Shown here piece after piece: positions 1 through 64,000 of a stretch of 64,000 nucleotides of DNA. A program made the translations under genes and the position numbers. Each line of letters opens with the position of its first letter. Positions within the stretch are counted from its first letter, which is position 1. The stretch spans positions 62,001 through 126,000 of the forward strand of contig NZ_JAPFPW010000006.1 of assembly GCF_026155325.1 (NCBI RefSeq), written 5' to 3'. The DNA comes from Desulfobotulus pelophilus (lineage in GTDB: Bacteria > Desulfobacterota > Desulfobacteria > Desulfobacterales > ASO4-4). The notes below the pieces were generated by a model, which did not search any database, had not been told where the DNA came from, and saw nothing but the letters and a program-made list of their open reading frames with translations.

Positions 1-581
1 TTGGAATCACGAAGAAAAGACCGGAAAGCTTCAAGATCCGGCCTGCCTTCATACATCTGAACACCAACCCGTGGATGAAGAATAATCCGTTCAAGGGGAT
101 AGCGGTTCAAAACTTCGAGTAAGGCCGTCGTTTCCCGGCTGTCATGACGGCCGAGACGCATTTTTACGGAAACACCAAGGGGAGACAAGGCACAGGCCTC
201 CTCCAGAAACGCATCAATCCTTTCGGGAAAACAGAGAAGACCTGATCCCTTTGTCTTTTTGGCAACCATGGGAAAGGGGCATCCAAGATTCCAGTTAAGT
301 TCTTGAAAGCCAAGATCGGCAAGGCGGCAGGCCAGAGCCACAAAGGCCTGTGAGCTGTTTCCAAGAATCTGGGGTATAACGGGAATGGAGCGCTCCCCTT
401 TCTGTGCTACATCGGCAAGAATTTTTGATGAAAGATCTTTAGCCTGTTGCAGAGAAATGAACGGAGCAACGGCCTCATCCATGCCTGAAAAATGTTTCGC
501 CCATATGTCACGGAAAACAGCATCCGTATAGCCCCTCATGGGAGCCATGATGAACTGGTCCCTTTTATGTTCATGATTCAT
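1..581 (-). CDS. dus: tRNA-dihydrouridine synthase family protein (partial, C-terminus cut by window edge)
   Basis: This FMN-dependent enzyme family reduces uridine to dihydrouridine in the D-loop of tRNAs in the cytoplasm. About 193 codons are present. The N-terminus carries the typical MAPMRGYTD flavin-binding opening, followed by PVIPQILG and the active-site segment NWNLGCPFPMV, whose Cys is the expected proton donor, then VKMRLG and a HPR segment in place of the more usual HGR. The start was set at the ATG giving MNHEHKRDQ, the first Met of the open frame; an internal start at MAPMRG is also possible. Seen: motifs and continuous frame to the edge. Known: these motifs define Dus enzymes. 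Which tRNA position it modifies (DusA/B/C type) cannot be decided from this fragment. Confidence 0.92.
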   Translation of the reverse strand, partial: MNHEHKRDQFIMAPMRGYTDAVFRDIWAKHFSGMDEAVAPFISLQQAKDLSSKILADVAQKGERSIPVIPQILGNSSQAFVALACRLADLGFQELNWNLGCPFPMVAKKTKGSGLLCFPERIDAFLEEACALSPLGVSVKMRLGRHDSRETTALLEVLNRYPLERIILHPRVGVQMYEGRPDLEAFRSFLRDS

Positions 582-997
582 GATACGGCCTGAAACCCTT
601 TCACTATGTGGCAAGAGAGTGAAAAAAAAGTAACGAGTTGTTCGATAATGAAAAACACTTTTGTACAAACGTGACAAAAAAGCCTCCCAGAGAGGCCCTT
701 CAAGCCTTGGCATTCAGCATAGAGAAACACCTGCATTATTTACAAAAAACTACCCCAAATTCCGTTGCAGGAACCTGGGGCGAGTGCTATCACTGGCAAG
801 ATGGTCCATCAGAACACTGCCGGATTTATGAAACCTGTTGGAATCCAATAGTGCGGATTTTCCGGAACAGCGACAGGCTGCCCCGGTAAAGGTCATTCCA
901 TCATCCGCCGCAGTCCGTGCACCCATGAACACAGGCAATCCAATCCTTCCCAAAGGAAGGTCGCTTGACACAGTACAACACATTCCGAGGAGGCACC
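582..997. other. 416-bp intergenic region without a convincing protein gene
   Basis: This divergent spacer lies between dus and the acyl-CoA dehydrogenase. Open frames here begin at TTG codons and look non-coding. It holds a minus-strand intrinsic terminator (671-700) that has no gene upstream of it, so an unannotated minus-strand transcript is possible, and presumably the promoter of the dehydrogenase. Confidence 0.6.
671..700 (-). terminator. intrinsic terminator, minus strand, orphan
   Basis: Read on the minus strand, a GCCTC/GAGGC stem extended by G-U and A-U pairs closes a 5-nt loop and is followed directly by six T residues. No minus-strand gene lies just upstream (to the right), which is what makes it notable. 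Confidence 0.55.
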
Positions 998-2710
998 ATG
1001 GTTCTTTTTAATCCCAAACAGTACAAAGACCGCAATTATCCGGACGCAAGATCTGCAGAAGTAATGAAAAAAACCATCGAGTTCTTTGAGAACAAAGGAC
1101 TGGCGAAACTTAAGGAGGATTTTCACAGTCGGGAATTCACCTATGATTTTGCGGAATTTGTAAAAAAAGAAAGAATTTTTGAAACCCTTTTCCTGCCCAA
1201 AGGTTACGGAGAAGATCCGAATCAGTACTATTCAACCTACCGGATGTTTGAATTCTCTGAAATTCTGGGCTTCTACGGGTCCGCTTACTGGTACATGTTC
1301 CATGTATCCACCCTTGGTCTTGATCCCGTACTTCTCGGTGACAACGAGGAAGCCAAGCATAAAGCTGCCGCCAAGCTCAAGGAAAATCCCCTGTGTGCCT
1401 TCGGCCTTTCCGAACGCGCCCACGGTGCAGACATCTACTCCAGTGAAGTGAAGCTCTACCCTCAGGCAGACGGGACCTATCTGGCCCAGGGGTCCAAGTA
1501 TTATATAGGTAACGGCAATCTGGCCGGCACGGTTACGGTATTCGGTAAGATGGCGGACACAGATGACTATGTCTTCTTTGTGGTGGACTCCAGCCATGAA
1601 AAATATGAATGCATTCAAAATGTCATCGCCCAGAATCAGATGTATGTGGCTGAATTTGCCCTCCATGATTACCCCATTACGGAAGCGGAAATTCTCTCCC
1701 GGGGCCAGAAGGCCTGGGATGACATGCTGAACACCATCAATATCTGCAAGTTCAATATTGGCTCTGCTTCCATCGGAATTTGCGAGCATTCCCTTTACGA
1801 AACCCTGAACCATGCCGCCAAACGGAACCTCTTTGGCAAATATGTAACGGAGTTCGCCCATATCCAGCAGCTCTTTTTTGACTCCTGGTGCCGCATTGTG
1901 GGTATGAAACTTTTTGGCCTGCGTGCTACGGACTATCTGCGGGCCGCCAATCCCGAAGACCGCCGCTACCTTCTCTTTAATCCACTCATGAAAATGAAAA
2001 CAGCCATCCAGGGTGAACAGGTCATGGAACTTCTCTGGGACATCCTGGCTGCAAGGGGTTTTGAAAAGGATATGTATTTCGAGCAGGCTGCCGTGGAAAT
2101 CAAAGGCATGCCCAAGCTGGAAGGCACCAAGCATGTCAACATGGCACTCATTGCCAAGCTTATTCCCAATTACATCTTCAATCCCAAAGGATACCCCGAA
2201 ATTCCCCGCATGAATGGTGGAGAGAACGATGACTTCCTCTTCCAGCAGGGTCCCACCAAGGGTTACGGCAAAATCCAATTCCATGATTACATGCCAACCT
2301 TCAAGGCTCTTTCCCATCTGCCCAACGCCGTAGTCTTTATGGAACAGATTGAGGCTTTCAAGGAATTCCTCATGGGTTCCGGTATGGATCTGATGGAACA
2401 GATGAAAAACTTCGATTTCCTTTATGCCCTTGGTGAGTGCTTTGCCATGGTACCCTATGCTCAGCTCATCTGTGAGTCAGCAAAGATCGAAAATATTTCC
2501 GATGATATTATGGATTCTCTTTTTGATGTCTTTGTAAGGGACATGTCCCGCTATGCCATGGATCTGGCCATGAAGCAGGCCACCAGTGAAAAACAACAGG
2601 AACTCTGTACTAAAATGTATAAAAAACCTGTGGTTAACCTGGATCGTTTCAACCGCATCATCCAGGATGAAATTTACAGTCTGGTGGATGCCTACCATAT
2701 GAACCCCTGA
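998..2710 (+). CDS. acyl-CoA dehydrogenase family protein
   Basis: A 570-residue flavoprotein of the acyl-CoA dehydrogenase superfamily, expected to introduce the alpha-beta double bond in acyl-CoA thioesters during fatty-acid or aromatic-acid beta-oxidation in the cytoplasm. The central segment FGLSERAHGADIYSS followed by GSKYYIGNGNLAG matches the family's T-E-P-x-G-S-D and G-x-K-x-x-I-T-N-G flavin-contact region, and the rest is the usual helical domain. It is longer than the ~380-residue classic enzymes, as in the extended clade common in Desulfobacterota. The ATG at 998 is chosen because CGAGGAGG lies 5 nt upstream; an upstream in-frame codon lacks such a site. It is monocistronic, closed by the terminator at 2754. 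Substrate is unknown. Confidence 0.85.
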   Translation: MVLFNPKQYKDRNYPDARSAEVMKKTIEFFENKGLAKLKEDFHSREFTYDFAEFVKKERIFETLFLPKGYGEDPNQYYSTYRMFEFSEILGFYGSAYWYMFHVSTLGLDPVLLGDNEEAKHKAAAKLKENPLCAFGLSERAHGADIYSSEVKLYPQADGTYLAQGSKYYIGNGNLAGTVTVFGKMADTDDYVFFVVDSSHEKYECIQNVIAQNQMYVAEFALHDYPITEAEILSRGQKAWDDMLNTINICKFNIGSASIGICEHSLYETLNHAAKRNLFGKYVTEFAHIQQLFFDSWCRIVGMKLFGLRATDYLRAANPEDRRYLLFNPLMKMKTAIQGEQVMELLWDILAARGFEKDMYFEQAAVEIKGMPKLEGTKHVNMALIAKLIPNYIFNPKGYPEIPRMNGGENDDFLFQQGPTKGYGKIQFHDYMPTFKALSHLPNAVVFMEQIEAFKEFLMGSGMDLMEQMKNFDFLYALGECFAMVPYAQLICESAKIENISDDIMDSLFDVFVRDMSRYAMDLAMKQATSEKQQELCTKMYKKPVVNLDRFNRIIQDEIYSLVDAYHMNP

Positions 2711-2753
2711 TTTCTGCCCCCTGAATACGGGCAGGCAAATCACCTTTTTTCCG

Positions 2754-2783
2754 AAGCTCCCCCCATGGGGGGAGCTTTTTTTC
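2754..2783 (+). terminator. intrinsic terminator after acyl-CoA dehydrogenase
   Basis: A GC-rich stem AGCTCCCCC / GGGGGAGCT, centred on CCATGG, is followed by a run of T residues. It lies 44 bases after the stop codon. Confidence 0.85.
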
Positions 2784-2868
2784 TTTCCCCTTCCCAAGCG
2801 AGCTGGTAAAAGACCCAGATTCTGTACTTACAGAGGAACAACGACATCGACTCATCCAAGGAGAAACC

Positions 2869-3393
2869 ATGTTAAAAAAATCCGACTACAAAGAAGAGGT
2901 GAACGGCCTCTCCGCCTCATTTGAAACCAGCATGGGAAATTTTGAAGTGGAACTTTTTGTCAAAGAAGCCCCGGAAACCGTATGGAATTTTGTCAATCTC
3001 GCCGAAGGCCGCCAGAGAACCATCCGTCAGGGGAATTTTTATGACGGCCTCACCTTTCACAGAGTGATCGATGATTTTATGATTCAGGGCGGCTGCCCCA
3101 TGGGTAACGGCACGGGAGATCCGGGGTACCGGTTTAAAGATGAGTTCAATAAAGAGCTCCGGCACAATGCCCCCGGCATCCTTTCCATGGCCAACGCAGG
3201 CCCCGGAACCAATGGCAGCCAGTTTTTCATCACCCTCGCCCCCACTCCCCATCTGAACAACCGCCATACGGTTTTCGGTGTGGTAACAAAGGGACTGGAT
3301 GTTGTGATGAGTATCGGAAAGGTATCTGTTGACCGGCAGGACAAACCCGTTGAACCCGTAATCCTCCAGAAGGTTACCATTCAGAGGGCCTGA
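2869..3393 (+). CDS. cyclophilin-type peptidyl-prolyl cis-trans isomerase
   Basis: A 174-residue single-domain cyclophilin that isomerises Xaa-Pro peptide bonds. The core motifs are visible: [13 protein letters not shown] (catalytic Arg, with Phe and Gln), [33 protein letters not shown] and the closing [10 protein letters not shown] with substrate-pocket residues. No signal peptide is present, so it is probably cytoplasmic (PpiB-like). The start ATG has AAGGAG 7 nt upstream. The gene stands alone between two terminators. The N-terminal ~14 residues precede the first beta-strand and are a little longer than in E. coli PpiB. Annotation is secure at family level; clients are unknown. Confidence 0.94.
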
Positions 3394-3429
3394 TCGGGGA
3401 ACCGCTGTAAAATAATTTTCACAAACTAA

Positions 3430-3471
3430 AACAGGACATTCTCCTTGTGCAAGGAGCTGTCCTGTTTCTAT
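3430..3471 (+). terminator. intrinsic terminator after cyclophilin gene
   Basis: A long hairpin, AACAGGACA ... CTCCTT/gtgc/AAGGAG ... TGTCCTGTT, ends in a short T-rich tract. It sits between two convergent genes and could work for both. Confidence 0.75.
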
Positions 3472-3499
3472 TCATCCAGCTTTTACCAAGGGACACCGT

Positions 3500-5155
3500 T
3501 TAACCCAGCTCCCGCTGCACCAGTACCTGAGCTATATTAAAAGCATTGTCCCCCACTTTTTCCAGCTTATTTAAAATATCAACAAAAAGAATACCCATGG
3601 CCACACTGCACACGCCCGAGCTTAAGCGATCCATATGATTATTTTTAAACTGAATTTTCATCTGGTCAATAAGATTCTCATCGGCAGTATCCACCCATAT
3701 GCCAAACTTACCCGTATTATACCCCTCAAAGACATGGCTGCAAAAACGAATGGCCACATCAAAAATTTCTGCCATTTCTTCCCGCGCAGCATCGGAAAAA
3801 CTCATTTTATCCTGAATCATTTTTTCCGCATAACGGGCAATGGATTCACTGTAGTCCCCAATTTTCTCAATATCATGAATTACGTGCATCATGCTGTTAA
3901 TATAGCGGGAATTACGCTCTGTCATGGGCGTCTGATACAGCTTGACCAGATAGGTGCCGATCTCTTTTTCCATTCTGTCAACCGAGCTTTCCAGCTCATA
4001 GATGCGATTGATCAGCTTATGATCCTGCTCAAACATGGCTTTTCGTGCCATGATCAGCATTTCAAGGGCATAGCCACTCATGCGCTGTACTTCTTTCCTC
4101 GCCTGGCGCACGGCCATATCTGGTGTATCAATGAGTTTTTCATCAAGCAGAGTGGCATTGGCATCCGGAATATCCCTGCCGGGAATAATGCGTTCACACA
4201 ATAGGGCCAAAAAACCGATCATGGGCAGAAAGACTATTATATTAATTATATTGAACAAGGTATGAATATTGGCAATGTGACGGGCTGCATAGGGGTGAAA
4301 GCCTTCCGCATTGACAAAAGCAGGATCACCCGGTGTGATCATATCCACAAAACCTGTAAAAAAATTCAATAGAATCAACATATAGCAGACACCAATGGCA
4401 TTAAAAAGAAAGTGCCCCAAAGCAGCTCTTTTAGCCGTTTTATTAGCACCGATGGCAGCAATGTTGGCCGTAATTGTTGTCCCGATATTTTCACCCATTA
4501 CAAAGGCTGCGGCAGCATAAAAATCGATAAGACCGGTGCTGGCAAGGGCGATGGTAATACCCATGGTGGCAGAACTGCTCTGTACCAGCATGGTCAAAAG
4601 AGCACCGGCAAGGGCGGCCACCAGAGGGTTGACAGAAAAATAAACAAAAGCTTCCCGGAACATTTCACTCTGACGCAGGGGAACAAAACCCTGCGTCATC
4701 ACCTGAAGGCCAAGAAAAAGGAGGCCAAAACCTACAAGGATCTCTCCCCAATACTGTCTCTTTGGAACTTTTGAAAAAAGACGCAAAAAAACTCCCAGAC
4801 CGATGGCCGGGAGTGCCAGTGCAGAAATTTTAAATGCAATCAGCTGGGCTGTTACCGTTGTCCCCACATTTGCACCCAGAACCACACTCAATGCCTGGGT
4901 AAGATTCATAAGGCCGGCGTTCACAAACCCCACAACCATGACCGAAGTTGCCGAACTGCTCTGAACCATTGCCGTCACAATGATTCCCACAAAAGCACCG
5001 ATAAAACGGTTTGATGTCAGCTTTTCCAGGATACTGCGCAGAGAGTCTCCTGCCGATTTCTGCAAGCCGTCCGACATCATCCGCATACCGAAAAGAAAAA
5101 GCCCCAAACCACCAAGAAGCTGGCAGGTAAAGCCTAGCCAGTCAATTTCGTGCAT
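3500..5155 (-). CDS. Na/Pi cotransporter family protein with C-terminal PhoU-like domain
   Basis: A 551-residue inner-membrane protein of the PNaS (YjbB/NptA-like) family, which moves phosphate coupled to sodium. Two inverted membrane repeats each carry the signature QSSSAT (residues ~65-70 and ~192-197), with the companion segments GANVGTT and GENIGTT, several hydrophobic helices up to ~residue 330, then a cytosolic helical domain (~350-551) resembling PhoU with an IEKIGDYSESIARYAEK-type repeat (seen here as DIEKIGDY and LEKVGDNAF). Divergently placed about 330 bp from a second PhoU-like/DUF47 gene (5491-6159), which suggests a shared role in phosphate homeostasis (inference). Direction of transport is uncertain; YjbB-type members export phosphate. 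Confidence 0.9.
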   Translation of the reverse strand: MHEIDWLGFTCQLLGGLGLFLFGMRMMSDGLQKSAGDSLRSILEKLTSNRFIGAFVGIIVTAMVQSSSATSVMVVGFVNAGLMNLTQALSVVLGANVGTTVTAQLIAFKISALALPAIGLGVFLRLFSKVPKRQYWGEILVGFGLLFLGLQVMTQGFVPLRQSEMFREAFVYFSVNPLVAALAGALLTMLVQSSSATMGITIALASTGLIDFYAAAAFVMGENIGTTITANIAAIGANKTAKRAALGHFLFNAIGVCYMLILLNFFTGFVDMITPGDPAFVNAEGFHPYAARHIANIHTLFNIINIIVFLPMIGFLALLCERIIPGRDIPDANATLLDEKLIDTPDMAVRQARKEVQRMSGYALEMLIMARKAMFEQDHKLINRIYELESSVDRMEKEIGTYLVKLYQTPMTERNSRYINSMMHVIHDIEKIGDYSESIARYAEKMIQDKMSFSDAAREEMAEIFDVAIRFCSHVFEGYNTGKFGIWVDTADENLIDQMKIQFKNNHMDRLSSGVCSVAMGILFVDILNKLEKVGDNAFNIAQVLVQRELG

Positions 5156-5490
5156 CCCTTTTCCCCCCCATCCTTACGGACTTCCCTCGTTCGGACGCAA
5201 GTTTACCTTTCCAGAGTCAACATCATGGCCCCTGAGGGGCAGGATGTTCCGGATTCTAAAAAAAACAAAACCATCCGGTTCCGCAAGGATTCCTTTATGG
5301 TTTTGCAGTCTGTCGGAGTTTTTATACACCACATGACTTTGCTGTCAATGCGAATTCGGACCATGAACCCTCATGCCGGACTTGATTATACTCCTCCAAT
5401 GGTGTTATGGCCTGCGGAAGAAAAAGGGCTCTGCACAATTACGGCCTTGCGGTGCAGAAAATTTTCCATCAAAAAAAATCGGACAATCCC
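5156..5490. other. 335-bp divergent promoter region
   Basis: This spacer separates the phosphate-transporter-like gene (minus) and the PhoU/DUF47-like gene (plus). No convincing gene is seen. It presumably holds both promoters, but no clear consensus site or PHO-box-like repeat could be read by eye. Confidence 0.5.
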
Positions 5491-6159
5491 ATGTTTCTAC
5501 CTGGAATCACATTTTTTGTTGAAAATCCATTTTCACAGACGCGTCATGTAACCCGCCATCTCAAAGAATGCGCTTTTGCCTTTCAGCAGGCTATGGAATG
5601 CATCATTTCCAAAAAAACCGATATGGCTCAGCCTTTCAAAGAAGACGTGTTCCGACTTCGTAAGGAAATTCAAAGACTTGAATGCGATGGGGTATTCTCT
5701 TTCCGCTTCTTTAAACGCCTGACCATACGCCCGACTCTCTGTTACCGTTATATTCGTGCCCACGCCCGCATTGCTCTCCATATGGAGCAGGTTCTGGAAT
5801 GGGTACTGGTCCGTGAAGATCCGGTAGAAGATCCTTTGGAAACAGAGCTGTTTCTTTTGGCGGATGCCGCCGGTGAAACCGTGGAAGAGCTGGAAAAACT
5901 TTCCTTGTCGGCTGGCAGATGGCTCCAGAAAAAAAATGCTAAAAACAAAAAAAACGTCATTGCAGCCGCTGAGGTAATTCTGGATAAAACTGATAATGCT
6001 CAGGTCATTGCACGCAGGACAAAAAGAAAAATTCTGGAAGGAAGTGTCAGTGCCGTTTCAATGGCACACCTTATGGAGCTGGCTGGCCTGATTGAGAGGA
6101 TTGCCGATGATTCTGATGAAATTGCAAGAATTGTTTTTTTTGTAATCAACAACTCCTGA
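5491..6159 (+). CDS. PhoU/DUF47-family protein
   Basis: A 222-residue, largely helical protein. The opening (FLPGITFFVENPFSQTRHV), a mid-part rich in Glu/Lys heptads and the C-terminal MELAGLIERIADDSDEIARIVFF match the DUF47/TIGR00153 family, distant relatives of PhoU usually found next to phosphate transporters. The repeated I-x-D-x-(S/A)-D/E-I segment is the family's metal-binding-like signature. The ATG at 5491 is chosen because it gives the family's usual N-terminus; an in-frame ATG at 5407 would add 28 residues with no family character. Its ribosome-binding site is weak. Divergent from the Na/Pi transporter gene, probably modulating it (inference). No membrane segment, so cytoplasmic. 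Confidence 0.75.
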   Translation: MFLPGITFFVENPFSQTRHVTRHLKECAFAFQQAMECIISKKTDMAQPFKEDVFRLRKEIQRLECDGVFSFRFFKRLTIRPTLCYRYIRAHARIALHMEQVLEWVLVREDPVEDPLETELFLLADAAGETVEELEKLSLSAGRWLQKKNAKNKKNVIAAAEVILDKTDNAQVIARRTKRKILEGSVSAVSMAHLMELAGLIERIADDSDEIARIVFFVINNS

Positions 6160-6200
6160 TCCAATTCCATTCTGTTTCCGGTAACACGTACCAACGATCA

Positions 6201-6234
6201 AGCTGCCCCCTCTTTCAGCGAAGAGAGGGCAGCT
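6201..6234. terminator. hairpin between convergent genes
   Basis: An AAGCTGCC(C) ... GGGCAGCTT stem of about 13 pairs lies between the DUF47-like stop codon and the ppiD stop codon. There is no strong T tract on either side, so it may end transcription only partly. Confidence 0.5.
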
Positions 6235-6240
6235 TGCAAA

Positions 6241-8118
6241 TTAGCCCTGCCTCTGGAAAGCGGGTTCCACCTTTATCTTGGCTCCGCTTTTTAAACCATT
6301 AATCCATTGTCCATACATCCGGTTTTGTTTCTGTCCCCTGAGCTCTGCCTCCATCTCTTTCCGGGCAGCCATAAAAAAGCCTTCATCGGGCAGAACTCTT
6401 TCAAGGATACGGAATACGGCAAACCCTTCTTCAAGATTCACAGGTTCATCTGGCATGGTTTTATCATTTTCCAGAGAAAAGACGGCACGGTTCAGAGCAG
6501 GAAGGCGGCCAATTTGCGGGATGGGGTCGTTTTTGCCAAAAAGACCTGTTACCGTTAATGGGCTGGCACCTGCTTCGCCCTTCTGTATTAGAGTCAGCAC
6601 CTCTTCTGCTTTGGCACGTGCCATATCAGAAGCCATCTCTTTACGGATATCAGCCTCGAGGCGGTCTTTCGTTTCTTCAAAGGAAGGGATGCGGGATTCG
6701 ACTCGCTCTGTTACGGAAATAAGATAGAGGGCATCATCGATCTCCACAAGCTCACTCACCTCGCTATCAGAAAGAGAGAAGGCAGCTTCAGCAAAGGCTC
6801 TGCCGTCTGTCACACCCGATGAAGGGCCTCTTCGTCCAAAAAAAGAGGTCGTATGGAGGGGCAGCTCCCAGATTCCGGAGACTTCCCTGAGATCGGCACC
6901 GGAAAGAGTAGCGTCATAGGCTGCATCCGCAGCATCATAGACCTTGTGGCGCGCCTTTTCTTCCCGCAGTTCCCGGCGGATACCAGCGGCTACTTCCTCC
7001 AAAGGCTTGATGCTTTCCTTCCGTTTTTCATCCACAAGAATAAGGTGCCAGCCGAACCGGGTTTGAACAGGTTCGCTGATTTCACCCTCTTTCAGAGCAA
7101 AAGCTGCCGCGGAGAAGGGAGCGACCATGGCTTCTTTGGGGAAAGTGCCTAAACTTCCTCCTTCCGATGCACTGGGACAATGGGAATACTGGCGGGCCAT
7201 TTCAGAAAAATCTGCTCCGCTAAGAATCTCTTTGCGAATGCGCTCTATGTCTTCCCTTGCGGCACTCAGGCGTTCCGCTTCCGCATCTTCGTCCACCTGA
7301 ATCAAAATATGACGGGCCGTAATCTTTTCCGGGTCACGGAAACTTTCCAGACGTACCTCATACTCATGGTGGACTTCTTCTTCCTGAACTTCAATTCTGT
7401 CAATGAAATCATCCATGGCAAAACGCAAAAAAACCGCTTTCCTCATGGGTTCCGTACGATAGACCTCTTTATGGGTCTCGTAACGTGCCAGTAAAACTTC
7501 TTCTGTTACAGGCTCCGGGGTAAAGTCTGCCGGGCGGAACACAGCCGCTTCCATGGCAATTTTTCGGTGGCGGGCATTAAAAAAATCCCGCACCTCCATT
7601 TCAGACACATGGATACCTCCGAAGATAAGGTTCTGAAGCTTACCAAGAAGAAGATCTTCCCTTTGCCTGGCTTCAAAAAAAGCAACACCCATACCGCTTC
7701 GCTCCAGCAAAGACCGATAAAGAGCCGGATCAAAAGCACCCTTGGACTGAAAGGCTGGAATGGATGCGATGGATGCAGCCACTTCACCATCCGTGACCTG
7801 CAGGTTCTGTCTGGCTGCCTCCTGAAGCAAGAGCTCCCGTTCAATCAGACGCTGCAGAGCCTGCTCTTCCACTCGAAAGAGTTCAAGAATTTCGTGAGAT
7901 ACGTTCCCTCCAAACTGCCTTCGGATCTGGTCCACAAGGGACTGATACTCCGCACGGTAAACTTCTATATCGATGACTGTGCCGTTAACAGTGACAACCT
8001 TGCTCTGCTGTCCCATGTGATAGGACTCAACGCCCAGAAAAACAAAAACAAGGACGATAATACCCAGAATAAACTTGACCATCCAGGAGGACGCCTTCGC
8101 CCGTATCCGTGCCAGCAT
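6241..8118 (-). CDS. ppiD: PpiD-like periplasmic chaperone / parvulin (SurA N-terminal domain)
   Basis: A 625-residue membrane-anchored folding factor of the periplasm. Residues ~13-32 form one transmembrane helix (KFILGIIVLVFVFLGVESY), then a SurA_N/SurA_N_3 chaperone region (~40-180), a parvulin rotamase domain at ~265-360 (start KITARHILIQV, with GGSLGTFPKEAMV and FGWHLILV) and a second, degenerate rotamase-like part toward the C-terminus. This order and length equal E. coli PpiD (623 aa), which sits at the SecYEG exit and helps outer-membrane proteins fold. The parvulin domain keeps the HIL and GWH positions, so it may be catalytically active, unlike E. coli PpiD (inference). Single gene, start ATG at MLARIRAK. 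Confidence 0.9.
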   Translation of the reverse strand: MLARIRAKASSWMVKFILGIIVLVFVFLGVESYHMGQQSKVVTVNGTVIDIEVYRAEYQSLVDQIRRQFGGNVSHEILELFRVEEQALQRLIERELLLQEAARQNLQVTDGEVAASIASIPAFQSKGAFDPALYRSLLERSGMGVAFFEARQREDLLLGKLQNLIFGGIHVSEMEVRDFFNARHRKIAMEAAVFRPADFTPEPVTEEVLLARYETHKEVYRTEPMRKAVFLRFAMDDFIDRIEVQEEEVHHEYEVRLESFRDPEKITARHILIQVDEDAEAERLSAAREDIERIRKEILSGADFSEMARQYSHCPSASEGGSLGTFPKEAMVAPFSAAAFALKEGEISEPVQTRFGWHLILVDEKRKESIKPLEEVAAGIRRELREEKARHKVYDAADAAYDATLSGADLREVSGIWELPLHTTSFFGRRGPSSGVTDGRAFAEAAFSLSDSEVSELVEIDDALYLISVTERVESRIPSFEETKDRLEADIRKEMASDMARAKAEEVLTLIQKGEAGASPLTVTGLFGKNDPIPQIGRLPALNRAVFSLENDKTMPDEPVNLEEGFAVFRILERVLPDEGFFMAARKEMEAELRGQKQNRMYGQWINGLKSGAKIKVEPAFQRQG

Positions 8119-8292
8119 AGAAGAATCCTTTTCTTTCTAAAAGAAGTGAAGACAATGTAAATGCCATTATAAACTTTATGCACCAATAAAGAAGAATATC
8201 GAATTCAGCCGGATTTTCAATATTTTTTTCCGTACAACGGGCCTTCTCATCAAAACTGCTGACCCAGACAGTTTTTCTTCTTTATTTTTTCA

Positions 8293-8319
8293 TTGACATG
8301 ATCTGCAGTATTTTGTAAT
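8293..8319 (+). promoter_or_regulatory. likely promoter of tRNA-Ala
   Basis: A perfect TTGACA (8293-8298) is followed after 15 bp by TGTAAT (8314-8319), five of six matches to the -10 consensus; a shifted TAATTC gives 17-bp spacing. The tRNA begins about 20 bp downstream. Confidence 0.5.
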
Positions 8320-8339
8320 TCATCGTCCGTACATGCCGT

Positions 8340-8415
8340 GGGGTTGTAGCTCAGCTGGGAGAGCGCATGGCTGGCAGCCATGAGGTCAGGGGTTCGAACC
8401 CCCTCTGCTCCACCA
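8340..8415 (+). tRNA. tRNA-Ala (anticodon GGC)
   Basis: A 76-nt cloverleaf with encoded CCA. The anticodon loop CTGGCAG between CATGG and CCATG gives GGC, decoding GCC alanine codons. The G3-U70 wobble pair that marks alanine tRNAs is present. The acceptor stem has one oddity, a U6-U67 mismatch. D-arm (AGCTCAGCTGGGAGAGC) and T-arm (AGGGG TTCGAAC CCCCT) are regular. Confidence 0.97.
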
Positions 8416-8428
8416 AATCATACCGTAA

Positions 8429-8459
8429 AGCCTCTGCTTATGCAGAGGCTTTTTTTTTC
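8429..8459 (+). terminator. intrinsic terminator of tRNA-Ala
   Basis: A perfect AGCCTCTGC / GCAGAGGCT stem with a 4-nt loop is followed by nine T residues, 14 bases after the tRNA 3' end. Confidence 0.92.
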
Positions 8460-8502
8460 AAATTTTTCTCTGAAAAAAATGCTTTTGGGAGAGCATTCTG
8501 GT

Positions 8503-9111
8503 TCATTCTCCGCACTCCAGCACCCAGGCCAGCCATACGGTACCATGTATGGAAACATCGCGTGAAAAAGACAGATTCCGCAATCCTGTTCTGTCCCACA
8601 ACTCACTCCCCCTTTTTTCCGTCCACAGAAAAAAACACCGGCCATGGCTGTCTTCCGCTATCCCTTCCCCCTCTTTGAGCGAAACATACACTTTTCCTTT
8701 GGGCGTAAGGGATGGAAGGGCCAGACCCAGGACATACTGTACTTCATCAGGGGTCAGGTGAACAAGAGAGCCTGAAAAAAGCAGGGCTTCAGCCCTCCGA
8801 TCTGCCAGGTTCCCATGTTCAAAATCCAGTTCATGCACCGGACAATTCGAATAGCTGCGTGCTATGGCTGCCAGCTCTGGCGATCTTTCGATCCCCTCCG
8901 GATGAAAGCCCATCTCTTTCAAGAATTTAAGATCCCGTCCGCACCCACATCCAAAATCAAAAACTCGTGCAGCCGGAGAAAGCTGACGGACAAAGGGCAT
9001 CAGAAAGGACAACGGGTCTGCAGCCATGGCTTTTCGGGTAAATACGTCTGCCTTTTCCCGATAGTACCGAATGACGGCCGCCTTTTTTTTATCAGGGTTT
9101 GATATAAGCAC
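8503..9111 (-). CDS. class I SAM-dependent methyltransferase
   Basis: A 202-residue protein with a Rossmann-type methyltransferase fold. Motif I is VFDFGCGCGRDLKFLKEMG (residues ~50-68), the acidic loop follows at PEGIERSPELAAIAR, and the post-motif region contains ALLFSGSLVHLTPDEV and the strand KGKVYVSLKEGEG. The start is a GTG with AGGAGG 7 nt upstream, inside the last codons of the preceding DsrE-like gene (20-nt overlap), so the two are probably translated together. An upstream ATG would add 30 residues that have no family resemblance. Target is unknown; the small size and lack of an accessory domain fit a small-molecule methyltransferase. Confidence 0.85.
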   Translation of the reverse strand: MLISNPDKKKAAVIRYYREKADVFTRKAMAADPLSFLMPFVRQLSPAARVFDFGCGCGRDLKFLKEMGFHPEGIERSPELAAIARSYSNCPVHELDFEHGNLADRRAEALLFSGSLVHLTPDEVQYVLGLALPSLTPKGKVYVSLKEGEGIAEDSHGRCFFLWTEKRGSELWDRTGLRNLSFSRDVSIHGTVWLAWVLECGE

Positions 9112-9448
9112 ACCCTTCCTCCTGCTGCAACCGGACAAGCTCCAGTATACCTGCTGGAACGGTTCGCATCCCTTCCGGTAATTCCGAAGGATCCATCGCA
9201 TTGGCTTTCAGGGCATTCTGGCAGGCCACAAAATGAATACCGGCTTCTGCAAGCGCCAACAACCTTTGTGAAAACTCCTGCTTCAGTTCTTTGAACAGCT
9301 TTACCCCAGGGCCATTTACCACAAAATGTGCGTTCACATGGGCAGGACCACCTGCGGCACGGATAAGATTTTCAAGGTTCGTCAAACCGATACCAAGTCG
9401 TTTTTCTTCAGGATCATCAAGATGTAAAACCACATGGAGTTCTGCCAT
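9092..9448 (-). CDS. DsrE/F-like (YchN fold) small protein
   Basis: A 118-residue cytoplasmic protein of the DsrE/DsrF-like superfamily. Family marks are the opening LHVVLHLDDPEEKRLGIGLTNLENL, the strand AHFVVNGPGVKLF and the C-terminal half HFVACQNALKANAMDPSELP, where the single Cys in ACQNAL sits at the position used by sulfur-carrying relatives. Ends with a tail rich in hydrophobic and Gly residues typical of this group. The ribosome-binding site AAGGAGGT lies 5 nt before the ATG. It is the first gene of a two-gene unit with the overlapping methyltransferase. A sulfur-relay role is possible but not shown, since many such singletons have unknown function. Confidence 0.82.
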   Translation of the reverse strand: MAELHVVLHLDDPEEKRLGIGLTNLENLIRAAGGPAHVNAHFVVNGPGVKLFKELKQEFSQRLLALAEAGIHFVACQNALKANAMDPSELPEGMRTVPAGILELVRLQQEEGCAYIKP

Positions 9449-9650
9449 ATTACCTCCTTATTGGATTAACTGTTACCGTGTCAGGCCCCGATTTCCAAGC
9501 AGTGCCCATATACTTGCAGAGTAAAAGAAAAACAGAAAAAATCCATCAAAAAGCGACGCTTCTGCCAGTAAAAACATGCTACAATTGAAAAAACATAACC
9601 GGCATCCGCCGGAATGCACTCCTGCTGCCACCTTTTTTGAAAGAAAACAA

Positions 9651-10787
9651 ATGGGTTTTCCTCCGTCAGAAAACGAAATATCCCTCTTCCGGGCAGCCCT
9701 TCTTGAATGGTTTCACCAGAACAAAAGGGATCTGCCATGGCGCAGAACCCGGGACTCTTATGCCATATGGATTTCAGAGGTCATGCTGCAGCAGACCCGC
9801 GTAGCCACGGTCATTCCCTATTTTACCTCATTTATACGCCTATACCCTACCCTTGAGGCCTTGGCCACGGCGGACCCGGAAAGGCTTCTCAAAGCCTGGG
9901 AGGGACTCGGCTATTACAGGAGACTCCTGAATGCAAAAAAAACTGCCATTCTCCTCACGGAACGAGGAGAAACCTCACTGCCTGAGAGCAGAAACAGCCT
10001 GCTTCAGCTCCCGGGTATAGGAAGCTATATTGCCTCCGCCGTTTGCTCCATAGCCTACGGCCATAGGGACGCTGTGGTGGACGGGAATGTAAAAAGGGTT
10101 ATGGCGCGACTGTTTACCGATCCGTTTCCTGCTAATGGCTCCAGCCACCGGCATTACCAGCCCTATGCCGACCTGCTGCTGGATCCATTGAATCCCGGAG
10201 ATGCCAACCAGGCCATCATGGAACTGGGAGCTCTGGTCTGCACACCGGCAAAACCTCAATGCCCTATCTGCCCTGTCTCGTTTTTCTGCAAAGCTTTCGA
10301 TCAGGGAACAACAGGGCTGTTTCCTGTCCGAAATACAAAAAAGAAAGTGCCACTTTATCATATTGCCTGTGCGGCTGTTGTGGATGTTATGGGAAACATT
10401 CTTGTAACCAAACGACCGGATTCGGGTATGTTGCCAGGATTCTGGGAATTTCCCGGCGGAAAATGTGAAAAAGGAGAAAGCAATGAAGTGGCCTGTATCC
10501 GGGAAGTTTATGAAGAAACGGGACTGACTGTGACAAACCTGCACCACCTGTGCACCATTGACCATGCCTATAGCCATTTCCGGATCCGTCTGGCCCTTTT
10601 TGGCTGCCCTGCACCAGGCTTGGAAGTCCGCCTGACCCACGCGGTTGATTTTCGCTGGATTCCCAGTGCCGAGATGAAAACACTGGCCTTTCCAGCAGCC
10701 AATCGCAAATGCATGCCTGCCCTGCTCAGATGGCTCCAGAATCAACCGGACAACTTCTTTTCTCCCCCATGCAGACAGTCCGATTAA
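9651..10787 (+). CDS. mutY: A/G-specific adenine glycosylase MutY
   Basis: This DNA repair enzyme removes adenine mispaired with 8-oxoguanine. It has 378 residues from the ATG at MGFPPSENE, preceded by GAAAGAAAA; an upstream in-frame ATG (9576) would add 25 non-conserved residues. The HhH-GPD domain has LPGIGSYIASAV (helix-hairpin-helix) and AVVDGNVKRV with the catalytic Asp. The [4Fe-4S] loop is complete, C-x6-C-x2-C-x5-C in CTPAKPQCPICPVSFFC. The C-terminal NUDIX-like domain (from ~residue 235) retains a full-looking Nudix box, GGKCEKGESNEVACIREVYEETG, giving 8-oxoG recognition. Monocistronic, followed by a strong hairpin (10816) and a MITE-like insertion. Confidence 0.95.
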   Translation: MGFPPSENEISLFRAALLEWFHQNKRDLPWRRTRDSYAIWISEVMLQQTRVATVIPYFTSFIRLYPTLEALATADPERLLKAWEGLGYYRRLLNAKKTAILLTERGETSLPESRNSLLQLPGIGSYIASAVCSIAYGHRDAVVDGNVKRVMARLFTDPFPANGSSHRHYQPYADLLLDPLNPGDANQAIMELGALVCTPAKPQCPICPVSFFCKAFDQGTTGLFPVRNTKKKVPLYHIACAAVVDVMGNILVTKRPDSGMLPGFWEFPGGKCEKGESNEVACIREVYEETGLTVTNLHHLCTIDHAYSHFRIRLALFGCPAPGLEVRLTHAVDFRWIPSAEMKTLAFPAANRKCMPALLRWLQNQPDNFFSPPCRQSD

Positions 10788-10815
10788 AAGACAAGCGGAT
10801 TCAACCCGCAGGGCT

Positions 10816-10848
10816 GCCAGTGCGCCTGTCCGAGGTAAGCGCACTGGC
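10816..10848. repeat. perfect 10-bp inverted repeat downstream of mutY
   Basis: GCCAGTGCGC and GCGCACTGGC flank a 13-nt spacer, and the flanks GGCT/AAGCC could extend the stem. It lies 29 bases after the mutY stop. There is no T tract, so this is a structured element or weak terminator. Confidence 0.6.
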
Positions 10849-10866
10849 AAGCCGACAGATCCTTCC

Positions 10867-10971
10867 TACTAATGAGTTCCTTTCCCACTCGACATAGATA
10901 AAGCCCCGGTTCCTTTTATGGGAATTGAAAACGAGATGGTTTTGTCGAGACAAGTTTTGAACTCTTTCGTA
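10867..10971. mobile_element. MITE-like element with IS630-type terminal repeats and TA flanks
   Basis: A 101-bp non-coding block (10869-10969) lies between two TA dinucleotides. Counting the TA, its left end matches the right end of the IS630 element at 60308-61405 at 23 of 29 positions, including CCCACTCGACAT; its right end, read inverted, matches the same IS end at 16 of the first 18 positions and then diverges by one inserted base before CTCGACA. The interior has no transposase sequence. This is the pattern of a non-autonomous element moved by an IS630/Tc1-type transposase. Confidence 0.65.
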
Positions 10972-11042
10972 TCTTGCAAACCACCATTGAAACACGAAAC
11001 AGTTCATTCTCCTGAAAGAAAGCATGCCGTTCAGTGATTACT

Positions 11043-11066
11043 GATATCAGCGGAAGGGCTGATATC
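11043..11066. repeat. 9-bp hairpin upstream of kdsB
   Basis: GATATCAGC and GCTGATATC form a perfect inverted repeat around a 6-nt loop, 115 bases upstream of the kdsB start. It could be an operator or a leader hairpin; no T tract follows. Confidence 0.5.
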
Positions 11067-11180
11067 CCCTTAAGAAAACCACGGCTTTTTGTTGCCACTC
11101 AGGCTTTGCTTGAGGATTCTCCAGCCCTGTGCTACACCCCTCTGCCATGTTGTTCCCTACCCTTACAATCCGGAGGATTG

Positions 11181-11909
11181 ATGAAAAAAATTGTAATAAT
11201 CCCCGCCCGATGGGGTTCCAGCAGACTGGAAGGAAAACCCCTGATGCCCATCAAAGGGCGTCCCATGATCCAGCATGTGTACGAACGCTGCCGTGCTGCT
11301 GCTGTAGATGCCGTTGTGGTAGCAACGGACGATACCAGGATCGCAAAAGCAGTGAAAGATTTTGGTGGCAGGGCTGTCATCACTTCTGCCGACAACAGGT
11401 CCGGAACGGACAGAGTCGCGGATGCCGCGCGGATCCTAGGCCTTGATCCCGGCGATATTCTTGTGAATGTACAGGGAGACCAGCCTCTTCTGCATCCTTC
11501 CTGTATCAATGAGGTCACACGACCCCTGGAGCTGGATCCATCCCTGTCCATGAGCACGCTGGGCTTCATCATTCAGGATCCGAGAGAAATCAGTGACCCC
11601 AAAGATGTAAAAGTTGTACTGGATAGTAAGGGCAATGCCCTGTACTTCTCCCGCGCAGCCATCCCCTTCCCACGGGATGACGGGACTGCCTGTTCCTATA
11701 TTAAGCACCTCGGCATATATGCCTATAGCGTTCACTTTCTGAATATTTTTATGAGCCTTCCCACCGGTACACTGGAAGAAATCGAAAAACTTGAGCAGCT
11801 CAGGGCTTTAGAGCATGGATACAGCGTACGGGTTGTCATGACAGAACATGACTCTCCTGAAGTCGATCTGCCGGAAGACATTGGACGTATTGAAAACAAA
11901 ATGATGTGA
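11181..11909 (+). CDS. kdsB: 3-deoxy-manno-octulosonate cytidylyltransferase
   Basis: This enzyme activates Kdo with CTP to CMP-Kdo for lipopolysaccharide inner-core synthesis. It has 242 residues, normal for KdsB. Motifs are IIPARWGSSRLEGKPL (nucleotide-binding signature at the N-terminus), VVVATDD, SGTDRVADA, VNVQGDQPLL with the metal-binding Asp, and the C-terminal EKLEQLRALEHGY and SPEVDLPEDI. The ATG at 11181 is chosen because CGGAGGATTG directly precedes it; upstream in-frame codons show no conservation. A single gene here, not accompanied by other Kdo genes, and it indicates a Gram-negative outer membrane with Kdo-containing LPS. Confidence 0.96.
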   Translation: MKKIVIIPARWGSSRLEGKPLMPIKGRPMIQHVYERCRAAAVDAVVVATDDTRIAKAVKDFGGRAVITSADNRSGTDRVADAARILGLDPGDILVNVQGDQPLLHPSCINEVTRPLELDPSLSMSTLGFIIQDPREISDPKDVKVVLDSKGNALYFSRAAIPFPRDDGTACSYIKHLGIYAYSVHFLNIFMSLPTGTLEEIEKLEQLRALEHGYSVRVVMTEHDSPEVDLPEDIGRIENKMM

Positions 11910-11930
11910 TCTTTCTTTTTTAAACTCCTG

Positions 11931-11959
11931 TTGACATAAAAAAAAGGCTTTGTCATATC
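11931..11959 (+). promoter_or_regulatory. possible promoter upstream of the composite envelope gene
   Basis: A perfect TTGACA (11931-11936) is followed 17 bp later by CATATC, a poor -10 match (three of six). The start codon of the next gene is about 125 bp further on. Confidence 0.3.
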
Positions 11960-12085
11960 TGTATACATTCATCGTGATTAAAATCAGGTGCAGAGTCTTT
12001 TCTGCACATGTGCCGGTCTGCAAGCGCGGAGCTTTCCATGCATCCAAGGAACGGCACAAAAACCTGCATCCACAGGGGGGCTTGA

Positions 12086-13642
12086 ATGTTCAGAAAATCC
12101 TTTTTCTGCCTGATCTTGTCCGGCATGTTCCTTGTCGTGCTGAGTCAGAGTACCGATGCTGCCCGGAATGAATGCTGGGAATCCTGTGCTCCAACCATGG
12201 AGGAAGCCAGGGAGTCCATAGCCTCTCAAATTTTTGTCAACGTTCAGAGTGCCACGTTTATCCGGCAGAGTAAGAGGGATACAGACAAAGGTATTTCTTT
12301 TCTTTCAGGATGGTTTTCTTCTTCTGAAGTACAATCCGAAGCCAGCTTCGAATCCCGGCAGCAGGTAAATATGACACTGGTCAATGCCCGCGTGATCACA
12401 CAGCAAGAAAGCGATCAGGGTGTATGCCTGCAGGTCTGTCGGGAAGATCTTATTGCTTACACCGATGAACTGATCGAAAAAACAAAAACCTATCAGCCCC
12501 ATAACCTCCCCGCGGATGAGCGGCTAAAAAAACAGACCCTGAATACCTGGATAGGTGATATTGAAACAGCCAAAAGCCTTGCCACCATTTTCGGAAACAG
12601 CCTGAGGGAAAAAGCTCCCCATGGGAGACTTCTGAAACAGGAAAAAGAGTTGAAAGATCTTAGTGCTGATCTGTATGAACAATCTCTCACGATCACGAGT
12701 ACAATTCCTGACGCAGTCCTTATTCTGAACGGAAGTCCTGCGGATATAGGAGAAAAAATATTTCTGCCCGAAGGTGTGCACAAATATCTTGTTACGGCAT
12801 CCGGACATTGTGAAGTCTCCGGCACGGCTGATCTTCAGCAATATAAAGACCAGACACTCCGAATTCATCCGAAACCGTATCCAACGGTCACGGTGACATC
12901 CAATCAGCCAGGTGCATCCCTCCAGATAAGTGGTGCTCCATGGCCCCTGGGCAAGGAAAAGGTTATGGAGCGCTGCGAGGGAAGTGTGCCATATGTCGTC
13001 AGCTATGGAGGCGAAACTAAAACCGGAAGTTTCCGTCTGAGTCCCGGGGTGAAGGCCAGCGATAAGGCCTACCTTTTCACAGATAAAGAAGTACAGAGAC
13101 TCAAAGAAATGTCCTCTGTATTTACCACAGGAACGAGCCTTGAGCTGGGCTACATTTTTTCCGTTCCCGGGTCTGACTTCAGTGACCTGCATAATGTTCA
13201 TAAAATCAGCCTGGCTTATTACAAAAACCACGCTTTTTTCCGATTCGGGCTGGGGGCAGCCTATGGCAGAGGAGATACCATTGATGAATCTTTCACCGTG
13301 GATGCATGGCTGAGCATGATTTTGCAGCTTTCAGAGCTGGGAGGCAGAGAAAGGCCCCTGCACTTTTTCGGATTTTTCCCGATTATACCCTTTGCAGGGC
13401 TTGATGTGGGACTTGGCTACCACGATATTTACAACACTCGCACCAGGCAAAGCACGGACAGCTTTCCTACCTCCGTTGCATCAGAAAAAAATGATTTCTT
13501 CCGGGATCATGGTCTTCTGAGAACCACTGCGGGCCTGCAGGTTCCCGTGAACAAACACTTGGGCATTCGATGCTTCTACGCTAAAAATTTTTCCATGGAA
13601 AAAGCCTCGGAATTCGCCATGTCTCTGGTAATTGGATTCTGA
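12086..13642 (+). CDS. exported protein: LPP20-like N-terminal region, PEGA-like repeats, C-terminal outer-membrane barrel (predicted)
   Basis: A 518-residue protein of unknown function. A Sec signal peptide (MFRKSFFCLILSGMFLVVLS, cleavage near TDA-AR) is followed by a Cys-containing segment and an LPP20/FlgT-like alpha-beta region (ARESIASQIFVNVQS ... LVNARVITQQE ... VCLQVCREDL, ~40-135), a helical linker, two PEGA-like beta domains (~200-260 and ~265-325, with AVLILNGSPADIGEKIF and ASLQISGAPWPLG), and a C-terminal half of alternating hydrophobic strands ending in Phe (SLVIGF), as for barrels inserted by BAM. The SD AGGGGGG lies 5 nt before the ATG. Monocistronic with a strong terminator. 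The domain calls are by eye; only the signal peptide and the terminal Phe strand are confident. Confidence 0.72.
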   Translation: MFRKSFFCLILSGMFLVVLSQSTDAARNECWESCAPTMEEARESIASQIFVNVQSATFIRQSKRDTDKGISFLSGWFSSSEVQSEASFESRQQVNMTLVNARVITQQESDQGVCLQVCREDLIAYTDELIEKTKTYQPHNLPADERLKKQTLNTWIGDIETAKSLATIFGNSLREKAPHGRLLKQEKELKDLSADLYEQSLTITSTIPDAVLILNGSPADIGEKIFLPEGVHKYLVTASGHCEVSGTADLQQYKDQTLRIHPKPYPTVTVTSNQPGASLQISGAPWPLGKEKVMERCEGSVPYVVSYGGETKTGSFRLSPGVKASDKAYLFTDKEVQRLKEMSSVFTTGTSLELGYIFSVPGSDFSDLHNVHKISLAYYKNHAFFRFGLGAAYGRGDTIDESFTVDAWLSMILQLSELGGRERPLHFFGFFPIIPFAGLDVGLGYHDIYNTRTRQSTDSFPTSVASEKNDFFRDHGLLRTTAGLQVPVNKHLGIRCFYAKNFSMEKASEFAMSLVIGF

Positions 13643-13700
13643 GTGTTCACGCAGGGAGACTAAACAACTTGACAGCAGGATTTTTTCCTGTTCCTTTCAT

Positions 13701-13745
13701 AAGGAGATGCTTTACATGAATAGAGTGTAAAGTATCTCCTTTTTC
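13701..13745 (+). terminator. intrinsic terminator after composite envelope gene
   Basis: A 16-base stem (AAGGAGATGCTTTACA with TGTAAAGTATCTCCTT, one G-T pair) closes an 8-nt loop and runs into a T tract. Confidence 0.9.
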
Positions 13746-13786
13746 CCTTTATTCACTGTCTTTTTTTTTACGGTAAGGATTCAGGA

Positions 13787-14413
13787 ATGCATCAGAGCAA
13801 CAGTCCACAGGGCCTCATTCTTGCCTCAGCTTCGCCAAGGCGCCAGGAACTGCTTTCTCAGGCAGGGCTCCAGTTCCAGATTATCACAAGTGATATTGAT
13901 GAGGAGAGTATCCTCGCAGACACCCCAAGGATTCTTGCCGCTGCCATTGCACAGGCCAAGGCCCGGGAGGTGGCAACCCTGCATCCTGAAAACTGGATCC
14001 TGGCAGCAGACACTCTGGTTGTGGCAGGAGACCAGGTTCTTGGCAAACCCGCTAATCCGGAAGAGGCCGTATCCATGCTCAAAAGACTCAGCGGAATCAG
14101 TCATCAGGTCATTACCGGGGTGGCTCTTTGCTGTACGGCCCAAAAAAAACTACGTTCTTACGCTGTCACAACGGATGTATCTTTCAAAGAACTCACGGCC
14201 CAGGAAATTGCCTGGTATACAGCCACACCCGAACCCTATGACAAAGCCGGTGCATACGCAATCCAGGGACTGGCAGCTCATTTTATACGCCATATCTGTG
14301 GTTCCTATACCAATGTGGTGGGTCTGCCCATCTGCGAAGTCATGGAAAGTCTTTCCCTCGCAGGTATTGTTCCCAGCTATGTGCAGAACCAGAATGGAGT
14401 GCATGCACTGTGA
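13787..14413 (+). CDS. maf: Maf family nucleoside triphosphate pyrophosphatase
   Basis: A 208-residue house-cleaning pyrophosphatase that hydrolyses non-canonical or modified NTPs to NMP and PPi. Family marks are ILASASPRRQELL at the N-terminus, the acidic WILAADTLVV, GKPANPEEAVSMLKRLSG, and the late EPYDKAGAYAIQGLAA containing the active-site Lys and Gln. First gene of a run with yggS and queH: its stop overlaps the GTG start of yggS by four bases (GTGA), so they are likely translationally coupled. Cytoplasmic. Whether it acts on dTTP/UTP or on m7GTP-like substrates cannot be judged here. Confidence 0.94.
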   Translation: MHQSNSPQGLILASASPRRQELLSQAGLQFQIITSDIDEESILADTPRILAAAIAQAKAREVATLHPENWILAADTLVVAGDQVLGKPANPEEAVSMLKRLSGISHQVITGVALCCTAQKKLRSYAVTTDVSFKELTAQEIAWYTATPEPYDKAGAYAIQGLAAHFIRHICGSYTNVVGLPICEVMESLSLAGIVPSYVQNQNGVHAL

Positions 14414-15108
14414 ACACATCCCAAAGACTGGCCAATATTCTGCAGCGCATGAGTGACTGCTGCCGCAGATGTGGAAGAGAGTCCCAACCTGTCTCCCTCG
14501 TTGCCGTAAGCAAAACCAAAACAGAAAGTCAGATTCGGGAAGCCAGTGAGGCAGGTCAGCAGGTTTTTGGTGAAAACTACGTGCAGGAGCTCGTTGCCAA
14601 ATCAGAAAACCTGAAAGAGCTTGCCCTGTCATGGCATTTTATCGGTCATCTGCAACGGAACAAAGCCCGCTTAGTCGTTCAACATTGTGAACTTATTCAC
14701 TCCATAGATTCTCTGAGACTGGCGGATGAAATCAACCGGCAGGCAGACCGGCAGAACAAAGTCCAGGGCATTCTTCTCCAGATACATATGGGCGGCGAAG
14801 AAACCAAAAACGGCATACTGCCGGAAGCCCTGCCAGAGCTACTGCAAAAAACAGCTTCTATGCCCAACCTTTCTGTTCAGGGACTCATGACGATTCCTCC
14901 GCCCGCAGAGCATCCGGAAGACAACCGCCCCCATTTCCGCCATCTTCGTGAACTCATGAATGCTTGCAATCAGCAAGCCATCCTGAACTACCCCATGACA
15001 ACTCTTTCCATGGGCATGAGCGATGACTTTGAGGTGGCCATTGAAGAAGGAGCTACCCTGATTCGCATCGGGACGGCTGTCTTTGGTCCGAGGACCCCCA
15101 AAACATGA
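14410..15108 (+). CDS. yggS: YggS family pyridoxal-phosphate homeostasis protein
   Basis: A 232-residue PLP-binding protein (PLPBP/YggS) that buffers pyridoxal phosphate and affects amino-acid metabolism; no catalytic reaction is established for the family. PLP-lysine is in VSLVAVSKTK, followed by FGENYVQELVAK, WHFIGHLQRNKAR, and the phosphate-binding end MSDDFEVAIEEGATLIRIGTAVFG. The start is a GTG overlapping the maf stop by four bases, and its stop again overlaps the queH ATG by four (ATGA), making a three-gene coupled run. The length is normal. An unusual Cys pair near the N-terminus (SDCCRRCGRE) is not typical of the family. Confidence 0.94.
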   Translation: MNTSQRLANILQRMSDCCRRCGRESQPVSLVAVSKTKTESQIREASEAGQQVFGENYVQELVAKSENLKELALSWHFIGHLQRNKARLVVQHCELIHSIDSLRLADEINRQADRQNKVQGILLQIHMGGEETKNGILPEALPELLQKTASMPNLSVQGLMTIPPPAEHPEDNRPHFRHLRELMNACNQQAILNYPMTTLSMGMSDDFEVAIEEGATLIRIGTAVFGPRTPKT

Positions 15109-15659
15109 AAATTCTCCTTCATACCTGCTGCGGCCCCTGTACCATCTATCCCCTGAAAAAACTCAGAGAAGAGGGCTGCAGCGTGATGGGCTTTTTTTAC
15201 CGCCACAATATTCACCCCCTTACGGAGTGCCTCCACCGGGAAGAAACCCTCCGGATCTATGCGGAAAAAAATCATTTCAAGGTTATCTGGCAGCAAGGAT
15301 ATGAACTCGAAGAATTTCTTCAGTCCACGGTCTTCAGAGAAGCGGAACGCTGCCGGATCTGCTATCATAAACGCCTGACAGCCACTGCCTTGCTTGCAAA
15401 GCGCGGTAAATTTGATGCTTTTTCCACCACCCTTCTCTACAGCCGTTTTCAGAACCATGCATTGATCCATGAAACCGGGAGCGCAGCAGGGAAAAAAGCC
15501 GGGGTCCCTTTTTTTTACAGAGATTTCCGTGAAGGATGGCAGGAAGGTATTGAAGAATCCAAAACAGAAGGCATGTATCGTCAACCCTACTGTGGTTGTA
15601 TTTACAGTGAAAAGGAGCGGTATCTGCGCAGTGCACAGCACGGTTCCCAACCAGACTGA
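15105..15659 (+). CDS. queH: epoxyqueuosine reductase QueH
   Basis: This enzyme catalyses the last step of queuosine tRNA modification, reducing epoxyqueuosine to queuosine; QueH (former DUF208) replaces the cobalamin-dependent QueG in many anaerobes. The 184-residue protein has LLHTCCGPCTIYPL (two adjacent Cys plus one), CRICYHKRLTATA, the segment FSTTLLYSRFQNH, and the C-terminal QPYCGCIYSEKERY. These Cys pairs bind the iron-sulfur and iron sites. It follows yggS with a 4-nt overlap. A neighbouring membrane protease starts 24 nt after its stop, so the operon may continue. No queuosine precursor gene is nearby. Confidence 0.92.
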   Translation: MKILLHTCCGPCTIYPLKKLREEGCSVMGFFYRHNIHPLTECLHREETLRIYAEKNHFKVIWQQGYELEEFLQSTVFREAERCRICYHKRLTATALLAKRGKFDAFSTTLLYSRFQNHALIHETGSAAGKKAGVPFFYRDFREGWQEGIEESKTEGMYRQPYCGCIYSEKERYLRSAQHGSQPD

Positions 15660-15683
15660 AATTTCTGCTGCGCAACCAACATT

Positions 15684-17543
15684 ATGTTTTATCATTTTTT
15701 TTTCACCATTGCCGCTCTGATTCTTGTCACCTCTCACATGCCACCGCCGGAGGCTCCTTTTAGCGCCGTCTCCGGCTGGTTGTATATCCTTATGGCGAGT
15801 ATGACTTTTATCCTGGCTATACGACAATGGAACAAATTTTTTCTTCAGAGAAGCCACCAGATTTCCCCGTCAGGAATTGCGGAAATCTGCCATACCCGCC
15901 TGCAGGTACAGAATCTTATTCTGCTGCTGTTTTTCGGATTTCTTGTGCATGTTTTCCACCTTCCGATTTTCGTATCCCCCGGGGCTGCCGCACAATACTT
16001 TCCATTCCTTGGGGATCTTTTTTCTCTTTTTTTCTATTTTCTGCTTCTTTCCTGTCTCTGGTATCTCACGGCGGACACCTTTCTACCTGCGGATAGCGCC
16101 AAGGCCGAAAGCCGAAAAAATTTTATACGAGAACAGACAGGCCTTACCCTCCCAGCCCTTTTGCCATGGCTTATTCTCTCTGGCCTGCATGACCTCATCA
16201 TGCTGATGCCCTTCTCTGAATTCAGGAACTTTTTTACGAGTACCACAGGTCAGGCAATTTATTTTTTTATTATTTTTACAGGTGTTTTTATTTTTGCCCC
16301 TCTCTGCATACAAAAATTCTGGGGCTGCTATCCCCTGCCGCAGGGACCGGAGCGCCACCGCATTGAAGCGATGCTTACCCATACCAGAACAGGGTTTCGG
16401 GATATTCTCGTCTGGCCCCTCTTCGGAGGACGTATGCTTACCGCAGGCATCATGGGTCCCCTTGCCCGCTTCCGGTACATTCTTGTTACTCCCGCACTGC
16501 TGCGAACCCTGTATCCTGAAGAGCTGGAGGCAGTCATCGCCCATGAGGCAGGCCATGCACGGCATCGTCACCTTTTTCTCTACCTTCTTATTCTTGCAGG
16601 CTTCCTGCTTGTTTCATGGTTGTTTCTGGACTTCCTTTACCAGCTGCTTCTTCTGAGTGGCGGCTCTGCGATGCTTTCCCGCTTTTCCTTTCTGACTCCG
16701 TCAGCCGTGGCAAGCTTCTTAGCCGTATCACTGAGCCTTCTTCTTTTTTTTGTTTACTTTCGGTTTCTTTTTGGTTTTTTTATGCGAAATTTTGAACGTC
16801 AGGCGGATAGCTTTGCCTTCAAAACCCAAGGAACAGCCCGCCATCTTATTCAGACTTTCCGAACCTTAGGCCAGATGACAGGTCAGAATCCGGATAAACC
16901 GAACTGGCATCACTTCAGCCTGACGCAGCGTATTCACTTCCTGCAAGCCTGCGAAGAGAATCCCCATACAGCCCAGCAACATGACAACAAGGTCCGTCTT
17001 GCTCTCATATTTTATTCGGCATGTCTGCTACTAACGGGAGCGGCTGGCTGGCATATGCACACAAAGGACTGGGGAGGGAAACTGCCGTCTCAACTCATCA
17101 TCCGCAACCTTGAAACAAAAATAGCCCGGGGTCAGGAAAACCCTCTTCTGCTAAGATATCTTGGAGATCTTTATCAGGAAACCAAGCGTTACGAAAAGGC
17201 TCTTGCCAGTTATCGCAGGGCACTGGACGCTGGCAGCAGGGATCCAGATCTTCTCAACAACCTTGCCTGGCTTTATATTACGGCAGAAGGAACTGCCATT
17301 GCAGATCCGGTAACAGGAACCGCACTGGCGGAACAGGCAGCTCACATACAGCCTGAAAGCCCTCATATTCTGGATACTCTTGCAGAGGGCTATTACAGAA
17401 CAGGTCAAGTGGGACGCGCCATCGGTCTTGCGGAAAAAGCGCTTTTTCTGCAAAGAGCGGAGGGTGGCAATACAGAGTACTATCGGGATCAGCTTGAAAA
17501 ATTCAGACAAAAAGAACGCAGTCAGGCTGCCGGACAGCCATGA
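15684..17543 (+). CDS. M48 family membrane metalloprotease with C-terminal TPRs
   Basis: A 619-residue integral membrane protease. Several hydrophobic helices occupy ~residues 1-30, 30-45, 75-100, 110-130, 155-170 and 190-215. The catalytic zinc motif HEAGH is at 287-291 within EAVIAHEAGHARHRH, followed by two more membrane helices (~300-370) and FERQADSFAF, giving the third zinc ligand. After a last helix near ~460, residues ~495-600 hold TPR-like helices (ENPLLLRYLGDLYQETKRYEKALASYRRAL and following). The M48-plus-TPR layout suggests quality control of envelope proteins. It starts 24 nt after queH and meets the convergent GAF-GspE gene tail to tail with one base between the stop codons. Confidence 0.87.
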   Translation: MFYHFFFTIAALILVTSHMPPPEAPFSAVSGWLYILMASMTFILAIRQWNKFFLQRSHQISPSGIAEICHTRLQVQNLILLLFFGFLVHVFHLPIFVSPGAAAQYFPFLGDLFSLFFYFLLLSCLWYLTADTFLPADSAKAESRKNFIREQTGLTLPALLPWLILSGLHDLIMLMPFSEFRNFFTSTTGQAIYFFIIFTGVFIFAPLCIQKFWGCYPLPQGPERHRIEAMLTHTRTGFRDILVWPLFGGRMLTAGIMGPLARFRYILVTPALLRTLYPEELEAVIAHEAGHARHRHLFLYLLILAGFLLVSWLFLDFLYQLLLLSGGSAMLSRFSFLTPSAVASFLAVSLSLLLFFVYFRFLFGFFMRNFERQADSFAFKTQGTARHLIQTFRTLGQMTGQNPDKPNWHHFSLTQRIHFLQACEENPHTAQQHDNKVRLALIFYSACLLLTGAAGWHMHTKDWGGKLPSQLIIRNLETKIARGQENPLLLRYLGDLYQETKRYEKALASYRRALDAGSRDPDLLNNLAWLYITAEGTAIADPVTGTALAEQAAHIQPESPHILDTLAEGYYRTGQVGRAIGLAEKALFLQRAEGGNTEYYRDQLEKFRQKERSQAAGQP

Positions 17544-17544
17544 C

Positions 17545-19842
17545 CTACTTGATACAGACCTTACGTACCTGCAGAAGGTCCGTGTACCCACTGAAGATTT
17601 TTAGAATGCCATCCTGTTTCAGGGTTGTCATGCCCTCGGCAACAGCCAGTTTTCTGATATCCTCCATGGGAGCCTTACGCTGAATCAGCCGTTTAATGCC
17701 ATCGGACCCGATAAGAAGTTCATGGAGGCCCATACGCCCGGAGTAGCCCGTTTCATTACAACTCTCACAGCCTCTGGCCCGGTGCAGAATCAGGTCTTCC
17801 GTATAACGCATGCCCGTTCCGGCCTCAAAAGCACTCCCTTCACCATACTCCCTGATAATCTCATCATATTCTTCCCTTGCAGGATGATATGCCTCTTTGC
17901 ACCTTTTGCATAAAGTTCTTACAAGGCGCTGGGCCAGAATGCAGAGGATGGCATCAGCGAAATTAAAAGGATCCATTCCCATATCGAGGAGCCGAGTAAC
18001 ACTTTCCGGTGCACTGTTGGTATGCAGGGTAGAAAAGACCAGATGGCCTGTCAGAGAGGCTTCGATGCCGATCTGAGTGGTTTCCTTATCCCTCATTTCA
18101 CCAACCATGATCACATCGGGGTCTGCCCGGAGAAAAGAGCGCATGGCAGCTGCAAAATCAAAACCGATTTTGGGCATTACCTGAACCTGACGGAGGCCCT
18201 TTTGGGTAATTTCCACTGGGTCCTCGGCTGTCCAGATTTTTCGCTCCGGTTTGTTGATATATCCCAGTGCCGAATGAAGGGTTGTTGTTTTACCGGAGCC
18301 TGTGGGACCACAAACAAAAATAATGCCATAGGGCTGCTCAATGGACTGAATAAATTTTTCATAATTTCTGTCGGAAAACGCCATCTTGTCCATGGGGATG
18401 GGTTCCCCTGCCGCAAGAATGCGCATAACCACGTCTTCCAGCCCGCCCTGGGTTGGTACCGTTGCCACGCGCAGCTCAATATCTCTGCCGCCATATTTTC
18501 TGAACTTGATTTTCCCGTCCTGGGGTTTTCTTCTCTCGGCAATATCCAGATCAGCCATAATTTTAATTCTGGAAACTATGGCATTTCTATAGTTGTAAGG
18601 GATTGTCTGGTACAGGGAGCAGGCACCATCCACTCTTATGCGTATATGGGTCTGCTGTTTACCGGGATAGGGTTCTATATGAATATCAGACGCCCCCTTG
18701 GCATAGGCATCCAGAACAACCTTGTTCACAAGCTGCACCACAGCACTGCTTTCTTCGGAAAGCCCAGAGTCAGCCTCCTCATCTTCAAGATCCTCATCTT
18801 TCAACTGGGACAAAAGTTCATCAATGGAGGCACCGGGCTGAGTGTTCCGTGTAAAACGATCGATAAACCGAAGAATATCTTCTCTGAAACAGAAGTAAAA
18901 AACCGGAGTATGACCGGGAAACAGAGCCCGGACTTCGGACAGGCGTTGCAAATCATGGGGGTTATCAATGGCAATACAGGGCTGTTTGTCATCCATTCCC
19001 AGAGGGACCCAGAAATTGGCTTTCATGAACCCGATTTTCAGTCCATGAAGCAGCTCACCGGGAATGGGCAGATTTTCATTGTATGCCTGATAGGGGACTT
19101 TATAAAAACGGGCAAGGGATTCTCCCACGTCCTTTTTCCCTACCTTCAGCTCCTCCATCAAGATGGTTTCGATGGTTATGTTGCGGTTTCTTGCAAGAAT
19201 AACAGCGTCATTTAATTCTTTCTGGGTCAGAATATGATTTTCCAGAAGATAGTCAAACTTGGTCACACGCTGGGTGCCTGCAAGCCGCTTCTGATTATGC
19301 AGGGCGATACCGAGCACCTGGGCCAGCTCGGATGCATAAACTTCATCCCTTTCGGTAAAACGGTTTCCGCTTTTACGATTGATCAGTTGCAAGGCCCCCA
19401 GAAGAAAACTTTTATAAATAATGGGTACAACAAGAACCTGACGCGTAACAAAACCAGATCGCTGATCCCAGCTTTTATCAAAACTCAGGGAGTTGTCTAT
19501 ACTGCGTAACTCATCATCATCATAAACATTTCTGACATTGACAAGCTTCTGGTTGAACACCGAGTAACCGGCAATGCTGTTTACCGCAATGGGGACACGA
19601 ATTTCACTGATTTCATCACCGGTCTTGAACCGGGATACCAATTCCCGTTTAATGCCATCCACATAATAAATGGTAAGACGCTCACAGGCAAAGAGGGAAG
19701 TAATTTCATCTTTCAGATCAATAAAAATTTCATCCAGCCTTGCCGCCGCATAAATCTTGTTGGTTATCTCCTGCAGGCGCGTGCGGTACTCCACTTCAGA
19801 CTTCAAATGCTGCATGTCCTGCTGTTTTTCTACCGGTCCCAT
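17545..19842 (-). CDS. GspE/PilB-type secretion ATPase with N-terminal GAF domain
   Basis: A 765-residue hexameric ATPase of the type II secretion / type IV pilus assembly family. Residues ~15-185 form a GAF domain (LQEITNKIYAAARLDEIF ... VLVVPIIYKSFLLGALQLINRKSG), then a GspE N-terminal domain (~195-340), and the ATPase core with Walker A GPTGSGKTTT, Asp box AEDPVE, Walker B DPDVIMVGEMRD, His box TGHLVFSTLHTN and a zinc tetracysteine (CKRC ... CESC). The GAF fusion points to regulation by a small ligand or cyclic nucleotide (inference). No other secretion or pilus genes are in the window, so it is an orphan ATPase that may drive a machine encoded elsewhere. Confidence 0.9.
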   Translation of the reverse strand: MGPVEKQQDMQHLKSEVEYRTRLQEITNKIYAAARLDEIFIDLKDEITSLFACERLTIYYVDGIKRELVSRFKTGDEISEIRVPIAVNSIAGYSVFNQKLVNVRNVYDDDELRSIDNSLSFDKSWDQRSGFVTRQVLVVPIIYKSFLLGALQLINRKSGNRFTERDEVYASELAQVLGIALHNQKRLAGTQRVTKFDYLLENHILTQKELNDAVILARNRNITIETILMEELKVGKKDVGESLARFYKVPYQAYNENLPIPGELLHGLKIGFMKANFWVPLGMDDKQPCIAIDNPHDLQRLSEVRALFPGHTPVFYFCFREDILRFIDRFTRNTQPGASIDELLSQLKDEDLEDEEADSGLSEESSAVVQLVNKVVLDAYAKGASDIHIEPYPGKQQTHIRIRVDGACSLYQTIPYNYRNAIVSRIKIMADLDIAERRKPQDGKIKFRKYGGRDIELRVATVPTQGGLEDVVMRILAAGEPIPMDKMAFSDRNYEKFIQSIEQPYGIIFVCGPTGSGKTTTLHSALGYINKPERKIWTAEDPVEITQKGLRQVQVMPKIGFDFAAAMRSFLRADPDVIMVGEMRDKETTQIGIEASLTGHLVFSTLHTNSAPESVTRLLDMGMDPFNFADAILCILAQRLVRTLCKRCKEAYHPAREEYDEIIREYGEGSAFEAGTGMRYTEDLILHRARGCESCNETGYSGRMGLHELLIGSDGIKRLIQRKAPMEDIRKLAVAEGMTTLKQDGILKIFSGYTDLLQVRKVCIK

Positions 19843-19960
19843 AGATTTATCCCACCCTGTTTTTGATTTTCCCTAGCAGCGAAAAAACGACTGGCTGGCA
19901 TCCTGTTTCAAAAATACGGAGACAACCTTCTGCCATTTCCTTGGAACAATAAGGGATAAA

Positions 19961-20185
19961 TCAAGCCTTCCAAAAACGGTTCCATATTTTTTTCAGACCG
20001 CCTCCAACAAGAATAAGAGCCATGCAATAAAATGAAAGGCGGATAAAAAATGCGGAACCAGCAAAATATTCCACAGCAAGAATATCGGGCATAATCTGTG
20101 GAATCCTGAAAAAAACGCCAATACCGGCAGCTATCAAGGCCATGGCCCAGATCATATCAAGGGGATTTCCCTTCTGCTGTGTCAC
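19961..20185 (-). CDS. small membrane protein, two predicted helices
   Basis: A 74-residue protein of unknown function. Two hydrophobic stretches (MIWAMALIAAGIGVFF and FFIRLSFYCMALILVGGGLKKI) indicate two inner-membrane helices. The tail is basic (KKIWNRFWKA), likely cytoplasmic. The start is GTG with GGGAGAAGG 5 nt upstream, which supports translation. It lies 52 bases downstream of the ABC-F ATPase gene on the other side (20238), with the GAF-GspE gene following at 118 bases, so it may be co-transcribed with either. No family recognised. Confidence 0.65.
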   Translation of the reverse strand: MTQQKGNPLDMIWAMALIAAGIGVFFRIPQIMPDILAVEYFAGSAFFIRLSFYCMALILVGGGLKKIWNRFWKA

Positions 20186-20237
20186 AATTACCTTCTCCCT
20201 TCATTTATGATTCTTATACGGAGGAGCATCCCCTCCT

Positions 20238-22118
20238 TCATACTTCCGCTCCTTCAAGGGCCTGCATTTCTGCATCAAACTTTGCCTTCAGTTCATCATG
20301 GGCCAGAGTCTCTTCTTCCAGCTCCTCATACAGACTGTCAATTTCAGCCTGAACACAGGCAATATCCTTTGAGATGACAGATATTTTAAGGCCGTCACCA
20401 CTTTGAGCCAGTTCCTGCATCGTGTGGGTGAGACCCTGCAGTTTTTCTTCACTGTCCTCTATGGCCCTCTCCAGCCTCTCCATTTTCTTTTCTATGGGCT
20501 TAAGCTTCATGGATTTTCGCTGAACAATTTCCGAACGCATTTTTCGAAGATCTTTTTTACGGGGACCCGTTTTCTCAAGGTCATCCCTGCGCCCCTGACC
20601 AAGGGTTGTCGTTATGGAATTTTTCTCTTCCTTTTCTTCATCCCAGCCACGGGTATCCAGAAAGTCCTGATAACTTCCATTGAACATCTCCGGACCTTTT
20701 TCCCCAAAGACAACAAGTCTGTCTGCCAGGGCATGAAGAAACATTTCATTATGGGTGACCATCACCACCGTACCGCCAAAGGCATCCAAGGCTTCCAGCA
20801 GTGCATCACAGCTGTTCATGTCCAGATGGTTAGTCGGTTCATCAAGGAAAAGCAGATTCTGAGGCTTCACCAGAAGTCGGCCCAGCATTACCCGGCTTTT
20901 TTCCCCACCGGAAAGAACCCGTACGGTTTTTAAAGCCTGATCACCCTCAAACATCATGGCACCACATACATTGCGCGCAGCCTGACGCTCGCAGTCTCCA
21001 TGGGCTGCCAGTATTTCTTCTTCCACGGTCCGCTCTGGATGCAGTCTGGCAATATGGGTCTGTTCATAAATTCCTGCCTCCACACCCGGACTCCACGTGA
21101 TACTGCCTGCTGATGGCCGTTTAATATCAGCAAGAAGCTGTAGCAAGGTCGTTTTACCCCTGCCGTTTTTACCAATAATACAAACTCTTTCCCCTGCGGA
21201 GAGCGTAAAGGATACATTCTGTATCAAAGGGGGATGATCCTCATAACCAAAAGAAATACCACTGACCTGCAGCACATATTTCCCTTTATAAGGCAAATAA
21301 GGAAAAGAAAATTCAAGGTCCCGAAGGTCTTCCAGCCTGTCCTTTTTCTCCATCCGGTTCAGTGCTTTTATTCTTGACTGAACCATTCCAGCCAGTCTGG
21401 CTTTGGCTCGAAATCTCCGGATAAAGTGCTCCATTTCCTTTCGTCTTTTTTCATCGTTTATCCGGGTTTTCTCATAAATTTCTTCTTCCTGAGCCATTTG
21501 GGCATAATATTTCTCCGTATTTCCGGCAACCTTGCGGATGTGTTTTCTGTGTATGCCCACCACGTGGGTAACAACCCTGTCCATAAAACTCCTGTCATGG
21601 GTAATAAGCAGAAGCTCCCTTGGCCAGTCCGCAAGAAAACGCTCCAGCCATCGGATAGAGGTGATGTCCAGATAGTTGGTCGGTTCATCCAGAAGAAGCA
21701 GGTCCGGTTCAGACACAATCACTCTGGCAAGGTGAATACGAATCTGAAAACCACCGGAAAAGACATGGGGAGATGCAGCCATATCCTTTTCCGAGAAACC
21801 GAGACCTGCCAGTATTTTTTCTGCTTTCCAGACAGCTTCTTTTTCTTCTGCCGGAAGACCTTCGGAAACTTCCTCCAGAATCGTTGCGCACTTGAATTCA
21901 AGATGCTGGCTGACGGAACCGATGCGATAATTTTTCGGAATCAGGATCTGACCTTCATCGGGCATTTCCTCTCCGGAAAGAATGCGGACCAGCGTAGTTT
22001 TTCCATGGCCGTTACGACCCACAAGTCCAATGCGCTCACGGCTGTTAATCTTACAACTCACGCTATCAAAAAGGTCATTATTGCCGTAACTTTTTTTCAA
22101 TCGATCAATTTGTATCAT
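20238..22118 (-). CDS. ABC-F family ATPase (Uup/EttA-like, ribosome-associated)
   Basis: A 626-residue soluble protein with two ABC cassettes and no membrane part, as in ABC-F translation factors that act at the ribosomal E site. Walker A motifs are GRNGHGKTT and GKNGRGKTT, signatures VFSGGFQIRIHLARV and LSGGEKSRVMLGRLL, Walker B motifs LLLLDEPTNYLD and LLFLDEPTNHLD. A charged interdomain linker (~residues 225-300, rich in Arg/Lys and helical) and a C-terminal coiled coil (~535-620, KLKPIEKKMERLERAIEDSEEK) resemble Uup/YheS. The ATG at MIQIDRLKKSYG is chosen; 60 extra upstream residues lack similarity, and the ribosome-binding site there is not clear. Possible roles are translation rescue or antibiotic protection. 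Confidence 0.9.
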   Translation of the reverse strand: MIQIDRLKKSYGNNDLFDSVSCKINSRERIGLVGRNGHGKTTLVRILSGEEMPDEGQILIPKNYRIGSVSQHLEFKCATILEEVSEGLPAEEKEAVWKAEKILAGLGFSEKDMAASPHVFSGGFQIRIHLARVIVSEPDLLLLDEPTNYLDITSIRWLERFLADWPRELLLITHDRSFMDRVVTHVVGIHRKHIRKVAGNTEKYYAQMAQEEEIYEKTRINDEKRRKEMEHFIRRFRAKARLAGMVQSRIKALNRMEKKDRLEDLRDLEFSFPYLPYKGKYVLQVSGISFGYEDHPPLIQNVSFTLSAGERVCIIGKNGRGKTTLLQLLADIKRPSAGSITWSPGVEAGIYEQTHIARLHPERTVEEEILAAHGDCERQAARNVCGAMMFEGDQALKTVRVLSGGEKSRVMLGRLLVKPQNLLFLDEPTNHLDMNSCDALLEALDAFGGTVVMVTHNEMFLHALADRLVVFGEKGPEMFNGSYQDFLDTRGWDEEKEEKNSITTTLGQGRRDDLEKTGPRKKDLRKMRSEIVQRKSMKLKPIEKKMERLERAIEDSEEKLQGLTHTMQELAQSGDGLKISVISKDIACVQAEIDSLYEELEEETLAHDELKAKFDAEMQALEGAEV

Positions 22119-22752
22119 ACAAGGTCCATGGTTAAGAAATTCGAGGGCATACCCATTCCGAAGACAACAGCCAGCTTCCCCATTATCGTGCTTTTCCATC
22201 CGGTGTCTGCGGGAACAGGTCTTTCTTTGGGCCGTATCAGCGGTAAAGGGCCGTAAACTGAAAACAACCCAAACGTAAAATATACCATGACCGGACAAAG
22301 GGGGGAAGATGTGCCAGAAATCCCAATTAAATTTTTGACGGAAGGCCTTCCCATCAAAACCTTGTTTTTTCTTGACTTCACCTTTAAAAATCCTTAGAGA
22401 GACGATGATTTCTGGTCTCTACGCACTGGCCCGCCAAACACCACTTCACGTCATATGTTTTGGCTGATAAAGAAGAAAACGGTGTCGGTTTTTTTTACCC
22501 ATAAAACCATGATTGCTGAATGTATATTATAAAATATTGAATATACAAACAAATAGTTCTTACATCCTCTAACCGGGACCATAAGAACTTATGTTTCAGG
22601 CAACAATCTGGTAAAGAGCATTAGACCGGAAATACTTGAAGTTCCTGTCCACACCATCGCCATCTTGGCTGTGGGCCTTACCAACAGGGGATCACCCCGC
22701 TAAAAAATTATTTTTATCAGGCTTGCCGCATTTTGGAAAGGAAGGAAAAAGA
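22119..22752. other. 634-bp divergent region upstream of ppdK
   Basis: There is no convincing gene. It contains an inverted repeat AGTTCTTA (22555-22562) / TAAGAACT (22582-22589) and an AT-rich stretch near 22520-22550 containing TATTATAAAAT. These could belong to the ppdK promoter, whose position is not clear. Confidence 0.45.
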
Positions 22753-25470
22753 ATGACGACCTACGTTTACAGTTTCGGTAATGGAATGGCAGATGGCGAT
22801 GCAACCCAGGCCGATCTTCTGGGCGGAAAAGGCGCCAACCTTGCGGAAATGTCCCAGTTAGGGCTTCCCGTGCCAGCTGGCTTCACCTTGAGCACGGACT
22901 GTTGCAACGATTTTCTGTCTTCAGGGGGAAGCTACCCGCCGGAACTTTGGGAACAGGTCCGCTCAGCCCTTACAGCTGTTGAAGAGAGTATGGGAATGAA
23001 GTTTGGAGACCGTGAAAATCCCCTTCTCGTCTCCTGCCGCTCCGGTGCCCGACAATCCATGCCGGGTATGATGGAAACCGTACTGAATGTAGGGCTTTGT
23101 CCGGACACCATTCCCGGCCTCATCCGGAAAACCGGCAATGAACGTTTTGTCTACGATGCCTACCGCCGTCTGATCATGATGTATGCGGATGTAGTCATGG
23201 AAAAAGCAGAAGGCATTGAACCCATAGATGGTATGGGAATCCGTTCCCAGCTTGACCGTATTATGGAAGAACTCAAAGAAGAAAAAAACTACGTCAATGA
23301 CACAGATATTCCTGCAGACGATCTGAAAAAATTATGTGAACTTTTTAAAGCTCAAGTTCAGGAAATCCTTGGCATAGCCTTTCCCGACAACCCGGAAGAT
23401 CAGCTTTGGGGAGCCATCGGAGCCGTATTCAAGAGCTGGAATGGCCGCCGTGCCATTGCCTACCGCCGCATTGAAGGCATTCCCGATCAATGGGGAACCG
23501 CATGTACGGTTCAGAGTATGGTTTTTGGTAATATGGGTGCCAGCTCAGCCACAGGTGTTGCCTTCACCCGAAATCCTGCCAATGGTGAAAACCGTTTCTA
23601 CGGAGAATGGTTGCCCGATGCCCAGGGTGAAGACGTGGTGGCAGGTATCCGAACACCCAATCCCTTGAACAATGACACCAAAAATGATCAGAATGCCCAC
23701 CTGCCCTCCCTTGAAGAGGAAATGCCCGTTGTATACAAAGACCTCTATGATATCAGGGAAAAACTGGAAAAACACTACCACGACATGCTGGATATCGAGT
23801 TCACCATCCAGGAAGAACGTCTGTACATGCTCCAGTGCCGGGTAGGCAAAAGAACGGGACCTGCGGCCCTCAACATGGCCATGGATATGCTGGAAGAGGG
23901 CCTTATCACTGAAAAACAGTGCGTCATGCGCGTGAAGCCTTCCCAGCTGGATGAGCTTCTCCATCCCATAGTGGACCCGGATGAAGAAAGAAAAGCCTGC
24001 ATTGTAGCCAAAGGGCTACCTGCAGGACCCGGAGGTGCATTCGGTCAGATTGTCTTTACCGCTCAGGACGCCGTAAACTGGCAGAAAAAAGGCAAACAGG
24101 TCATTCTCGTCCGTGAGGAAACCAACCCTGAAGATGTGGAGGGTATGCGTGCGGCAGAGGGCATCCTCACGGCCCGTGGCGGCATGACCAGCCATGCAGC
24201 CCTTGTGGCAAGAGGATGGGGTAAGTGCTGTATTGTGGGTGCAGCCATGATCAAGCTTGATTTCCGCACCAGGGAAATGCGTGTTGGTGGCAAGGTATAT
24301 AAAGAGGGAGACGTGGTCACCCTCAACGGATCCAAAGGGCTTGTGTATGAAGGAGCCCTAAAAATGATGGATGCCACGGAAAATCCCCGTTTTAAAGCTT
24401 TTATGTCCATAGTGGACAAATTCCGGACCATGGGGGTACGAACCAATGCGGACAGTACTCAGGATACTCTGATCGCCCTTGAATATGGTGCTGAGGGCAT
24501 CGGTCTCTTCCGTACGGAACATATGTTCTACGGGGGCGATTCCGATCACCCGCTCTTTTTGCTGCGCAAAATGATCCTCAGCGATACGGAAGATGAACGC
24601 CGACAGGCCCTGGAAGAACTCTTTCCCTTCATGAAACGGGATATCCAGAGTACCCTTGCCACCATGGATGGCATGCCCGTCACCATACGCCTCCTGGATC
24701 CTCCCCTGCATGAGTTCGTTCCCCACGGAGAAAGCCATCAGAAAGAACTCGCTGCAGCCCTTGATATTACCACCCATGATGTTATCCGCAGGGGAGAGGA
24801 GCTTCAGGAAAGTAATCCCATGATGGGCCACCGCGGTGTTCGGCTTGGCATTACCTACCCTGAAATTACGGAAATGCAGGTCAGGGCCATTCTTGAAGCC
24901 GCTGCAGAGCTGATCCGTCAGGGTAAAAACCCCATGCCGGAAATTATGGTTCCCGTTACCTGCGATGTAAAAGAACTTGTTTTTGCTAAAAAAATTACCG
25001 ACAGGGTTTATGCGGATATCCTGAAAGCTTTTGATCTTGAATCCATAGATTATAAGTACGGTACCATGATTGAAATACCCAGAGCCGCTCTCCTCGCCAA
25101 CAAAATGGCAGAAGTTGCCGAATTCTTTTCTTTCGGTACCAACGATCTCACCCAGATGACCTTCGGCTTCAGCCGTGATGACACAGGCGGATTCATGTCG
25201 GAATATCTGGATGCCGGCATCCTTGACGCGGATCCTTTCCAGACCATTGACCAGGATGGAATGGGACAACTCATTGAGTACTCCGTTGAAAGAGGCAGAA
25301 AAACCCGCCCGGACCTCAAAATCGGCATCTGCGGTGAGCATGGTGGTGATCCTGCTTCCGTTGCTTTCTGCTATGCGAATAACCTGACCTATGTCAGCTG
25401 CTCTCCCTTCCGCATTCCCATTGCAAGGCTGGCCGCAGCACAGGCAGCCCTCAAAAGTGAAGAGCTGTAA
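22753..25470 (+). CDS. ppdK: pyruvate, phosphate dikinase
   Basis: A 905-residue enzyme interconverting pyruvate, ATP and Pi with phosphoenolpyruvate, AMP and PPi, used by anaerobes in glycolysis/gluconeogenesis. The N-terminal ATP-grasp part opens with LLGGKGANLAEMSQLGLPVPAGF. The phosphohistidine domain has GGMTSHAALVARGWGKCCIVG, where the His is phosphorylated. The C-terminal PEP-binding barrel contains GLFRTEHMFY, MGHRGVRLGITYPEI, FSFGTNDLTQMTFGFSRDD and the catalytic Cys segment IGICGEHGGDP. The ATG at 22753 is preceded by GGAAGGAAAAAG; a longer frame upstream adds 39 unlike residues. Monocistronic, ending in a shared bidirectional terminator with phaJ. Confidence 0.97.
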   Translation: MTTYVYSFGNGMADGDATQADLLGGKGANLAEMSQLGLPVPAGFTLSTDCCNDFLSSGGSYPPELWEQVRSALTAVEESMGMKFGDRENPLLVSCRSGARQSMPGMMETVLNVGLCPDTIPGLIRKTGNERFVYDAYRRLIMMYADVVMEKAEGIEPIDGMGIRSQLDRIMEELKEEKNYVNDTDIPADDLKKLCELFKAQVQEILGIAFPDNPEDQLWGAIGAVFKSWNGRRAIAYRRIEGIPDQWGTACTVQSMVFGNMGASSATGVAFTRNPANGENRFYGEWLPDAQGEDVVAGIRTPNPLNNDTKNDQNAHLPSLEEEMPVVYKDLYDIREKLEKHYHDMLDIEFTIQEERLYMLQCRVGKRTGPAALNMAMDMLEEGLITEKQCVMRVKPSQLDELLHPIVDPDEERKACIVAKGLPAGPGGAFGQIVFTAQDAVNWQKKGKQVILVREETNPEDVEGMRAAEGILTARGGMTSHAALVARGWGKCCIVGAAMIKLDFRTREMRVGGKVYKEGDVVTLNGSKGLVYEGALKMMDATENPRFKAFMSIVDKFRTMGVRTNADSTQDTLIALEYGAEGIGLFRTEHMFYGGDSDHPLFLLRKMILSDTEDERRQALEELFPFMKRDIQSTLATMDGMPVTIRLLDPPLHEFVPHGESHQKELAAALDITTHDVIRRGEELQESNPMMGHRGVRLGITYPEITEMQVRAILEAAAELIRQGKNPMPEIMVPVTCDVKELVFAKKITDRVYADILKAFDLESIDYKYGTMIEIPRAALLANKMAEVAEFFSFGTNDLTQMTFGFSRDDTGGFMSEYLDAGILDADPFQTIDQDGMGQLIEYSVERGRKTRPDLKIGICGEHGGDPASVAFCYANNLTYVSCSPFRIPIARLAAAQAALKSEEL

Positions 25471-25477
25471 ATAATAA

Positions 25478-25526
25478 AAAGAGAGAGGGGTACCCTTTTC
25501 CATGGCATACCCCTCTCTCTTTTTTA
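25478..25526. terminator. bidirectional intrinsic terminator between ppdK and phaJ
   Basis: AAAGAGAGAGGGGTA and TACCCCTCTCTCTTT form a 15-bp perfect stem. A T tract follows on the plus strand and another (read from the A-rich left side) on the minus strand, serving both convergent units. Confidence 0.92.
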
Positions 25527-25564
25527 TTTGTTTCTCCCCTTCAAAAACACAGGCAGTCTTTTCC

Positions 25565-25984
25565 CTATGCTTTAGGAGGACTCATGAACGCTTCTCCATC
25601 CACCACAAGGGTTCCATCCTGATTGGTACAGGTAGTACGCAAGGTCACACGATTTTTTTCCATAAGAATTCCAGTCACTTCCACTTTGGCAGTAATTGTA
25701 TCTCCTATGCGAACCGGTGCAAGAAATTTCAGTTCCTGCTTAAGATATATGGTTCCAGGACCTGGCAGGCGGTTACCGAGGACGGCGGATATCAGACCGG
25801 CACTCAGCATACCGTGGGCAATGCGACTTTTAAAAACCGTTCCCTTGGCGTATTCTTCGTTGATGTGGGCAGGGTTAAGATCACCCGTTATTCCAGCAAA
25901 CTGATACACATCTGATTCTGAAATAGTTTTAGCGAAAGTTGCGCTGTCTCCCATGGAGATCTGATCGATGCTAAGTCCTTTCAT
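25565..25984 (-). CDS. phaJ: (R)-specific enoyl-CoA hydratase, MaoC/PhaJ type
   Basis: A 139-residue hot-dog-fold hydratase converting trans-2-enoyl-CoA into (R)-3-hydroxyacyl-CoA, the monomer for polyhydroxyalkanoate synthesis. The hydratase-2 signature is clear: FAGITGDLNPAHINEEY with the catalytic Asp and His, then SRIAHGMLSAGLISAVLG, and the later YLKQELKFLAPVRIGDTI. It lies downstream of phaC and phaE on the same strand, in the classic monomer-supply position. About 80 bases separate it from the phaC stop. A weak alternative is a general MaoC dehydratase, but context favours PhaJ. Confidence 0.9.
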   Translation of the reverse strand: MKGLSIDQISMGDSATFAKTISESDVYQFAGITGDLNPAHINEEYAKGTVFKSRIAHGMLSAGLISAVLGNRLPGPGTIYLKQELKFLAPVRIGDTITAKVEVTGILMEKNRVTLRTTCTNQDGTLVVDGEAFMSPPKA

Positions 25985-26063
25985 TTCTGCTCATTCCTCC
26001 TGACCTTAAATAATTTCGTCTTGTAAAGGGCAATCCGCTGTGCTGACACAACAGACAATGATA

Positions 26064-27326
26064 TTAAACCTGGCCTGCGACTGTTTTCTGCTTTGCGTCA
26101 GGGCTTAGATTCTTTTTACCGGCAGCGGCTTTTTTTCTGGAGGTAGAGGAACTTTTGTTTTTTTCAGTTGTTTTTTTATCATCCACAGCACTTTCCGGTC
26201 TGGACTGCTGCAACGCTTCGGCCAGGGTCATCTGGTCCGCCGGGGCGTCCCTCTCCAGAAGCCATTGCGAAATGGTCGGCACAAACTCTTTCTGGTACTT
26301 AGAGCTGACATAAATACCGATATGACCCGTATCCAGACAGACATCACGCGTATCGCTGCTGCCTACCCGGCTGGTAATCTGATCACTGGCAGCAGGCGGC
26401 ACCAGATGGTCAAAGCGTGCATAAATATTCAAAACAGGCATCGTCACCCTGCCGAGGTCTATCCTGTGGGCACCTATCTGTAATTTATTCTGAATTAAAA
26501 GGTCTTTTTTATAGAGATCTTCTATGAACTGACGAAAGGTTTCACCGGGAACATCCGGGCTGTCGTAGATCCACTTTTCCATGCGGATGAAATTTTCCAC
26601 AAAGGCCTTATCACCAAGATTCTGGAGAAAAGATCTGTACTTATCGATCATAAGACGGGCAGGATTCAAAAGAAGAAACCCAAAATTCATGAGATCTCCC
26701 GGCATATTGCCGTAATTTTTCAGGATAGAATCCGCATCCAGATCCCTCATCCATACATGGAGCAGTCCCTGCTCATGACCGAAGCTGGTGGGTGTAACCG
26801 TTAGCACAAGATTTTTTACTTTTTCCGGGTGAATGGCCGCATATATGGTACAGAATGTACCTCCCATACAGATACCCATCAGATTAAGAGCCGCAACCTT
26901 TTCCTGCTTACATACAAAATCAATGGCATCACTCATGTAAATATTTACATGATCATCAATACTCAGATATTTGTCCTTCTGGGTAGGATACCCCCAGTCA
27001 AGCATGTACACATCCACACCATCGGCAAGAAATTTTTCCACAACACTGCGGCCGGGTTGAAGGTCCAGCATGGTTTCACGGTTGATAAGGGCATAGACCA
27101 CAAGCAAAGGAGTTTTTCTACGGCTCTTGTCTTTAGCGGTTGACCTGTAATGTTTCAGGCGAACACGATCTTCCTGCCAGACGATTTCATAGGGAGTGGC
27201 TGCAATCCTGTCATCAAGGGAGCTGAGCAGCACATCAACAGCGTCTTTGAGGTAAGCCTGAGATTTTTCCGTGTTGTTTTCCAGATCTGTGAGAAATTTA
27301 TCCGTTAACTTGCCTATATCCATCAT
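26064..27326 (-). CDS. phaC: class III poly(R)-hydroxyalkanoic acid synthase subunit PhaC
   Basis: The catalytic subunit polymerises (R)-3-hydroxyacyl-CoA into PHA granules together with PhaE. The catalytic triad is visible as Cys153 in GICMGG, Asp306 in YARFDHLVPP and His335 in TGHIGIYVS, close to C149/D302/H331 of the Allochromatium class III enzyme. The body ends near residue 358; a further ~60-residue tail is rich in Lys, Ser and Ala (KKTTEKNKSSSTSRKKAAAG), absent from standard PhaC. It may bind DNA or granule surface (inference). Three Met codons lie close together at the start; 27326 is chosen because GGGGG sits 6 nt upstream. About 90 bases downstream of phaE. Confidence 0.94.
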   Translation of the reverse strand: MMDIGKLTDKFLTDLENNTEKSQAYLKDAVDVLLSSLDDRIAATPYEIVWQEDRVRLKHYRSTAKDKSRRKTPLLVVYALINRETMLDLQPGRSVVEKFLADGVDVYMLDWGYPTQKDKYLSIDDHVNIYMSDAIDFVCKQEKVAALNLMGICMGGTFCTIYAAIHPEKVKNLVLTVTPTSFGHEQGLLHVWMRDLDADSILKNYGNMPGDLMNFGFLLLNPARLMIDKYRSFLQNLGDKAFVENFIRMEKWIYDSPDVPGETFRQFIEDLYKKDLLIQNKLQIGAHRIDLGRVTMPVLNIYARFDHLVPPAASDQITSRVGSSDTRDVCLDTGHIGIYVSSKYQKEFVPTISQWLLERDAPADQMTLAEALQQSRPESAVDDKKTTEKNKSSSTSRKKAAAGKKNLSPDAKQKTVAGQV

Positions 27327-27417
27327 ATACATCCCCCGTATTTGCTGCTGCCTGTTTCCGAAAAAAAACGTCATACAGAAAAAAGCCGATAGGCTCAGAG
27401 CCAGGTCTTTCGCTTAT

Positions 27418-28317
27418 TCAGGTCACCGGAACGGAACTTTTTTCCAGCTCGCGGACCCGCTTCTTCAGGGTATACAGCTCTTTATACAGCTCATCCATTT
27501 CAGACCTGGTGGGCACCGGAATGGACTGCAGGCTATCTTCCATCATGGCATCCCTTGCGGATTTGAATTCTCCCATGGCTGAAAGGGTTTTTCCCAAAAC
27601 GGAAGTGTATTCCGGAGACCGAAAGAGCTCCATGTAATGGGACTCAAGCTTCTGCAGCCATAACTTATAGTAGTCTTCCTGATCTTCGGGTATACGTCCT
27701 TCGGCAACCATCTGTTCCATGTCCTTCTGCAACTGAAGAAAGCTCTGCTCCATCGGAACATACAGAAAGTGGAGCAGCTCAATGGCGTTCCCGTGAAAAA
27801 GACTGAAACGATCCAGCGCCGCCATCATTCTTTCCTGATATTCACGCCCCAGGCCCACCTGTGGGATATGAAATACTTTACGGATTTCCTTTTCATAAAT
27901 TTCCTGCCACGCATGAAAAAGCTCGCTTCCCGAACCGCTGGTCTCCATGGTTTCAAAAACCTCGCCGATTTTTCCTGCGTTTTCCATAAAACGCTTTTGA
28001 ATGAAATCCGTTTGCTTCTGGAATAACTGCATAAAACGATTTGCGGCCTCTAGCTGTCCTGCGATATCAGACGGTTCAAACGCATTGTGGCCATCTTTTG
28101 GCATACCCTGCCCCCAGTTTTCCATGGTTTTACGCATTCCTTCCCAGCCTTCTGCCATGGTTCGTGCCATATTCTGCTGCATGGTTTCTGCCTGTCTGGG
28201 AAAATCCCTGGAGGCGTTATTCCATGCACCTGACAAAGAACGCAAAAAAAGACCTGTGTTTTCAGCCCAGTTCTGCATGGACTGAGAAAAAGGGAAAGAA
28301 TCCTGATTGTTTGTCAT
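27418..28317 (-). CDS. phaE: class III poly(R)-hydroxyalkanoic acid synthase subunit PhaE
   Basis: A 299-residue non-catalytic partner needed for activity of class III PhaC. The protein is helical and poor in conserved catalytic motifs; it has the PhaE-type middle segment (AWQEIYEKEIRKVFHIPQVGLGREYQERM), then QLQKDMEQMVAEGRIPEDQEDYYKLW, and a C-terminal coiled coil (SEMDELYKELYTLKKRVRELEK). Start ATG is preceded by GGAGGTCCA. It is the first gene of phaE-phaC-phaJ. The length is somewhat below the Allochromatium protein (357). Identification rests on sequence pattern plus immediate phaC linkage. Confidence 0.9.
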   Translation of the reverse strand: MTNNQDSFPFSQSMQNWAENTGLFLRSLSGAWNNASRDFPRQAETMQQNMARTMAEGWEGMRKTMENWGQGMPKDGHNAFEPSDIAGQLEAANRFMQLFQKQTDFIQKRFMENAGKIGEVFETMETSGSGSELFHAWQEIYEKEIRKVFHIPQVGLGREYQERMMAALDRFSLFHGNAIELLHFLYVPMEQSFLQLQKDMEQMVAEGRIPEDQEDYYKLWLQKLESHYMELFRSPEYTSVLGKTLSAMGEFKSARDAMMEDSLQSIPVPTRSEMDELYKELYTLKKRVRELEKSSVPVT

Positions 28318-28765
28318 TGGACCTCCTGAACGTTTCCAGAACTTATCATGGTGGCAGACATTAAGGGTTTCCCTTGATGGGACAGCAGAAAAAACATCTT
28401 CGTTGAAAATTGATTTGTTTTATGAATAGTCAAGCCCGTTGACACGAAATACTTCGCCATTGTGCCTGAAACGGTACAGATCCCAGCCTGAAGGGATCCA
28501 TATCCCAAGCTATAGAATTATGTCCCGAACCCTTGTAAAAATGGTAAAAATAAGGTCAAACTGCAGGTATGGTTTGAAAGTATGGTGTGTTGTGCTAACT
28601 TGTCAAAACTGTTTACATGCGCAGGATGGTTTGATTATTATATACATACTTTTTTATTCTAACGAAAAAGATGGTTAAGGTCCATAGGAAAATATCACAA
28701 TTCTGCAGGAATTTTTCCCGCTTTTTCTTGCCAGCATGTGTCCGCATACTGCTTCAGGGAGGATC
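28318..28765. other. 448-bp divergent intergenic region
   Basis: This spacer separates phaE (minus) and the phosphoesterase-kinase operon (plus). No gene is seen. It holds a good promoter candidate for the plus-strand operon (28612-28641) and a TTGACA at 28439 without a matching -10. Confidence 0.5.
28612..28641 (+). promoter_or_regulatory. likely promoter of the phosphoesterase-kinase operon
   Basis: TTTACA (28612-28617) and TATTAT (28636-28641) each match the sigma-70 consensus in five of six positions, 18 bp apart. A leader of about 118 nt would precede the ATG at 28766. Confidence 0.45.
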
Positions 28766-29497
28766 ATGACTGCTTCCTTTGCAATTTTATCCGACATTCA
28801 CGGCAATCTCGAAGCCCTTATGCAGGTGCTCAAAGACATGAAGTCCATGGGTATTATGAAAGGCATAAGCCTGGGTGACAACATTGGATATGGTCCCTGC
28901 CCCAATGAAGTTGTTGCCACTCTTCTTGCCAACAACATTCCTTCGGTTCTGGGGAATCATGAATCCGGGATTCTTACCCTGTCGGAACAGGCATGGTTCA
29001 ACTCTTCAGCCAGACAGGCCCTGATGCGAACACAGGAACTGCTCACCCCGGCAACCATGGACCACATTCGCAAGTACCCCAGATATGACTCCTTCTGCGA
29101 CTGCCGTTTTGTCCATGGATGCCCCCCCGCAGATATACGCACCTATCTTTTTGAAAAAGATGACGAGGAAATGGTTCAGCTGTTCGGCTTTTTTGAGGAA
29201 AGCATTTGCTTTGTTGGACACACCCATGATCTGGATCGAATACTCTGGGACGGAACCACTCTTCACCGAAATATGTCTGCGGAGTCAATCCATTGTCTGA
29301 AAAAACATGAACGGGCCATCATTAACTGCGGCAGCGTAGGGCAGCCCAGAGATGGAGACAACAGAGCAAAATATATCATATATGATCCCCTTGAACGATG
29401 CTTTCTTATCCGGAAGGTTCCCTACGACATCCAAAAAACTGTCTCTGCTATCCTCAAAGCCGGACTCCCGAAGGTATATGCCGACAGACTATGGTAG
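28766..29497 (+). CDS. calcineurin-like metallophosphoesterase
   Basis: A 243-residue hydrolase of the binuclear-metal phosphoesterase superfamily. All metal-ligand motifs are present in order: SDIHGNLEAL (D10, H12), LGDNIGYGP, LGNHESG, HGCPP and VGHTHDLD, followed by INCGSVGQPRDGDNRA. The overall layout resembles the YfcE/PrpE-like group. The ATG at 28766 follows CAGGGAGGATC; an earlier ATG adds ten residues only. Its stop codon lies within the ribosome-binding site of the protein kinase that follows, so the two are tightly coupled. The pairing suggests phosphoprotein phosphatase function opposing the kinase (inference); nucleotide or phosphodiester substrates remain possible. Confidence 0.88.
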   Translation: MTASFAILSDIHGNLEALMQVLKDMKSMGIMKGISLGDNIGYGPCPNEVVATLLANNIPSVLGNHESGILTLSEQAWFNSSARQALMRTQELLTPATMDHIRKYPRYDSFCDCRFVHGCPPADIRTYLFEKDDEEMVQLFGFFEESICFVGHTHDLDRILWDGTTLHRNMSAESIHCLKKHERAIINCGSVGQPRDGDNRAKYIIYDPLERCFLIRKVPYDIQKTVSAILKAGLPKVYADRLW

Positions 29498-29505
29498 GAG
29501 AATAC

Positions 29506-30867
29506 GTGCGAAAAATCGGGAAATATCAGATCACTGGAGAGCTGGGACGGGGAGGCATGGGCCGGGTTTTAAAGGTTCGTCACCCGGAAATTTTCCGAAT
29601 CCTTGCTGCAAAAGTATTTGCCCCCCATCCTTTTCTTATCTCTTCTGTGGGGGAAAAACGGCTGCACTCCATGTTTATTGAGGAAGCCCGTAAAATGGCC
29701 ACGCTGTCCCATCCTAATATTGCTGGCGTGGAAGATCTCCACTGTGGAGAAACCACCTTTTATACCATGCCCTGCTACTCAAGAAGTCTTGGTATGGTAA
29801 TGGGAGAAAACGCCGAAATGGAGGCACCCTGCAGGTCGCTGGACCCTGGTTCCGCCCTGCATTTTTTGCATCAACTCCTTACGGGGCTGCATTGTTTGCA
29901 TTTTCACCGCATCATACACAGAGATATCAAACCGTGGAATCTTCTTCTGGATGATGAGGACAGGCTCATTCTGGGCGATTTCGGCCTGAGCCGCCTGCGC
30001 GGAGAAACCACGGGAACACCGGAAAACATCAAGGTCGGCTCACCATGGTATGCACCTCCTGAGCAGGAGGAGAATGCGGACAGTGCTGATGAACGATCTG
30101 ACATATATGCAGCTTCCATGGTTTTTTACCGCATGCTGACCGGAGTTTTTCCGCTGGAAAAATCGTCATCCGACCTCCTTCCTGCTCCCACAGAACTCTG
30201 GCAGGCCTTTCTGGAAAAAGGGCTTGCCTGCGATCCGTCCCTTCGATTTCCAAATGTGGAAAAGATGCTGGAGGCTCTGGATGTTCTGGGATTATCATGG
30301 AGGCGCTTTCGGGAAAAAGAATGTTCCATTTATTTTCATTCAGAAGAAACCACAAGACAACTGTCTGCTGAACTCAGGCAAAAGCCCCTTCGCACAGGGG
30401 TTCGGGGGCCCCTGCACCATATGCTGGGAGCCGATGCTCTTTATCGCCCGGTCCGAATGACGCATAATCAATTTCGATCAGAACCAGACACCGGCCTCAT
30501 TTACGATGCCGCCACAGGTCTTTTGTGGGAAAAGTCCGGAAGTCCATTTCCCCTGAACCGGCGGGATGCTGATCAATGGATAGAAATGCTGAATAAAAAA
30601 TCAGACAAGCATGGCGGATGCTGGCGCTTGCCAACGGTTCCGGAACTTTTTTCCATCACCCGCCGGACCATGACCCCTTCCGAATACTGCATGGAGTACC
30701 CCTTTAATCCTCGCCAGGCATGGGTGTGGACGGCCGATGACCGAAGCTATGTCAGCAGTTGGTTTGTGGATATTCTCCGTGGTTTTACAGCGCCGATGGA
30801 CAGAGATGGCCACTGCTATGTAAAGGGAGTTTGCGGACCTTTCAGCGAACCGGCCAAACCATTTTGA
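29506..30867 (+). CDS. serine/threonine protein kinase with C-terminal DUF1566 (Lcl) domain
   Basis: A 453-residue Hanks-type kinase. Glycine loop GELGRGGMGRV (11-21), ATP Lys36, HRDIKPWNLLL with catalytic Asp140, DFG 158-160, an APE-like APPEQ and the closing Arg-lobe are all intact, so it should be active. After ~residue 285 a linker leads to a DUF1566-type domain (~325-450: DAATGLLWEKSGSPFPLNRRDADQW ... GCWRLPTVPELFSITRRT ... AWVWTADDR), a C-type-lectin-like fold. No transmembrane helix is visible. The GTG start is chosen because TAGGAG lies 5 nt upstream, formed by the stop of the phosphoesterase; an in-frame ATG 15 bases earlier is less well placed. Confidence 0.9.
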   Translation: MRKIGKYQITGELGRGGMGRVLKVRHPEIFRILAAKVFAPHPFLISSVGEKRLHSMFIEEARKMATLSHPNIAGVEDLHCGETTFYTMPCYSRSLGMVMGENAEMEAPCRSLDPGSALHFLHQLLTGLHCLHFHRIIHRDIKPWNLLLDDEDRLILGDFGLSRLRGETTGTPENIKVGSPWYAPPEQEENADSADERSDIYAASMVFYRMLTGVFPLEKSSSDLLPAPTELWQAFLEKGLACDPSLRFPNVEKMLEALDVLGLSWRRFREKECSIYFHSEETTRQLSAELRQKPLRTGVRGPLHHMLGADALYRPVRMTHNQFRSEPDTGLIYDAATGLLWEKSGSPFPLNRRDADQWIEMLNKKSDKHGGCWRLPTVPELFSITRRTMTPSEYCMEYPFNPRQAWVWTADDRSYVSSWFVDILRGFTAPMDRDGHCYVKGVCGPFSEPAKPF

Positions 30868-31044
30868 CGGAATCTGCGGCGAGTTGTACCTCTCCCCTTA
30901 AACCATTCCGGCATCCATGGAGATAGCCATATCCTCCACGCCAAGCCATGCTGACATCTGAGATCCGGAACACAGAGCCTCGGGTTTCATCGGGAGACAT
31001 TTCTCCTGAGTTTTTGTCAGACTTTGTACCCAAGCTTCACCTTA

Positions 31045-31716
31045 TCAGGGAATCTTGAGACGCTGCCCGGGGTGAATGGGGTCATTGGCTGTCATGTTGT
31101 TGGCTTCCAGCAGTTTGGCAAGGGGCACCTTGTGCTTCAATGCAATACTGTAGAGAGTATCTCCCTGCTGTATGCGATACTCCGTAACATCAGCAGAGGA
31201 TGGTGTCTGAGTTGTCCGTGACTTAAGGGGTGCCTGAGACTCCGTAACAGACGGCCGCTCAGTGGAGCCTGCGGTAGGGCGAACTTTCTGGGGTGCTGAA
31301 ACAGCTGACACCGCTGGCGCTTCCAGTCCATCCATCTTTTTGGAAAGGGCGGCTATCTGCATGGAAAGATCCGCATTCAGTTTGCGGATAGCCGTAAGAA
31401 GCTCTTCCTGATCACCGGGACCGGGTTCAGAAAACATTCGCTGCATTCTCATGGATTCCACACTGCTGGCCAGCTTATCCAGACGGTCTGAAATACCTGC
31501 AAGGTCTGTTGGTTCAATAGAACCAGTAGAAAAAACAGGTTCCGAAGAACGCCCGGGGAAAAAGAGAAGAAAGAGGATAAGAACCATGACAAGCCCTGCG
31601 CCGAGCCAGACAAAGGGCATTTCTACGGAACGATACCAGACTTTTTTCCCTCCGGGTGGAGCAAACGCGGGTTCTTCTTCGGGTGAGTCCATGCCTGACC
31701 GGATTCTCGGATCCAT
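31045..31716 (-). CDS. membrane-anchored LysM-domain protein
   Basis: A 223-residue protein with a cytoplasmic acidic/Pro-rich N-terminus, one transmembrane helix at ~35-53 (FVWLGAGLVMVLILFLLFF), a coiled-coil-like stretch (~70-130), a Ser/Thr/Pro linker (~140-172) and a C-terminal LysM domain (YRIQQGDTLYSIALKHKVPLAKLLEANN ... PIHPGQRLKIP). LysM binds N-acetylglucosamine polymers, so the protein probably links the inner membrane to peptidoglycan. The start ATG has AGGAGG 5 nt upstream. Monocistronic and convergent with the kinase gene. Partner and exact role unknown. Confidence 0.85.
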   Translation of the reverse strand: MDPRIRSGMDSPEEEPAFAPPGGKKVWYRSVEMPFVWLGAGLVMVLILFLLFFPGRSSEPVFSTGSIEPTDLAGISDRLDKLASSVESMRMQRMFSEPGPGDQEELLTAIRKLNADLSMQIAALSKKMDGLEAPAVSAVSAPQKVRPTAGSTERPSVTESQAPLKSRTTQTPSSADVTEYRIQQGDTLYSIALKHKVPLAKLLEANNMTANDPIHPGQRLKIP

Positions 31717-31957
31717 ACGACCTCCTGTGATAAATCTGAATAATCAATAGTTTTTGCCACACTGCTCCATCAGGTGTACACTACCGTTCTGGCAGCTCAC
31801 CTCCGATACAGAGCATTGTCGTCATGGTTCGGTCATTATTATACCGGAATACTTCCGTTACAAAAACAGGGTTACATACGGATTCTGCGTAAAAAAGTCA
31901 CATCGTTTCAGGCTGAAAGCATGCCACCACAAAACAGGAAAAGCAAGGAGACAAAAC

Positions 31958-32812
31958 ATGAGCCCTTTTCGCCGATATTATCTTTACATCTTCCTCCTGT
32001 CTGCTTTTTCAGCATCCCTGGCTGCCGCTGCCCCACCCACTTTTATCAACAGTATTGAGATGCCGTTTTCTCTAATTCCGGCAGGTTCGTTTCAGATGGG
32101 GAGTCCGGCTTCGGAGAAGGGGCGGCGCTGGGACGAAACCCTCCACACTGTTCATATCACGCGCCCCTTTTATATCTCAACCACTGTTGTAACCCAGCAG
32201 CAATGGTTTGATATAATGGGTACCACCCCTTCTTCCGCATCGGAATGCGGCTCTGATTGTCCCGTTGAGAACATTTCATGGTCCGATGCCCTTCAATTCA
32301 TTGACAAGCTGAATGCAAGGGAGGGAACGCGCAGTTATCGTCTTCCAACGGAAGCGGAATGGGAATACGCCTGTCGGGCAGGAAGCAGCTCAGCTTTTTT
32401 CAATGGGCCCATACATGAAACAACCTGTACTCCCATGGATCCGGTTTTGAATCTATCCGGCTGGTACTGCGGAAATACCGGAGTTCAAAAACCCGCTTAT
32501 CACTTCAGGCTACAGCCGGTTGCCCGAAAAGAACCCAATGCTTTCGGGCTGTACGATACCCATGGTAATGTTATGGAATGGTGCCTGGATGCCTGTGAGA
32601 ACCGTTCCGTTTTATCCCGAAGGGCAGGCGTTTTTACGGATACATACAAAGAAGGCATAAGGGACCCCCTTTCGCTGAAAGGAAGTCGTCGCGTGGTTCG
32701 TGGGGGAGCCTTTTTCCAAAGTCCGGAACACAGCCGCAGTGCCAACCGTATGGCGTTTCATCCCGAAACCCGTAGAAGCTATATCGGTTTCCGCGTGGTC
32801 AGGGTTCCTTGA
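31958..32812 (+). CDS. exported SUMF1/FGE-fold protein lacking the catalytic cysteines
   Basis: A 284-residue secreted protein. A signal peptide (RRYYLYIFLLSAFSASLAAAA) precedes a formylglycine-generating-enzyme-like domain: PFSLIPAGSFQMGSPASE, VTQQQWFDIMG, VENISWSDALQFIDKLN, YRLPTEAEWEYACRAG, LYDTHGNVMEWCLDAC and RVVRGGAFFQSPEHSRSANRMAF ... GFRVVR. True FGE enzymes have two copper-binding Cys near the end; here those positions read SRSANR, so sulfatase-activating function is unlikely. Start ATG follows AAGGAGACAAAAC. Its 3' end overlaps the convergent hydrolase gene by 14 nt. Such folds often bind carbohydrate or ligands in the envelope; function is unknown. Confidence 0.82.
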   Translation: MSPFRRYYLYIFLLSAFSASLAAAAPPTFINSIEMPFSLIPAGSFQMGSPASEKGRRWDETLHTVHITRPFYISTTVVTQQQWFDIMGTTPSSASECGSDCPVENISWSDALQFIDKLNAREGTRSYRLPTEAEWEYACRAGSSSAFFNGPIHETTCTPMDPVLNLSGWYCGNTGVQKPAYHFRLQPVARKEPNAFGLYDTHGNVMEWCLDACENRSVLSRRAGVFTDTYKEGIRDPLSLKGSRRVVRGGAFFQSPEHSRSANRMAFHPETRRSYIGFRVVRVP

Positions 32813-33743
32813 AAAAACCGATACTCATCAGAAACACCTCTATCTGCTGCCATACCTTTTCCCGTATGGATCTTGTTTCCATGTAAATTTCATGGCGTCC
32901 TCCCGGAAAAATAACATGACGCGCTCCCGGCAGTAAACGGACTGCTTTACGGTGCATTTCTGGATGGACCACACGGTCTTCCCCACCGGAAAGGATCAGC
33001 AGGGGAAGGGTTTTCCTTTTTCCGGCCAGCGCATCCCACAAACTCTGCATGGAAACATCAGCGGCATGGACCCAGCCCAGAGTAGGAGCTCCCATTTGAA
33101 AAGATCTGTGTTTTTTCAAAAAATTCTGAAATCTGTAAAAATGTTCCTCATCATGGGTAAGGTTGTTGCCGACAAAAGCAGCCCGGGGGTTAAAAGGACC
33201 CCCGCCAGGTATATACGCGCCTCCCTGACCCAGCCGAACAGCAGCCCGGCAGATTTCCGAAACGACTGGCCATGGCAAAGGGCCGGTATCTATGGAAAAC
33301 ATGGGGGATCCTAGCACAGCAGCATGGATATTCCGGCAACCTTGCAGGATGCACTGTAAGGCAAGGTGTGAGCCCATGGAATGCCCGAGCAGAAGAACCC
33401 TGCCCGGTTGCAGCGGAGCAACAACCTGTTCCATAATCTGTAATAAATCCATACGATACAACTCAAAATTTTCCACATGCCCTTTTTGCGGGTCCCTAAG
33501 CATGCGGCCGGATCCGCCCTGCCCCCTCCAGTCTTTCCTTACAACCGCAACTTTTTTTTCAGAAAATAAAGCTGCCATCCTGTCGTACTTATCCAGGCAT
33601 TCAGCCCTGCCCGTCAAAATCAGAACAAGGGGATCTCCTTTGTACCATCCCGCAGGCAAATGAATGTGGTACCGAAGAAAAACACCGTCTTTTGCTTTCA
33701 GAAAAGAAGCATCCGTAACAAACACCAAAGAATCGTTTTTCAT
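32799..33743 (-). CDS. alpha/beta hydrolase, lysophospholipase/monoacylglycerol-lipase type
   Basis: A 314-residue hydrolase of the Hydrolase_4 (PldB-like) group. Oxyanion region LVLILTGRAECLDKYD, motif VVRKDWRGQGGSG, nucleophile elbow LLLGHSMGSHLAL (Ser), Asp in LSGGEDRVVHPEMH and His in PGGRHEIYMET form the full triad. No signal peptide, so cytoplasmic or inner-face acting on lysophospholipids or monoacylglycerols. The ATG at 33743 (MKNDSLVF) is preferred to an upstream in-frame codon 90 bases earlier, although its ribosome-binding site is weak. Convergent with the SUMF1-like gene, sharing 14 bases at the 3' ends. Confidence 0.85.
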   Translation of the reverse strand: MKNDSLVFVTDASFLKAKDGVFLRYHIHLPAGWYKGDPLVLILTGRAECLDKYDRMAALFSEKKVAVVRKDWRGQGGSGRMLRDPQKGHVENFELYRMDLLQIMEQVVAPLQPGRVLLLGHSMGSHLALQCILQGCRNIHAAVLGSPMFSIDTGPLPWPVVSEICRAAVRLGQGGAYIPGGGPFNPRAAFVGNNLTHDEEHFYRFQNFLKKHRSFQMGAPTLGWVHAADVSMQSLWDALAGKRKTLPLLILSGGEDRVVHPEMHRKAVRLLPGARHVIFPGGRHEIYMETRSIREKVWQQIEVFLMSIGFFKEP

Positions 33744-34009
33744 CTCTTGCCCAGTCCTGCCATAAAGGATAGTCTTTCTGTATCCCTCACCTGAATCCGT
33801 GGCGAGGAATACAGCATGGTCTGGAGCAACCATGGCCCATTTTCAGCTCCGGTTCCCGGATAACGGGTACCCTTTCTTCCGGCCGGAGGGAGCATGCCAC
33901 CAGAAGTTCCGGACCATGTCAAGACAAGAGACCTCTGATCCTTTGCCTGCTCACCGGCAGAATGCGCCATCTCCGCATTACGCACAGTCAATCTGAAAGG
34001 AACATACCT

Positions 34010-34276
34010 GTGGACAACAATAAACATTCCCATCGCTTTATTGAAACTTATGAAGGTATTGGTGCGTTCGGCCTTGACCGCGCATCCGATGAGGAAACCA
34101 TAGCCTTTCTTCTTCAGAAATTCAGTGATGATACCTGCCTCTCCGCTCTTCTGCCCCGTCTTCAGGAAAGTGAGATTGAGAATCTCCACAACCTGATCTA
34201 TACCCTCCTGAAACGGCATTTTTCCGAAGATGAGTATCACTCAATCTTTCTTAAAGACAATCACCATCACGGATAA
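34010..34276 (+). CDS. small conserved-looking cytoplasmic protein of unknown function
   Basis: An 88-residue charged protein. It is His-rich at both ends (NNKHSHRF and KDNHHHG) with a helical middle, DRASDEETIAFLLQKFSDDTCLSALLPRLQESEIENLHNLI, ending KRHFSEDEYHSIF. The GTG start at 34010 is preferred: AAAGGAAC sits 6-10 nt upstream, while an earlier ATG adds 16 unlike residues. It is followed 34 bases later by the M29 aminopeptidase on the same strand, and may form an operon with it. I do not recognise a defined family; the regular codon use and SD support it as a real gene. His clusters could bind metal (inference). Confidence 0.7.
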   Translation: MDNNKHSHRFIETYEGIGAFGLDRASDEETIAFLLQKFSDDTCLSALLPRLQESEIENLHNLIYTLLKRHFSEDEYHSIFLKDNHHHG

Positions 34277-34310
34277 ACGGTCAACACCATCCCTCAAGGA
34301 AAGTCATTCC

Positions 34311-35510
34311 ATGGAAACAGTCATACTTGAACGGTATGCAGATGTTCTTCTCTGGGCACTGGACAGGGCAAGGGGAACCACTCTTTGCCCGGAAGACATA
34401 ATCCTGCTCCGCTATCACACACCGGCCCTTCCCCTTGCGGATATCCTTTTTGAAAAAATTCTGGCAAAGGGCGGCCATCCCCTTGTCAGAACAGCCATGT
34501 CACCGGCAATGGAAAAAGCTTTTTACGGCAGGGGGTCTGATTCTCAAATCAGCTTTCATGCACCCGGTGAAGAGGAACTTTTTTCTTCACTCAACGGCAG
34601 CATCTATCTCCATGCGCCGGAATCCCTAACCCATCTGGCCCAAACGGACCCTTCACGCATTGCCTGTTTTGCACGAAGCCGCAAACCGTTTAAAAAGATA
34701 CTGGATAAACGGGATGCACAGGGGCTTTTTGGATGGACACTGTGCATTTATCCCACCCAGGAGCTGGCCTGTCAGGCTGGTATGGATATGGATACTTATA
34801 CGGAGCAACTTGTCCAGGCATGTTTTCTGGACATGGAAAATCCAGTAGCACACTGGCAGGAAATCCTCCGAAAGGCAGAAGCCATTAAATTATGGCTGAA
34901 CACGATTGGTGCAGAATACTTTCATGTCCGGTCCGAGAGCTGTAACCTGAAAATACGTGTTGGAAAACAAAGGAAATGGCTGGGGCTTTCCGGCCATAAT
35001 ATCCCTAGCTTTGAGCTTTTCATATCACCGGACTGGCGGGGAACGGAAGGTTTTTTCCATGCAGATCAAATCTCTTTTCGCAGCGGCCATAGAATTTCGG
35101 GCGTTCGCCTGGAGTTTTCTAAAGGCAGGGTGGTCAAAGCCAGTGCAGAAGAAGGAGAACGTTTTTTGCATCAGCAGCTGGATACGGATGAGGGAGCACG
35201 GAGAATCGGGGAGTTTTCGCTGACCGACAGGCGTTTTTCCCGGATCAGCCGTTTTATGGCCAATACTCTTTTCGATGAAAACTACGGCGGCAGATGGGGA
35301 AACTGTCATATTGCCATAGGGTCAGCCTATGCAGACAGTTTCACCGGCGATCTTGCCTCTTTTGGAGCAGAAGAAAAAAAACAGCTGGGATTCAATGATT
35401 CAGCCCTTCACTGGGATCTTGTCAATACACAACCCAAAACGGTAGAAGCCGTTTTGCCTTCAGGGAAAAGAATAGAGATCTATAAAGACGGCATGTTTCT
35501 CACACCATGA
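34311..35510 (+). CDS. M29 family (thermophilic-type) aminopeptidase
   Basis: A 399-residue metallo-aminopeptidase removing N-terminal residues from peptides in the cytoplasm. Fold marks: RYADVLLWALDRARG at the start, the metal-binding RIGEFSLTDRR, DENYGGRWGNCHIAIG with a conserved His, and NDSALHWDLV with His and Asp ligands, ordered as in Staphylococcus AmpS and Thermus AmpT. GNCHIA replaces the usual GNTHIA. The ATG at 34311 is preceded by AAGGAAAGT. The middle (~residues 100-200) varies from standard members, with fewer of the expected conserved positions, so substrate range may differ. Family assignment is firm. Confidence 0.88.
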   Translation: METVILERYADVLLWALDRARGTTLCPEDIILLRYHTPALPLADILFEKILAKGGHPLVRTAMSPAMEKAFYGRGSDSQISFHAPGEEELFSSLNGSIYLHAPESLTHLAQTDPSRIACFARSRKPFKKILDKRDAQGLFGWTLCIYPTQELACQAGMDMDTYTEQLVQACFLDMENPVAHWQEILRKAEAIKLWLNTIGAEYFHVRSESCNLKIRVGKQRKWLGLSGHNIPSFELFISPDWRGTEGFFHADQISFRSGHRISGVRLEFSKGRVVKASAEEGERFLHQQLDTDEGARRIGEFSLTDRRFSRISRFMANTLFDENYGGRWGNCHIAIGSAYADSFTGDLASFGAEEKKQLGFNDSALHWDLVNTQPKTVEAVLPSGKRIEIYKDGMFLTP

Positions 35511-35621
35511 CAGATCCCGCCTGATCGTCACCGTACAACAGGCCTGTGACAACGGGGCCGACAGACTATTACAACAAAGGTCCTCTCCCAGCCTCTCTAT
35601 GGCAGGCTCAGGAAATGGAAC

Positions 35622-36194
35622 TCAGGGCAGAATATCCTTTCCTTCTCCAGGATACAGAACAGGATCCGGAATGCTGGATGGCTCAGGATAGCGCTCTGGC
35701 TGCAAAAAGGGCCCCCGAAGGACTTCCGACGGAGGATTTTTTTCAACCAGCACAGGTGCACACCTCAGCTCACTGTCCATTATGGAAACAGAAAATTCTA
35801 CTGCAATATTGTTCGGATCAAACGTGTAGACGGAGTGTACAAAGCCATGGTCTACAGCTTCCGACATCCAGATACCAGCTGCTTCAAAACGTGCTTTGAT
35901 AAGGGCCAGATCCCTGCTGCCTTCAAGACCTATGGCCACATGATCAAAGGCAAAGGGACCTGCAACCGGAACACCATGATCCTTTTCTATCAAGGGTTTC
36001 GTATCCGGCCACTCAAAAAATGACAGTGCACAGTTGTCTGATATGGAAAAAAAATACTGCCGGTATCCCTGTCTTCCAAAGCCCAGAAAAAGGGGTAACC
36101 CCACAAGATCCCGCCAGAATACAATGGTCCCATTCAGATCACAGGTTGCCATGGCCAGGTGATGAATACCCGTAAACCGCAAAGAACCGTTCAT
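35622..36194 (-). CDS. VOC superfamily protein (glyoxalase/dioxygenase fold)
   Basis: A 190-residue vicinal-oxygen-chelate protein. Two beta-alpha-beta-beta-beta modules are seen: FTGIHHLAMATCDLNGTIVFWRDLVGLPL ... YFFSISDNCALSFFEW and AFDHVAIGLEGSRDLALIKARFEAAG ... VHSVYTFDPNNIAVEFSV. Metal ligands are likely the His in GIHHLA, the His in FDHVAIG and the Glu in IAVEFS. The C-terminal ~40 residues are Pro-rich and outside the fold. The ATG at 36194 (MNGSLRF) has CAGGAA 10 nt upstream; a longer frame is not supported. Monocistronic or downstream of the gene at 36250. Reaction unknown. Confidence 0.82.
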   Translation of the reverse strand: MNGSLRFTGIHHLAMATCDLNGTIVFWRDLVGLPLFLGFGRQGYRQYFFSISDNCALSFFEWPDTKPLIEKDHGVPVAGPFAFDHVAIGLEGSRDLALIKARFEAAGIWMSEAVDHGFVHSVYTFDPNNIAVEFSVSIMDSELRCAPVLVEKNPPSEVLRGPFLQPERYPEPSSIPDPVLYPGEGKDILP

Positions 36195-36249
36195 TGAAAA
36201 AAATTCCTGTCTGTCATGAAAGATCGCTGCCCTGTATGTTCCTGAATCT

Positions 36250-36852
36250 TCAGTCTGTACGGCACAGCCGATGGATGGTCTGGGCGTGCCATTTGCCCTT
36301 GTTGGAAAATGTCGGTACATTATTTCTTTCCAGATATTCAGCTATCTGCTCATAAGTGGCGCCTTCCTGACGAAGATCCTTGATTTTCGTAATAATATGT
36401 TTTTTCTCCGCACGGGACATCTTACGGACAATGGGCTCCTCCCCTTCCGTTCCTTTTTCACGGGCTACTTTTCCCACAGTATCAGATCCTGTTTTCTCGG
36501 GAAATATAGCAGAGGGTGCGGCAGATACATGAAAAAAATCCTGAGCGATGGGCAGAAGCCCTTCAAGTATGCTAAGCTTTCGCTCTTCTGCATCGGCATG
36601 ACGCTCACGGGCTTCTGCGATGCGTTCGGCAGTATCGCTCAGGCCCTGAAGCAGACCATGAATCCCCAGAAGGGCTTCACTGATATTCTGCAGGACTTCC
36701 GTGCTTGCCAGATGGGACGGTTTCCGTGACTGGGGTGTCCGGCGGTCGTATCCTCCCCGCCGCTCAGGGTGAGGATAACTGGCCTCATGGGTTCCCCTTC
36801 CCTGCATTCGGTCTTTATGGGTGGAGCGGAGATTCTTTAAAAAATCATTCAT
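36250..36852 (-). CDS. uncharacterised protein with recombinase-like C-terminal segment
   Basis: A 200-residue protein. An N-terminal charged, disordered part contains ERRGGYDRRTP; a helical coiled-coil-like middle follows (VLQNISEALLGIHGLLQGLSDTAERIAEARERHADAEERK); the C-terminal ~50 residues, MSRAEKKHIITKIKDLRQEGATYEQIAEYLERNNVPTFSNKGKWHAQTIHRLCR, resemble the small domain of serine recombinases (I-A-x-x-L-x-x-x-x-V-P-T ... G-x-W ... T-x-x-x-L), used here without a catalytic domain. This suggests DNA binding (inference). ATG at 36852 follows AAGGAGACC. It is 55 bases upstream of the VOC gene on the same strand and may be co-transcribed with it. Function unknown. Confidence 0.75.
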   Translation of the reverse strand: MNDFLKNLRSTHKDRMQGRGTHEASYPHPERRGGYDRRTPQSRKPSHLASTEVLQNISEALLGIHGLLQGLSDTAERIAEARERHADAEERKLSILEGLLPIAQDFFHVSAAPSAIFPEKTGSDTVGKVAREKGTEGEEPIVRKMSRAEKKHIITKIKDLRQEGATYEQIAEYLERNNVPTFSNKGKWHAQTIHRLCRTD

Positions 36853-37345
36853 ACGGTCTCCTTGCCTGTGGAATATCGTCTGGAGCAAGAGGCGTCATTC
36901 ATCCATATGGATCAAACAAATGTATAAGGTCCCGATGCAACGAAGCCGGGAAGAACAGCGTTACTGTCATCCCCGGATACAATACGTACGGTATACCCTG
37001 TGAGGGTAGACCCAAAGATAAAACAAGGATATAAGGACTGATATTGATTTTGGATAAAAAAAGAATACATTATAAAAATAGGAATTGTCAATTCCATAAT
37101 TTTTCAGCTATAAGAAACGGTTTTGTTTTTTGAATTATCAAAAAATAAAAAACAACCGGTTTTGAAAGAATACATCTTTCCAGATCAAACCGGATTTTAT
37201 TGCCGGTATAAAAATCCGGGCCGCCATGCCTGCAGCATACAAGAATCTTCGCATTCTCCGCACCGCCCATAGATTGCTGCCGGCAGTTTCATGTTATTTT
37301 ATGTACCCTTAACCCGCCACAGACGGGGATAATCTTAGGACTACC
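36853..37345. other. 493-bp divergent region between the uncharacterised gene and typA
   Basis: No convincing protein gene is visible. It contains an orphan minus-strand hairpin/terminator (37142-37194), making a small RNA from the part to its right possible, and the typA promoter region. Confidence 0.5.
37142..37194 (-). terminator. orphan intrinsic terminator on the minus strand
   Basis: CCGGTTT-TGAAAG and CTTTC...TC-AAACCGG pair in a stem of about 12 bases around an AATACAT loop. To the left lies an A-rich stretch, which on the minus strand is a T tract. No minus-strand gene is seen to the right. Confidence 0.5.
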
Positions 37346-39172
37346 ATGTCATTTGAATCATTACATTTGCGAAACATTGCCATTATTGCCCATGTTGACC
37401 ACGGAAAAACCACCCTTGTTGATACCATGTTTCGCCAGAGTGGCGTTTTTCGCCCGGACCAGGAAGTGGCTGAAAGAATCATGGACAGCATGGATATTGA
37501 AAGGGAGCGCGGCATTACCATTGCTGCTAAAAACTGCTCCGTTCGATATGGAGACACAAAGATCAATATTCTTGACACCCCCGGTCATGCCGATTTCGGA
37601 GCGGAGGTGGAACGCGCCCTCTCCATGGTTGATGGAGCCATTCTGCTGGTCGACGCCGCGGAAGGCCCCCTTCCCCAAACCCGCTTTGTTCTTAAAAAAA
37701 CCTTTGAAGCACACATACCTGTCATTGTTGCCATCAACAAAGTGGATCGTCAGGATGCGAGACCACAGGAAGTTCTCAATGAAATCTATGACCTCTTCAT
37801 CGATCTGGAAGCCACAGAAACACAAATAGAATTTCCATGCCTCTATACCATAGGGCGTGATGGTCGATCAGGCCCGGAACCAGATAAACTGGGAGATGAT
37901 CTCAGCCTTCTTTTTGAAACCATACTCTCCCACATTCCCCCTCCCAAGGTGAATCCCGACGGACCTTTTTCCCTTCTGGTATCTGACATTGGCTACTCCG
38001 ATTATCTGGGACGCCTTGCCATCGGCATGATCCGCAGTGGGACGCTGAAAAGTCGCATGCCCATTGTCCGTGCCAATGCAAAAGGTCAACTGATTCCCTT
38101 CCGGCTCTCCACCATGCAGGTTTATGAGGGGACCCAGCTGACTAAAAGCGATATGGCTTCGGCCGGTGAAATCGTGGTGCTTTCCGGCAACGAAGATGTG
38201 GAAATAGGAGATACGCTCACCCTTGCCGACACCCCATTGATTCAGCCCAGAATCCGTGTGGATGAGCCTACTGTTGCCATGCGTTTCACCATCAATAACT
38301 CCCCTCTGTCTGGTCGGGAAGGGACCCTTGTTCAATCCCGAAAAATCCGGGAAAGACTGGAAAAGGAGACCTTACGCAATGTTGCCATCCAGATCGAGAA
38401 CACGGATGATAAAGACACCTTTCTGGTAAAAGGCCGTGGGGAATTCCAGATGGCCATTCTCATAGAAACCATGCGCAGGGAGGGTTTTGAGCTCTGTGTG
38501 GGACGCCCTGAGGTTATTTTTCGGGAAGAAAACGGTGTCCGGCTGGAACCCATGGAAGATGTATACATAGACTGTGACGAAACCTTTATGGGTGTTGTCA
38601 CCGAAAAAATGTCCATTCGTAAAAGCCGCATGGAGTCCCTTGTCAACAATGGTTCCGGCAGGGTCAGGATGCACTTTATTGCTCCATCCCGGGCACTCAT
38701 CGGATACAGGGATGAATTCCTCACGGACACAAGAGGGACAGGTATTCTTAACGCTCTTTTTGCAGGATATGAACCTTACAGAGGTGATTTCCCCAGCCGC
38801 TTTACAGGCTCTCTGGTATCGGATCGGTCCGGCGTGGCCATACCTTACGCCCTCTTTAATCTGGAACCAAGGGGTGTACTTTTCATTACACCGGGATCTC
38901 CCGTTTATACCGGAATGGTCATTGGCATTCATGCCAAGGATAACGATCTTGATGTCAATCCCTGCAAGGAAAAGAAGCTGACCAACATGCGTGCTTCCGG
39001 CAAAGATGACAATGTCACTCTGCGCCCTGTAAAACCCATGACCCTTGAAGCCGCGCTTCAGTTTATTGCAGAAGATGAGCTGGTTGAGGTGACGCCCTTA
39101 AGCATACGCTTACGAAAAACCTACCTCAATTACCACGACAGACAAAAAAATAAAAAACAGAAAACCAGCTGA
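37346..39172 (+). CDS. typA: translational GTPase TypA/BipA
   Basis: A 608-residue ribosome-binding GTPase that aids growth under stress and 50S assembly. G1 AHVDHGKTTL, G2 around RGITIAAKN, G3 DTPGHADFG, G4 NKVDR and the EF-G-like domains follow in order. The BipA-specific C-terminal part has LTDTRGTGILNALFAGYEPY, a switch-like loop, and NMRASGKDDNVTLRPVKPMTLEAALQFIAEDELVEVTP with a basic KNKKQKTS end. Length equals E. coli BipA (607). It is monocistronic and ends in a long, strong terminator at 39198. Start at MSFESLHLRNIAIIAHVDHGK is the only reasonable choice. Confidence 0.97.
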   Translation: MSFESLHLRNIAIIAHVDHGKTTLVDTMFRQSGVFRPDQEVAERIMDSMDIERERGITIAAKNCSVRYGDTKINILDTPGHADFGAEVERALSMVDGAILLVDAAEGPLPQTRFVLKKTFEAHIPVIVAINKVDRQDARPQEVLNEIYDLFIDLEATETQIEFPCLYTIGRDGRSGPEPDKLGDDLSLLFETILSHIPPPKVNPDGPFSLLVSDIGYSDYLGRLAIGMIRSGTLKSRMPIVRANAKGQLIPFRLSTMQVYEGTQLTKSDMASAGEIVVLSGNEDVEIGDTLTLADTPLIQPRIRVDEPTVAMRFTINNSPLSGREGTLVQSRKIRERLEKETLRNVAIQIENTDDKDTFLVKGRGEFQMAILIETMRREGFELCVGRPEVIFREENGVRLEPMEDVYIDCDETFMGVVTEKMSIRKSRMESLVNNGSGRVRMHFIAPSRALIGYRDEFLTDTRGTGILNALFAGYEPYRGDFPSRFTGSLVSDRSGVAIPYALFNLEPRGVLFITPGSPVYTGMVIGIHAKDNDLDVNPCKEKKLTNMRASGKDDNVTLRPVKPMTLEAALQFIAEDELVEVTPLSIRLRKTYLNYHDRQKNKKQKTS

Positions 39173-39197
39173 TCCATTCCATTCCTGAGATAAAAAC

Positions 39198-39254
39198 ATA
39201 TCCCGCGCCTGTTCTTCTGTTCAGCAAAACAGAACCAGTGCGGGATATTTTTTT
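39198..39254 (+). terminator. intrinsic terminator after typA
   Basis: ATATCCCGC ... GCGGGATAT as outer stem with an inner GTTCTTCTGTT/AACAGAAC stem, followed by a run of eight T residues. Confidence 0.92.
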
Positions 39255-39283
39255 TATCCGTTACAAGGCTATCCTGTTTTGAT

Positions 39284-39499
39284 TCAGGATCTTTCCGTCT
39301 CTGTCCCATAGTTATCAGCCTCTTCCACAAAGGCTTCAAACCCCTTTACATCAAGAAAACGGGTTATCATATCATTGAGGGTTTCAGCGGGATCTGCCTT
39401 TCCCCCTCTTTCCTTTGCCGCTTTTTTGGCGTTTCTAACCACGCTTGCCAAGGTCTCTGCACTGACCTGAATTCTCGCATGAACTGTCACTGATGTCAT
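39284..39499 (-). CDS. small uncharacterised protein
   Basis: A 71-residue protein of unknown function, MTSVTVHARIQVSAETL followed by helical, Lys/Ala/Glu-rich sequence (SVVRNAKKAAKERGGKADPAETLNDMITRFLDVKGF). The start ATG has AAGGAAGCCCC directly upstream; a longer frame adds five residues without a site. A beta-strand-then-two-helices profile resembles small ribbon-helix-helix DNA-binding proteins (weak inference, no close match claimed). It lies about 370 bases downstream of tRNA-Leu(UAG) and converges with typA, whose terminator sits between them. Reading frame and ribosome-binding site are consistent with a real gene. Confidence 0.6.
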   Translation of the reverse strand: MTSVTVHARIQVSAETLASVVRNAKKAAKERGGKADPAETLNDMITRFLDVKGFEAFVEEADNYGTETERS

Positions 39500-39867
39500 G
39501 GGGCTTCCTTTCACGGCTAATCAAAAAAAATCGCTGTTTTTCCACCATGCTCTCAAGTGCCTGCCGGATATGAGGCTCCTCCTTACCTGCGTCAAAACAT
39601 TCAATCCAGAGAGTAGGTCAATAGAACCAGATCAGCATTCCGCATCACAGATCAAAAGCCTGATCAGCCGACCCGTCAGCCCTTTCAATCCGACGGTAGC
39701 CATCATGTTTGCTGGTAACGCATTATACATCTCTCCCCTTACGAACAAAACCCTGCCAGCAATCAATATAAAGCGCCTCATCAGAGCCCACCATGTCTTC
39801 TCGAAAAAGCTCATAGCGCCATACAAAAAATGGAGGCAGGCAGATATGCCTCCTCCACAGTTCTTTC
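39500..39867. other. 368-bp spacer between tRNA-Leu and the small gene
   Basis: No gene is seen. Open frames that run into the tRNA on either strand are spurious tRNA translations. Confidence 0.6.
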
Positions 39868-39952
39868 TGGTACCGAAGGGGAGACTCGAACTCCCACGCC
39901 CGAAGGCACCAGATCCTAAGTCTGGCGTGTCTGCCAATTCCACCACTTCGGC
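39868..39952 (-). tRNA. tRNA-Leu (anticodon UAG)
   Basis: An 85-nt class II tRNA starting GCCGAAGTGGTGGAATTGG and ending in an encoded CCA. Anticodon stem CCAGA/TCTGG encloses CTTAGGA, giving UAG. A long variable arm (GTGCCTTCGGGC) and the T-arm GGGAG TTCGAGT CTCCC are present. Confidence 0.96.
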
Positions 39953-40478
39953 TTTACGCAAAGTTTGTACGTAATTTTTACCCCAAGGTCAAGAGGAAGA
40001 AAAAAATACGCCTTCCAAGCAGGCCAGCCGCATGCAAAACGCGGTTAGGCTGATAACAGCTATCGGCCAGCCGAGGAAACCATTCAGAGTACCTGACGGA
40101 AAGGATAGCAAAAAAACAAAACTAGCATACCAGACTATCCGTACAACATGACGTTCGAATGAGGTAAAAAAATTACTTGTGATAACCCCGCTTTTTGCTG
40201 CTTATGCATTGACTTTTAAGGATGGGTATTTTAAAAAAAGATATCCGGATTACAAAAAGCATGGCTGGCACGGATGGCACGGCTCTGGTTTTCCCGCGTA
40301 TTTTTTCCTACTATACTTCATGTACGGGTAAGGAAAAAAAGTGGCATAGGCTTCGGAGCATCAAGCACCCGCTTTTTCTCCTTCTGCCGGACTTACGATA
40401 ACCATATTCTTACCGTCACCCTGTGACAATGCTCCATTTTTATGTATTCCACTCAAATGTTTGTGAAGGAGGTATCTG
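39953..40478. other. 526-bp region upstream of lpoB
   Basis: It holds one doubtful small open frame (40179-40331) and otherwise nothing recognised; it presumably includes the lipoprotein-operon promoter. Confidence 0.45.
40179..40331 (+). CDS. possible small hydrophobic protein
   Basis: A 50-residue frame with a GTG start. It reads VITPLFAAYALTFKDG, then a basic/aromatic middle (YFKKRYPDYKK), a double GWHGWHG and a hydrophobic end AYFFLLYFMYG. GAGGT lies 13 nt upstream, too far for a good ribosome-binding site, so translation is unsure. The amino-acid pattern looks protein-like and its distribution of codons is not random, but it could be a gene remnant. No family recognised; it lies in a 526-bp region before lpoB. 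Confidence 0.3.
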   Translation: MITPLFAAYALTFKDGYFKKRYPDYKKHGWHGWHGSGFPAYFFLLYFMYG

Positions 40479-41093
40479 ATGATCCGTTCGTTTTTTTTTC
40501 CCGTAACCCTTCTTGTGGCATGGGCGCTTTTTACTGCGGGCTGCGCCGGCACAACTGTTCAGCGGGTTGATCCCACCGAAGAAATTGCCCTGACCGACCG
40601 CTGGAATGCAACAGACTCACGCCTTGTTTCCGAAGAAATGATTGATGACATGCTCTCCTTCCCATGGATTTCTAGGTGGCAAACCGGAAACCCGAGAAAT
40701 CCACAGCCTACTGTTCTTGTGATGGGCGTACGCAACCGTTCCCATGAGCACATTGCCGTAGACACCTTTGTCAACGACCTCCGTCGCGCCATGATCCGTT
40801 CCGGAAAAGTCGATTTTGTTGCCGGAGGAGACATGCGTGATGCCATTCGTGCGGAAAGACTGGACCAGGAATTCCAGGCAACGCCGGAAACAGCGGCAGC
40901 CATCGCCCAGGAAACTGGTGCCAACTTTGCCCTATCCGGTTCCATTGACTCTTTCGTAGATCAGGTGGATGGTCGCAGAGTAACAAGCTACCAGATAGAC
41001 CTCCGGCTTATTGACATGACGACCAATCGTGAGGTCTGGTCCGGCCAGAAAAAAATTCAGAAATTCCAGCAGAAAAGTCGCCTGAGATTCTAA
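40479..41093 (+). CDS. lpoB: LpoB-like lipoprotein (penicillin-binding protein activator family)
   Basis: A 204-residue putative outer-membrane lipoprotein. A signal peptide ends at a lipobox-like FTAG-C22. The mature part matches the LpoB/COG3417 fold: VLVMGVRNRSHEHIAVDTFVNDLRRAMIRSGKVDF, AIAQETGANFALSGSIDSFVDQ and YQIDLRLIDMTTNREVWSGQKKIQKF. In E. coli LpoB stimulates PBP1B during peptidoglycan synthesis. The start ATG has AAGGAGG 6 nt upstream. It is the first gene of a triad with an LPP20 lipoprotein and a COG3014 lipoprotein, an arrangement known from other Gram-negative genomes. The hairpin at 41138 lies in the next gap, so the operon may be attenuated. Confidence 0.88.
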   Translation: MIRSFFFPVTLLVAWALFTAGCAGTTVQRVDPTEEIALTDRWNATDSRLVSEEMIDDMLSFPWISRWQTGNPRNPQPTVLVMGVRNRSHEHIAVDTFVNDLRRAMIRSGKVDFVAGGDMRDAIRAERLDQEFQATPETAAAIAQETGANFALSGSIDSFVDQVDGRRVTSYQIDLRLIDMTTNREVWSGQKKIQKFQQKSRLRF

Positions 41094-41137
41094 ATCAGGT
41101 ATGAATACGGTTCATGCCCGCTGAGAAAATCCCAAAA

Positions 41138-41178
41138 ATGGGGAGCGGCATACCTTCCAAATCAGGGCCGCTCCCCAT
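41138..41178. repeat. perfect 12-bp inverted repeat between lpoB and LPP20 genes
   Basis: ATGGGGAGCGGC and GCCGCTCCCCAT flank a 17-nt loop. It sits 45 bases after the lpoB stop and 25 before the next ATG. There is no T tract, so it may be a partial terminator or an mRNA processing/stability element. Confidence 0.65.
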
Positions 41179-41202
41179 CTACAGAAACAAGGAGACCTTC
41201 CC

Positions 41203-42240
41203 ATGTTCAGCCTAAACAACAGAATGCTAGCTGTACTTGGAATTTTTCTGCTCACCGCCTGCATGGGAACGACAGGAACGGGTGTTCATTCCTCCCACAA
41301 AACCGACGCTCCCCGGCCTAAGTGGACGACGGAACCTCCGCGGCAGGCAGGATATATTTTTGGCGTCGGCAGTGTGGAAACCTATGGCAACGCACGAACG
41401 GCCATTCAGCGGGCCCAGGAAGCAGCCAGAGTTGATCTTTTATCCCAGCTGAGGGTAACGGTCAGCGGCACTATGCAGACCAGCATACGTGTCGAAGGCG
41501 ATGATGAAAGATTCGCCAGTATCCACAAAGTGGTACAGCAGGAAACCAGCTCCCGTGTGCAGGAAATTGAAATGACGGGTATTGAAATAACAGAGACCTG
41601 GCTGAACCCTGCCGAAACCGAAGCCTGGGCACTGGCAAGACTCAACAGGGCAAAGACGGAGAGTGAACTTCTATTTGGCCTGGAAGATCTGGAAGATACC
41701 CTCTTGAATCGGGGAACGGGAACCGGCAGCACCCTGGACCGTATCCGTCACATCATACCGAGTCTTACGGACCTTGAGGAGCGGAGGCAGATCCTCAACC
41801 AGCTTACCTTCCTTGCCGCAGGCAGCCAGATCCCTGACAGGGAAAAAGGCCGCCGTGTGGATGCCTTACAGGCAGAAATACGAAATCTGCTGGCAAGCCT
41901 TACCATCCGTCTTGAACCCCAGAACGACGACGCCATAAAAATGCTGGGAATTATGGCGCAGACCCTTACCCGCATGGGGTTTAACCTCCATGATGAAGGT
42001 GCAGATCTTCGCATCCGCCTTTCCATTTCCATGACGCCAGTGAGTCGGAATCAGATTTTTCATGTGGTCACCCAGGCAGAAGGTCAGGTCCAGACACCCG
42101 AAGGGAGAACCCTCTACGCCCTGCGTGAATCAGGCCGTTCATCTTCCAGTGATCCGCAGATTGCGCGGAACAAGGCCGTTGAAGACATGGCTCTGAAACT
42201 TGCGGATGCACTGGCTTCCGGCCTTTTTCAGCATCTTTAA
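41203..42240 (+). CDS. LPP20 family lipoprotein
   Basis: A 345-residue predicted lipoprotein. The signal peptide ends with lipobox LTAC (Cys20). The mature domain holds the LPP20-type segment PPRQAGYIFGVGS ... ARTAIQRAQEAARVDLLSQLRVTVSGTMQTSI, a middle helical part and a C-terminal alpha-beta portion (LRIRLSISMTPV ... ARNKAVEDMALKLADALASGLF). Family members are outer-membrane lipoproteins with poorly known roles in envelope or flagellar functions. Start ATG has AAGGAGACC upstream. It follows lpoB by ~110 bases and precedes the COG3014 lipoprotein by ~110, with no terminator seen between, so the three form one unit. Confidence 0.85.
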   Translation: MFSLNNRMLAVLGIFLLTACMGTTGTGVHSSHKTDAPRPKWTTEPPRQAGYIFGVGSVETYGNARTAIQRAQEAARVDLLSQLRVTVSGTMQTSIRVEGDDERFASIHKVVQQETSSRVQEIEMTGIEITETWLNPAETEAWALARLNRAKTESELLFGLEDLEDTLLNRGTGTGSTLDRIRHIIPSLTDLEERRQILNQLTFLAAGSQIPDREKGRRVDALQAEIRNLLASLTIRLEPQNDDAIKMLGIMAQTLTRMGFNLHDEGADLRIRLSISMTPVSRNQIFHVVTQAEGQVQTPEGRTLYALRESGRSSSSDPQIARNKAVEDMALKLADALASGLFQHL

Positions 42241-42351
42241 AAAAAAATCACAAAACATCCAGGCATCCCGCAGATGCTTTTCAAACAACGATTCCTGCAG
42301 GCTTTCTAATTCCTGTACACCTGCAAGCTGATTCAAGAATGGGGAGATTGT

Positions 42352-44013
42352 ATGCCAACACGGTTGAAACGAACAAGCCAACAGGTTCTATGTTTTTTTC
42401 TGGGTGCTCTCTTACTCCTCATAACGGGCTGTGCCAGTTACTCCAAAAAAATTGACGAGGCTACACTGGCCTTCCGGGACGGAGATTATCCGACGGCCGA
42501 GCAGAAAATTCAGGAAGTGCTGAAGGCAGAGCGTAACAGCCTGCTCCGGCATATGGAACTGGGTACCATACGTCATGAACAGGGTGATTACAGGGCAAGC
42601 AACGAGTTTTTTGAACAGGCCTACCACATGGCAGAAGGGTATTACGGAACCAGTATCCGGGAACTCATGACACGGGCCAGCACCAATGCGGGTATGCTTC
42701 CCTATAAAAGCGAGGTATTTGAAAAAATTTACATTCACTACTATAAAATGCTGAACTACATTTATATGGCTCAGTCCGATATCTCGCCAGAAGAAAAATA
42801 TCAGCTGCTCGATGCTGTCCGCATAGAGGGCCGAAGGGCACAGATTATTCTAGACGATCATGTTTTCCGGACTGGGACCTATGAGGAAGCGGAAGAAGAG
42901 AAGGAAAAACTGCTCAACCAGTTAATGGGTTTTTTTGCCAAACTGAATGGTGAAGTCATTAATCCCAGAGAACTGACATTCCGAGATAATGCCTTCATGC
43001 ATTATATTATGGCCGTCATGTATGAAAAATACGGCGAGCTGGACAATGCCCGTATCAGCTACGAAAGGGCTGCCAATATTTATGACAAGGGGTATGTCAA
43101 ACAATACGGGCTGAGTCCTGCCATGGTGGATCAGGCACGTTTTGATGCTGCCCGTATTTTAAAAATACAAAGAGACCAGAGATGGCAACGAGTGGGTATG
43201 AATATCCGCAGTCAGGATCTAAAACGTCAGCTGAATGAGTACAGGGCCGGTCAAAATGCGGACCTTCTCGTGATTCAGGAGGTAGATCTCACCTCTTCCA
43301 AAGGGGAACTGAACCTGATTATGACCCTGAATTCGGAAACCAATCTGCTGGAGATCAAGCCATTACTCATCGGTTCCCGCGAAGAGCAAATCTATCAGCT
43401 TTCCTGGTTTTACTACCTATATGCTCCCAAGGGCATCATCAATGCCATACAACGTATCCAGCAGGAAAGTTACTATAATCCCAACGAGGTGAGACCAAAA
43501 ACCATCAATATGACCCCTTTGAGGTCTGTTATGGAAGAAATTCCAGGCCTTATCCAGGCACTGGAAACCGGTGTGAGACTTGCCGTTCCCCTCTTCTATT
43601 ACGATGATCCTCCCTTTACCAGCCATCTTGAAATTGATGGTAAAAAAATCGGTCCCATGCTGGATGCCGATAGCATAGCAGGGCTGAATATGGCCAACAC
43701 CCTTGTACGTGCCCAGGGTGAGCTCACACAGGCCATGGCTGTGGAAGCTCTGCGTCTTTCCTCCTGCCTGCTGACGGGCATGCCTTCTTATGCCTGTTCC
43801 CTTACCGCTGCCGCCACCTGCATGGCAGACACCCGATCCTGGCTTACCCTGCCCCACACCATCCGCATACAGCGGGTGGCACTGCCGGAAGGGAGCTACC
43901 AGATACAAATCGTCAACCGCAACAACGGCTGGCTGCACCGGGATGAAAGCCGTACGGATCTTCATTCGGGAGAAATCAGGATCATCCGCAAGCGCAGTGT
44001 TTATAAACCCTGA
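42352..44013 (+). CDS. COG3014-type lipoprotein with TPR-like repeats
   Basis: A 553-residue predicted lipoprotein; lipobox ITGC gives Cys27. After it, helical repeats resembling TPRs occur (~35-100, EATLAFRDGDYPTAEQKIQEVL ... GDYRASNEFFEQAYHMAEG, and ~205-235, YGELDNARISYERAANIY). The C-terminal beta-rich part (~420-550) contains the family segment SWLTLPHTIRIQRVALPEGSYQI. COG3014 proteins co-occur with LpoB-type and LPP20-type lipoproteins, as here. Function is unknown; the set probably works together at the outer membrane/peptidoglycan interface (inference). Its TGA stop opens an 18-bp perfect inverted repeat that also holds the stop of the convergent gene. Confidence 0.85.
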   Translation: MPTRLKRTSQQVLCFFLGALLLLITGCASYSKKIDEATLAFRDGDYPTAEQKIQEVLKAERNSLLRHMELGTIRHEQGDYRASNEFFEQAYHMAEGYYGTSIRELMTRASTNAGMLPYKSEVFEKIYIHYYKMLNYIYMAQSDISPEEKYQLLDAVRIEGRRAQIILDDHVFRTGTYEEAEEEKEKLLNQLMGFFAKLNGEVINPRELTFRDNAFMHYIMAVMYEKYGELDNARISYERAANIYDKGYVKQYGLSPAMVDQARFDAARILKIQRDQRWQRVGMNIRSQDLKRQLNEYRAGQNADLLVIQEVDLTSSKGELNLIMTLNSETNLLEIKPLLIGSREEQIYQLSWFYYLYAPKGIINAIQRIQQESYYNPNEVRPKTINMTPLRSVMEEIPGLIQALETGVRLAVPLFYYDDPPFTSHLEIDGKKIGPMLDADSIAGLNMANTLVRAQGELTQAMAVEALRLSSCLLTGMPSYACSLTAAATCMADTRSWLTLPHTIRIQRVALPEGSYQIQIVNRNNGWLHRDESRTDLHSGEIRIIRKRSVYKP

Positions 44014-44053
44014 ACCAAGAGAGCCCCCTTATGATGGGGGCTCTCTTGGTTCA
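44011..44053. terminator. 18-bp perfect inverted repeat spanning the stop codons of both convergent genes
   Basis: TGAACCAAGAGAGCCCCC and its exact complement surround a 7-nt loop. The left TGA is the stop codon of the COG3014 gene and the right TCA (TGA on minus) the stop of the gene at 44581. It lacks a T tract, but is long and GC-rich enough to be a bidirectional terminator. Confidence 0.75.
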
Positions 44054-44581
44054 GCCTCCGTAACGGACCATTCGCCACATCTTTTCACCGCCCCACAAAG
44101 CCAGCCCTACGCTCAGAAGGGCTGAAGTATTTTCATTCGCCAAGCCATTCACGCCTTTTATTCTCTCCTCCGCTATTACCTGTACCACCAGTTCTTTCAG
44201 AGCTGTTTCAGCTATGATTTCAAAAGAATCAGGGCCTGACTCACCAACAAGAACCAGAGGAATATCCGCATGACCCGGGAACAGAGAAGTTTTGTGATCC
44301 TTGCAGAACCTGCCTCCGGAAGGCCTGAAAAGAATGCGGGGCATTACCTGTTTGAACTTGGGAGGCCTACCGATCTGGCTGAACTGTTTTTTTATAGTTC
44401 TATATTCCGGGTTCCGGTAAATCTGACTGACCGTATGCAGACGAAACCGGCTATCTCCCTGATTCAAAACCCCATAGAGCTTTTGTAAACCATACTTTTT
44501 GACCACACTCCGGCGGTTCATCTCCATGATACAGACCCATAGCCCGCTGTCTGCATCCTCCTGCACACCCGCAAGAAACAC
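44051..44581 (-). CDS. uncharacterised protein
   Basis: A 176-residue protein not recognised as any family. It begins VFLAGVQEDADSGLWVCIMEMNRR, has a basic middle with KKQFSQIGRPPKFKQVMPRILFRPSGGRFC, and a C-terminal part PLVLVGESGPDSFEIIAETALKELVVQVIAEERIKGVNGLANENTSALLSVGLALWGG. No membrane helix or signal is clear. The start is GTG, with AGGGGG 5 nt upstream, which gives the best-placed site. Downstream of the DUF3141 gene on the same strand by ~90 bases; may share its transcript. It ends inside the inverted repeat at 44011. Coding status rests on the open frame, SD and stop position. Confidence 0.6.
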   Translation of the reverse strand: MFLAGVQEDADSGLWVCIMEMNRRSVVKKYGLQKLYGVLNQGDSRFRLHTVSQIYRNPEYRTIKKQFSQIGRPPKFKQVMPRILFRPSGGRFCKDHKTSLFPGHADIPLVLVGESGPDSFEIIAETALKELVVQVIAEERIKGVNGLANENTSALLSVGLALWGGEKMWRMVRYGG

Positions 44582-44673
44582 GGTTGCCCCCTATGAAAAA
44601 ACGCCGGATGTCTGCCACCCGACGTTCTGATATCTGCCTGAAAATTCCGGCAGGCGTTATTGCGACAGTAACC

Positions 44674-46887
44674 TTACAAATCGGCAATATTCATGGCTGA
44701 ACGCAATCTGTCCAGAAGAATGCGTTCAGGATCCTGAATCTGTTCATCCGCACGGGCAATGCGCTCAGCTATTTTTAAAGCTTCTTCCCTGTCTTTTTTC
44801 AGATGAATCAGTTTAGGCAGCGCATTCAGAGCCTGCTCCCTGTCCACCTGCAAAATACGGGATTGCTCCACGGCCAGTTTTCTCAGCTGAGACGGCTCCA
44901 TGGTTCGTAACCTTGGATGCTCCCGGATAATCTGTTGTGCCATGATCAGTTCACTACGGTCCAGAATGGCATCTGCATTCATCATGGCAACCATGATCCG
45001 CGCCAGTCCTTCCTCAAAGCCCCCCTCTTCCATTCGGGAAAGCCATAACTCCCTATCCGTTTTTCTTCGTTCTTCCTTCGCCAGAATCTCTTCCTCAGGT
45101 TTTTTCCCGTAGACAAGCCCTTCAATGGCCGGTGTAAAGAAATATTTAGTGACCGGATTATCATAAATCAGCTTGAAAACGAACTCGTCTTTCCTGTCAT
45201 TCATATCTCTTTTCAGGTCAAGACTTTCTTCTATAAGTGAGGACAGATTTTTTTCTATTTTTGCAAAAAAATTGGTGTTTCTGTCAATGGGTTTCCGGTT
45301 TTTACGCACAAACCTGCCCATGGTTTTGAAAGGCAGCATGAAAGGGTTCAGATCGGATATAGCATAACGCTGAACCCGCAAAGGATGGAGCTGCTTTAGA
45401 ATTTCCGCCGTGTACCGGTTTGTTATTTTTTGAATAAAAGGACTGACAAAAATTTTATAGGCGGCATCATTGGCCTGGGAAAAGGTGGAAACCGGAACAA
45501 ATGCCTCTTCATCCTCTATACCGTCATCATATTCCTGTATCTGTTCAACGGTACGCTCCACAAAACTCACCTTATAATCATTCATCCAGGGTTTGGAGGG
45601 CTCTTCTTCTATCACCATCTCATAAAGACCCGGTGCCAGATAGGGTATCATCTCCACAGATCCGATAATCTGGTTATGCTCCTTTTGGGCAACCTTGGCG
45701 GAAACAAAAATTCCCAGATGACCGATATCCTCATGCACAATATAGATAATAACCTGCTTATGCCGCTTCAGGTCCTCCGTTGTTTCATAGACCCGTGGAA
45801 TCCAGTTTAAAGCCTGCTGAGGAGGCGTGATATTGTCACCACTGGAAGCAAATATGACAATGGGATCCTCCAGTTTTTTAAGGTCCAGCACCTGGCCTTC
45901 CTGCAGCCACAGCTTGCCCCGTTCCAATCGGTTGCCCACAAAAAGATTTTCGACAATGAAATGAATTTCATCACGGGTCATCATGAAAAAACCACCCCAC
46001 CACTTTTCAAAATCCAAAAAACGGTGTTCTTCCGTATCGACCTTGTCGTATACGTTGTACAATTTGGTCCAGTAGGTATTCGACGGATTAAGGTTCTCAA
46101 AATTGGACACCAGATTGGCGCCATCAAAGAGACCGTTACCCAGATCGCTTAAAAGAGAATTGATCCATACCCCCCCGAGAATGCCCCCCTTATACCGCAT
46201 GGGATTGGCTCCCTCCACACCGGACCAATAAGAAAGGGGAGAACCATTGAGTACCAGAGGTCCTGCAACATCCGGCCTGTCTGCGGCAACAAGAGCCGCA
46301 GCCCAGCCAGCCTGGCAGTTACCGATAATGGCCGGCTTTTCCGTGTCCGGGTGCCTGCGCCGTACCTCTTCGAGAAAGCGGACCTGAGCCTGCTGCACAT
46401 CCACAAGAGTCTGCCCTTTAAACGGTTCCGTATAAAAAAGCATGAAGTAAACAGGATGGCCATTTTTCAAGGCCATGCCTATCTCTGAATCCTGCTTGGA
46501 TCCGCCTATACCCGGACCATGACCGGCTCGGGGATCAATGATAAGAATGGGCCTTCGGGGTCTTTCCTTTCTTGGTGCTGTCTCCGCATCTTCTCTCCGT
46601 TCCTGTTTATCCGGCAGAGGATCTGCATTAGCTTCCCGCCTTTCCAGAATCCGGACCAGAGAAAAGTTAACCGGTCTTTCAAACTTTCGTCCATCGAGAA
46701 CCATCTCATAATCGAAAACCAGCACAGGGGGCTGTCCTTCTTCAAGATGTTCAAGATAAATATTGCCCCGCTTTCGCAAAATATCCCAGAAAAGAACCTG
46801 CCGCTGCATGGAATCCGTTATATAGGCGGCAAAATCCTCCATGACTTGGGTTCCTTGTCCGGGAGTGAAATACGAAGAAATTTTCAT
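44674..46887 (-). CDS. DUF3141 protein: PhaC-like alpha/beta hydrolase with C-terminal TerB-like region
   Basis: A 737-residue protein, called poly(3-hydroxyalkanoate) synthase-like in databases under DUF3141. Its hydrolase part has PILIIDPRAGHGPG, the nucleophile elbow IIGNCQAGWAAAL (Cys191 as in PHA synthases), an Asp in ASSGDNITPP and His in DIGHLGIFVS, matching the PhaC triad order (the last nearly identical to PhaC TGHIGIYVS). The C-terminal ~120 residues, ARIMVAMMNADAILDRSELIMAQ, resemble TerB-like helical domains. No signal peptide. The ATG at 46887 has AGAGG 7 nt upstream, and the longer frames add unlike residues. Divergent from tetR-dctPQM. Enzymatic role not established. Confidence 0.84.
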   Translation of the reverse strand: MKISSYFTPGQGTQVMEDFAAYITDSMQRQVLFWDILRKRGNIYLEHLEEGQPPVLVFDYEMVLDGRKFERPVNFSLVRILERREANADPLPDKQERREDAETAPRKERPRRPILIIDPRAGHGPGIGGSKQDSEIGMALKNGHPVYFMLFYTEPFKGQTLVDVQQAQVRFLEEVRRRHPDTEKPAIIGNCQAGWAAALVAADRPDVAGPLVLNGSPLSYWSGVEGANPMRYKGGILGGVWINSLLSDLGNGLFDGANLVSNFENLNPSNTYWTKLYNVYDKVDTEEHRFLDFEKWWGGFFMMTRDEIHFIVENLFVGNRLERGKLWLQEGQVLDLKKLEDPIVIFASSGDNITPPQQALNWIPRVYETTEDLKRHKQVIIYIVHEDIGHLGIFVSAKVAQKEHNQIIGSVEMIPYLAPGLYEMVIEEEPSKPWMNDYKVSFVERTVEQIQEYDDGIEDEEAFVPVSTFSQANDAAYKIFVSPFIQKITNRYTAEILKQLHPLRVQRYAISDLNPFMLPFKTMGRFVRKNRKPIDRNTNFFAKIEKNLSSLIEESLDLKRDMNDRKDEFVFKLIYDNPVTKYFFTPAIEGLVYGKKPEEEILAKEERRKTDRELWLSRMEEGGFEEGLARIMVAMMNADAILDRSELIMAQQIIREHPRLRTMEPSQLRKLAVEQSRILQVDREQALNALPKLIHLKKDREEALKIAERIARADEQIQDPERILLDRLRSAMNIADL

Positions 46888-47069
46888 TTTTTTCCTCTTC
46901 ATTTCTATTGTATAGATAGCTCTACAGAAACTTTCCTTAGCACGTAGAACTATAGGCTGTTTTTTTTGCATTGCAACTTTTTTTAAGGTAAACAATTTGT
47001 TTTTTAAAGAAAAAAATTAAAAACACAGCATAAATAAGGATCTTTATTCCTATCACTATTGCAGATTCG

Positions 47070-47123
47070 TTGACAAATGCATGATAAAGGTGCTATTTGC
47101 GGTCGATTAATGACCAATGGTCA
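47070..47123 (+). promoter_or_regulatory. tetR promoter with palindromic operator candidate
   Basis: TTGACA (47070-47075) is followed by an extended TG-n-TATTTG -10 region (47091-47099) and then TGACCAATGGTCA (47111-47123), a perfect palindrome about one central base, just downstream of the start point. It lies in the space divergent from the DUF3141 gene and is the likely binding site of the TetR regulator. Confidence 0.5.
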
Positions 47124-47143
47124 AAGAATGAACAGGGGTCAGA

Positions 47144-47755
47144 ATGATCACAAAACAACAGCTTAAATCCAGACAGACCCAGGAAGAACTGATGGCAGCC
47201 GCCATCCTCGTTTTCGGTAAAAAAGGCTATACAGCTGCAACCATAGCCGAAATTACGGAAGCAGCCGGTTATGCCAAAGGAAATTTCTACAGATACTGGA
47301 AAAGTAAAGATGAACTCTTTCTTGATATCATGCAGGCAAGAATGCAGCTCCACAGAGAAGAAAGAAAACTGCCACTGAAAGCTGCCTCCACAGGAGAAGA
47401 AGCTCTGGCCGTACTGGTAGATTTTCTGGAAGCCCTGATAGCCGATGATGAATGGCCAAAAATTTTTCTGGAATTCACTGTGCAGGCTTCAGGAGACCAG
47501 GAAGTCCGGGAGAAACTCAATACCCACATATATCGGCTTTCCAGCGAGCTCTTTGCTGATATATTGCTGCCATATGCAAAAGATTACGAAAAGCTCCGGA
47601 AACTTGGGGCACTGGTTACCGCTCTTTTTGAGGGCTACCTGATTCAGCGCCGGATGGGCAGCACGGTTCTCGACCAGAGAGATCTTCGTGCAGCCATCCT
47701 CGAACTGGGTCGCCCTCTTTTTTATCCACCGCCTGAAAAACCCAGGCGGTCTTAA
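47144..47755 (+). CDS. TetR/AcrR family transcriptional regulator
   Basis: A 203-residue repressor-type regulator. The N-terminal helix-turn-helix is KSRQTQEELMAAAILVFGKKGYTAATIAEITEAAGYAKGNFYRYWKSKDELF, with the classic tail of TetR DNA-binding domains; residues ~70-200 are the ligand-binding helices. A palindrome (47111) just upstream is the probable operator. It is followed by 14 bases to a TRAP transporter binding protein, so it likely co-regulates dctPQM and perhaps the divergent DUF3141 gene. Inducer unknown. Start ATG is preceded by AGGGGTCAG. Confidence 0.92.
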   Translation: MITKQQLKSRQTQEELMAAAILVFGKKGYTAATIAEITEAAGYAKGNFYRYWKSKDELFLDIMQARMQLHREERKLPLKAASTGEEALAVLVDFLEALIADDEWPKIFLEFTVQASGDQEVREKLNTHIYRLSSELFADILLPYAKDYEKLRKLGALVTALFEGYLIQRRMGSTVLDQRDLRAAILELGRPLFYPPPEKPRRS

Positions 47756-47769
47756 TCCCGGGAGGTTGC

Positions 47770-48840
47770 ATGCCCTGTTTTCTGCGAGGAACAATTTACC
47801 TGTTCCCCTTGCTGCTGCTCTGTACGGCTGCCATGGCCAACAATGCCCTGGAAGCCTTTACCGCTGATTTTGATTCATCCGAGGCCCCTTATCGCTGCAT
47901 AGTTTCCAATGTCTCTCATCCGGTCATTCAAGGCGTTTCTGCCGGTTTTGTTCTCCGTGACCGGATATGGGAAAAAAGCAATGGTCAAATCTACGTGGAC
48001 TTCAAGCCTCTGTCCATGCTCGGCGGCGAAGTGGAAGTGCTGAATCTTCTTCAGATGGGCGCCATACAAGGAATGGGAGTCAGCTCCGTAGCCGCCACCA
48101 ACCTTGGACCCCGCTTCGGTGTTGTCAACCTGCCCTTCCTGGTAGATTCCTTTGACAAGCTCGAACGTTTTGTTAATTCCGGCCCCCTTTTCGACCATTT
48201 TCTCAGAGCAATGGAGCATCAGGGCATCATCGGTCTGGATATAACTGCCTACGGAAACTACGGATGGGCCAGCACCCAGCCTATTCAAAGTCTTGCAGAA
48301 GCCCGTACCATGAGACTTCGCATAGCGGAGGCAGCAGTCAATCAACTCATCTACCGTGAATGGGGTCTCCGGCCTGTGGTTATGCCGTGGCCTGATGTTC
48401 CCGTAGCCCTCCGTCAGGGTGTCATCAACAGCCTGGACCATACACCCACTGTGTGCAACATCACCCGGAAATTTGAGGTTGCCCGTCACTTCACAGAGGT
48501 GAACTATGCTCAGGGACTCTTTATCTGGATTTTCAACAAAGCATGGCTGGACAGTCTTCCCGATGACCTGAAAGTGCTTTTTCAGGAAACAGTGCGCGAA
48601 GTTGCTTCAGAAATACGGCAACAGGCAAAGGATCAGGAAGAAGATGAGATCAGAAAGGCTAAAGAAGCCGGCGTGACATTCCACAGGCTTTCCGATGCGG
48701 ACATGAGTGAATTGAGGGCCCGGTCCGTCAGGGTGCACGACCGCTACAGAAATCAGATCAACCGCCTCTACAGACATGATGAATACAGGCCGGAAAATTA
48801 TCTGCTCGAAATGCAGAACCTTTTGGACTATGTGCCGTGA
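47770..48840 (+). CDS. dctP: TRAP transporter substrate-binding protein DctP
   Basis: A 356-residue periplasmic solute receptor. Signal peptide RGTIYLFPLLLLCTAAMAN; mature part has the DctP pattern SHPVIQGVSAGFVLRDRIWEKSNGQIYVDFKP, LLQMGAIQGMGVSSVAATNLGPRF, FPLPF-type FGVVNLPFLVDS, and the Arg-containing strand ARTMRLRIAEAAVN, where the Arg would bind a carboxylate, with PWPDVPVALRQGVINSLDH. Thus a C4-dicarboxylate or other organic acid is expected. SD CGGGAGGTTGC. The stop overlaps the GTG start of dctQ by four bases. Part of the tetR-dctPQM operon. Confidence 0.93.
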   Translation: MPCFLRGTIYLFPLLLLCTAAMANNALEAFTADFDSSEAPYRCIVSNVSHPVIQGVSAGFVLRDRIWEKSNGQIYVDFKPLSMLGGEVEVLNLLQMGAIQGMGVSSVAATNLGPRFGVVNLPFLVDSFDKLERFVNSGPLFDHFLRAMEHQGIIGLDITAYGNYGWASTQPIQSLAEARTMRLRIAEAAVNQLIYREWGLRPVVMPWPDVPVALRQGVINSLDHTPTVCNITRKFEVARHFTEVNYAQGLFIWIFNKAWLDSLPDDLKVLFQETVREVASEIRQQAKDQEEDEIRKAKEAGVTFHRLSDADMSELRARSVRVHDRYRNQINRLYRHDEYRPENYLLEMQNLLDYVP

Positions 48841-49337
48841 AAATTCTTTTTCTCATGGTCCGCCGCATCGAGGAATGGACTCTTTTTATCGCTGTAATGA
48901 CGGCTCTTCTTGGTCTTTTTGTATCCGTTGTGCTGAGATACTGCTTCCATATTACCTTTGCCGGTGCCGATGAGCTGGTACGCAATACCATTATTCTTAC
49001 CACCTTCATCGGCCTTTCCGCAGCCATCCGGAAAGACAGGCTTATCCGTGTCGATGCCATGGCTCAGCTGTTTCCGGGTCTTCGTTTCATACTCACCCTG
49101 ATCAGTCAGGGCGCGGTCATGTTATTTGCCGGTCTGCTCATCCGTTTTGGTATGGAGCTCGTCATCATGATGCATCAGACCGGCCAGAACACCATCATAT
49201 GGAATATGCCCCTATGGATTCTGTACGCCATCCTTCCCGTTTCCGGCGTACTGATGGCCATACGAACGGCTGAAGAGCTATGGAAACTGCTGTGCCAGCG
49301 TCCAAACAGCCCTGACCGGGAACGGGAAGCCCCATGA
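48837..49337 (+). CDS. dctQ: TRAP transporter small permease DctQ
   Basis: A 166-residue membrane protein with four helices (~15-35, 45-65, 80-105, 125-148). The family region VVLRYCFHITFAGADELVRNTIILTTFIG is present, including the AxELxR segment. The GTG start overlaps the dctP stop (GTGA) and its own stop overlaps the dctM start (ATGA), so the three TRAP genes are translated as a coupled set. Together with DctM it forms the sodium-driven membrane complex. Confidence 0.92.
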   Translation: MKILFLMVRRIEEWTLFIAVMTALLGLFVSVVLRYCFHITFAGADELVRNTIILTTFIGLSAAIRKDRLIRVDAMAQLFPGLRFILTLISQGAVMLFAGLLIRFGMELVIMMHQTGQNTIIWNMPLWILYAILPVSGVLMAIRTAEELWKLLCQRPNSPDREREAP

Positions 49338-50626
49338 CAACACCCGATATGATCCTTCTTCTTATTCTTCTTGGCGCAATGGCAGCGTATATTCCCGTTT
49401 TTATCTGTCTTGTCTTCACTGGCCTTGCAGGATTTCTGCTGTTTACGGATATGCCCGTTCTGCTGGTATTCCAGACATTGCTTCGCAGTCTTGATAACTT
49501 TGCCCTGGTGGTTGTTTTATTTTTCATACTCTGCGGCAACGTCATGACTTCCGGGAAAATAGTGGAAAAACTCATACGGGTCGCCCAGGCTTTTGTTGGT
49601 TTTCTGCCCGGAGGCCTTGGAATGGCTGGCGTGCTTGCCTGTGCCTTTTTCGGTGCCATTTCAGGATCCACAGTCGCTACGGTTGTGGCCATAGGCGGAT
49701 TTATGATTCCCGCATTAAAAGCCCACGGCTACCCGGAAAGCTATGCCGCAGGAGTTATGACCACAGCACCCAATCTGGGAGTCATCATTCCTCCCAGCAT
49801 CGGCATGATCCTTTACAGTATGATCAGCAATGTGTCGCTGGAAGGACTGTTTCTCACGGGATTTATTCCCGGAATACTCATTGTCCTTGCCACTTGTCTC
49901 TATACGGCATGGATATTCCGTAACAACAAAGACCTGCATACCACCCAGCTGAACGGAAAGGAAATGCTGGCTTCCATAAAGGATGGCGTATGGGCACTTC
50001 TTCTGCCCGTAATCATTTTTGGAGGTATTTTTTCTGGGATTTTTACAGCTAACGAGGCTGCTGTGGTGGCTTCGCTCTATGCCATTCTTGTAGAAATGCT
50101 TATCCACAAGTCCATGGGCCTCAAACGGCTGAAAGAAGTAGTGGTGGATTCTGCCATTACGTCGGCAAGCCTCTTGATTATTGTGGCAGGAGCTACGGTT
50201 TTTGGCCGGTACATGACCCTGCAGAACATACCCGGTCGTATTACGGACGCTGTTCTTACGGGGGTCAGCTCTCCGGAAATGCTGCTTCTCCTGTTAAACA
50301 TAATGCTTCTTTGTGTGGGCATGTTCATGGATATTATTTCCGCCACACTCATCCTTGGCCCAGTTCTCGTACCCATTATCATCCATTACGGCATTGATCC
50401 CATGCATTTCGGACTTATTCTCACCATCAATCTGGCACTGGGATACTGCACCCCCCCCGTGGGAGTCAGTCTGTTCATTACAGGCTCCGTGGCTCGTAAA
50501 AACCTTCTTTTCATGTCAAAGGCTGTCATGCCTTTTCTGATCATACAGATTATTGTGCTTCTTTTTCTCACTTATGTTCCCAGCGTGGTACTCTGGCTGC
50601 CCCGGCTGCTGGGTTATATTCCGTAA
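49334..50626 (+). CDS. dctM: TRAP transporter large permease DctM
   Basis: A 430-residue protein with 12 or so membrane helices, carrying the DctM signature LGVIIPPSIGMILYSMI and GATVFGRYMTLQNIPGR, plus the end motif LTINLALGYCTPPVGVSLFITG. It performs the sodium-coupled transport of the substrate delivered by DctP. Translation start overlaps dctQ by four bases. The stop codon TAA lies in the A tract that precedes the hairpin at 50632, and the gene is followed by a stretch with no plus-strand gene. Confidence 0.94.
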   Translation: MTTPDMILLLILLGAMAAYIPVFICLVFTGLAGFLLFTDMPVLLVFQTLLRSLDNFALVVVLFFILCGNVMTSGKIVEKLIRVAQAFVGFLPGGLGMAGVLACAFFGAISGSTVATVVAIGGFMIPALKAHGYPESYAAGVMTTAPNLGVIIPPSIGMILYSMISNVSLEGLFLTGFIPGILIVLATCLYTAWIFRNNKDLHTTQLNGKEMLASIKDGVWALLLPVIIFGGIFSGIFTANEAAVVASLYAILVEMLIHKSMGLKRLKEVVVDSAITSASLLIIVAGATVFGRYMTLQNIPGRITDAVLTGVSSPEMLLLLLNIMLLCVGMFMDIISATLILGPVLVPIIIHYGIDPMHFGLILTINLALGYCTPPVGVSLFITGSVARKNLLFMSKAVMPFLIIQIIVLLFLTYVPSVVLWLPRLLGYIP

Positions 50627-50631
50627 AAAAA

Positions 50632-50660
50632 AAGGTTTTCTCCATAGTGGAGAAAACCTT
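50632..50660. terminator. terminator after dctM, also well-formed for the minus strand
   Basis: AAGGTTTTCTCC and GGAGAAAACCTT form a perfect 12-bp stem with a 5-nt loop. The plus strand has only a few T residues after it, whereas read on the minus strand the A tract gives nine T residues, a better terminator there. Confidence 0.8.
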
Positions 50661-51127
50661 TACTACTGTGCCATACAATCCATGTCGCCATCTGCCATTC
50701 ACCCTGACAGGATAAACGGTTGCAGCCTACCAGCAGAAATAAGGCAATGGGAAATCAGGCGCATCCCATTTACTGTGCCTGGAGCCGTACTCCCGAAGCC
50801 CGGTTAGGGATTTAGCAGAATTTCTGGGAATGCGGAAGGATGTGCTGCAGCTGTTGCATGTCGGGAATAAAAAAGGAGTCCAAGGATAGTGCCGTGTACG
50901 ATGCAATGTGGGTGATGATGATTTTGCTTTCATATCAACTTCCTGGCCCGGACATTGGCCTGAAAAAACAGGTTGTTTGTTCGTTCCAAATTTTCATAAC
51001 AAAAGCCGGTTGGCTTATGTCAAAAACAAGTCTTTCGAATTCATAGAAATGAACCCAAGTGATGCCTGAGCACCTGACCTGAATGATCCAAAACCAATGC
51101 CAGCCTGTACCCCTTCATTAAAGGGGG
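50661..51127. other. 467-bp spacer between dctM and the tRNA-Leu pair
   Basis: No sound gene is present. A short open stretch on the plus strand (50743-50889) has protein-like sequence, reported separately as a possible remnant. Confidence 0.5.
50743..50889 (+). pseudogene. possible coding remnant
   Basis: One frame reads GASHLLCLEPYSRSPVRDLAEFLG then MRKDVLQLLHVGNKKGVQG before a stop. The pattern looks like a protein's C-terminal end, but the frame has an upstream stop and no suitable start. Family not recognised. Confidence 0.25.
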
Positions 51128-51214
51128 TGGTACCGAAGGGGAGACTCGAACTCCCACGGACGTAAGTCCACTAGACCCTGAACCTAGCGTGTCTACCAAT
51201 TCCACCACTTCGGC
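51128..51214 (-). tRNA. tRNA-Leu (anticodon CAG), copy 1
   Basis: An 87-nt class II tRNA starting GCCGAAGTGGTGGAATTGG, with encoded CCA. The anticodon loop TTCAGGG in stem CTAGG/TCTAG gives CAG, decoding CUG. It has a long variable arm. It is identical to the copy at 51280. Confidence 0.96.
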
Positions 51215-51279
51215 ACAAAAACAACAATTATTTTTCAGCAACTACATGCTTCCCAGTGTCTTGTCAACTCTTTTTCCTA

Positions 51280-51366
51280 TGGTACCGAAGGGGAGACTCG
51301 AACTCCCACGGACGTAAGTCCACTAGACCCTGAACCTAGCGTGTCTACCAATTCCACCACTTCGGC
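51280..51366 (-). tRNA. tRNA-Leu (anticodon CAG), copy 2
   Basis: Base-for-base identical to the copy at 51128 over the full 87 nt, with 65 nt of unrelated spacer between them. On the minus strand it is the first of the pair; both are likely processed from one transcript that could end at 50632. Confidence 0.96.
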
Positions 51367-51546
51367 ATATTGCTAAAATTTTCAAGAGCTTTTGAGAAAA
51401 ATTAAAGACTATTGACCTCAGCAACGCGAAGTTTTATATAGCCCGCAGCCTGTGGTGTCAAGAAGAAAAAAATCTTAAACCGGTATCCGGGTAGAAAAAT
51501 ACCTTGCCTGCCCGTGGATACTTTCAGAACAGGAAACAGTCAGATC

Positions 51547-52503
51547 ATGCAAGTCATTGAGCATATTTCAGAAATCCTGCAACCTTTTCATAAGGCTGTT
51601 GTCAGCATCGGCAATTTTGATGGTGTCCATAAAGGTCACACAGCTCTTTTCCAGAGGGTCCGCGAAAAGGCAGATGCCATTGGCGGAACAGCCATCGGTA
51701 TCACCTTTGACCCCCACCCTCTTGTGGTGATCCGGCCCGATCACAGACCTCCCCTCATTACCATGAAAGAACAGAAAATTGAACTCATCACCGCAACAGG
51801 GATGCTGGACGTTCTGCTGGTGCTGCCTTTTGACAAAAAATTTGCTACCATACCTGCAGAAGATTTCATCCGGAAATTTCTGATCCAGACCATAGGAATG
51901 CAGGGTATTATAGTGGGACCGGACTACGCCTTTGGCCGCAATCGCGAAGGAAGCATTGAGCTTCTTGAAAGGCTGGGAGCAGAACTTGATTTTGATGTTA
52001 CCGTTCCCCAGTGGATCACATCCGAAAACAGACATGAGCGGATCAGCAGCACAAAAATTCGGGAGGTTGTAGCCCTGGGGAATGTAGAAGCTGCCGTTCC
52101 CATGCTGGGCCGCTACTATCAGGTACGGGGCCGGGTTGAGAGCGGACGGCAGAGAGGCGGACGACTTCTGGGCTTCCCAACGGCAAATATAGGGCTTCAG
52201 GACGAACTCTGCCCTGCCGCCGGTGTCTATGCCGTTACCGCAGAGACCCATCAGGGTACCCATCTTGGCGTTGCCAATATCGGATACAGCCCTACTTTTG
52301 ATGACAACATCTTTACCGTGGAAGTTCACATTCTGGATTTTTCAGAAAATATTTACGGAAAACAAATCAGGATCAACTTTATTCAGAGATTAAGGGGAGA
52401 AAAAAAATTTTCCGGTATAGAGGCTCTGTCTCAGCAGATTCACTATGATATTGAGAAAGCCAGGGAAATATTCAACCAAAAAGAACTGAAAGAAAAACCA
52501 TGA
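51547..52503 (+). CDS. ribF: bifunctional riboflavin kinase / FAD synthetase
   Basis: A 318-residue enzyme converting riboflavin to FMN and FMN to FAD. The N-terminal adenylyltransferase domain has VVSIGNFDGVHKGHTALF (HxGH-like) and ISSTKIREVV. The C-terminal kinase domain has GGRLLGFPTANIGL, a Thr-rich binding motif, then GVYAVTAET. The ATG at 51547 (MQVIEHISEI) has AGGAAACAG upstream. Its TGA stop overlaps the ATG of the next gene by four bases. The pairing with a flippase-like gene is positional only. Confidence 0.95.
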   Translation: MQVIEHISEILQPFHKAVVSIGNFDGVHKGHTALFQRVREKADAIGGTAIGITFDPHPLVVIRPDHRPPLITMKEQKIELITATGMLDVLLVLPFDKKFATIPAEDFIRKFLIQTIGMQGIIVGPDYAFGRNREGSIELLERLGAELDFDVTVPQWITSENRHERISSTKIREVVALGNVEAAVPMLGRYYQVRGRVESGRQRGGRLLGFPTANIGLQDELCPAAGVYAVTAETHQGTHLGVANIGYSPTFDDNIFTVEVHILDFSENIYGKQIRINFIQRLRGEKKFSGIEALSQQIHYDIEKAREIFNQKELKEKP

Positions 52504-53609
52504 ATAAAGCACAGCAAACGGGCATGATCATAGCACTTCCCCTTTCCTTGGGAGCTCTGTATCTCGCCTTCCGCCATGTACCCATGGTGGAGCTGACTGC
52601 TTACTTCACCAGCCTGAACTACGTCTGGCTGCTGCCCGCCATCCTTTTCTGTCTTTTGGGCTATGTGCTCCGAGCATTGCGCTGGCAACTGCTGCTTCGG
52701 CATAAAAGGCAACTGCGGTTTCTCCCGGCCTTTCATCCCATGATGATCGGTTTTATGCTCAACAGCATCCTTCCCGGCCGTGTAGGGGAAGTAGTCCGAC
52801 CGGCACTTCTGGCCAGAAAGGAAAAGATTCCCTTTCCCACAGCTTTTTCCACCATTGCGGCAGAGCGTGTTCTCGACCTTGCGATTCTTCTCAGCCTCCT
52901 CGCACTGATTTTTGGTTTCGCCGACATGACTTCCGCTGAGGTTCACTCTTTCGGGGATTACAGATTAAGCACGGATACCCTTGCTCTTATAGCAAAAAAC
53001 ATGGCCTTGCTCTGCCTGGCCCTTATAGGCATTATCATCTGCCTTCAGATCAACACCCTCAGAAATCATGGAAAAGCCATACTCCGCAAATTGGTTTCCC
53101 ATCTCCCCGGCCTGTCTGCAGGAAATCGGAAAACCATGGAAAACCGAGTTCTTCCGTCAATGGAAAAACTGCTGGATCAGATTGCCTCCGGTTTTGATGG
53201 CCTCCGGAAGCCGTCAAGACTTCTCCTCTGCCTGGTGTTTTCCCTTGGGGTATGGCTGATACAAGTGCTGCCATTCTGGTTCCTTGCACAGGCAGGGACA
53301 GGGATCCCGGCCACCATGGTTCAGCTGACAGCCGTCATGGTACTGGTAAACTTTTTCATAGCCATCCCTTCTGTTCCGGGATTCTGGGGAATATGGGAAG
53401 CAGGTATTGTTTTCAGCCTGGCTCTCTTTGGTATACGGGGAGCCGATGCCGCAGGCTACGCACTGCTTACCCATGCTGTCCTCATGTTTCCAGTAATCTT
53501 TGTGGGACTGGGTTCCGCCCTTCTTACAGGATTTCGTTTTTCGGCCAACCATGATCCGGAGGCCTGCCAGAAAGATCTGAACGATTGTGACAACCTCAAA
53601 AAACGCTGA
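52500..53609 (+). CDS. flippase-like membrane protein (LPG synthase TM / YbhN family)
   Basis: A 369-residue integral membrane protein with about eight hydrophobic helices. It matches the family Lysylphosphatidylglycerol synthase TM region (former UPF0104, YbhN): FAFHPMMIGFMLNSILPGRVGEVVRPALLARKEK is its characteristic cytosolic loop, with a conserved R in PGRVGE and later PSVPGFWGIWEAGIVF. These proteins are thought to translocate lipids or to anchor membrane enzymes. It lacks the extra C-terminal catalytic domain of MprF. The start ATG overlaps the ribF stop (ATGA). Substrate unknown. Confidence 0.85.
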   Translation: MNKAQQTGMIIALPLSLGALYLAFRHVPMVELTAYFTSLNYVWLLPAILFCLLGYVLRALRWQLLLRHKRQLRFLPAFHPMMIGFMLNSILPGRVGEVVRPALLARKEKIPFPTAFSTIAAERVLDLAILLSLLALIFGFADMTSAEVHSFGDYRLSTDTLALIAKNMALLCLALIGIIICLQINTLRNHGKAILRKLVSHLPGLSAGNRKTMENRVLPSMEKLLDQIASGFDGLRKPSRLLLCLVFSLGVWLIQVLPFWFLAQAGTGIPATMVQLTAVMVLVNFFIAIPSVPGFWGIWEAGIVFSLALFGIRGADAAGYALLTHAVLMFPVIFVGLGSALLTGFRFSANHDPEACQKDLNDCDNLKKR

Positions 53610-53794
53610 AGAGAGCAACTTTTTCTTCCCATTTACCGTGCATTCACTATAATTACTGTTTGCTCTCACTCCTGAAATGGTTCGAGGGGTGGGCGAATGC
53701 CTGCAGGACGCCTGCATTTTATTTTTTCATACAGCAACAATCTCCATAGCGGTGGACTTTTGCCGCTAGAGCCGTTTTTTCAGGAAGGCATACC

Positions 53795-54310
53795 ATGGCC
53801 CTACGTTCCATTCTCACATATCCGGATCCTTTTTTAAAACAACCGGCATCTGCAGTTAAAAATTTTGGTGACAGTCTCCAGCGACTTCTTAGCGACATGG
53901 CCGATACCATGTATGAAGCTCCGGGGGTTGGCCTTGCCGCCAATCAAATAGGAGTCAATGCAAGTATCCTCATATTCGACCCCGATCCGGATCCTGAAAA
54001 ACGAAATTACAGGGTGCTTGCCAATCCAGTAATTATTGAAAGTGACGGCACCTTTATTTCCGAAGACGAGGGATGCCTCAGCGTGCCGGACTTCAGGGCT
54101 ACGGTAAAACGATATAACCGAATCAGGGTTGAGGCCAAAAATGAAAATGGTGAACCCATATGCCTTGACCTCGAAGGCTTCCCAGCCGTTATAGTGCAAC
54201 ATGAAATGGACCACCTTCACGGCCTTCTTTTCATTGACCGCATCAGCCCGCTCAAACGCAACCTGTACACACGTCGTGTGGCGAAACAGCTTCGCAGGGA
54301 GACAGCCTGA
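53795..54310 (+). CDS. def: peptide deformylase
   Basis: A 171-residue metalloenzyme removing the formyl group from new N-terminal Met. The three motifs are present: GVGLAANQIG, EGCLSVP (Cys ligand) and QHEMDHLHG (two His ligands, catalytic Glu). Normal length. Start ATG follows CAGGAAGG. Its stop TGA shares one base with the fmt ATG (TGATG), the standard def-fmt pairing, and starts a long overlapping operon reaching to mqnB. Confidence 0.97.
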   Translation: MALRSILTYPDPFLKQPASAVKNFGDSLQRLLSDMADTMYEAPGVGLAANQIGVNASILIFDPDPDPEKRNYRVLANPVIIESDGTFISEDEGCLSVPDFRATVKRYNRIRVEAKNENGEPICLDLEGFPAVIVQHEMDHLHGLLFIDRISPLKRNLYTRRVAKQLRRETA

Positions 54311-55245
54311 TGCCGTTGAATCTGGTTTTCATGGGAACGCCTGAATTTGCTCTGCCCCCCCTCCATGCCCTTGTGGATGCCGGGCACAAAATACTGGCCG
54401 TGTATACCCAGCCGGACAAACCCAAAGGCCGGGGGAAAACAATTCAGGCCCCGCCCGTCAAGGAAGCTGCCCTTCGCCTGGGTCTGCCTGTCCATCAACC
54501 CTTATCCATGAAGCAGGATGGAGTATATCAGGAGCTGTCCGCTCTCAGGCCCGATGCTTTTGTGGTTGTGGCCTATGGACATATTCTCCCTCCACGGATT
54601 CTGGCCATCCCCCGTCTCGGACCAGTGAACATCCATGCCTCCCTTCTGCCCCGCTATCGGGGTGCGGCTCCCATTCAATGGGCTGTTGCGCAGGGGGAAA
54701 GTCATACCGGCATCACCACCATGCTCATGGATGCCGGGATGGATACAGGTGCCATTCTGCTTCAGCGAAGCCTTCCCATCGGGAAAAGAGATACGGCCGC
54801 CGATATGCATGACAGACTTTCCCTTCTCGGAGCAGCTATGATCACAGAAACGCTCTCCGGACTTGATAACGGCCATATCACTCCCGTACCTCAGAAGGAG
54901 GAAGAAGCCTCCTACGCCCCTCTTCTGAAAAAATCACATGGACATATCAACTGGTCGCTTTCTGCGGAAGCCATCTGTTCCCATGTAAGGGGCATGACAC
55001 CATGGCCGGGTGCCTATACCCTGTACGACAACAGCCACCTGAAAATTTTTGAAACACAACCTCTGGCGCTGCACCATACACAGGTACCGGGAACCGTCCT
55101 GCCATCTCCCAAGGAAAGCCTGATCGTGGCCGCGGGAGAGAATGCCATTGCCATCACCGTTCTGCAGGGATCATCAGGCAAACGGATGGCAACCAGCGAC
55201 TATCTCCGGGGAAAACCCATTACCGCAGGCACTCTTTTTTCATAA
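54310..55245 (+). CDS. fmt: methionyl-tRNA formyltransferase
   Basis: A 311-residue enzyme transferring a formyl group from 10-formyl-THF to Met-tRNA(fMet). FMGTPEFALPPL opens the Rossmann-like fold, then TQPDKPKGRGKTIQAPP (RNA/tRNA-binding loop), the catalytic NIHASLLPRYRGAAPIQWA with Asn, His and later Asp in MDAGMDTGAI, and the C-terminal OB-fold (HGHINWSLSAEAICSHVRGM TPWPG region). Overlaps def by one base, so coupling is clear. Followed by rsmB after 23 bases, the usual def-fmt-rsmB order. Confidence 0.97.
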   Translation: MPLNLVFMGTPEFALPPLHALVDAGHKILAVYTQPDKPKGRGKTIQAPPVKEAALRLGLPVHQPLSMKQDGVYQELSALRPDAFVVVAYGHILPPRILAIPRLGPVNIHASLLPRYRGAAPIQWAVAQGESHTGITTMLMDAGMDTGAILLQRSLPIGKRDTAADMHDRLSLLGAAMITETLSGLDNGHITPVPQKEEEASYAPLLKKSHGHINWSLSAEAICSHVRGMTPWPGAYTLYDNSHLKIFETQPLALHHTQVPGTVLPSPKESLIVAAGENAIAITVLQGSSGKRMATSDYLRGKPITAGTLFS

Positions 55246-55268
55246 TCTTTTTCAAACCAAGGACTTCC

Positions 55269-56651
55269 ATGCAAAGCGACGCCAGAAAAACTGCCCTGCA
55301 GGTTCTGATTAAAATCCAGGCCAAACACCTGCCGCTGGATCTTGTAATCGAAGATTTTCAGTCTACCATCAACGCGATGGACCCCAAAGACAGGCGTCTC
55401 ATGAACGCCATTGTCTATGGCGTGCTTCGATGGCGCAGCCGCCTGGACCGGGTCATAGGAGCAAGCTCACGCACTCCCATCCAAAAAATTGAGCCCAAAA
55501 TACGAGATATCCTGCGTATTGCCATATTTCAGCTGATCTATCTTGACAGAGTCCCCGAATCGGCTGCTATTCATACTGCGGTTGAACTCACAAAACATAT
55601 CAGCACAACCAGGGGGGCACCGGGTTTTGTAAACGGAGTTCTGCGCAACGCGCAGAAAAGCTGGAAAGAAGTTTACGATCCACCAGAAAACGAGCCATTT
55701 ACTGCGCGCATGGCCTGGAAACATGCCATTCCGGAATGGATGCTGCTACGTTGGACCGCACGCTTTGGCGAAACAAAAACAGCCCTCCTTTCCCAGTACG
55801 TCAACCGCATTCCTGCCATGACGCTCCGGGTGAACCGTCTGCGTACGGATACGGAAAGTCTCAAGGCTCTGCTTGATGACAAGGTTAAGGAAATCACACC
55901 GAACCCCTGGGTTCCCGATGCCCTTGATTTTTCCCATCCTGAAGGTTCCATTGACCGGCTTCCCGGATTCAAGGACGGCTTTTTTCAGATTCAGGATGCG
56001 GCAGCTCAGCTTGCCACCTTCATGCTTGCCCCAAGGCCGGGAGAGCGCATTCTTGATGCCTGTGCCGGATATGGCGGGAAAACTGGTCATATGGCTCTGC
56101 TCATGCAAAATAAAGGTGACATTACCGCTGCAGACATCAACGGCTCCAAGCTCATGCGTCTTTCCCATGAAATGGAACGGCTGGGAGTTCATATTGTCAA
56201 AACCCGGACCCTTGACCTCACCCGCGGCGATGCCGCCATGAATCTTGGCCGTTTCGACCGTATCCTTCTGGATGCACCATGTTCCGGTATGGGCGTCATC
56301 CGTAGAAATCCGGATATCAAATGGAACCGGGATGAAAAAAGCCTTGAACATTTTTCCCGCCGCCAGGCCGAATTGCTGGATACCCTAGCAGGTCTTCTCA
56401 AACCGGGGGGGCTTATGGTGTATGCCGTATGTTCCACGGAACCGGAAGAAACCACAGAGGTGGTGAATGCCTTTCTTGAGCGCCACCCTGAGATGAAAAA
56501 AGAGGCTCCCGGAACTAAATTTCCCCAGGAAGCACGAGCTCTCATTACGGAGCAGAATGATTTTATGCCATGGCAGGAAACCTTTGAGCTGGATGGTTTT
56601 TTTGCCACAGCGTTCCGTAAATCCGGACGCCGCAAGGTTGTCACATCCTGA
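55269..56651 (+). CDS. rsmB: 16S rRNA (cytosine-C5)-methyltransferase RsmB
   Basis: A 460-residue enzyme methylating C967 of 16S rRNA. N-terminal NusB-like RNA-binding domain (~1-150, ARKTALQVLIKIQ ... LRIAIFQLIYLDRVPESAAIHTAVEL) is followed by the methyltransferase core: DACAGYGGKTGHMALLM binds SAM, LLDAPCSGMGVIRRNPDIKW has the first key Cys in a Pro-Cys pair, and VYAVCSTEPEE has the second. Near-normal length (E. coli 429). Start ATG follows AAGGACTTCC. It is the third gene of the def-fmt-rsmB operon. Confidence 0.95.
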   Translation: MQSDARKTALQVLIKIQAKHLPLDLVIEDFQSTINAMDPKDRRLMNAIVYGVLRWRSRLDRVIGASSRTPIQKIEPKIRDILRIAIFQLIYLDRVPESAAIHTAVELTKHISTTRGAPGFVNGVLRNAQKSWKEVYDPPENEPFTARMAWKHAIPEWMLLRWTARFGETKTALLSQYVNRIPAMTLRVNRLRTDTESLKALLDDKVKEITPNPWVPDALDFSHPEGSIDRLPGFKDGFFQIQDAAAQLATFMLAPRPGERILDACAGYGGKTGHMALLMQNKGDITAADINGSKLMRLSHEMERLGVHIVKTRTLDLTRGDAAMNLGRFDRILLDAPCSGMGVIRRNPDIKWNRDEKSLEHFSRRQAELLDTLAGLLKPGGLMVYAVCSTEPEETTEVVNAFLERHPEMKKEAPGTKFPQEARALITEQNDFMPWQETFELDGFFATAFRKSGRRKVVTS

Positions 56652-56659
56652 AGGCCCCG

Positions 56660-57766
56660 ATGATGAAAAAATCTGCCACTGTAATAAAAATTGCAAAAGG
56701 GCTGACAGGACTGATGCTGTTCTGCGGCCTTGCAGCTTTGGGTGCCTATTTCAGCCTTTCGTTTCTGCTTCGCAGCACTTCAGAAATAGTGGTGCCGGAC
56801 CTTAGGGAAAAAGACATCGTAGAGGTTCTGGAACGCATGGAAGCAGCCCGTATCGGCGTGCGGGTTGCAGGTTTTGAATTTTCTGGTGCTCTTCCCCAGA
56901 ACTATGTACTCCGCCAGGATCCTCTTCCCGGCCATGTTCTCAAGGAAGGCAGAGAAGTACGGGTATTTCTTTCAAGGGGGGTACAGAAATTTGCCATACC
57001 GGATACCCGTGGACTCCGGAAGGAAGAAGCTCTGAGTCGTTTCAGAAACATGCATTTTCAACCCGGACATATCACAACAGTCTTTCATGAGGCCCTGCCT
57101 CAGGGTCATGTGGTTGCAAGCGACCCTCCGTCGGGAAGCCTTGCTGCAAACGGAACATCCATCCATCTTCTTGTGAGTTCCGGTAAACGGCCCGTAATGA
57201 TCCGCATGCCGGATCTCGGCGGTATGCATGCCGACGAAATGCTGGCCATCGTGGAAAAAAGTCTCCTCCGGATTACGGACATCCAGAGTACCTGGGTGCC
57301 GGATATGCCGCTGAACCGGGTAATGGATCAGCACCCGACTCCCGGGACACAGGTCACCGCCAGATCCGGTATCACCGTATACATTAACCGTGACCCGGAC
57401 CATAAGCGCGACAGTCTTGATATCCTGTCAGGAATGAGACTCATCCGTTATCGTCTTCCCCACACCCTTATTCGCTCCCATATCCGTGGAACGATCTCTG
57501 CTTGGGGTACCGAATTTGATTTTGTAAATGATGTCTTTGATGGAAACAGGGAAATCTCCTTACTCATACCCGGTACAACGGAGGCCCATATCCGGATTGA
57601 AGAAAATGGTTTTCCGGTTTATGAAGCCAGACTGGATCCCTTTAGCACCCGATCACAGATTCTTTACGATGCAGGACAGTATGGGATGTCCCTGATCCCT
57701 CCCTCTTTTCTTTACAAAGACAGAAAGCCAGTAACCGAAAATTCCGATGAAAGCGTAACGCCATGA
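56660..57766 (+). CDS. PASTA-domain membrane protein
   Basis: A 368-residue protein with one N-terminal membrane helix (~16-38, GLMLFCGLAALGAYFSLSFLL) and three PASTA modules (~43-108, 112-176 and 185-248: VVPDLREKDIVEVL, FAIPDTRGLRKEEALSRF, IRMPDLGGMHADEMLAI), then a C-terminal region without PASTA features. PASTA binds peptidoglycan fragments or beta-lactams. No kinase or transpeptidase domain is fused. It is 8 bases after rsmB and its stop overlaps rpe by four bases. A similar PASTA gene between rsmB and rpe is a known gene order in Desulfobacterota (recollection; check). Confidence 0.9.
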   Translation: MMKKSATVIKIAKGLTGLMLFCGLAALGAYFSLSFLLRSTSEIVVPDLREKDIVEVLERMEAARIGVRVAGFEFSGALPQNYVLRQDPLPGHVLKEGREVRVFLSRGVQKFAIPDTRGLRKEEALSRFRNMHFQPGHITTVFHEALPQGHVVASDPPSGSLAANGTSIHLLVSSGKRPVMIRMPDLGGMHADEMLAIVEKSLLRITDIQSTWVPDMPLNRVMDQHPTPGTQVTARSGITVYINRDPDHKRDSLDILSGMRLIRYRLPHTLIRSHIRGTISAWGTEFDFVNDVFDGNREISLLIPGTTEAHIRIEENGFPVYEARLDPFSTRSQILYDAGQYGMSLIPPSFLYKDRKPVTENSDESVTP

Positions 57767-58443
57767 AAACCCTTATTGCTCCTTCCATTCTCTCCGCTGA
57801 TTTCACACGCCTTGGAGATGAAATACGGGCTGTGGAAACTGCCGGAGCAGACTGGATTCATGTTGATGTCATGGATGGCCGTTTTGTACCGAACATCAGC
57901 TATGGTCCCATCATCGTTGAAGCTGCCAGAAAATGCACAACTCTTCCCCTTGACGTGCATCTGATGATTGTGGAACCCGATTCCATGATTCCGGCCTTTG
58001 TCAAGGCTGGTGCCTCATGGATTTCCGTACATGCGGAAGCCTGCCCCCATCTGCATCGCAGCCTGCAGCTGATCCGCAGCCTGGGTGCAAAGGCCGGTGT
58101 TGCGCTCAACCCGGGTACCCCACCGGATGTACTGGATTATGTGATAGATGATGTTGACTTCATCCTTGTGATGACCGTCAATCCGGGTTTCGGGGGTCAG
58201 CAGTTTATTCCCCAGTGTCTGGACAAAATTGCCCGTATCCGTGAAAGGATAGTCCGAAGCGGGCGGACCATTCATCTGCAGGTAGACGGAGGCATCAATC
58301 AGAAAACCATCCGCCAGGTTACCATGGCCGGAGCGGATATTCTCGTTGCGGGTTCCGCTGTTTTCGGGACCGGAGATTATGGCCGAACCATCCAGCAGCT
58401 TCGCAATGTTGCCCAGCAAGGCCCCGAAAGGATCGAAGAATGA
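57763..58443 (+). CDS. rpe: ribulose-phosphate 3-epimerase
   Basis: A 226-residue TIM-barrel enzyme interconverting ribulose 5-phosphate and xylulose 5-phosphate. [32 protein letters not shown] with metal ligands, [24 protein letters not shown] and the C-terminal LQVDGGI ... [11 protein letters not shown] are complete. Starts four bases inside the end of the PASTA gene and its own stop overlaps aroQ by four bases (ATGA), so it is within the coupled operon. Confidence 0.97.
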
Positions 58444-58895
58444 TGGGAAGCATTCTTGTCATCCATGGTCCGAATCTGAACATGCTTGGTAAGAGGGAAC
58501 CGCATATTTACGGAAGTCTCTCCCTTGATGATATTAACGCAGCTCTCATGGAAAAGGCGAATCAGGAGGGCTTCCTCCTTGAATCCTTTCAATCCAACCA
58601 TGAAGGAGAGCTGGTGGACCGCATCCAGAAAGCCTTTGGTCATACAGACGGTCTGATCATCAATCCCGGCGCCTTTACCCACACCAGTGTCGCCATACGG
58701 GATGCACTTCTTATTCTGAATCTGCCTATCATTGAAGTTCACATCTCCAATATTCATAAACGCGAAGAATTCCGAAGGCACTCCTTTGTTTCGGATATTG
58801 CCACAGGTCAGATTGTGGGCCTGGGCGCAAGGGGATATATCCTTGCCCTCTCCGCCATAATGTCCATACTTTCCAAGGAGGATTCTCTGAAGTGA
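58440..58895 (+). CDS. aroQ: type II 3-dehydroquinate dehydratase
   Basis: A 151-residue shikimate-pathway enzyme. Seen: [21 protein letters not shown] with active-site Asn and Tyr, [31 protein letters not shown] and [18 protein letters not shown]. Forms a dodecamer in characterised members. ATG overlaps the rpe stop by four bases and its stop overlaps the following tetR by four bases. It is the only aromatic amino-acid gene in the window. Confidence 0.96.
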
Positions 58896-59530
58896 GCCCC
58901 AGAAAGACCTTTGAGCGGCTGCCGCTGGCAAAAAAGGAACGCGTTCTGGAGGCAGCTCTGCATGAATTTGCCCAGCATGGCTATGGTGGAGCCAGCATCA
59001 ATCGTATGGTGGAAAGGGCTGGTATAGCCAAAGGATCTGTATTCCAGTATTTCGGAGACAAAGAAGGCATATTCGCAGCGGTTTTCAGCCACAGTCTCCA
59101 TCAAGTAAAAAACGCGCTGAGAAGAATTCGGGATGATGCGGATGATACGGATATTTTTAACCGGATCGAACGAGTTTTTCACACAGGCCTAGCTTTTACT
59201 CAAAATCACCCCCTTGTGTACAGGCTGTACACCCATCTGATCACGGCTTCGGATATCCCCCAGAGGGACCTACTTTTATCGAGCCTCCGCAGTGAAGGCA
59301 AATTTTTTCTAGGAGAAATCCTTCAGGCCGCCATGGAGAGAGGAGAAATCCGATCCGATCTCCCCATGGATGAAGCACTCTTTCTGCTGGAGGCCGTGAT
59401 GGACCGTTTTCTGATGGCAACGGTGATGCCCTGTCTGGAGTCAGACTTCCTTCACGAAAGTTCGCCAAAAGACCGGGTTCGGGGCTTCATCCGCATCCTC
59501 CGGCATGGAATGGCCCCGGAAAAACCATGA
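58892..59530 (+). CDS. TetR/AcrR family transcriptional regulator
   Basis: A 212-residue regulator with a TetR helix-turn-helix: [48 protein letters not shown]. The C-terminal half is helical ligand-binding sequence. The GTG start overlaps aroQ by four bases and the stop overlaps mqnB by four bases, so the gene is inside an operon of metabolic genes and not divergent from a target, as TetR genes often are. The target is therefore unclear. No palindromic operator was identified nearby. Confidence 0.92.
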
Positions 59531-60246
59531 AACCCATTCTCATACTCACAGCTGTTGATGGCGAAGCCCGCCCCATACAGAGCCTGCTGTATGGTACGAA
59601 GAGCATGCAAGTGGCCGGCCTTCCCGTAATCCGGGGTTACTGCGCGGGCCAAAGGGTCTACCTCTTCACTTCCGGTCCTGGCACCTTCAATACAGCCGCC
59701 AGACTTTCTGTACTCCTTTCCCGCATACACCCGAAACTGATACTCCAGGCTGGTTGCGGAGGCATGTACCCCGGCAGCGGTCTTGTCATGGGTGGCCTGG
59801 CAGTGGCAACCATGGAGCTTGATCTTCATACAGGACTGGAAAGCCCATCCGTACTCCCCTCTCCCCTGCCCTTTTCTCTTCTGGATAACGGCCCTCACCG
59901 CCCCGGGCTCTATCCTGCGCACGAAAGCCTTGTGCGATCTGCCATGGCTATTCTCCGTAACGAGAACCTGAACCCGGTCTCCGGACCTTTTGTCACACTG
60001 AGCTGTGTCAGTACATCGGGAGAAAGGGCCACTGCCATAAGGGAAGAAACGGGTGCCATCATCGAAAACATGGAGGGAGCGGCTGCATTTCATACAGCCG
60101 CCCTGTATCATATTCCCATTCTGGAGCTCCGCAGTGTCAGCAATCCCGCTGGGACACGCAGAAAAGAAGACTGGGATCTGAAAACGGCCTTTCTCAGGGC
60201 AGCAGAAGGAGTTGGCTCTCTCCTTAAAGCGGCTATCCAGCCCTGA
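59527..60246 (+). CDS. mqnB: nucleosidase, probable futalosine hydrolase MqnB
   Basis: A 239-residue nucleoside-phosphorylase-fold hydrolase. Motifs: FTSGPGTFNTAARLSVLL, LILQAGCGGMYPGSGLVMG, and IIENMEGAAAFHTA with the conserved Glu of nucleosidases, then LELRSVSNPAGTRRKEDWDLKTA. This pattern corresponds to futalosine hydrolase, which releases hypoxanthine in the alternative menaquinone pathway, rather than MTA/SAH nucleosidase. Starts inside the tetR stop by four bases. The IS630 element begins 61 bases after its stop, and the transposase frame runs antisense across its last ~140 bases. Confidence 0.85.
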   Translation: MKPILILTAVDGEARPIQSLLYGTKSMQVAGLPVIRGYCAGQRVYLFTSGPGTFNTAARLSVLLSRIHPKLILQAGCGGMYPGSGLVMGGLAVATMELDLHTGLESPSVLPSPLPFSLLDNGPHRPGLYPAHESLVRSAMAILRNENLNPVSGPFVTLSCVSTSGERATAIREETGAIIENMEGAAAFHTAALYHIPILELRSVSNPAGTRRKEDWDLKTAFLRAAEGVGSLLKAAIQP

Positions 60247-61361
60247 AGGGGTTGGCTTGGAATTTTTCGCCGCCAGATCAGGCCACAGGTTTCTCTTATT
60301 ACACATACTAATTGGCTCATAACGCACTCGACATTAAGCCAAAATATACTGAGTGTCTTGTTCTCTAAAAAACTGGCAACTTTTATGGTTTGCTTTTGCA
60401 ATGATCTCAATATAGAAAAGGCCTTTTTTTTGAGATCTTCCGGTCCTGAAACAACCATCTTTCCAATCTTGTGATGTTTCAGGTATCCCCATACCATTTC
60501 ATCCGGGTTCAAATGGGGTGAGTATGGAGGCAGGAAGAATAAACGGAGCCTTCCAGCCGTTTCTTCAACAAATTTATTGACCTTGCCTGATTTATGGACG
60601 GGATGCCCGTCCACAATGAGAAAGACAGGAGAATCAGCTTTGTAAATCAGACGTTTCAAAAATGAGATGAACTTATCGGAATCCATTTTTCCATCAATGG
60701 TCATGAACCGGAGTTCCCCCGAGGGAGTGATAGCCGAAACCATGTTGATACCAAAGCGAGCCCCCGTTTTTTCAACGACGGGGGTGACTCCTGTGGGAGC
60801 CCAGGTCGTCCCACTGTGGTAGTCTGATCTTACGGTTGATTCATCGGCAAAAAAGATTTTTGCATTCTCTTTTTCAGCTTGCTTCTTGATTTCCGGGAAT
60901 TTGTTTTGAACCCATTCCTTTACCCGGTCTTCGTCCCTCTGCCAGGCTTTTTTTAAAGGCTTCTGCGGCGAAAAACCAACTTTTTTCAAAAGACGACCGA
61001 CAGTGGCATTACTTATGGAAACATCGAACTCCTTTTTGATAAACTCCCGAATCATTTCACGGGTCCACAGCGCAAATGGGAATCCGTAGTCCATAGGATT
61101 TTTATCCGCTATCTTCCAGAAAAGCTCATCAAAATCTTTGGTCTGGAACTTAACGGGCCGACCTGAGATCGGTTTCGTCTTTAAAGCGTCAAGGCCGCCT
61201 TTGCGGTATTTGGCTATCCACTGGTAAATTGCGGATCGATGGTAACCCAGAGCCCTGGCGATAACCTCTGGGCTTTCACCCGATTCGATCTGCTGCACGG
61301 CGCGTATGCGGATAGCCTCACGGGTCTTATGATCGAGTTTTCTAGCGTCTTGTTTTTTCAT
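60108..61361 (-). CDS. IS630 family transposase (open frame continues past the IS end)
   Basis: The 417-residue frame includes a transposase of about 350 residues. An N-terminal HTH (ESPEVIARALGYHRSAIYQWIAKYRKGGLDAL) is followed by a DDE core: FFADESTVRSDYHSGTTWA, FLIVDGHPVHKSG and FFLPPYSPHLNPDEMVWGYLKHH, giving D, D and E. The first ATG (61361) is preferred to a TTG nine bases earlier. Within the IS the frame has no stop codon; it crosses the left terminal repeat and continues ~200 bases antisense to the end of mqnB. The core looks complete and active. Confidence 0.9.
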   Translation of the reverse strand: MKKQDARKLDHKTREAIRIRAVQQIESGESPEVIARALGYHRSAIYQWIAKYRKGGLDALKTKPISGRPVKFQTKDFDELFWKIADKNPMDYGFPFALWTREMIREFIKKEFDVSISNATVGRLLKKVGFSPQKPLKKAWQRDEDRVKEWVQNKFPEIKKQAEKENAKIFFADESTVRSDYHSGTTWAPTGVTPVVEKTGARFGINMVSAITPSGELRFMTIDGKMDSDKFISFLKRLIYKADSPVFLIVDGHPVHKSGKVNKFVEETAGRLRLFFLPPYSPHLNPDEMVWGYLKHHKIGKMVVSGPEDLKKKAFSILRSLQKQTIKVASFLENKTLSIFWLNVECVMSQLVCVIRETCGLIWRRKIPSQPLQGWIAALRREPTPSAALRKAVFRSQSSFLRVPAGLLTLRSSRMGI

Positions 61362-61419
61362 AAGCAGCAATATACATCATGTCGAGTGGGTTTTGAACTT
61401 TTTAGTAAGAGAAACCTGT
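60285..61419. repeat. hairpin interrupted by the IS630 insertion
   Basis: Left ACAGGTTTCTCTTA (60285-60298) and right TAAGAGAAACCTGT (61406-61419) are exact complements. Joining the flanks without the IS gives a 14-bp stem with a 7-nt TTACACA loop and a TA at the loop/stem junction where the element entered. Thus the target was a palindrome just after mqnB. Confidence 0.8.
60306..61407 (-). mobile_element. IS630-family insertion sequence, complete
   Basis: The element spans 60308-61405 (1098 bp), bounded by TA at 60306-60307 and 61406-61407, the family's target duplication. Including TA, the ends match as 29-bp inverted repeats at 23 of 29 positions, sharing CACTCGACAT internally. It contains one transposase gene. 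Orientation is minus. Confidence 0.88.
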
Positions 61420-61497
61420 TCCATAGAAGGACCTGTGCCTGCAACAGGAAAACCACAGGTCGGCAGAATTCAAGAACGGGTAACGGCTCCGTTCAGG

Positions 61498-62349
61498 TCA
61501 ACCCCTTTGCCTGCCTGCCATATTCCTCAGTCTGGCAATACGCTCTTCCATGGGAGGATGGGTGGAGAAAAGCTTTGCCATGGAAGAGCCTCCGGAAAGC
61601 GGATTGACAATAAACATATGAGCCGTAGCTGGCCTTGCATCATCCATGGGTCTTCTTGCAACGCCCTGCTGCAGCTTATTCAGCGCACCGGCAAGAGACA
61701 GGGGATTGCCACAGAGCTCAGCCCCCTTTGCATCCGCCATGAACTCACGGGACCTTGAGACTGCCATCTGTATCAGACTTGCGGCCACAGGCGCAAGAAA
61801 AGCTATCAGCAAACCTCCAACCACATTACCCCTTTGACCATCGCCACCCCGTCCACCGAAAATGGCCGCCCACTGCATCATGCTGGCTATCATTGAAATA
61901 GCTCCTGCAAAGGTTGCGGCCACGGTACCCACCAGAGTATCCCGATTGGCAACATGGGCAAGTTCATGGGCCATCACCCCTTCCAGTTCTTCCCGGGAAA
62001 GCAGGTTGAGGATACCCCTTGTGGCGGCCACAGCTGCATTCTCCGGATTTCTGCCTGTGGCAAAGGCATTGGGGCTGTCCGATGGGATCACATACACCTT
62101 CGGCATGGGCAGGCCTCCCCTCCGGGCGAGTTTTTCCACAATTTCATAGAGTGCCGTTCCAGGCTCTGCCTCTTCCGCCTTGTACATACGAAGCACAATT
62201 TTATCGGAGTTCCAGTAGGTGAAAAAATTCATCCCCGCTGCTATGGCAAAAGCAATCATTGCACCGGAACTGCCTCCTATGGCACTGCCCATACCCACCA
62301 TCAGGAGGGTTAACAAAGTGAGCAAAAACCCGGTTTTCAGACTGTTCAT
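61498..62349 (-). CDS. htpX: HtpX membrane zinc metalloprotease
   Basis: A 283-residue M48B protease in inner-membrane quality control. Two N-terminal helices (~7-28 and 30-47), catalytic HELAH within [17 protein letters not shown], two further helices (~150-200), [10 protein letters not shown] giving the third ligand, and [20 protein letters not shown] near the end, as in E. coli HtpX (293). A short inverted repeat ACCTGTG/CACAGGT (61431-61460) lies after its stop. It is separated from mqnB by the IS element, so the original neighbourhood may have been altered. Confidence 0.96.
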
Positions 62350-62608
62350 GGAAACCTCCGTCTCTTTTCCTTATGTAAAGCTTGTTTTTTCGGTATTATA
62401 CTGAATACGAAAGAAGATTTGATCATAATGTAATGGAAAAAATAAGAAATATTCCATACAAGTCAAGATATGAATAAAGATTCATCTGAAAAGGCTGCTT
62501 CCCAGCAGCAGCAGGTCATGGTAAATGAGCTGCTGGGTCCATATGGCTGGCCCGTCCGGATTCATTAAGGATCCTATTTCATCCACCTGACATGTGCAAA
62601 GGCAGACC
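62350..62608. other. divergent spacer with leader hairpin
   Basis: This 259-bp gap between htpX (minus) and the S1 protein gene (plus) contains CCCAGCAGC (62501-62509) and GCTGCTGGG (62529-62537), a 9-bp perfect stem about 70 bases upstream of the S1 protein start. Nothing else was recognised. Confidence 0.45.
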
Positions 62609-63448
62609 ATGCTGAAAATCGGAGAAATGAACGAACTGGTAGCCGAACGGCGTCTTGAATTCGGATTTTACCTCACCTGCGGTGAAGAAGAAGTTCTCCT
62701 TCCCAATAAATATGTACCGGGAGATCTTAGTATCGGAGATTCCATCCGGGTTTTTGTGTACACGGATTCTGAAGACCGGCTCCTTGCCACAACCCTTACG
62801 CCAAAGGCCATGGTGGGAGACTATGCCTTGCTGAAGGTAAAAGATGTCACGGATTTTGGTACATTTTTTGACTGGGGGCTGGAAAAGGATCTGCTGGTTC
62901 CCCTGAATCAGCAGCGCCACAACATGGCCATCGGACAGAGGCATGTGGTCCGGCTCTGTCTGGATGAAACAACACGGCGGGTTTACGGCACCACCCGTAT
63001 CAGCCGTTCTTGTAAACAACACACCAACGAACTCCTTCCCGGTCAGGAAGTGCATCTGCTGATTTATAATATTACCAGGCTGGGCTATCAGGCGGTAATC
63101 AACCAGTGCTACGACGGGATGGTGCATAAAAACGAAATCTTCACGGAGATTACCATTGGTGATCAAATTACCGGTTACATTTCTAAAATACGTGAGGACG
63201 GTAAAATTGACCTTGTCCTGAAAAAACCAGGATACACGTCCATTTCCGTGTCAGCGGAAAAAATTATCACAGCTCTCGAAAACGCAGGTGGATTCATGCC
63301 CTGCACGGACAAAACGGTGCCAGAAGAAATATATAATTTTTTCTCCATGAGTAAAAAAGAATTCAAACGTGCGGCTGGCAATCTTCTTAAAACCGGAAAA
63401 ATCCTTATGACGGATAAAGGTATCTCACTGAAAACACCTCCATCTTAA
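62609..63448 (+). CDS. CvfB-like S1 RNA-binding protein
   Basis: A 279-residue protein with S1-type RNA-binding folds. N-terminal GEMNELVAERRLEFGFYLTCGEEEVLLP resembles CvfB; successive OB-folds include YALLKVKDVTDFGTFFDWGLEKDLLVPLNQQ (~75-105) and GQEVHLLIYNITRLGYQAVIN ... ITGYISKIREDGKIDLVLKKPG. The C-terminal winged-helix-like segment IYNFFSMSKKEFKRAAGNLLKTGKI is the CvfB WH domain. Start ATG follows AAAGGC at 6 nt; a GTG 15 bases earlier is also in frame. The stop codon overlaps the convergent glutamine amidotransferase stop. Confidence 0.88.
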   Translation: MLKIGEMNELVAERRLEFGFYLTCGEEEVLLPNKYVPGDLSIGDSIRVFVYTDSEDRLLATTLTPKAMVGDYALLKVKDVTDFGTFFDWGLEKDLLVPLNQQRHNMAIGQRHVVRLCLDETTRRVYGTTRISRSCKQHTNELLPGQEVHLLIYNITRLGYQAVINQCYDGMVHKNEIFTEITIGDQITGYISKIREDGKIDLVLKKPGYTSISVSAEKIITALENAGGFMPCTDKTVPEEIYNFFSMSKKEFKRAAGNLLKTGKILMTDKGISLKTPPS

Positions 63449-64000
63449 GAGGATGAAGCGCGGATGAGGGCACGGATCAGGCGTTGCTGGGGCCGGTTCC
63501 AAACCAGCCATTCCGGATGCCACTGTACTCCCAGGATAAACTGGTGATCCAGTGACTCAATGGCCTGCACCAGCCCGTGCCGATCACGGGCGACAACAGC
63601 AATGCCCCGCCCTGTTTCCTGAACCGCCTGATGATGCAGACTGTTCACCCGGCACCAGGTAACACCCAGAATCCTGCGCAGTCTGCTGCCCGAACAAATG
63701 CCCACATACTTACGGGGCAGCACGGTCCGTCTCGGTATCAATCCTTCATGGCTGATATAGATATCTCCATACAGCGTTCCCCCGAAAAAGACATTGATCA
63801 TCTGAGCTCCCCGGCAGATTCCAAGCACAGGACAATTTCGGGGTATGAACTGCTGGAGGAGAGCCAGCTCAAGCCTGTCCCTTGCCGGGTCCAGCCGGAC
63901 ATCAGGGACAACATCACCGCCGTAAAGGGAGGCATGGATATCATCGCCCCCCCCGATGATCAGGCCATCCAGCCGCACCGGAAAAGACCGGGACGGAGAA
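63445..64000 (-). CDS. class I glutamine amidotransferase, PuuD/peptidase C26 type (partial)
   Basis: About 185 codons remain, the N-terminus cut by the window edge. The nucleophile elbow VLGICRGAQMINVFFGGTL contains the catalytic Cys, and LGVQWHPEW carries the His with a following Glu, as in gamma-glutamyl-GABA hydrolase PuuD. DGLIIGGGDDIHASLYGG is the family's oxyanion-loop region. Hydrolysis of gamma-glutamyl amides is expected; whether the role is in polyamine breakdown is not shown. Its stop codon overlaps that of the S1 protein gene. Confidence 0.9.
   Translation of the reverse strand, partial: SPSRSFPVRLDGLIIGGGDDIHASLYGGDVVPDVRLDPARDRLELALLQQFIPRNCPVLGICRGAQMINVFFGGTLYGDIYISHEGLIPRRTVLPRKYVGICSGSRLRRILGVTWCRVNSLHHQAVQETGRGIAVVARDRHGLVQAIESLDHQFILGVQWHPEWLVWNRPQQRLIRALIRASSS

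Follow-up and report, generated by a model that had tools for sequence, protein, structure and literature searches.

A RUP-like IS630-type MITE family in Desulfobotulus, probably mobilised in trans by an IS630 transposase of the genus

How did a short non-coding block whose ends resemble those of a resident IS630 element come to lie between a mutY-like and a kdsB-like gene of Desulfobotulus? In the window, i.e., the whole 64,000-nucleotide stretch of DNA analysed here, the block occupies positions 10867 to 10971 on the plus strand. It measures 105 bp from TA to TA, with 101 bp between the two TAs. The mutY-like gene (9576 to 10787, plus strand; HhH-GPD plus NUDIX_4) is located upstream, and the kdsB-like gene (11181 to 11909, plus strand; cytidylyltransferase) downstream. 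The left terminal repeat, TACTAATGAGTTCCTTTCCCACTCGACAT (10867 to 10895, plus strand), agreed with the right end of the IS at 23 of 29 positions and with its left end at 22 of 29. The right terminal repeat, TACGAAAGAGTTCAAAAC... (10943 to 10971, minus strand), was degenerate and matched the IS right end at 16 of its first 18 positions; its tip reads TACG in place of TACT, and there is a small length change before CTCGACA. A sequence-only reading had described a 101-bp block with TA at both ends in the mutY-kdsB spacer and had counted end matches of 23/29 and 16/18 to the IS630. The coordinates were confirmed, and both counts were exact. Its further statement that the interior is unrelated to the IS630 also held, as the similarity ended at about 29 bp.

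The IS630 element itself lies at 60306 to 61407 on the minus strand and is the sole full copy in this genome. It is 1102 bp long including both TAs, and its terminal repeats are alike at 23 of 29 positions. The transposase region (60357 to 61361, minus strand; 335 aligned amino acids) carries DDE_3 plus a helix-turn-helix. The same lineage occurs in all three Desulfobotulus genomes, namely, the genome of the window (G000), G001 (very likely Desulfobotulus alkaliphilus ASO4-4), and a third genome (G002). The G002 protein, which is 95% identical to the resident one, matched NCBIfam NF033545 IS630 with an E value of 2e-75. The resident element interrupts a 13-bp palindrome at the edge of its loop, between two convergent genes, with the left arm CAGGTTTCTCTTA (60286 to 60298, plus strand) read directly from the sequence and the right arm TAAGAGAAACCTG (61406 to 61418, plus strand) including the IS-flanking TA. 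This palindrome is possibly a former transcription terminator. The preference for palindromic targets suggested by this site was not seen for the MITEs.

When the window was scanned with the IS right end, the left end of the block was the best match outside the IS's own ends (23/29), and the runner-up reached 18/29. As a null for the end match, random 29-mers from the window were compared with the IS ends, giving a mean of 8.7 and a maximum of 19 of 29. With a TA target and ends like those of an IS630 of the same genome, the block is an IS630-type MITE.

A covariance model of the family was built from 14 copies and applied with a count threshold of E<=0.001. It detected 11 copies in G000, 19 in G001, and 5 in G002, for a total of 35. 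At the same threshold, all three Desulfobotulus genomes were positive, and 93 further genomes of the order gave 0 matches. The search for further copies that the earlier reading had proposed therefore yielded about 35 across the genome and the genus. The copies were dispersed, non-coding, and mostly 104 to 107 bp long, with imperfect terminal inverted repeats of about 27 to 29 bp. Two subfamilies differed in their interior, namely, A (...CCCCGGTTCCTTTTATGGGAATTG...) and B (...ACCTGATCATTGTGATCAGATCTG...). The window copy, including both flanking TAs, belongs to A and scored 109.5 bits (E value of 5e-18 in its own genome). Among 37 aligned copies, which include two weak or truncated ones, the TA was kept at the left end in 31, at the right end in 23, and at both ends in 21. 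In the genome of the window, the copy on contig C2 was 96% identical to the window MITE and had the right terminal repeat TACTAAAGAGTTCAAAACGCTCTCGACAA, which agreed with the IS right end at 25 of 29 positions; the copy on C15 was more diverged.

The likeness to the IS was confined to the ends. The end consensuses of the subfamilies agreed with the IS630 ends of the three genomes at 21 to 26 of 29 positions, and the right end of the window MITE matched the IS ends less well than the consensus ends did. An internal-deletion derivative of the resident IS was rejected, since the likeness stops at about 29 bp and a search with the whole IS found only end fragments at a MITE. As the interior is not IS sequence, the element is classed as an end-sharing MITE rather than as a remnant of internal deletion. 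The earlier interpretation, a non-autonomous derivative mobilised by the same transposase, was largely supported, but the word derivative calls for caution, since the likeness to the IS is limited to the ends and the interior did not arise from it by deletion.

Empty sites were searched for by comparing joined MITE flanks with the three Desulfobotulus genomes. The MITE on G001 C10 had exact empty sites with a single TA in both G002 C9 (98% identity over the joined flanks) and G000 C10 (97%), reading ...GAATTTGTAT-TA-AG(C/T)AAGCAACTG..., and the MITE on G001 C19 had an exact single-TA empty site in G002 C7 (91%). For the MITE on G001 C4, the syntenic locus in G002 C14 was empty but not base-exact. 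At the window locus, G001 kept mutY and kdsB without the insert, in a spacer too diverged for base-by-base alignment, and in G002 mutY was missing beside kdsB. The locus of the C2 copy was syntenic in both relatives, where the spacer was shorter and lacked the insert. The single-TA empty sites anticipated by the sequence-only reading were therefore found in exact form twice, for copies of the sister genome and not for the window copy. These results demonstrate a TA target and a 2-bp duplication for the family, and the empty sites show past mobility of the MITE within Desulfobotulus. In all, the elements are MITEs that are short, non-coding, and multi-copy, with terminal inverted repeats and a target-site duplication evidenced by empty sites.

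The MITE on G001 C10 interrupts an ORF of the four-helix-bundle family TIGR02436, a gene that looks broken in G000 and G002 as well. This gene and its surroundings (L092:1-1000, L112, and L113) were 92 to 98% identical across the three genomes. For kdsB, the identity between G000 and the other two was roughly 70%, and the difference suggests a recent horizontal exchange of the TIGR02436 region.

Movement by cut and paste is a property of the IS630 family. We consider it likely that the block is an IS630/Tc1-mariner-type non-coding MITE of about 105 bp that was moved in trans by a Desulfobotulus IS630 transposase. Under this model, the MITE would carry only the presumed transposase-binding ends of such an IS630, and the transposase of the IS would act in trans, cutting the MITE out, pasting it at a TA, and duplicating that TA. 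The repeat family, the shared ends, the TA target, the 2-bp duplication, and the co-occurrence with the IS were all observed here and support this account; from them we infer mobilisation by the resident IS630 transposase.

A different source for the transposase should also be considered. The left end of the MITE (CATTTCCCACTCGAC) differs in a constant way from both IS ends; the true partner may therefore be an IS630 relative that is extinct or distinct from the resident one. This would be another IS630 of the genus, now lost or unsampled, with left ends CATTTCCCACTCGACGTAGATAAA, and the resident IS would be a cousin of it. Consistent with this, the motif CATTTCCC recurs almost unchanged in the left ends of the MITEs and is absent from every IS end seen. 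However, the right-end consensuses agree with the IS ends of the resident lineage at 25 to 26 of 29 positions, and the three Desulfobotulus genomes yielded no further DDE_3 transposase with similar ends. A DDE_3 search returned only the resident lineage in G000 and in G001, where a diverged fragment was the sole addition. The surroundings of an additional, unrelated IS630 in G002 contained no MITE-like ends, and transposases of about 50% identity in other Desulfobacterota had ends that were only partly similar. In general, we regard a lost mobiliser as unlikely.

Far less probable is a conserved structured RNA or a regulatory intergenic sequence whose likeness to the IS ends is coincidental. 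Some single copies do fold better than their shuffles (z of -1.8 to -4.3), as expected from inverted ends, but Rfam gave no match, RNAalifold found no consensus structure over 34 copies, and the exact empty sites carry a single TA. Only subfamily B showed a 5-pair hairpin, which lies in the right end. A regulatory RNA was rejected on the lack of an Rfam match and of a common fold, and the idea that the MITE carries a promoter or terminator was rejected because no such site lies inside the element. Chance likeness of a unique intergenic block to the IS ends would be allowed only by the raw comparison of a single copy within the window; the null test of the end match and the genus-confined family of about 35 copies speak against it. 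The copy number and genus specificity rule out chance similarity, and we give it practically no weight. Spread on phages or plasmids was also considered; there was no match in phage and plasmid collections, and no match to the 19-bp core in viral contigs. A selfish, non-autonomous element remains the simplest explanation.

The state of the IS copies counts against trans mobilisation by the Desulfobotulus IS630, the preferred reading. Compared with the G001 and G002 copies, the last dozen residues of the resident transposase are out of frame, so that its ORF continues across the left terminal repeat and into host DNA as far as 60108. The full copy in G001 has a TAG stop in the DDE region. In G002, one copy of the lineage is intact, with its transposase at C1:136559-137563, and two carry a stop. 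Because the copy in G000 and the full copy in G001 look damaged, current mobility in the genome of the window is doubtful. The window MITE is probably fossil or dormant, given the altered C terminus of its genome's only IS copy and the mutated tip of its own right end.

Among known elements, the closest case is RUP of Streptococcus pneumoniae, a 107-bp repeat with TA termini and IS630-Spn1 as the proposed mover (PMC2229807, PMC3049150). RUP and the Desulfobotulus MITE are near-identical in length, non-coding, and bounded by TA, and the ends of each resemble those of an IS630 in the same genome; for both, mobilisation in trans is proposed and genes are occasionally disrupted. They differ in sequence and host, in copy number (about 108 to 110 copies of RUP versus 5 to 19 per genome in Desulfobotulus), and in the terminal repeats, listed as 9 bp for RUP versus about 27 to 29 bp here (PMC2229807, PMC3049150). 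The Correia/NEMIS repeats of Neisseria are likewise small, with terminal repeats of about 24 bp and a terminal TA (PMC2229807), but their sequence and host differ and no regulatory motif was found in the Desulfobotulus MITE. Insertion sequences of the IS630 family and Tc1-mariner share the TA target, the duplicated TA, and the terminal repeat sequence with the MITE, whereas the MITE lacks a transposase gene and has an interior unrelated to theirs. The window block is thus a member of a RUP-like, non-coding IS630 MITE family, which is new, of a kind already known.

Some terminal repeats also contain a second, palindromic Desulfobotulus repeat, a 57-bp unit (CAACCCACGCCGTGTTACGGCGTTTTGTCATAAAGTAACTTTTGAAGTTACTCAGAAG) with two hairpins, which also has a 134-bp variant. 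It gave 44 matches in G001, 17 in G002, 4 in G000, and none in 17 other genomes. Its loci include L030:1270-1470, L032 (~1802), L090 (~1920), L094 (~1623-1757), L018:1039-1230, and L046 (~2028). Copies lie at AAG|TT, among other places some 10 bp within IS630/MITE terminal repeats (TACTAAAAAG|TTC), and the repeat also forms tandem copies of itself. We tentatively suggest, at somewhat long odds, that the IS630/MITE terminal repeats serve as a landing site for this unrelated repeat at AAG|TT, followed by insertion into its own end, which would yield the tandem arrays. If true, the repeat would be a small, site-specific parasite of transposon ends, which it might silence. Standalone 57-bp repeats adjoin a further repeat, roughly 200 bp long or longer, that ends in GTGCTGAACAG and whose interior was found in both orientations; it lies to the left of the 57-bp repeat in L131, L132, L134, L137, L138, and L027. 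In addition, an integron attC-like sequence, TAACGCTACGCTCTGCGGC...CAGCAGCGTCTTGTTAG (L100:907-975, G002 C15), is interrupted by a MITE at the first of its TAs, and this sequence is repeated in G000 C4, G000 C11, G002 C12, and G002 C39.

A literature search for Desulfobotulus together with insertion sequences or MITEs found nothing. The present analysis documents an IS630-linked MITE family, including exact empty sites, in a sulfate-reducing genus. With it, some 35 short non-coding blocks are explained, as is the splitting of at least one gene. No concept is changed by this family, which helps annotation and offers a tractable case for trans mobilisation.
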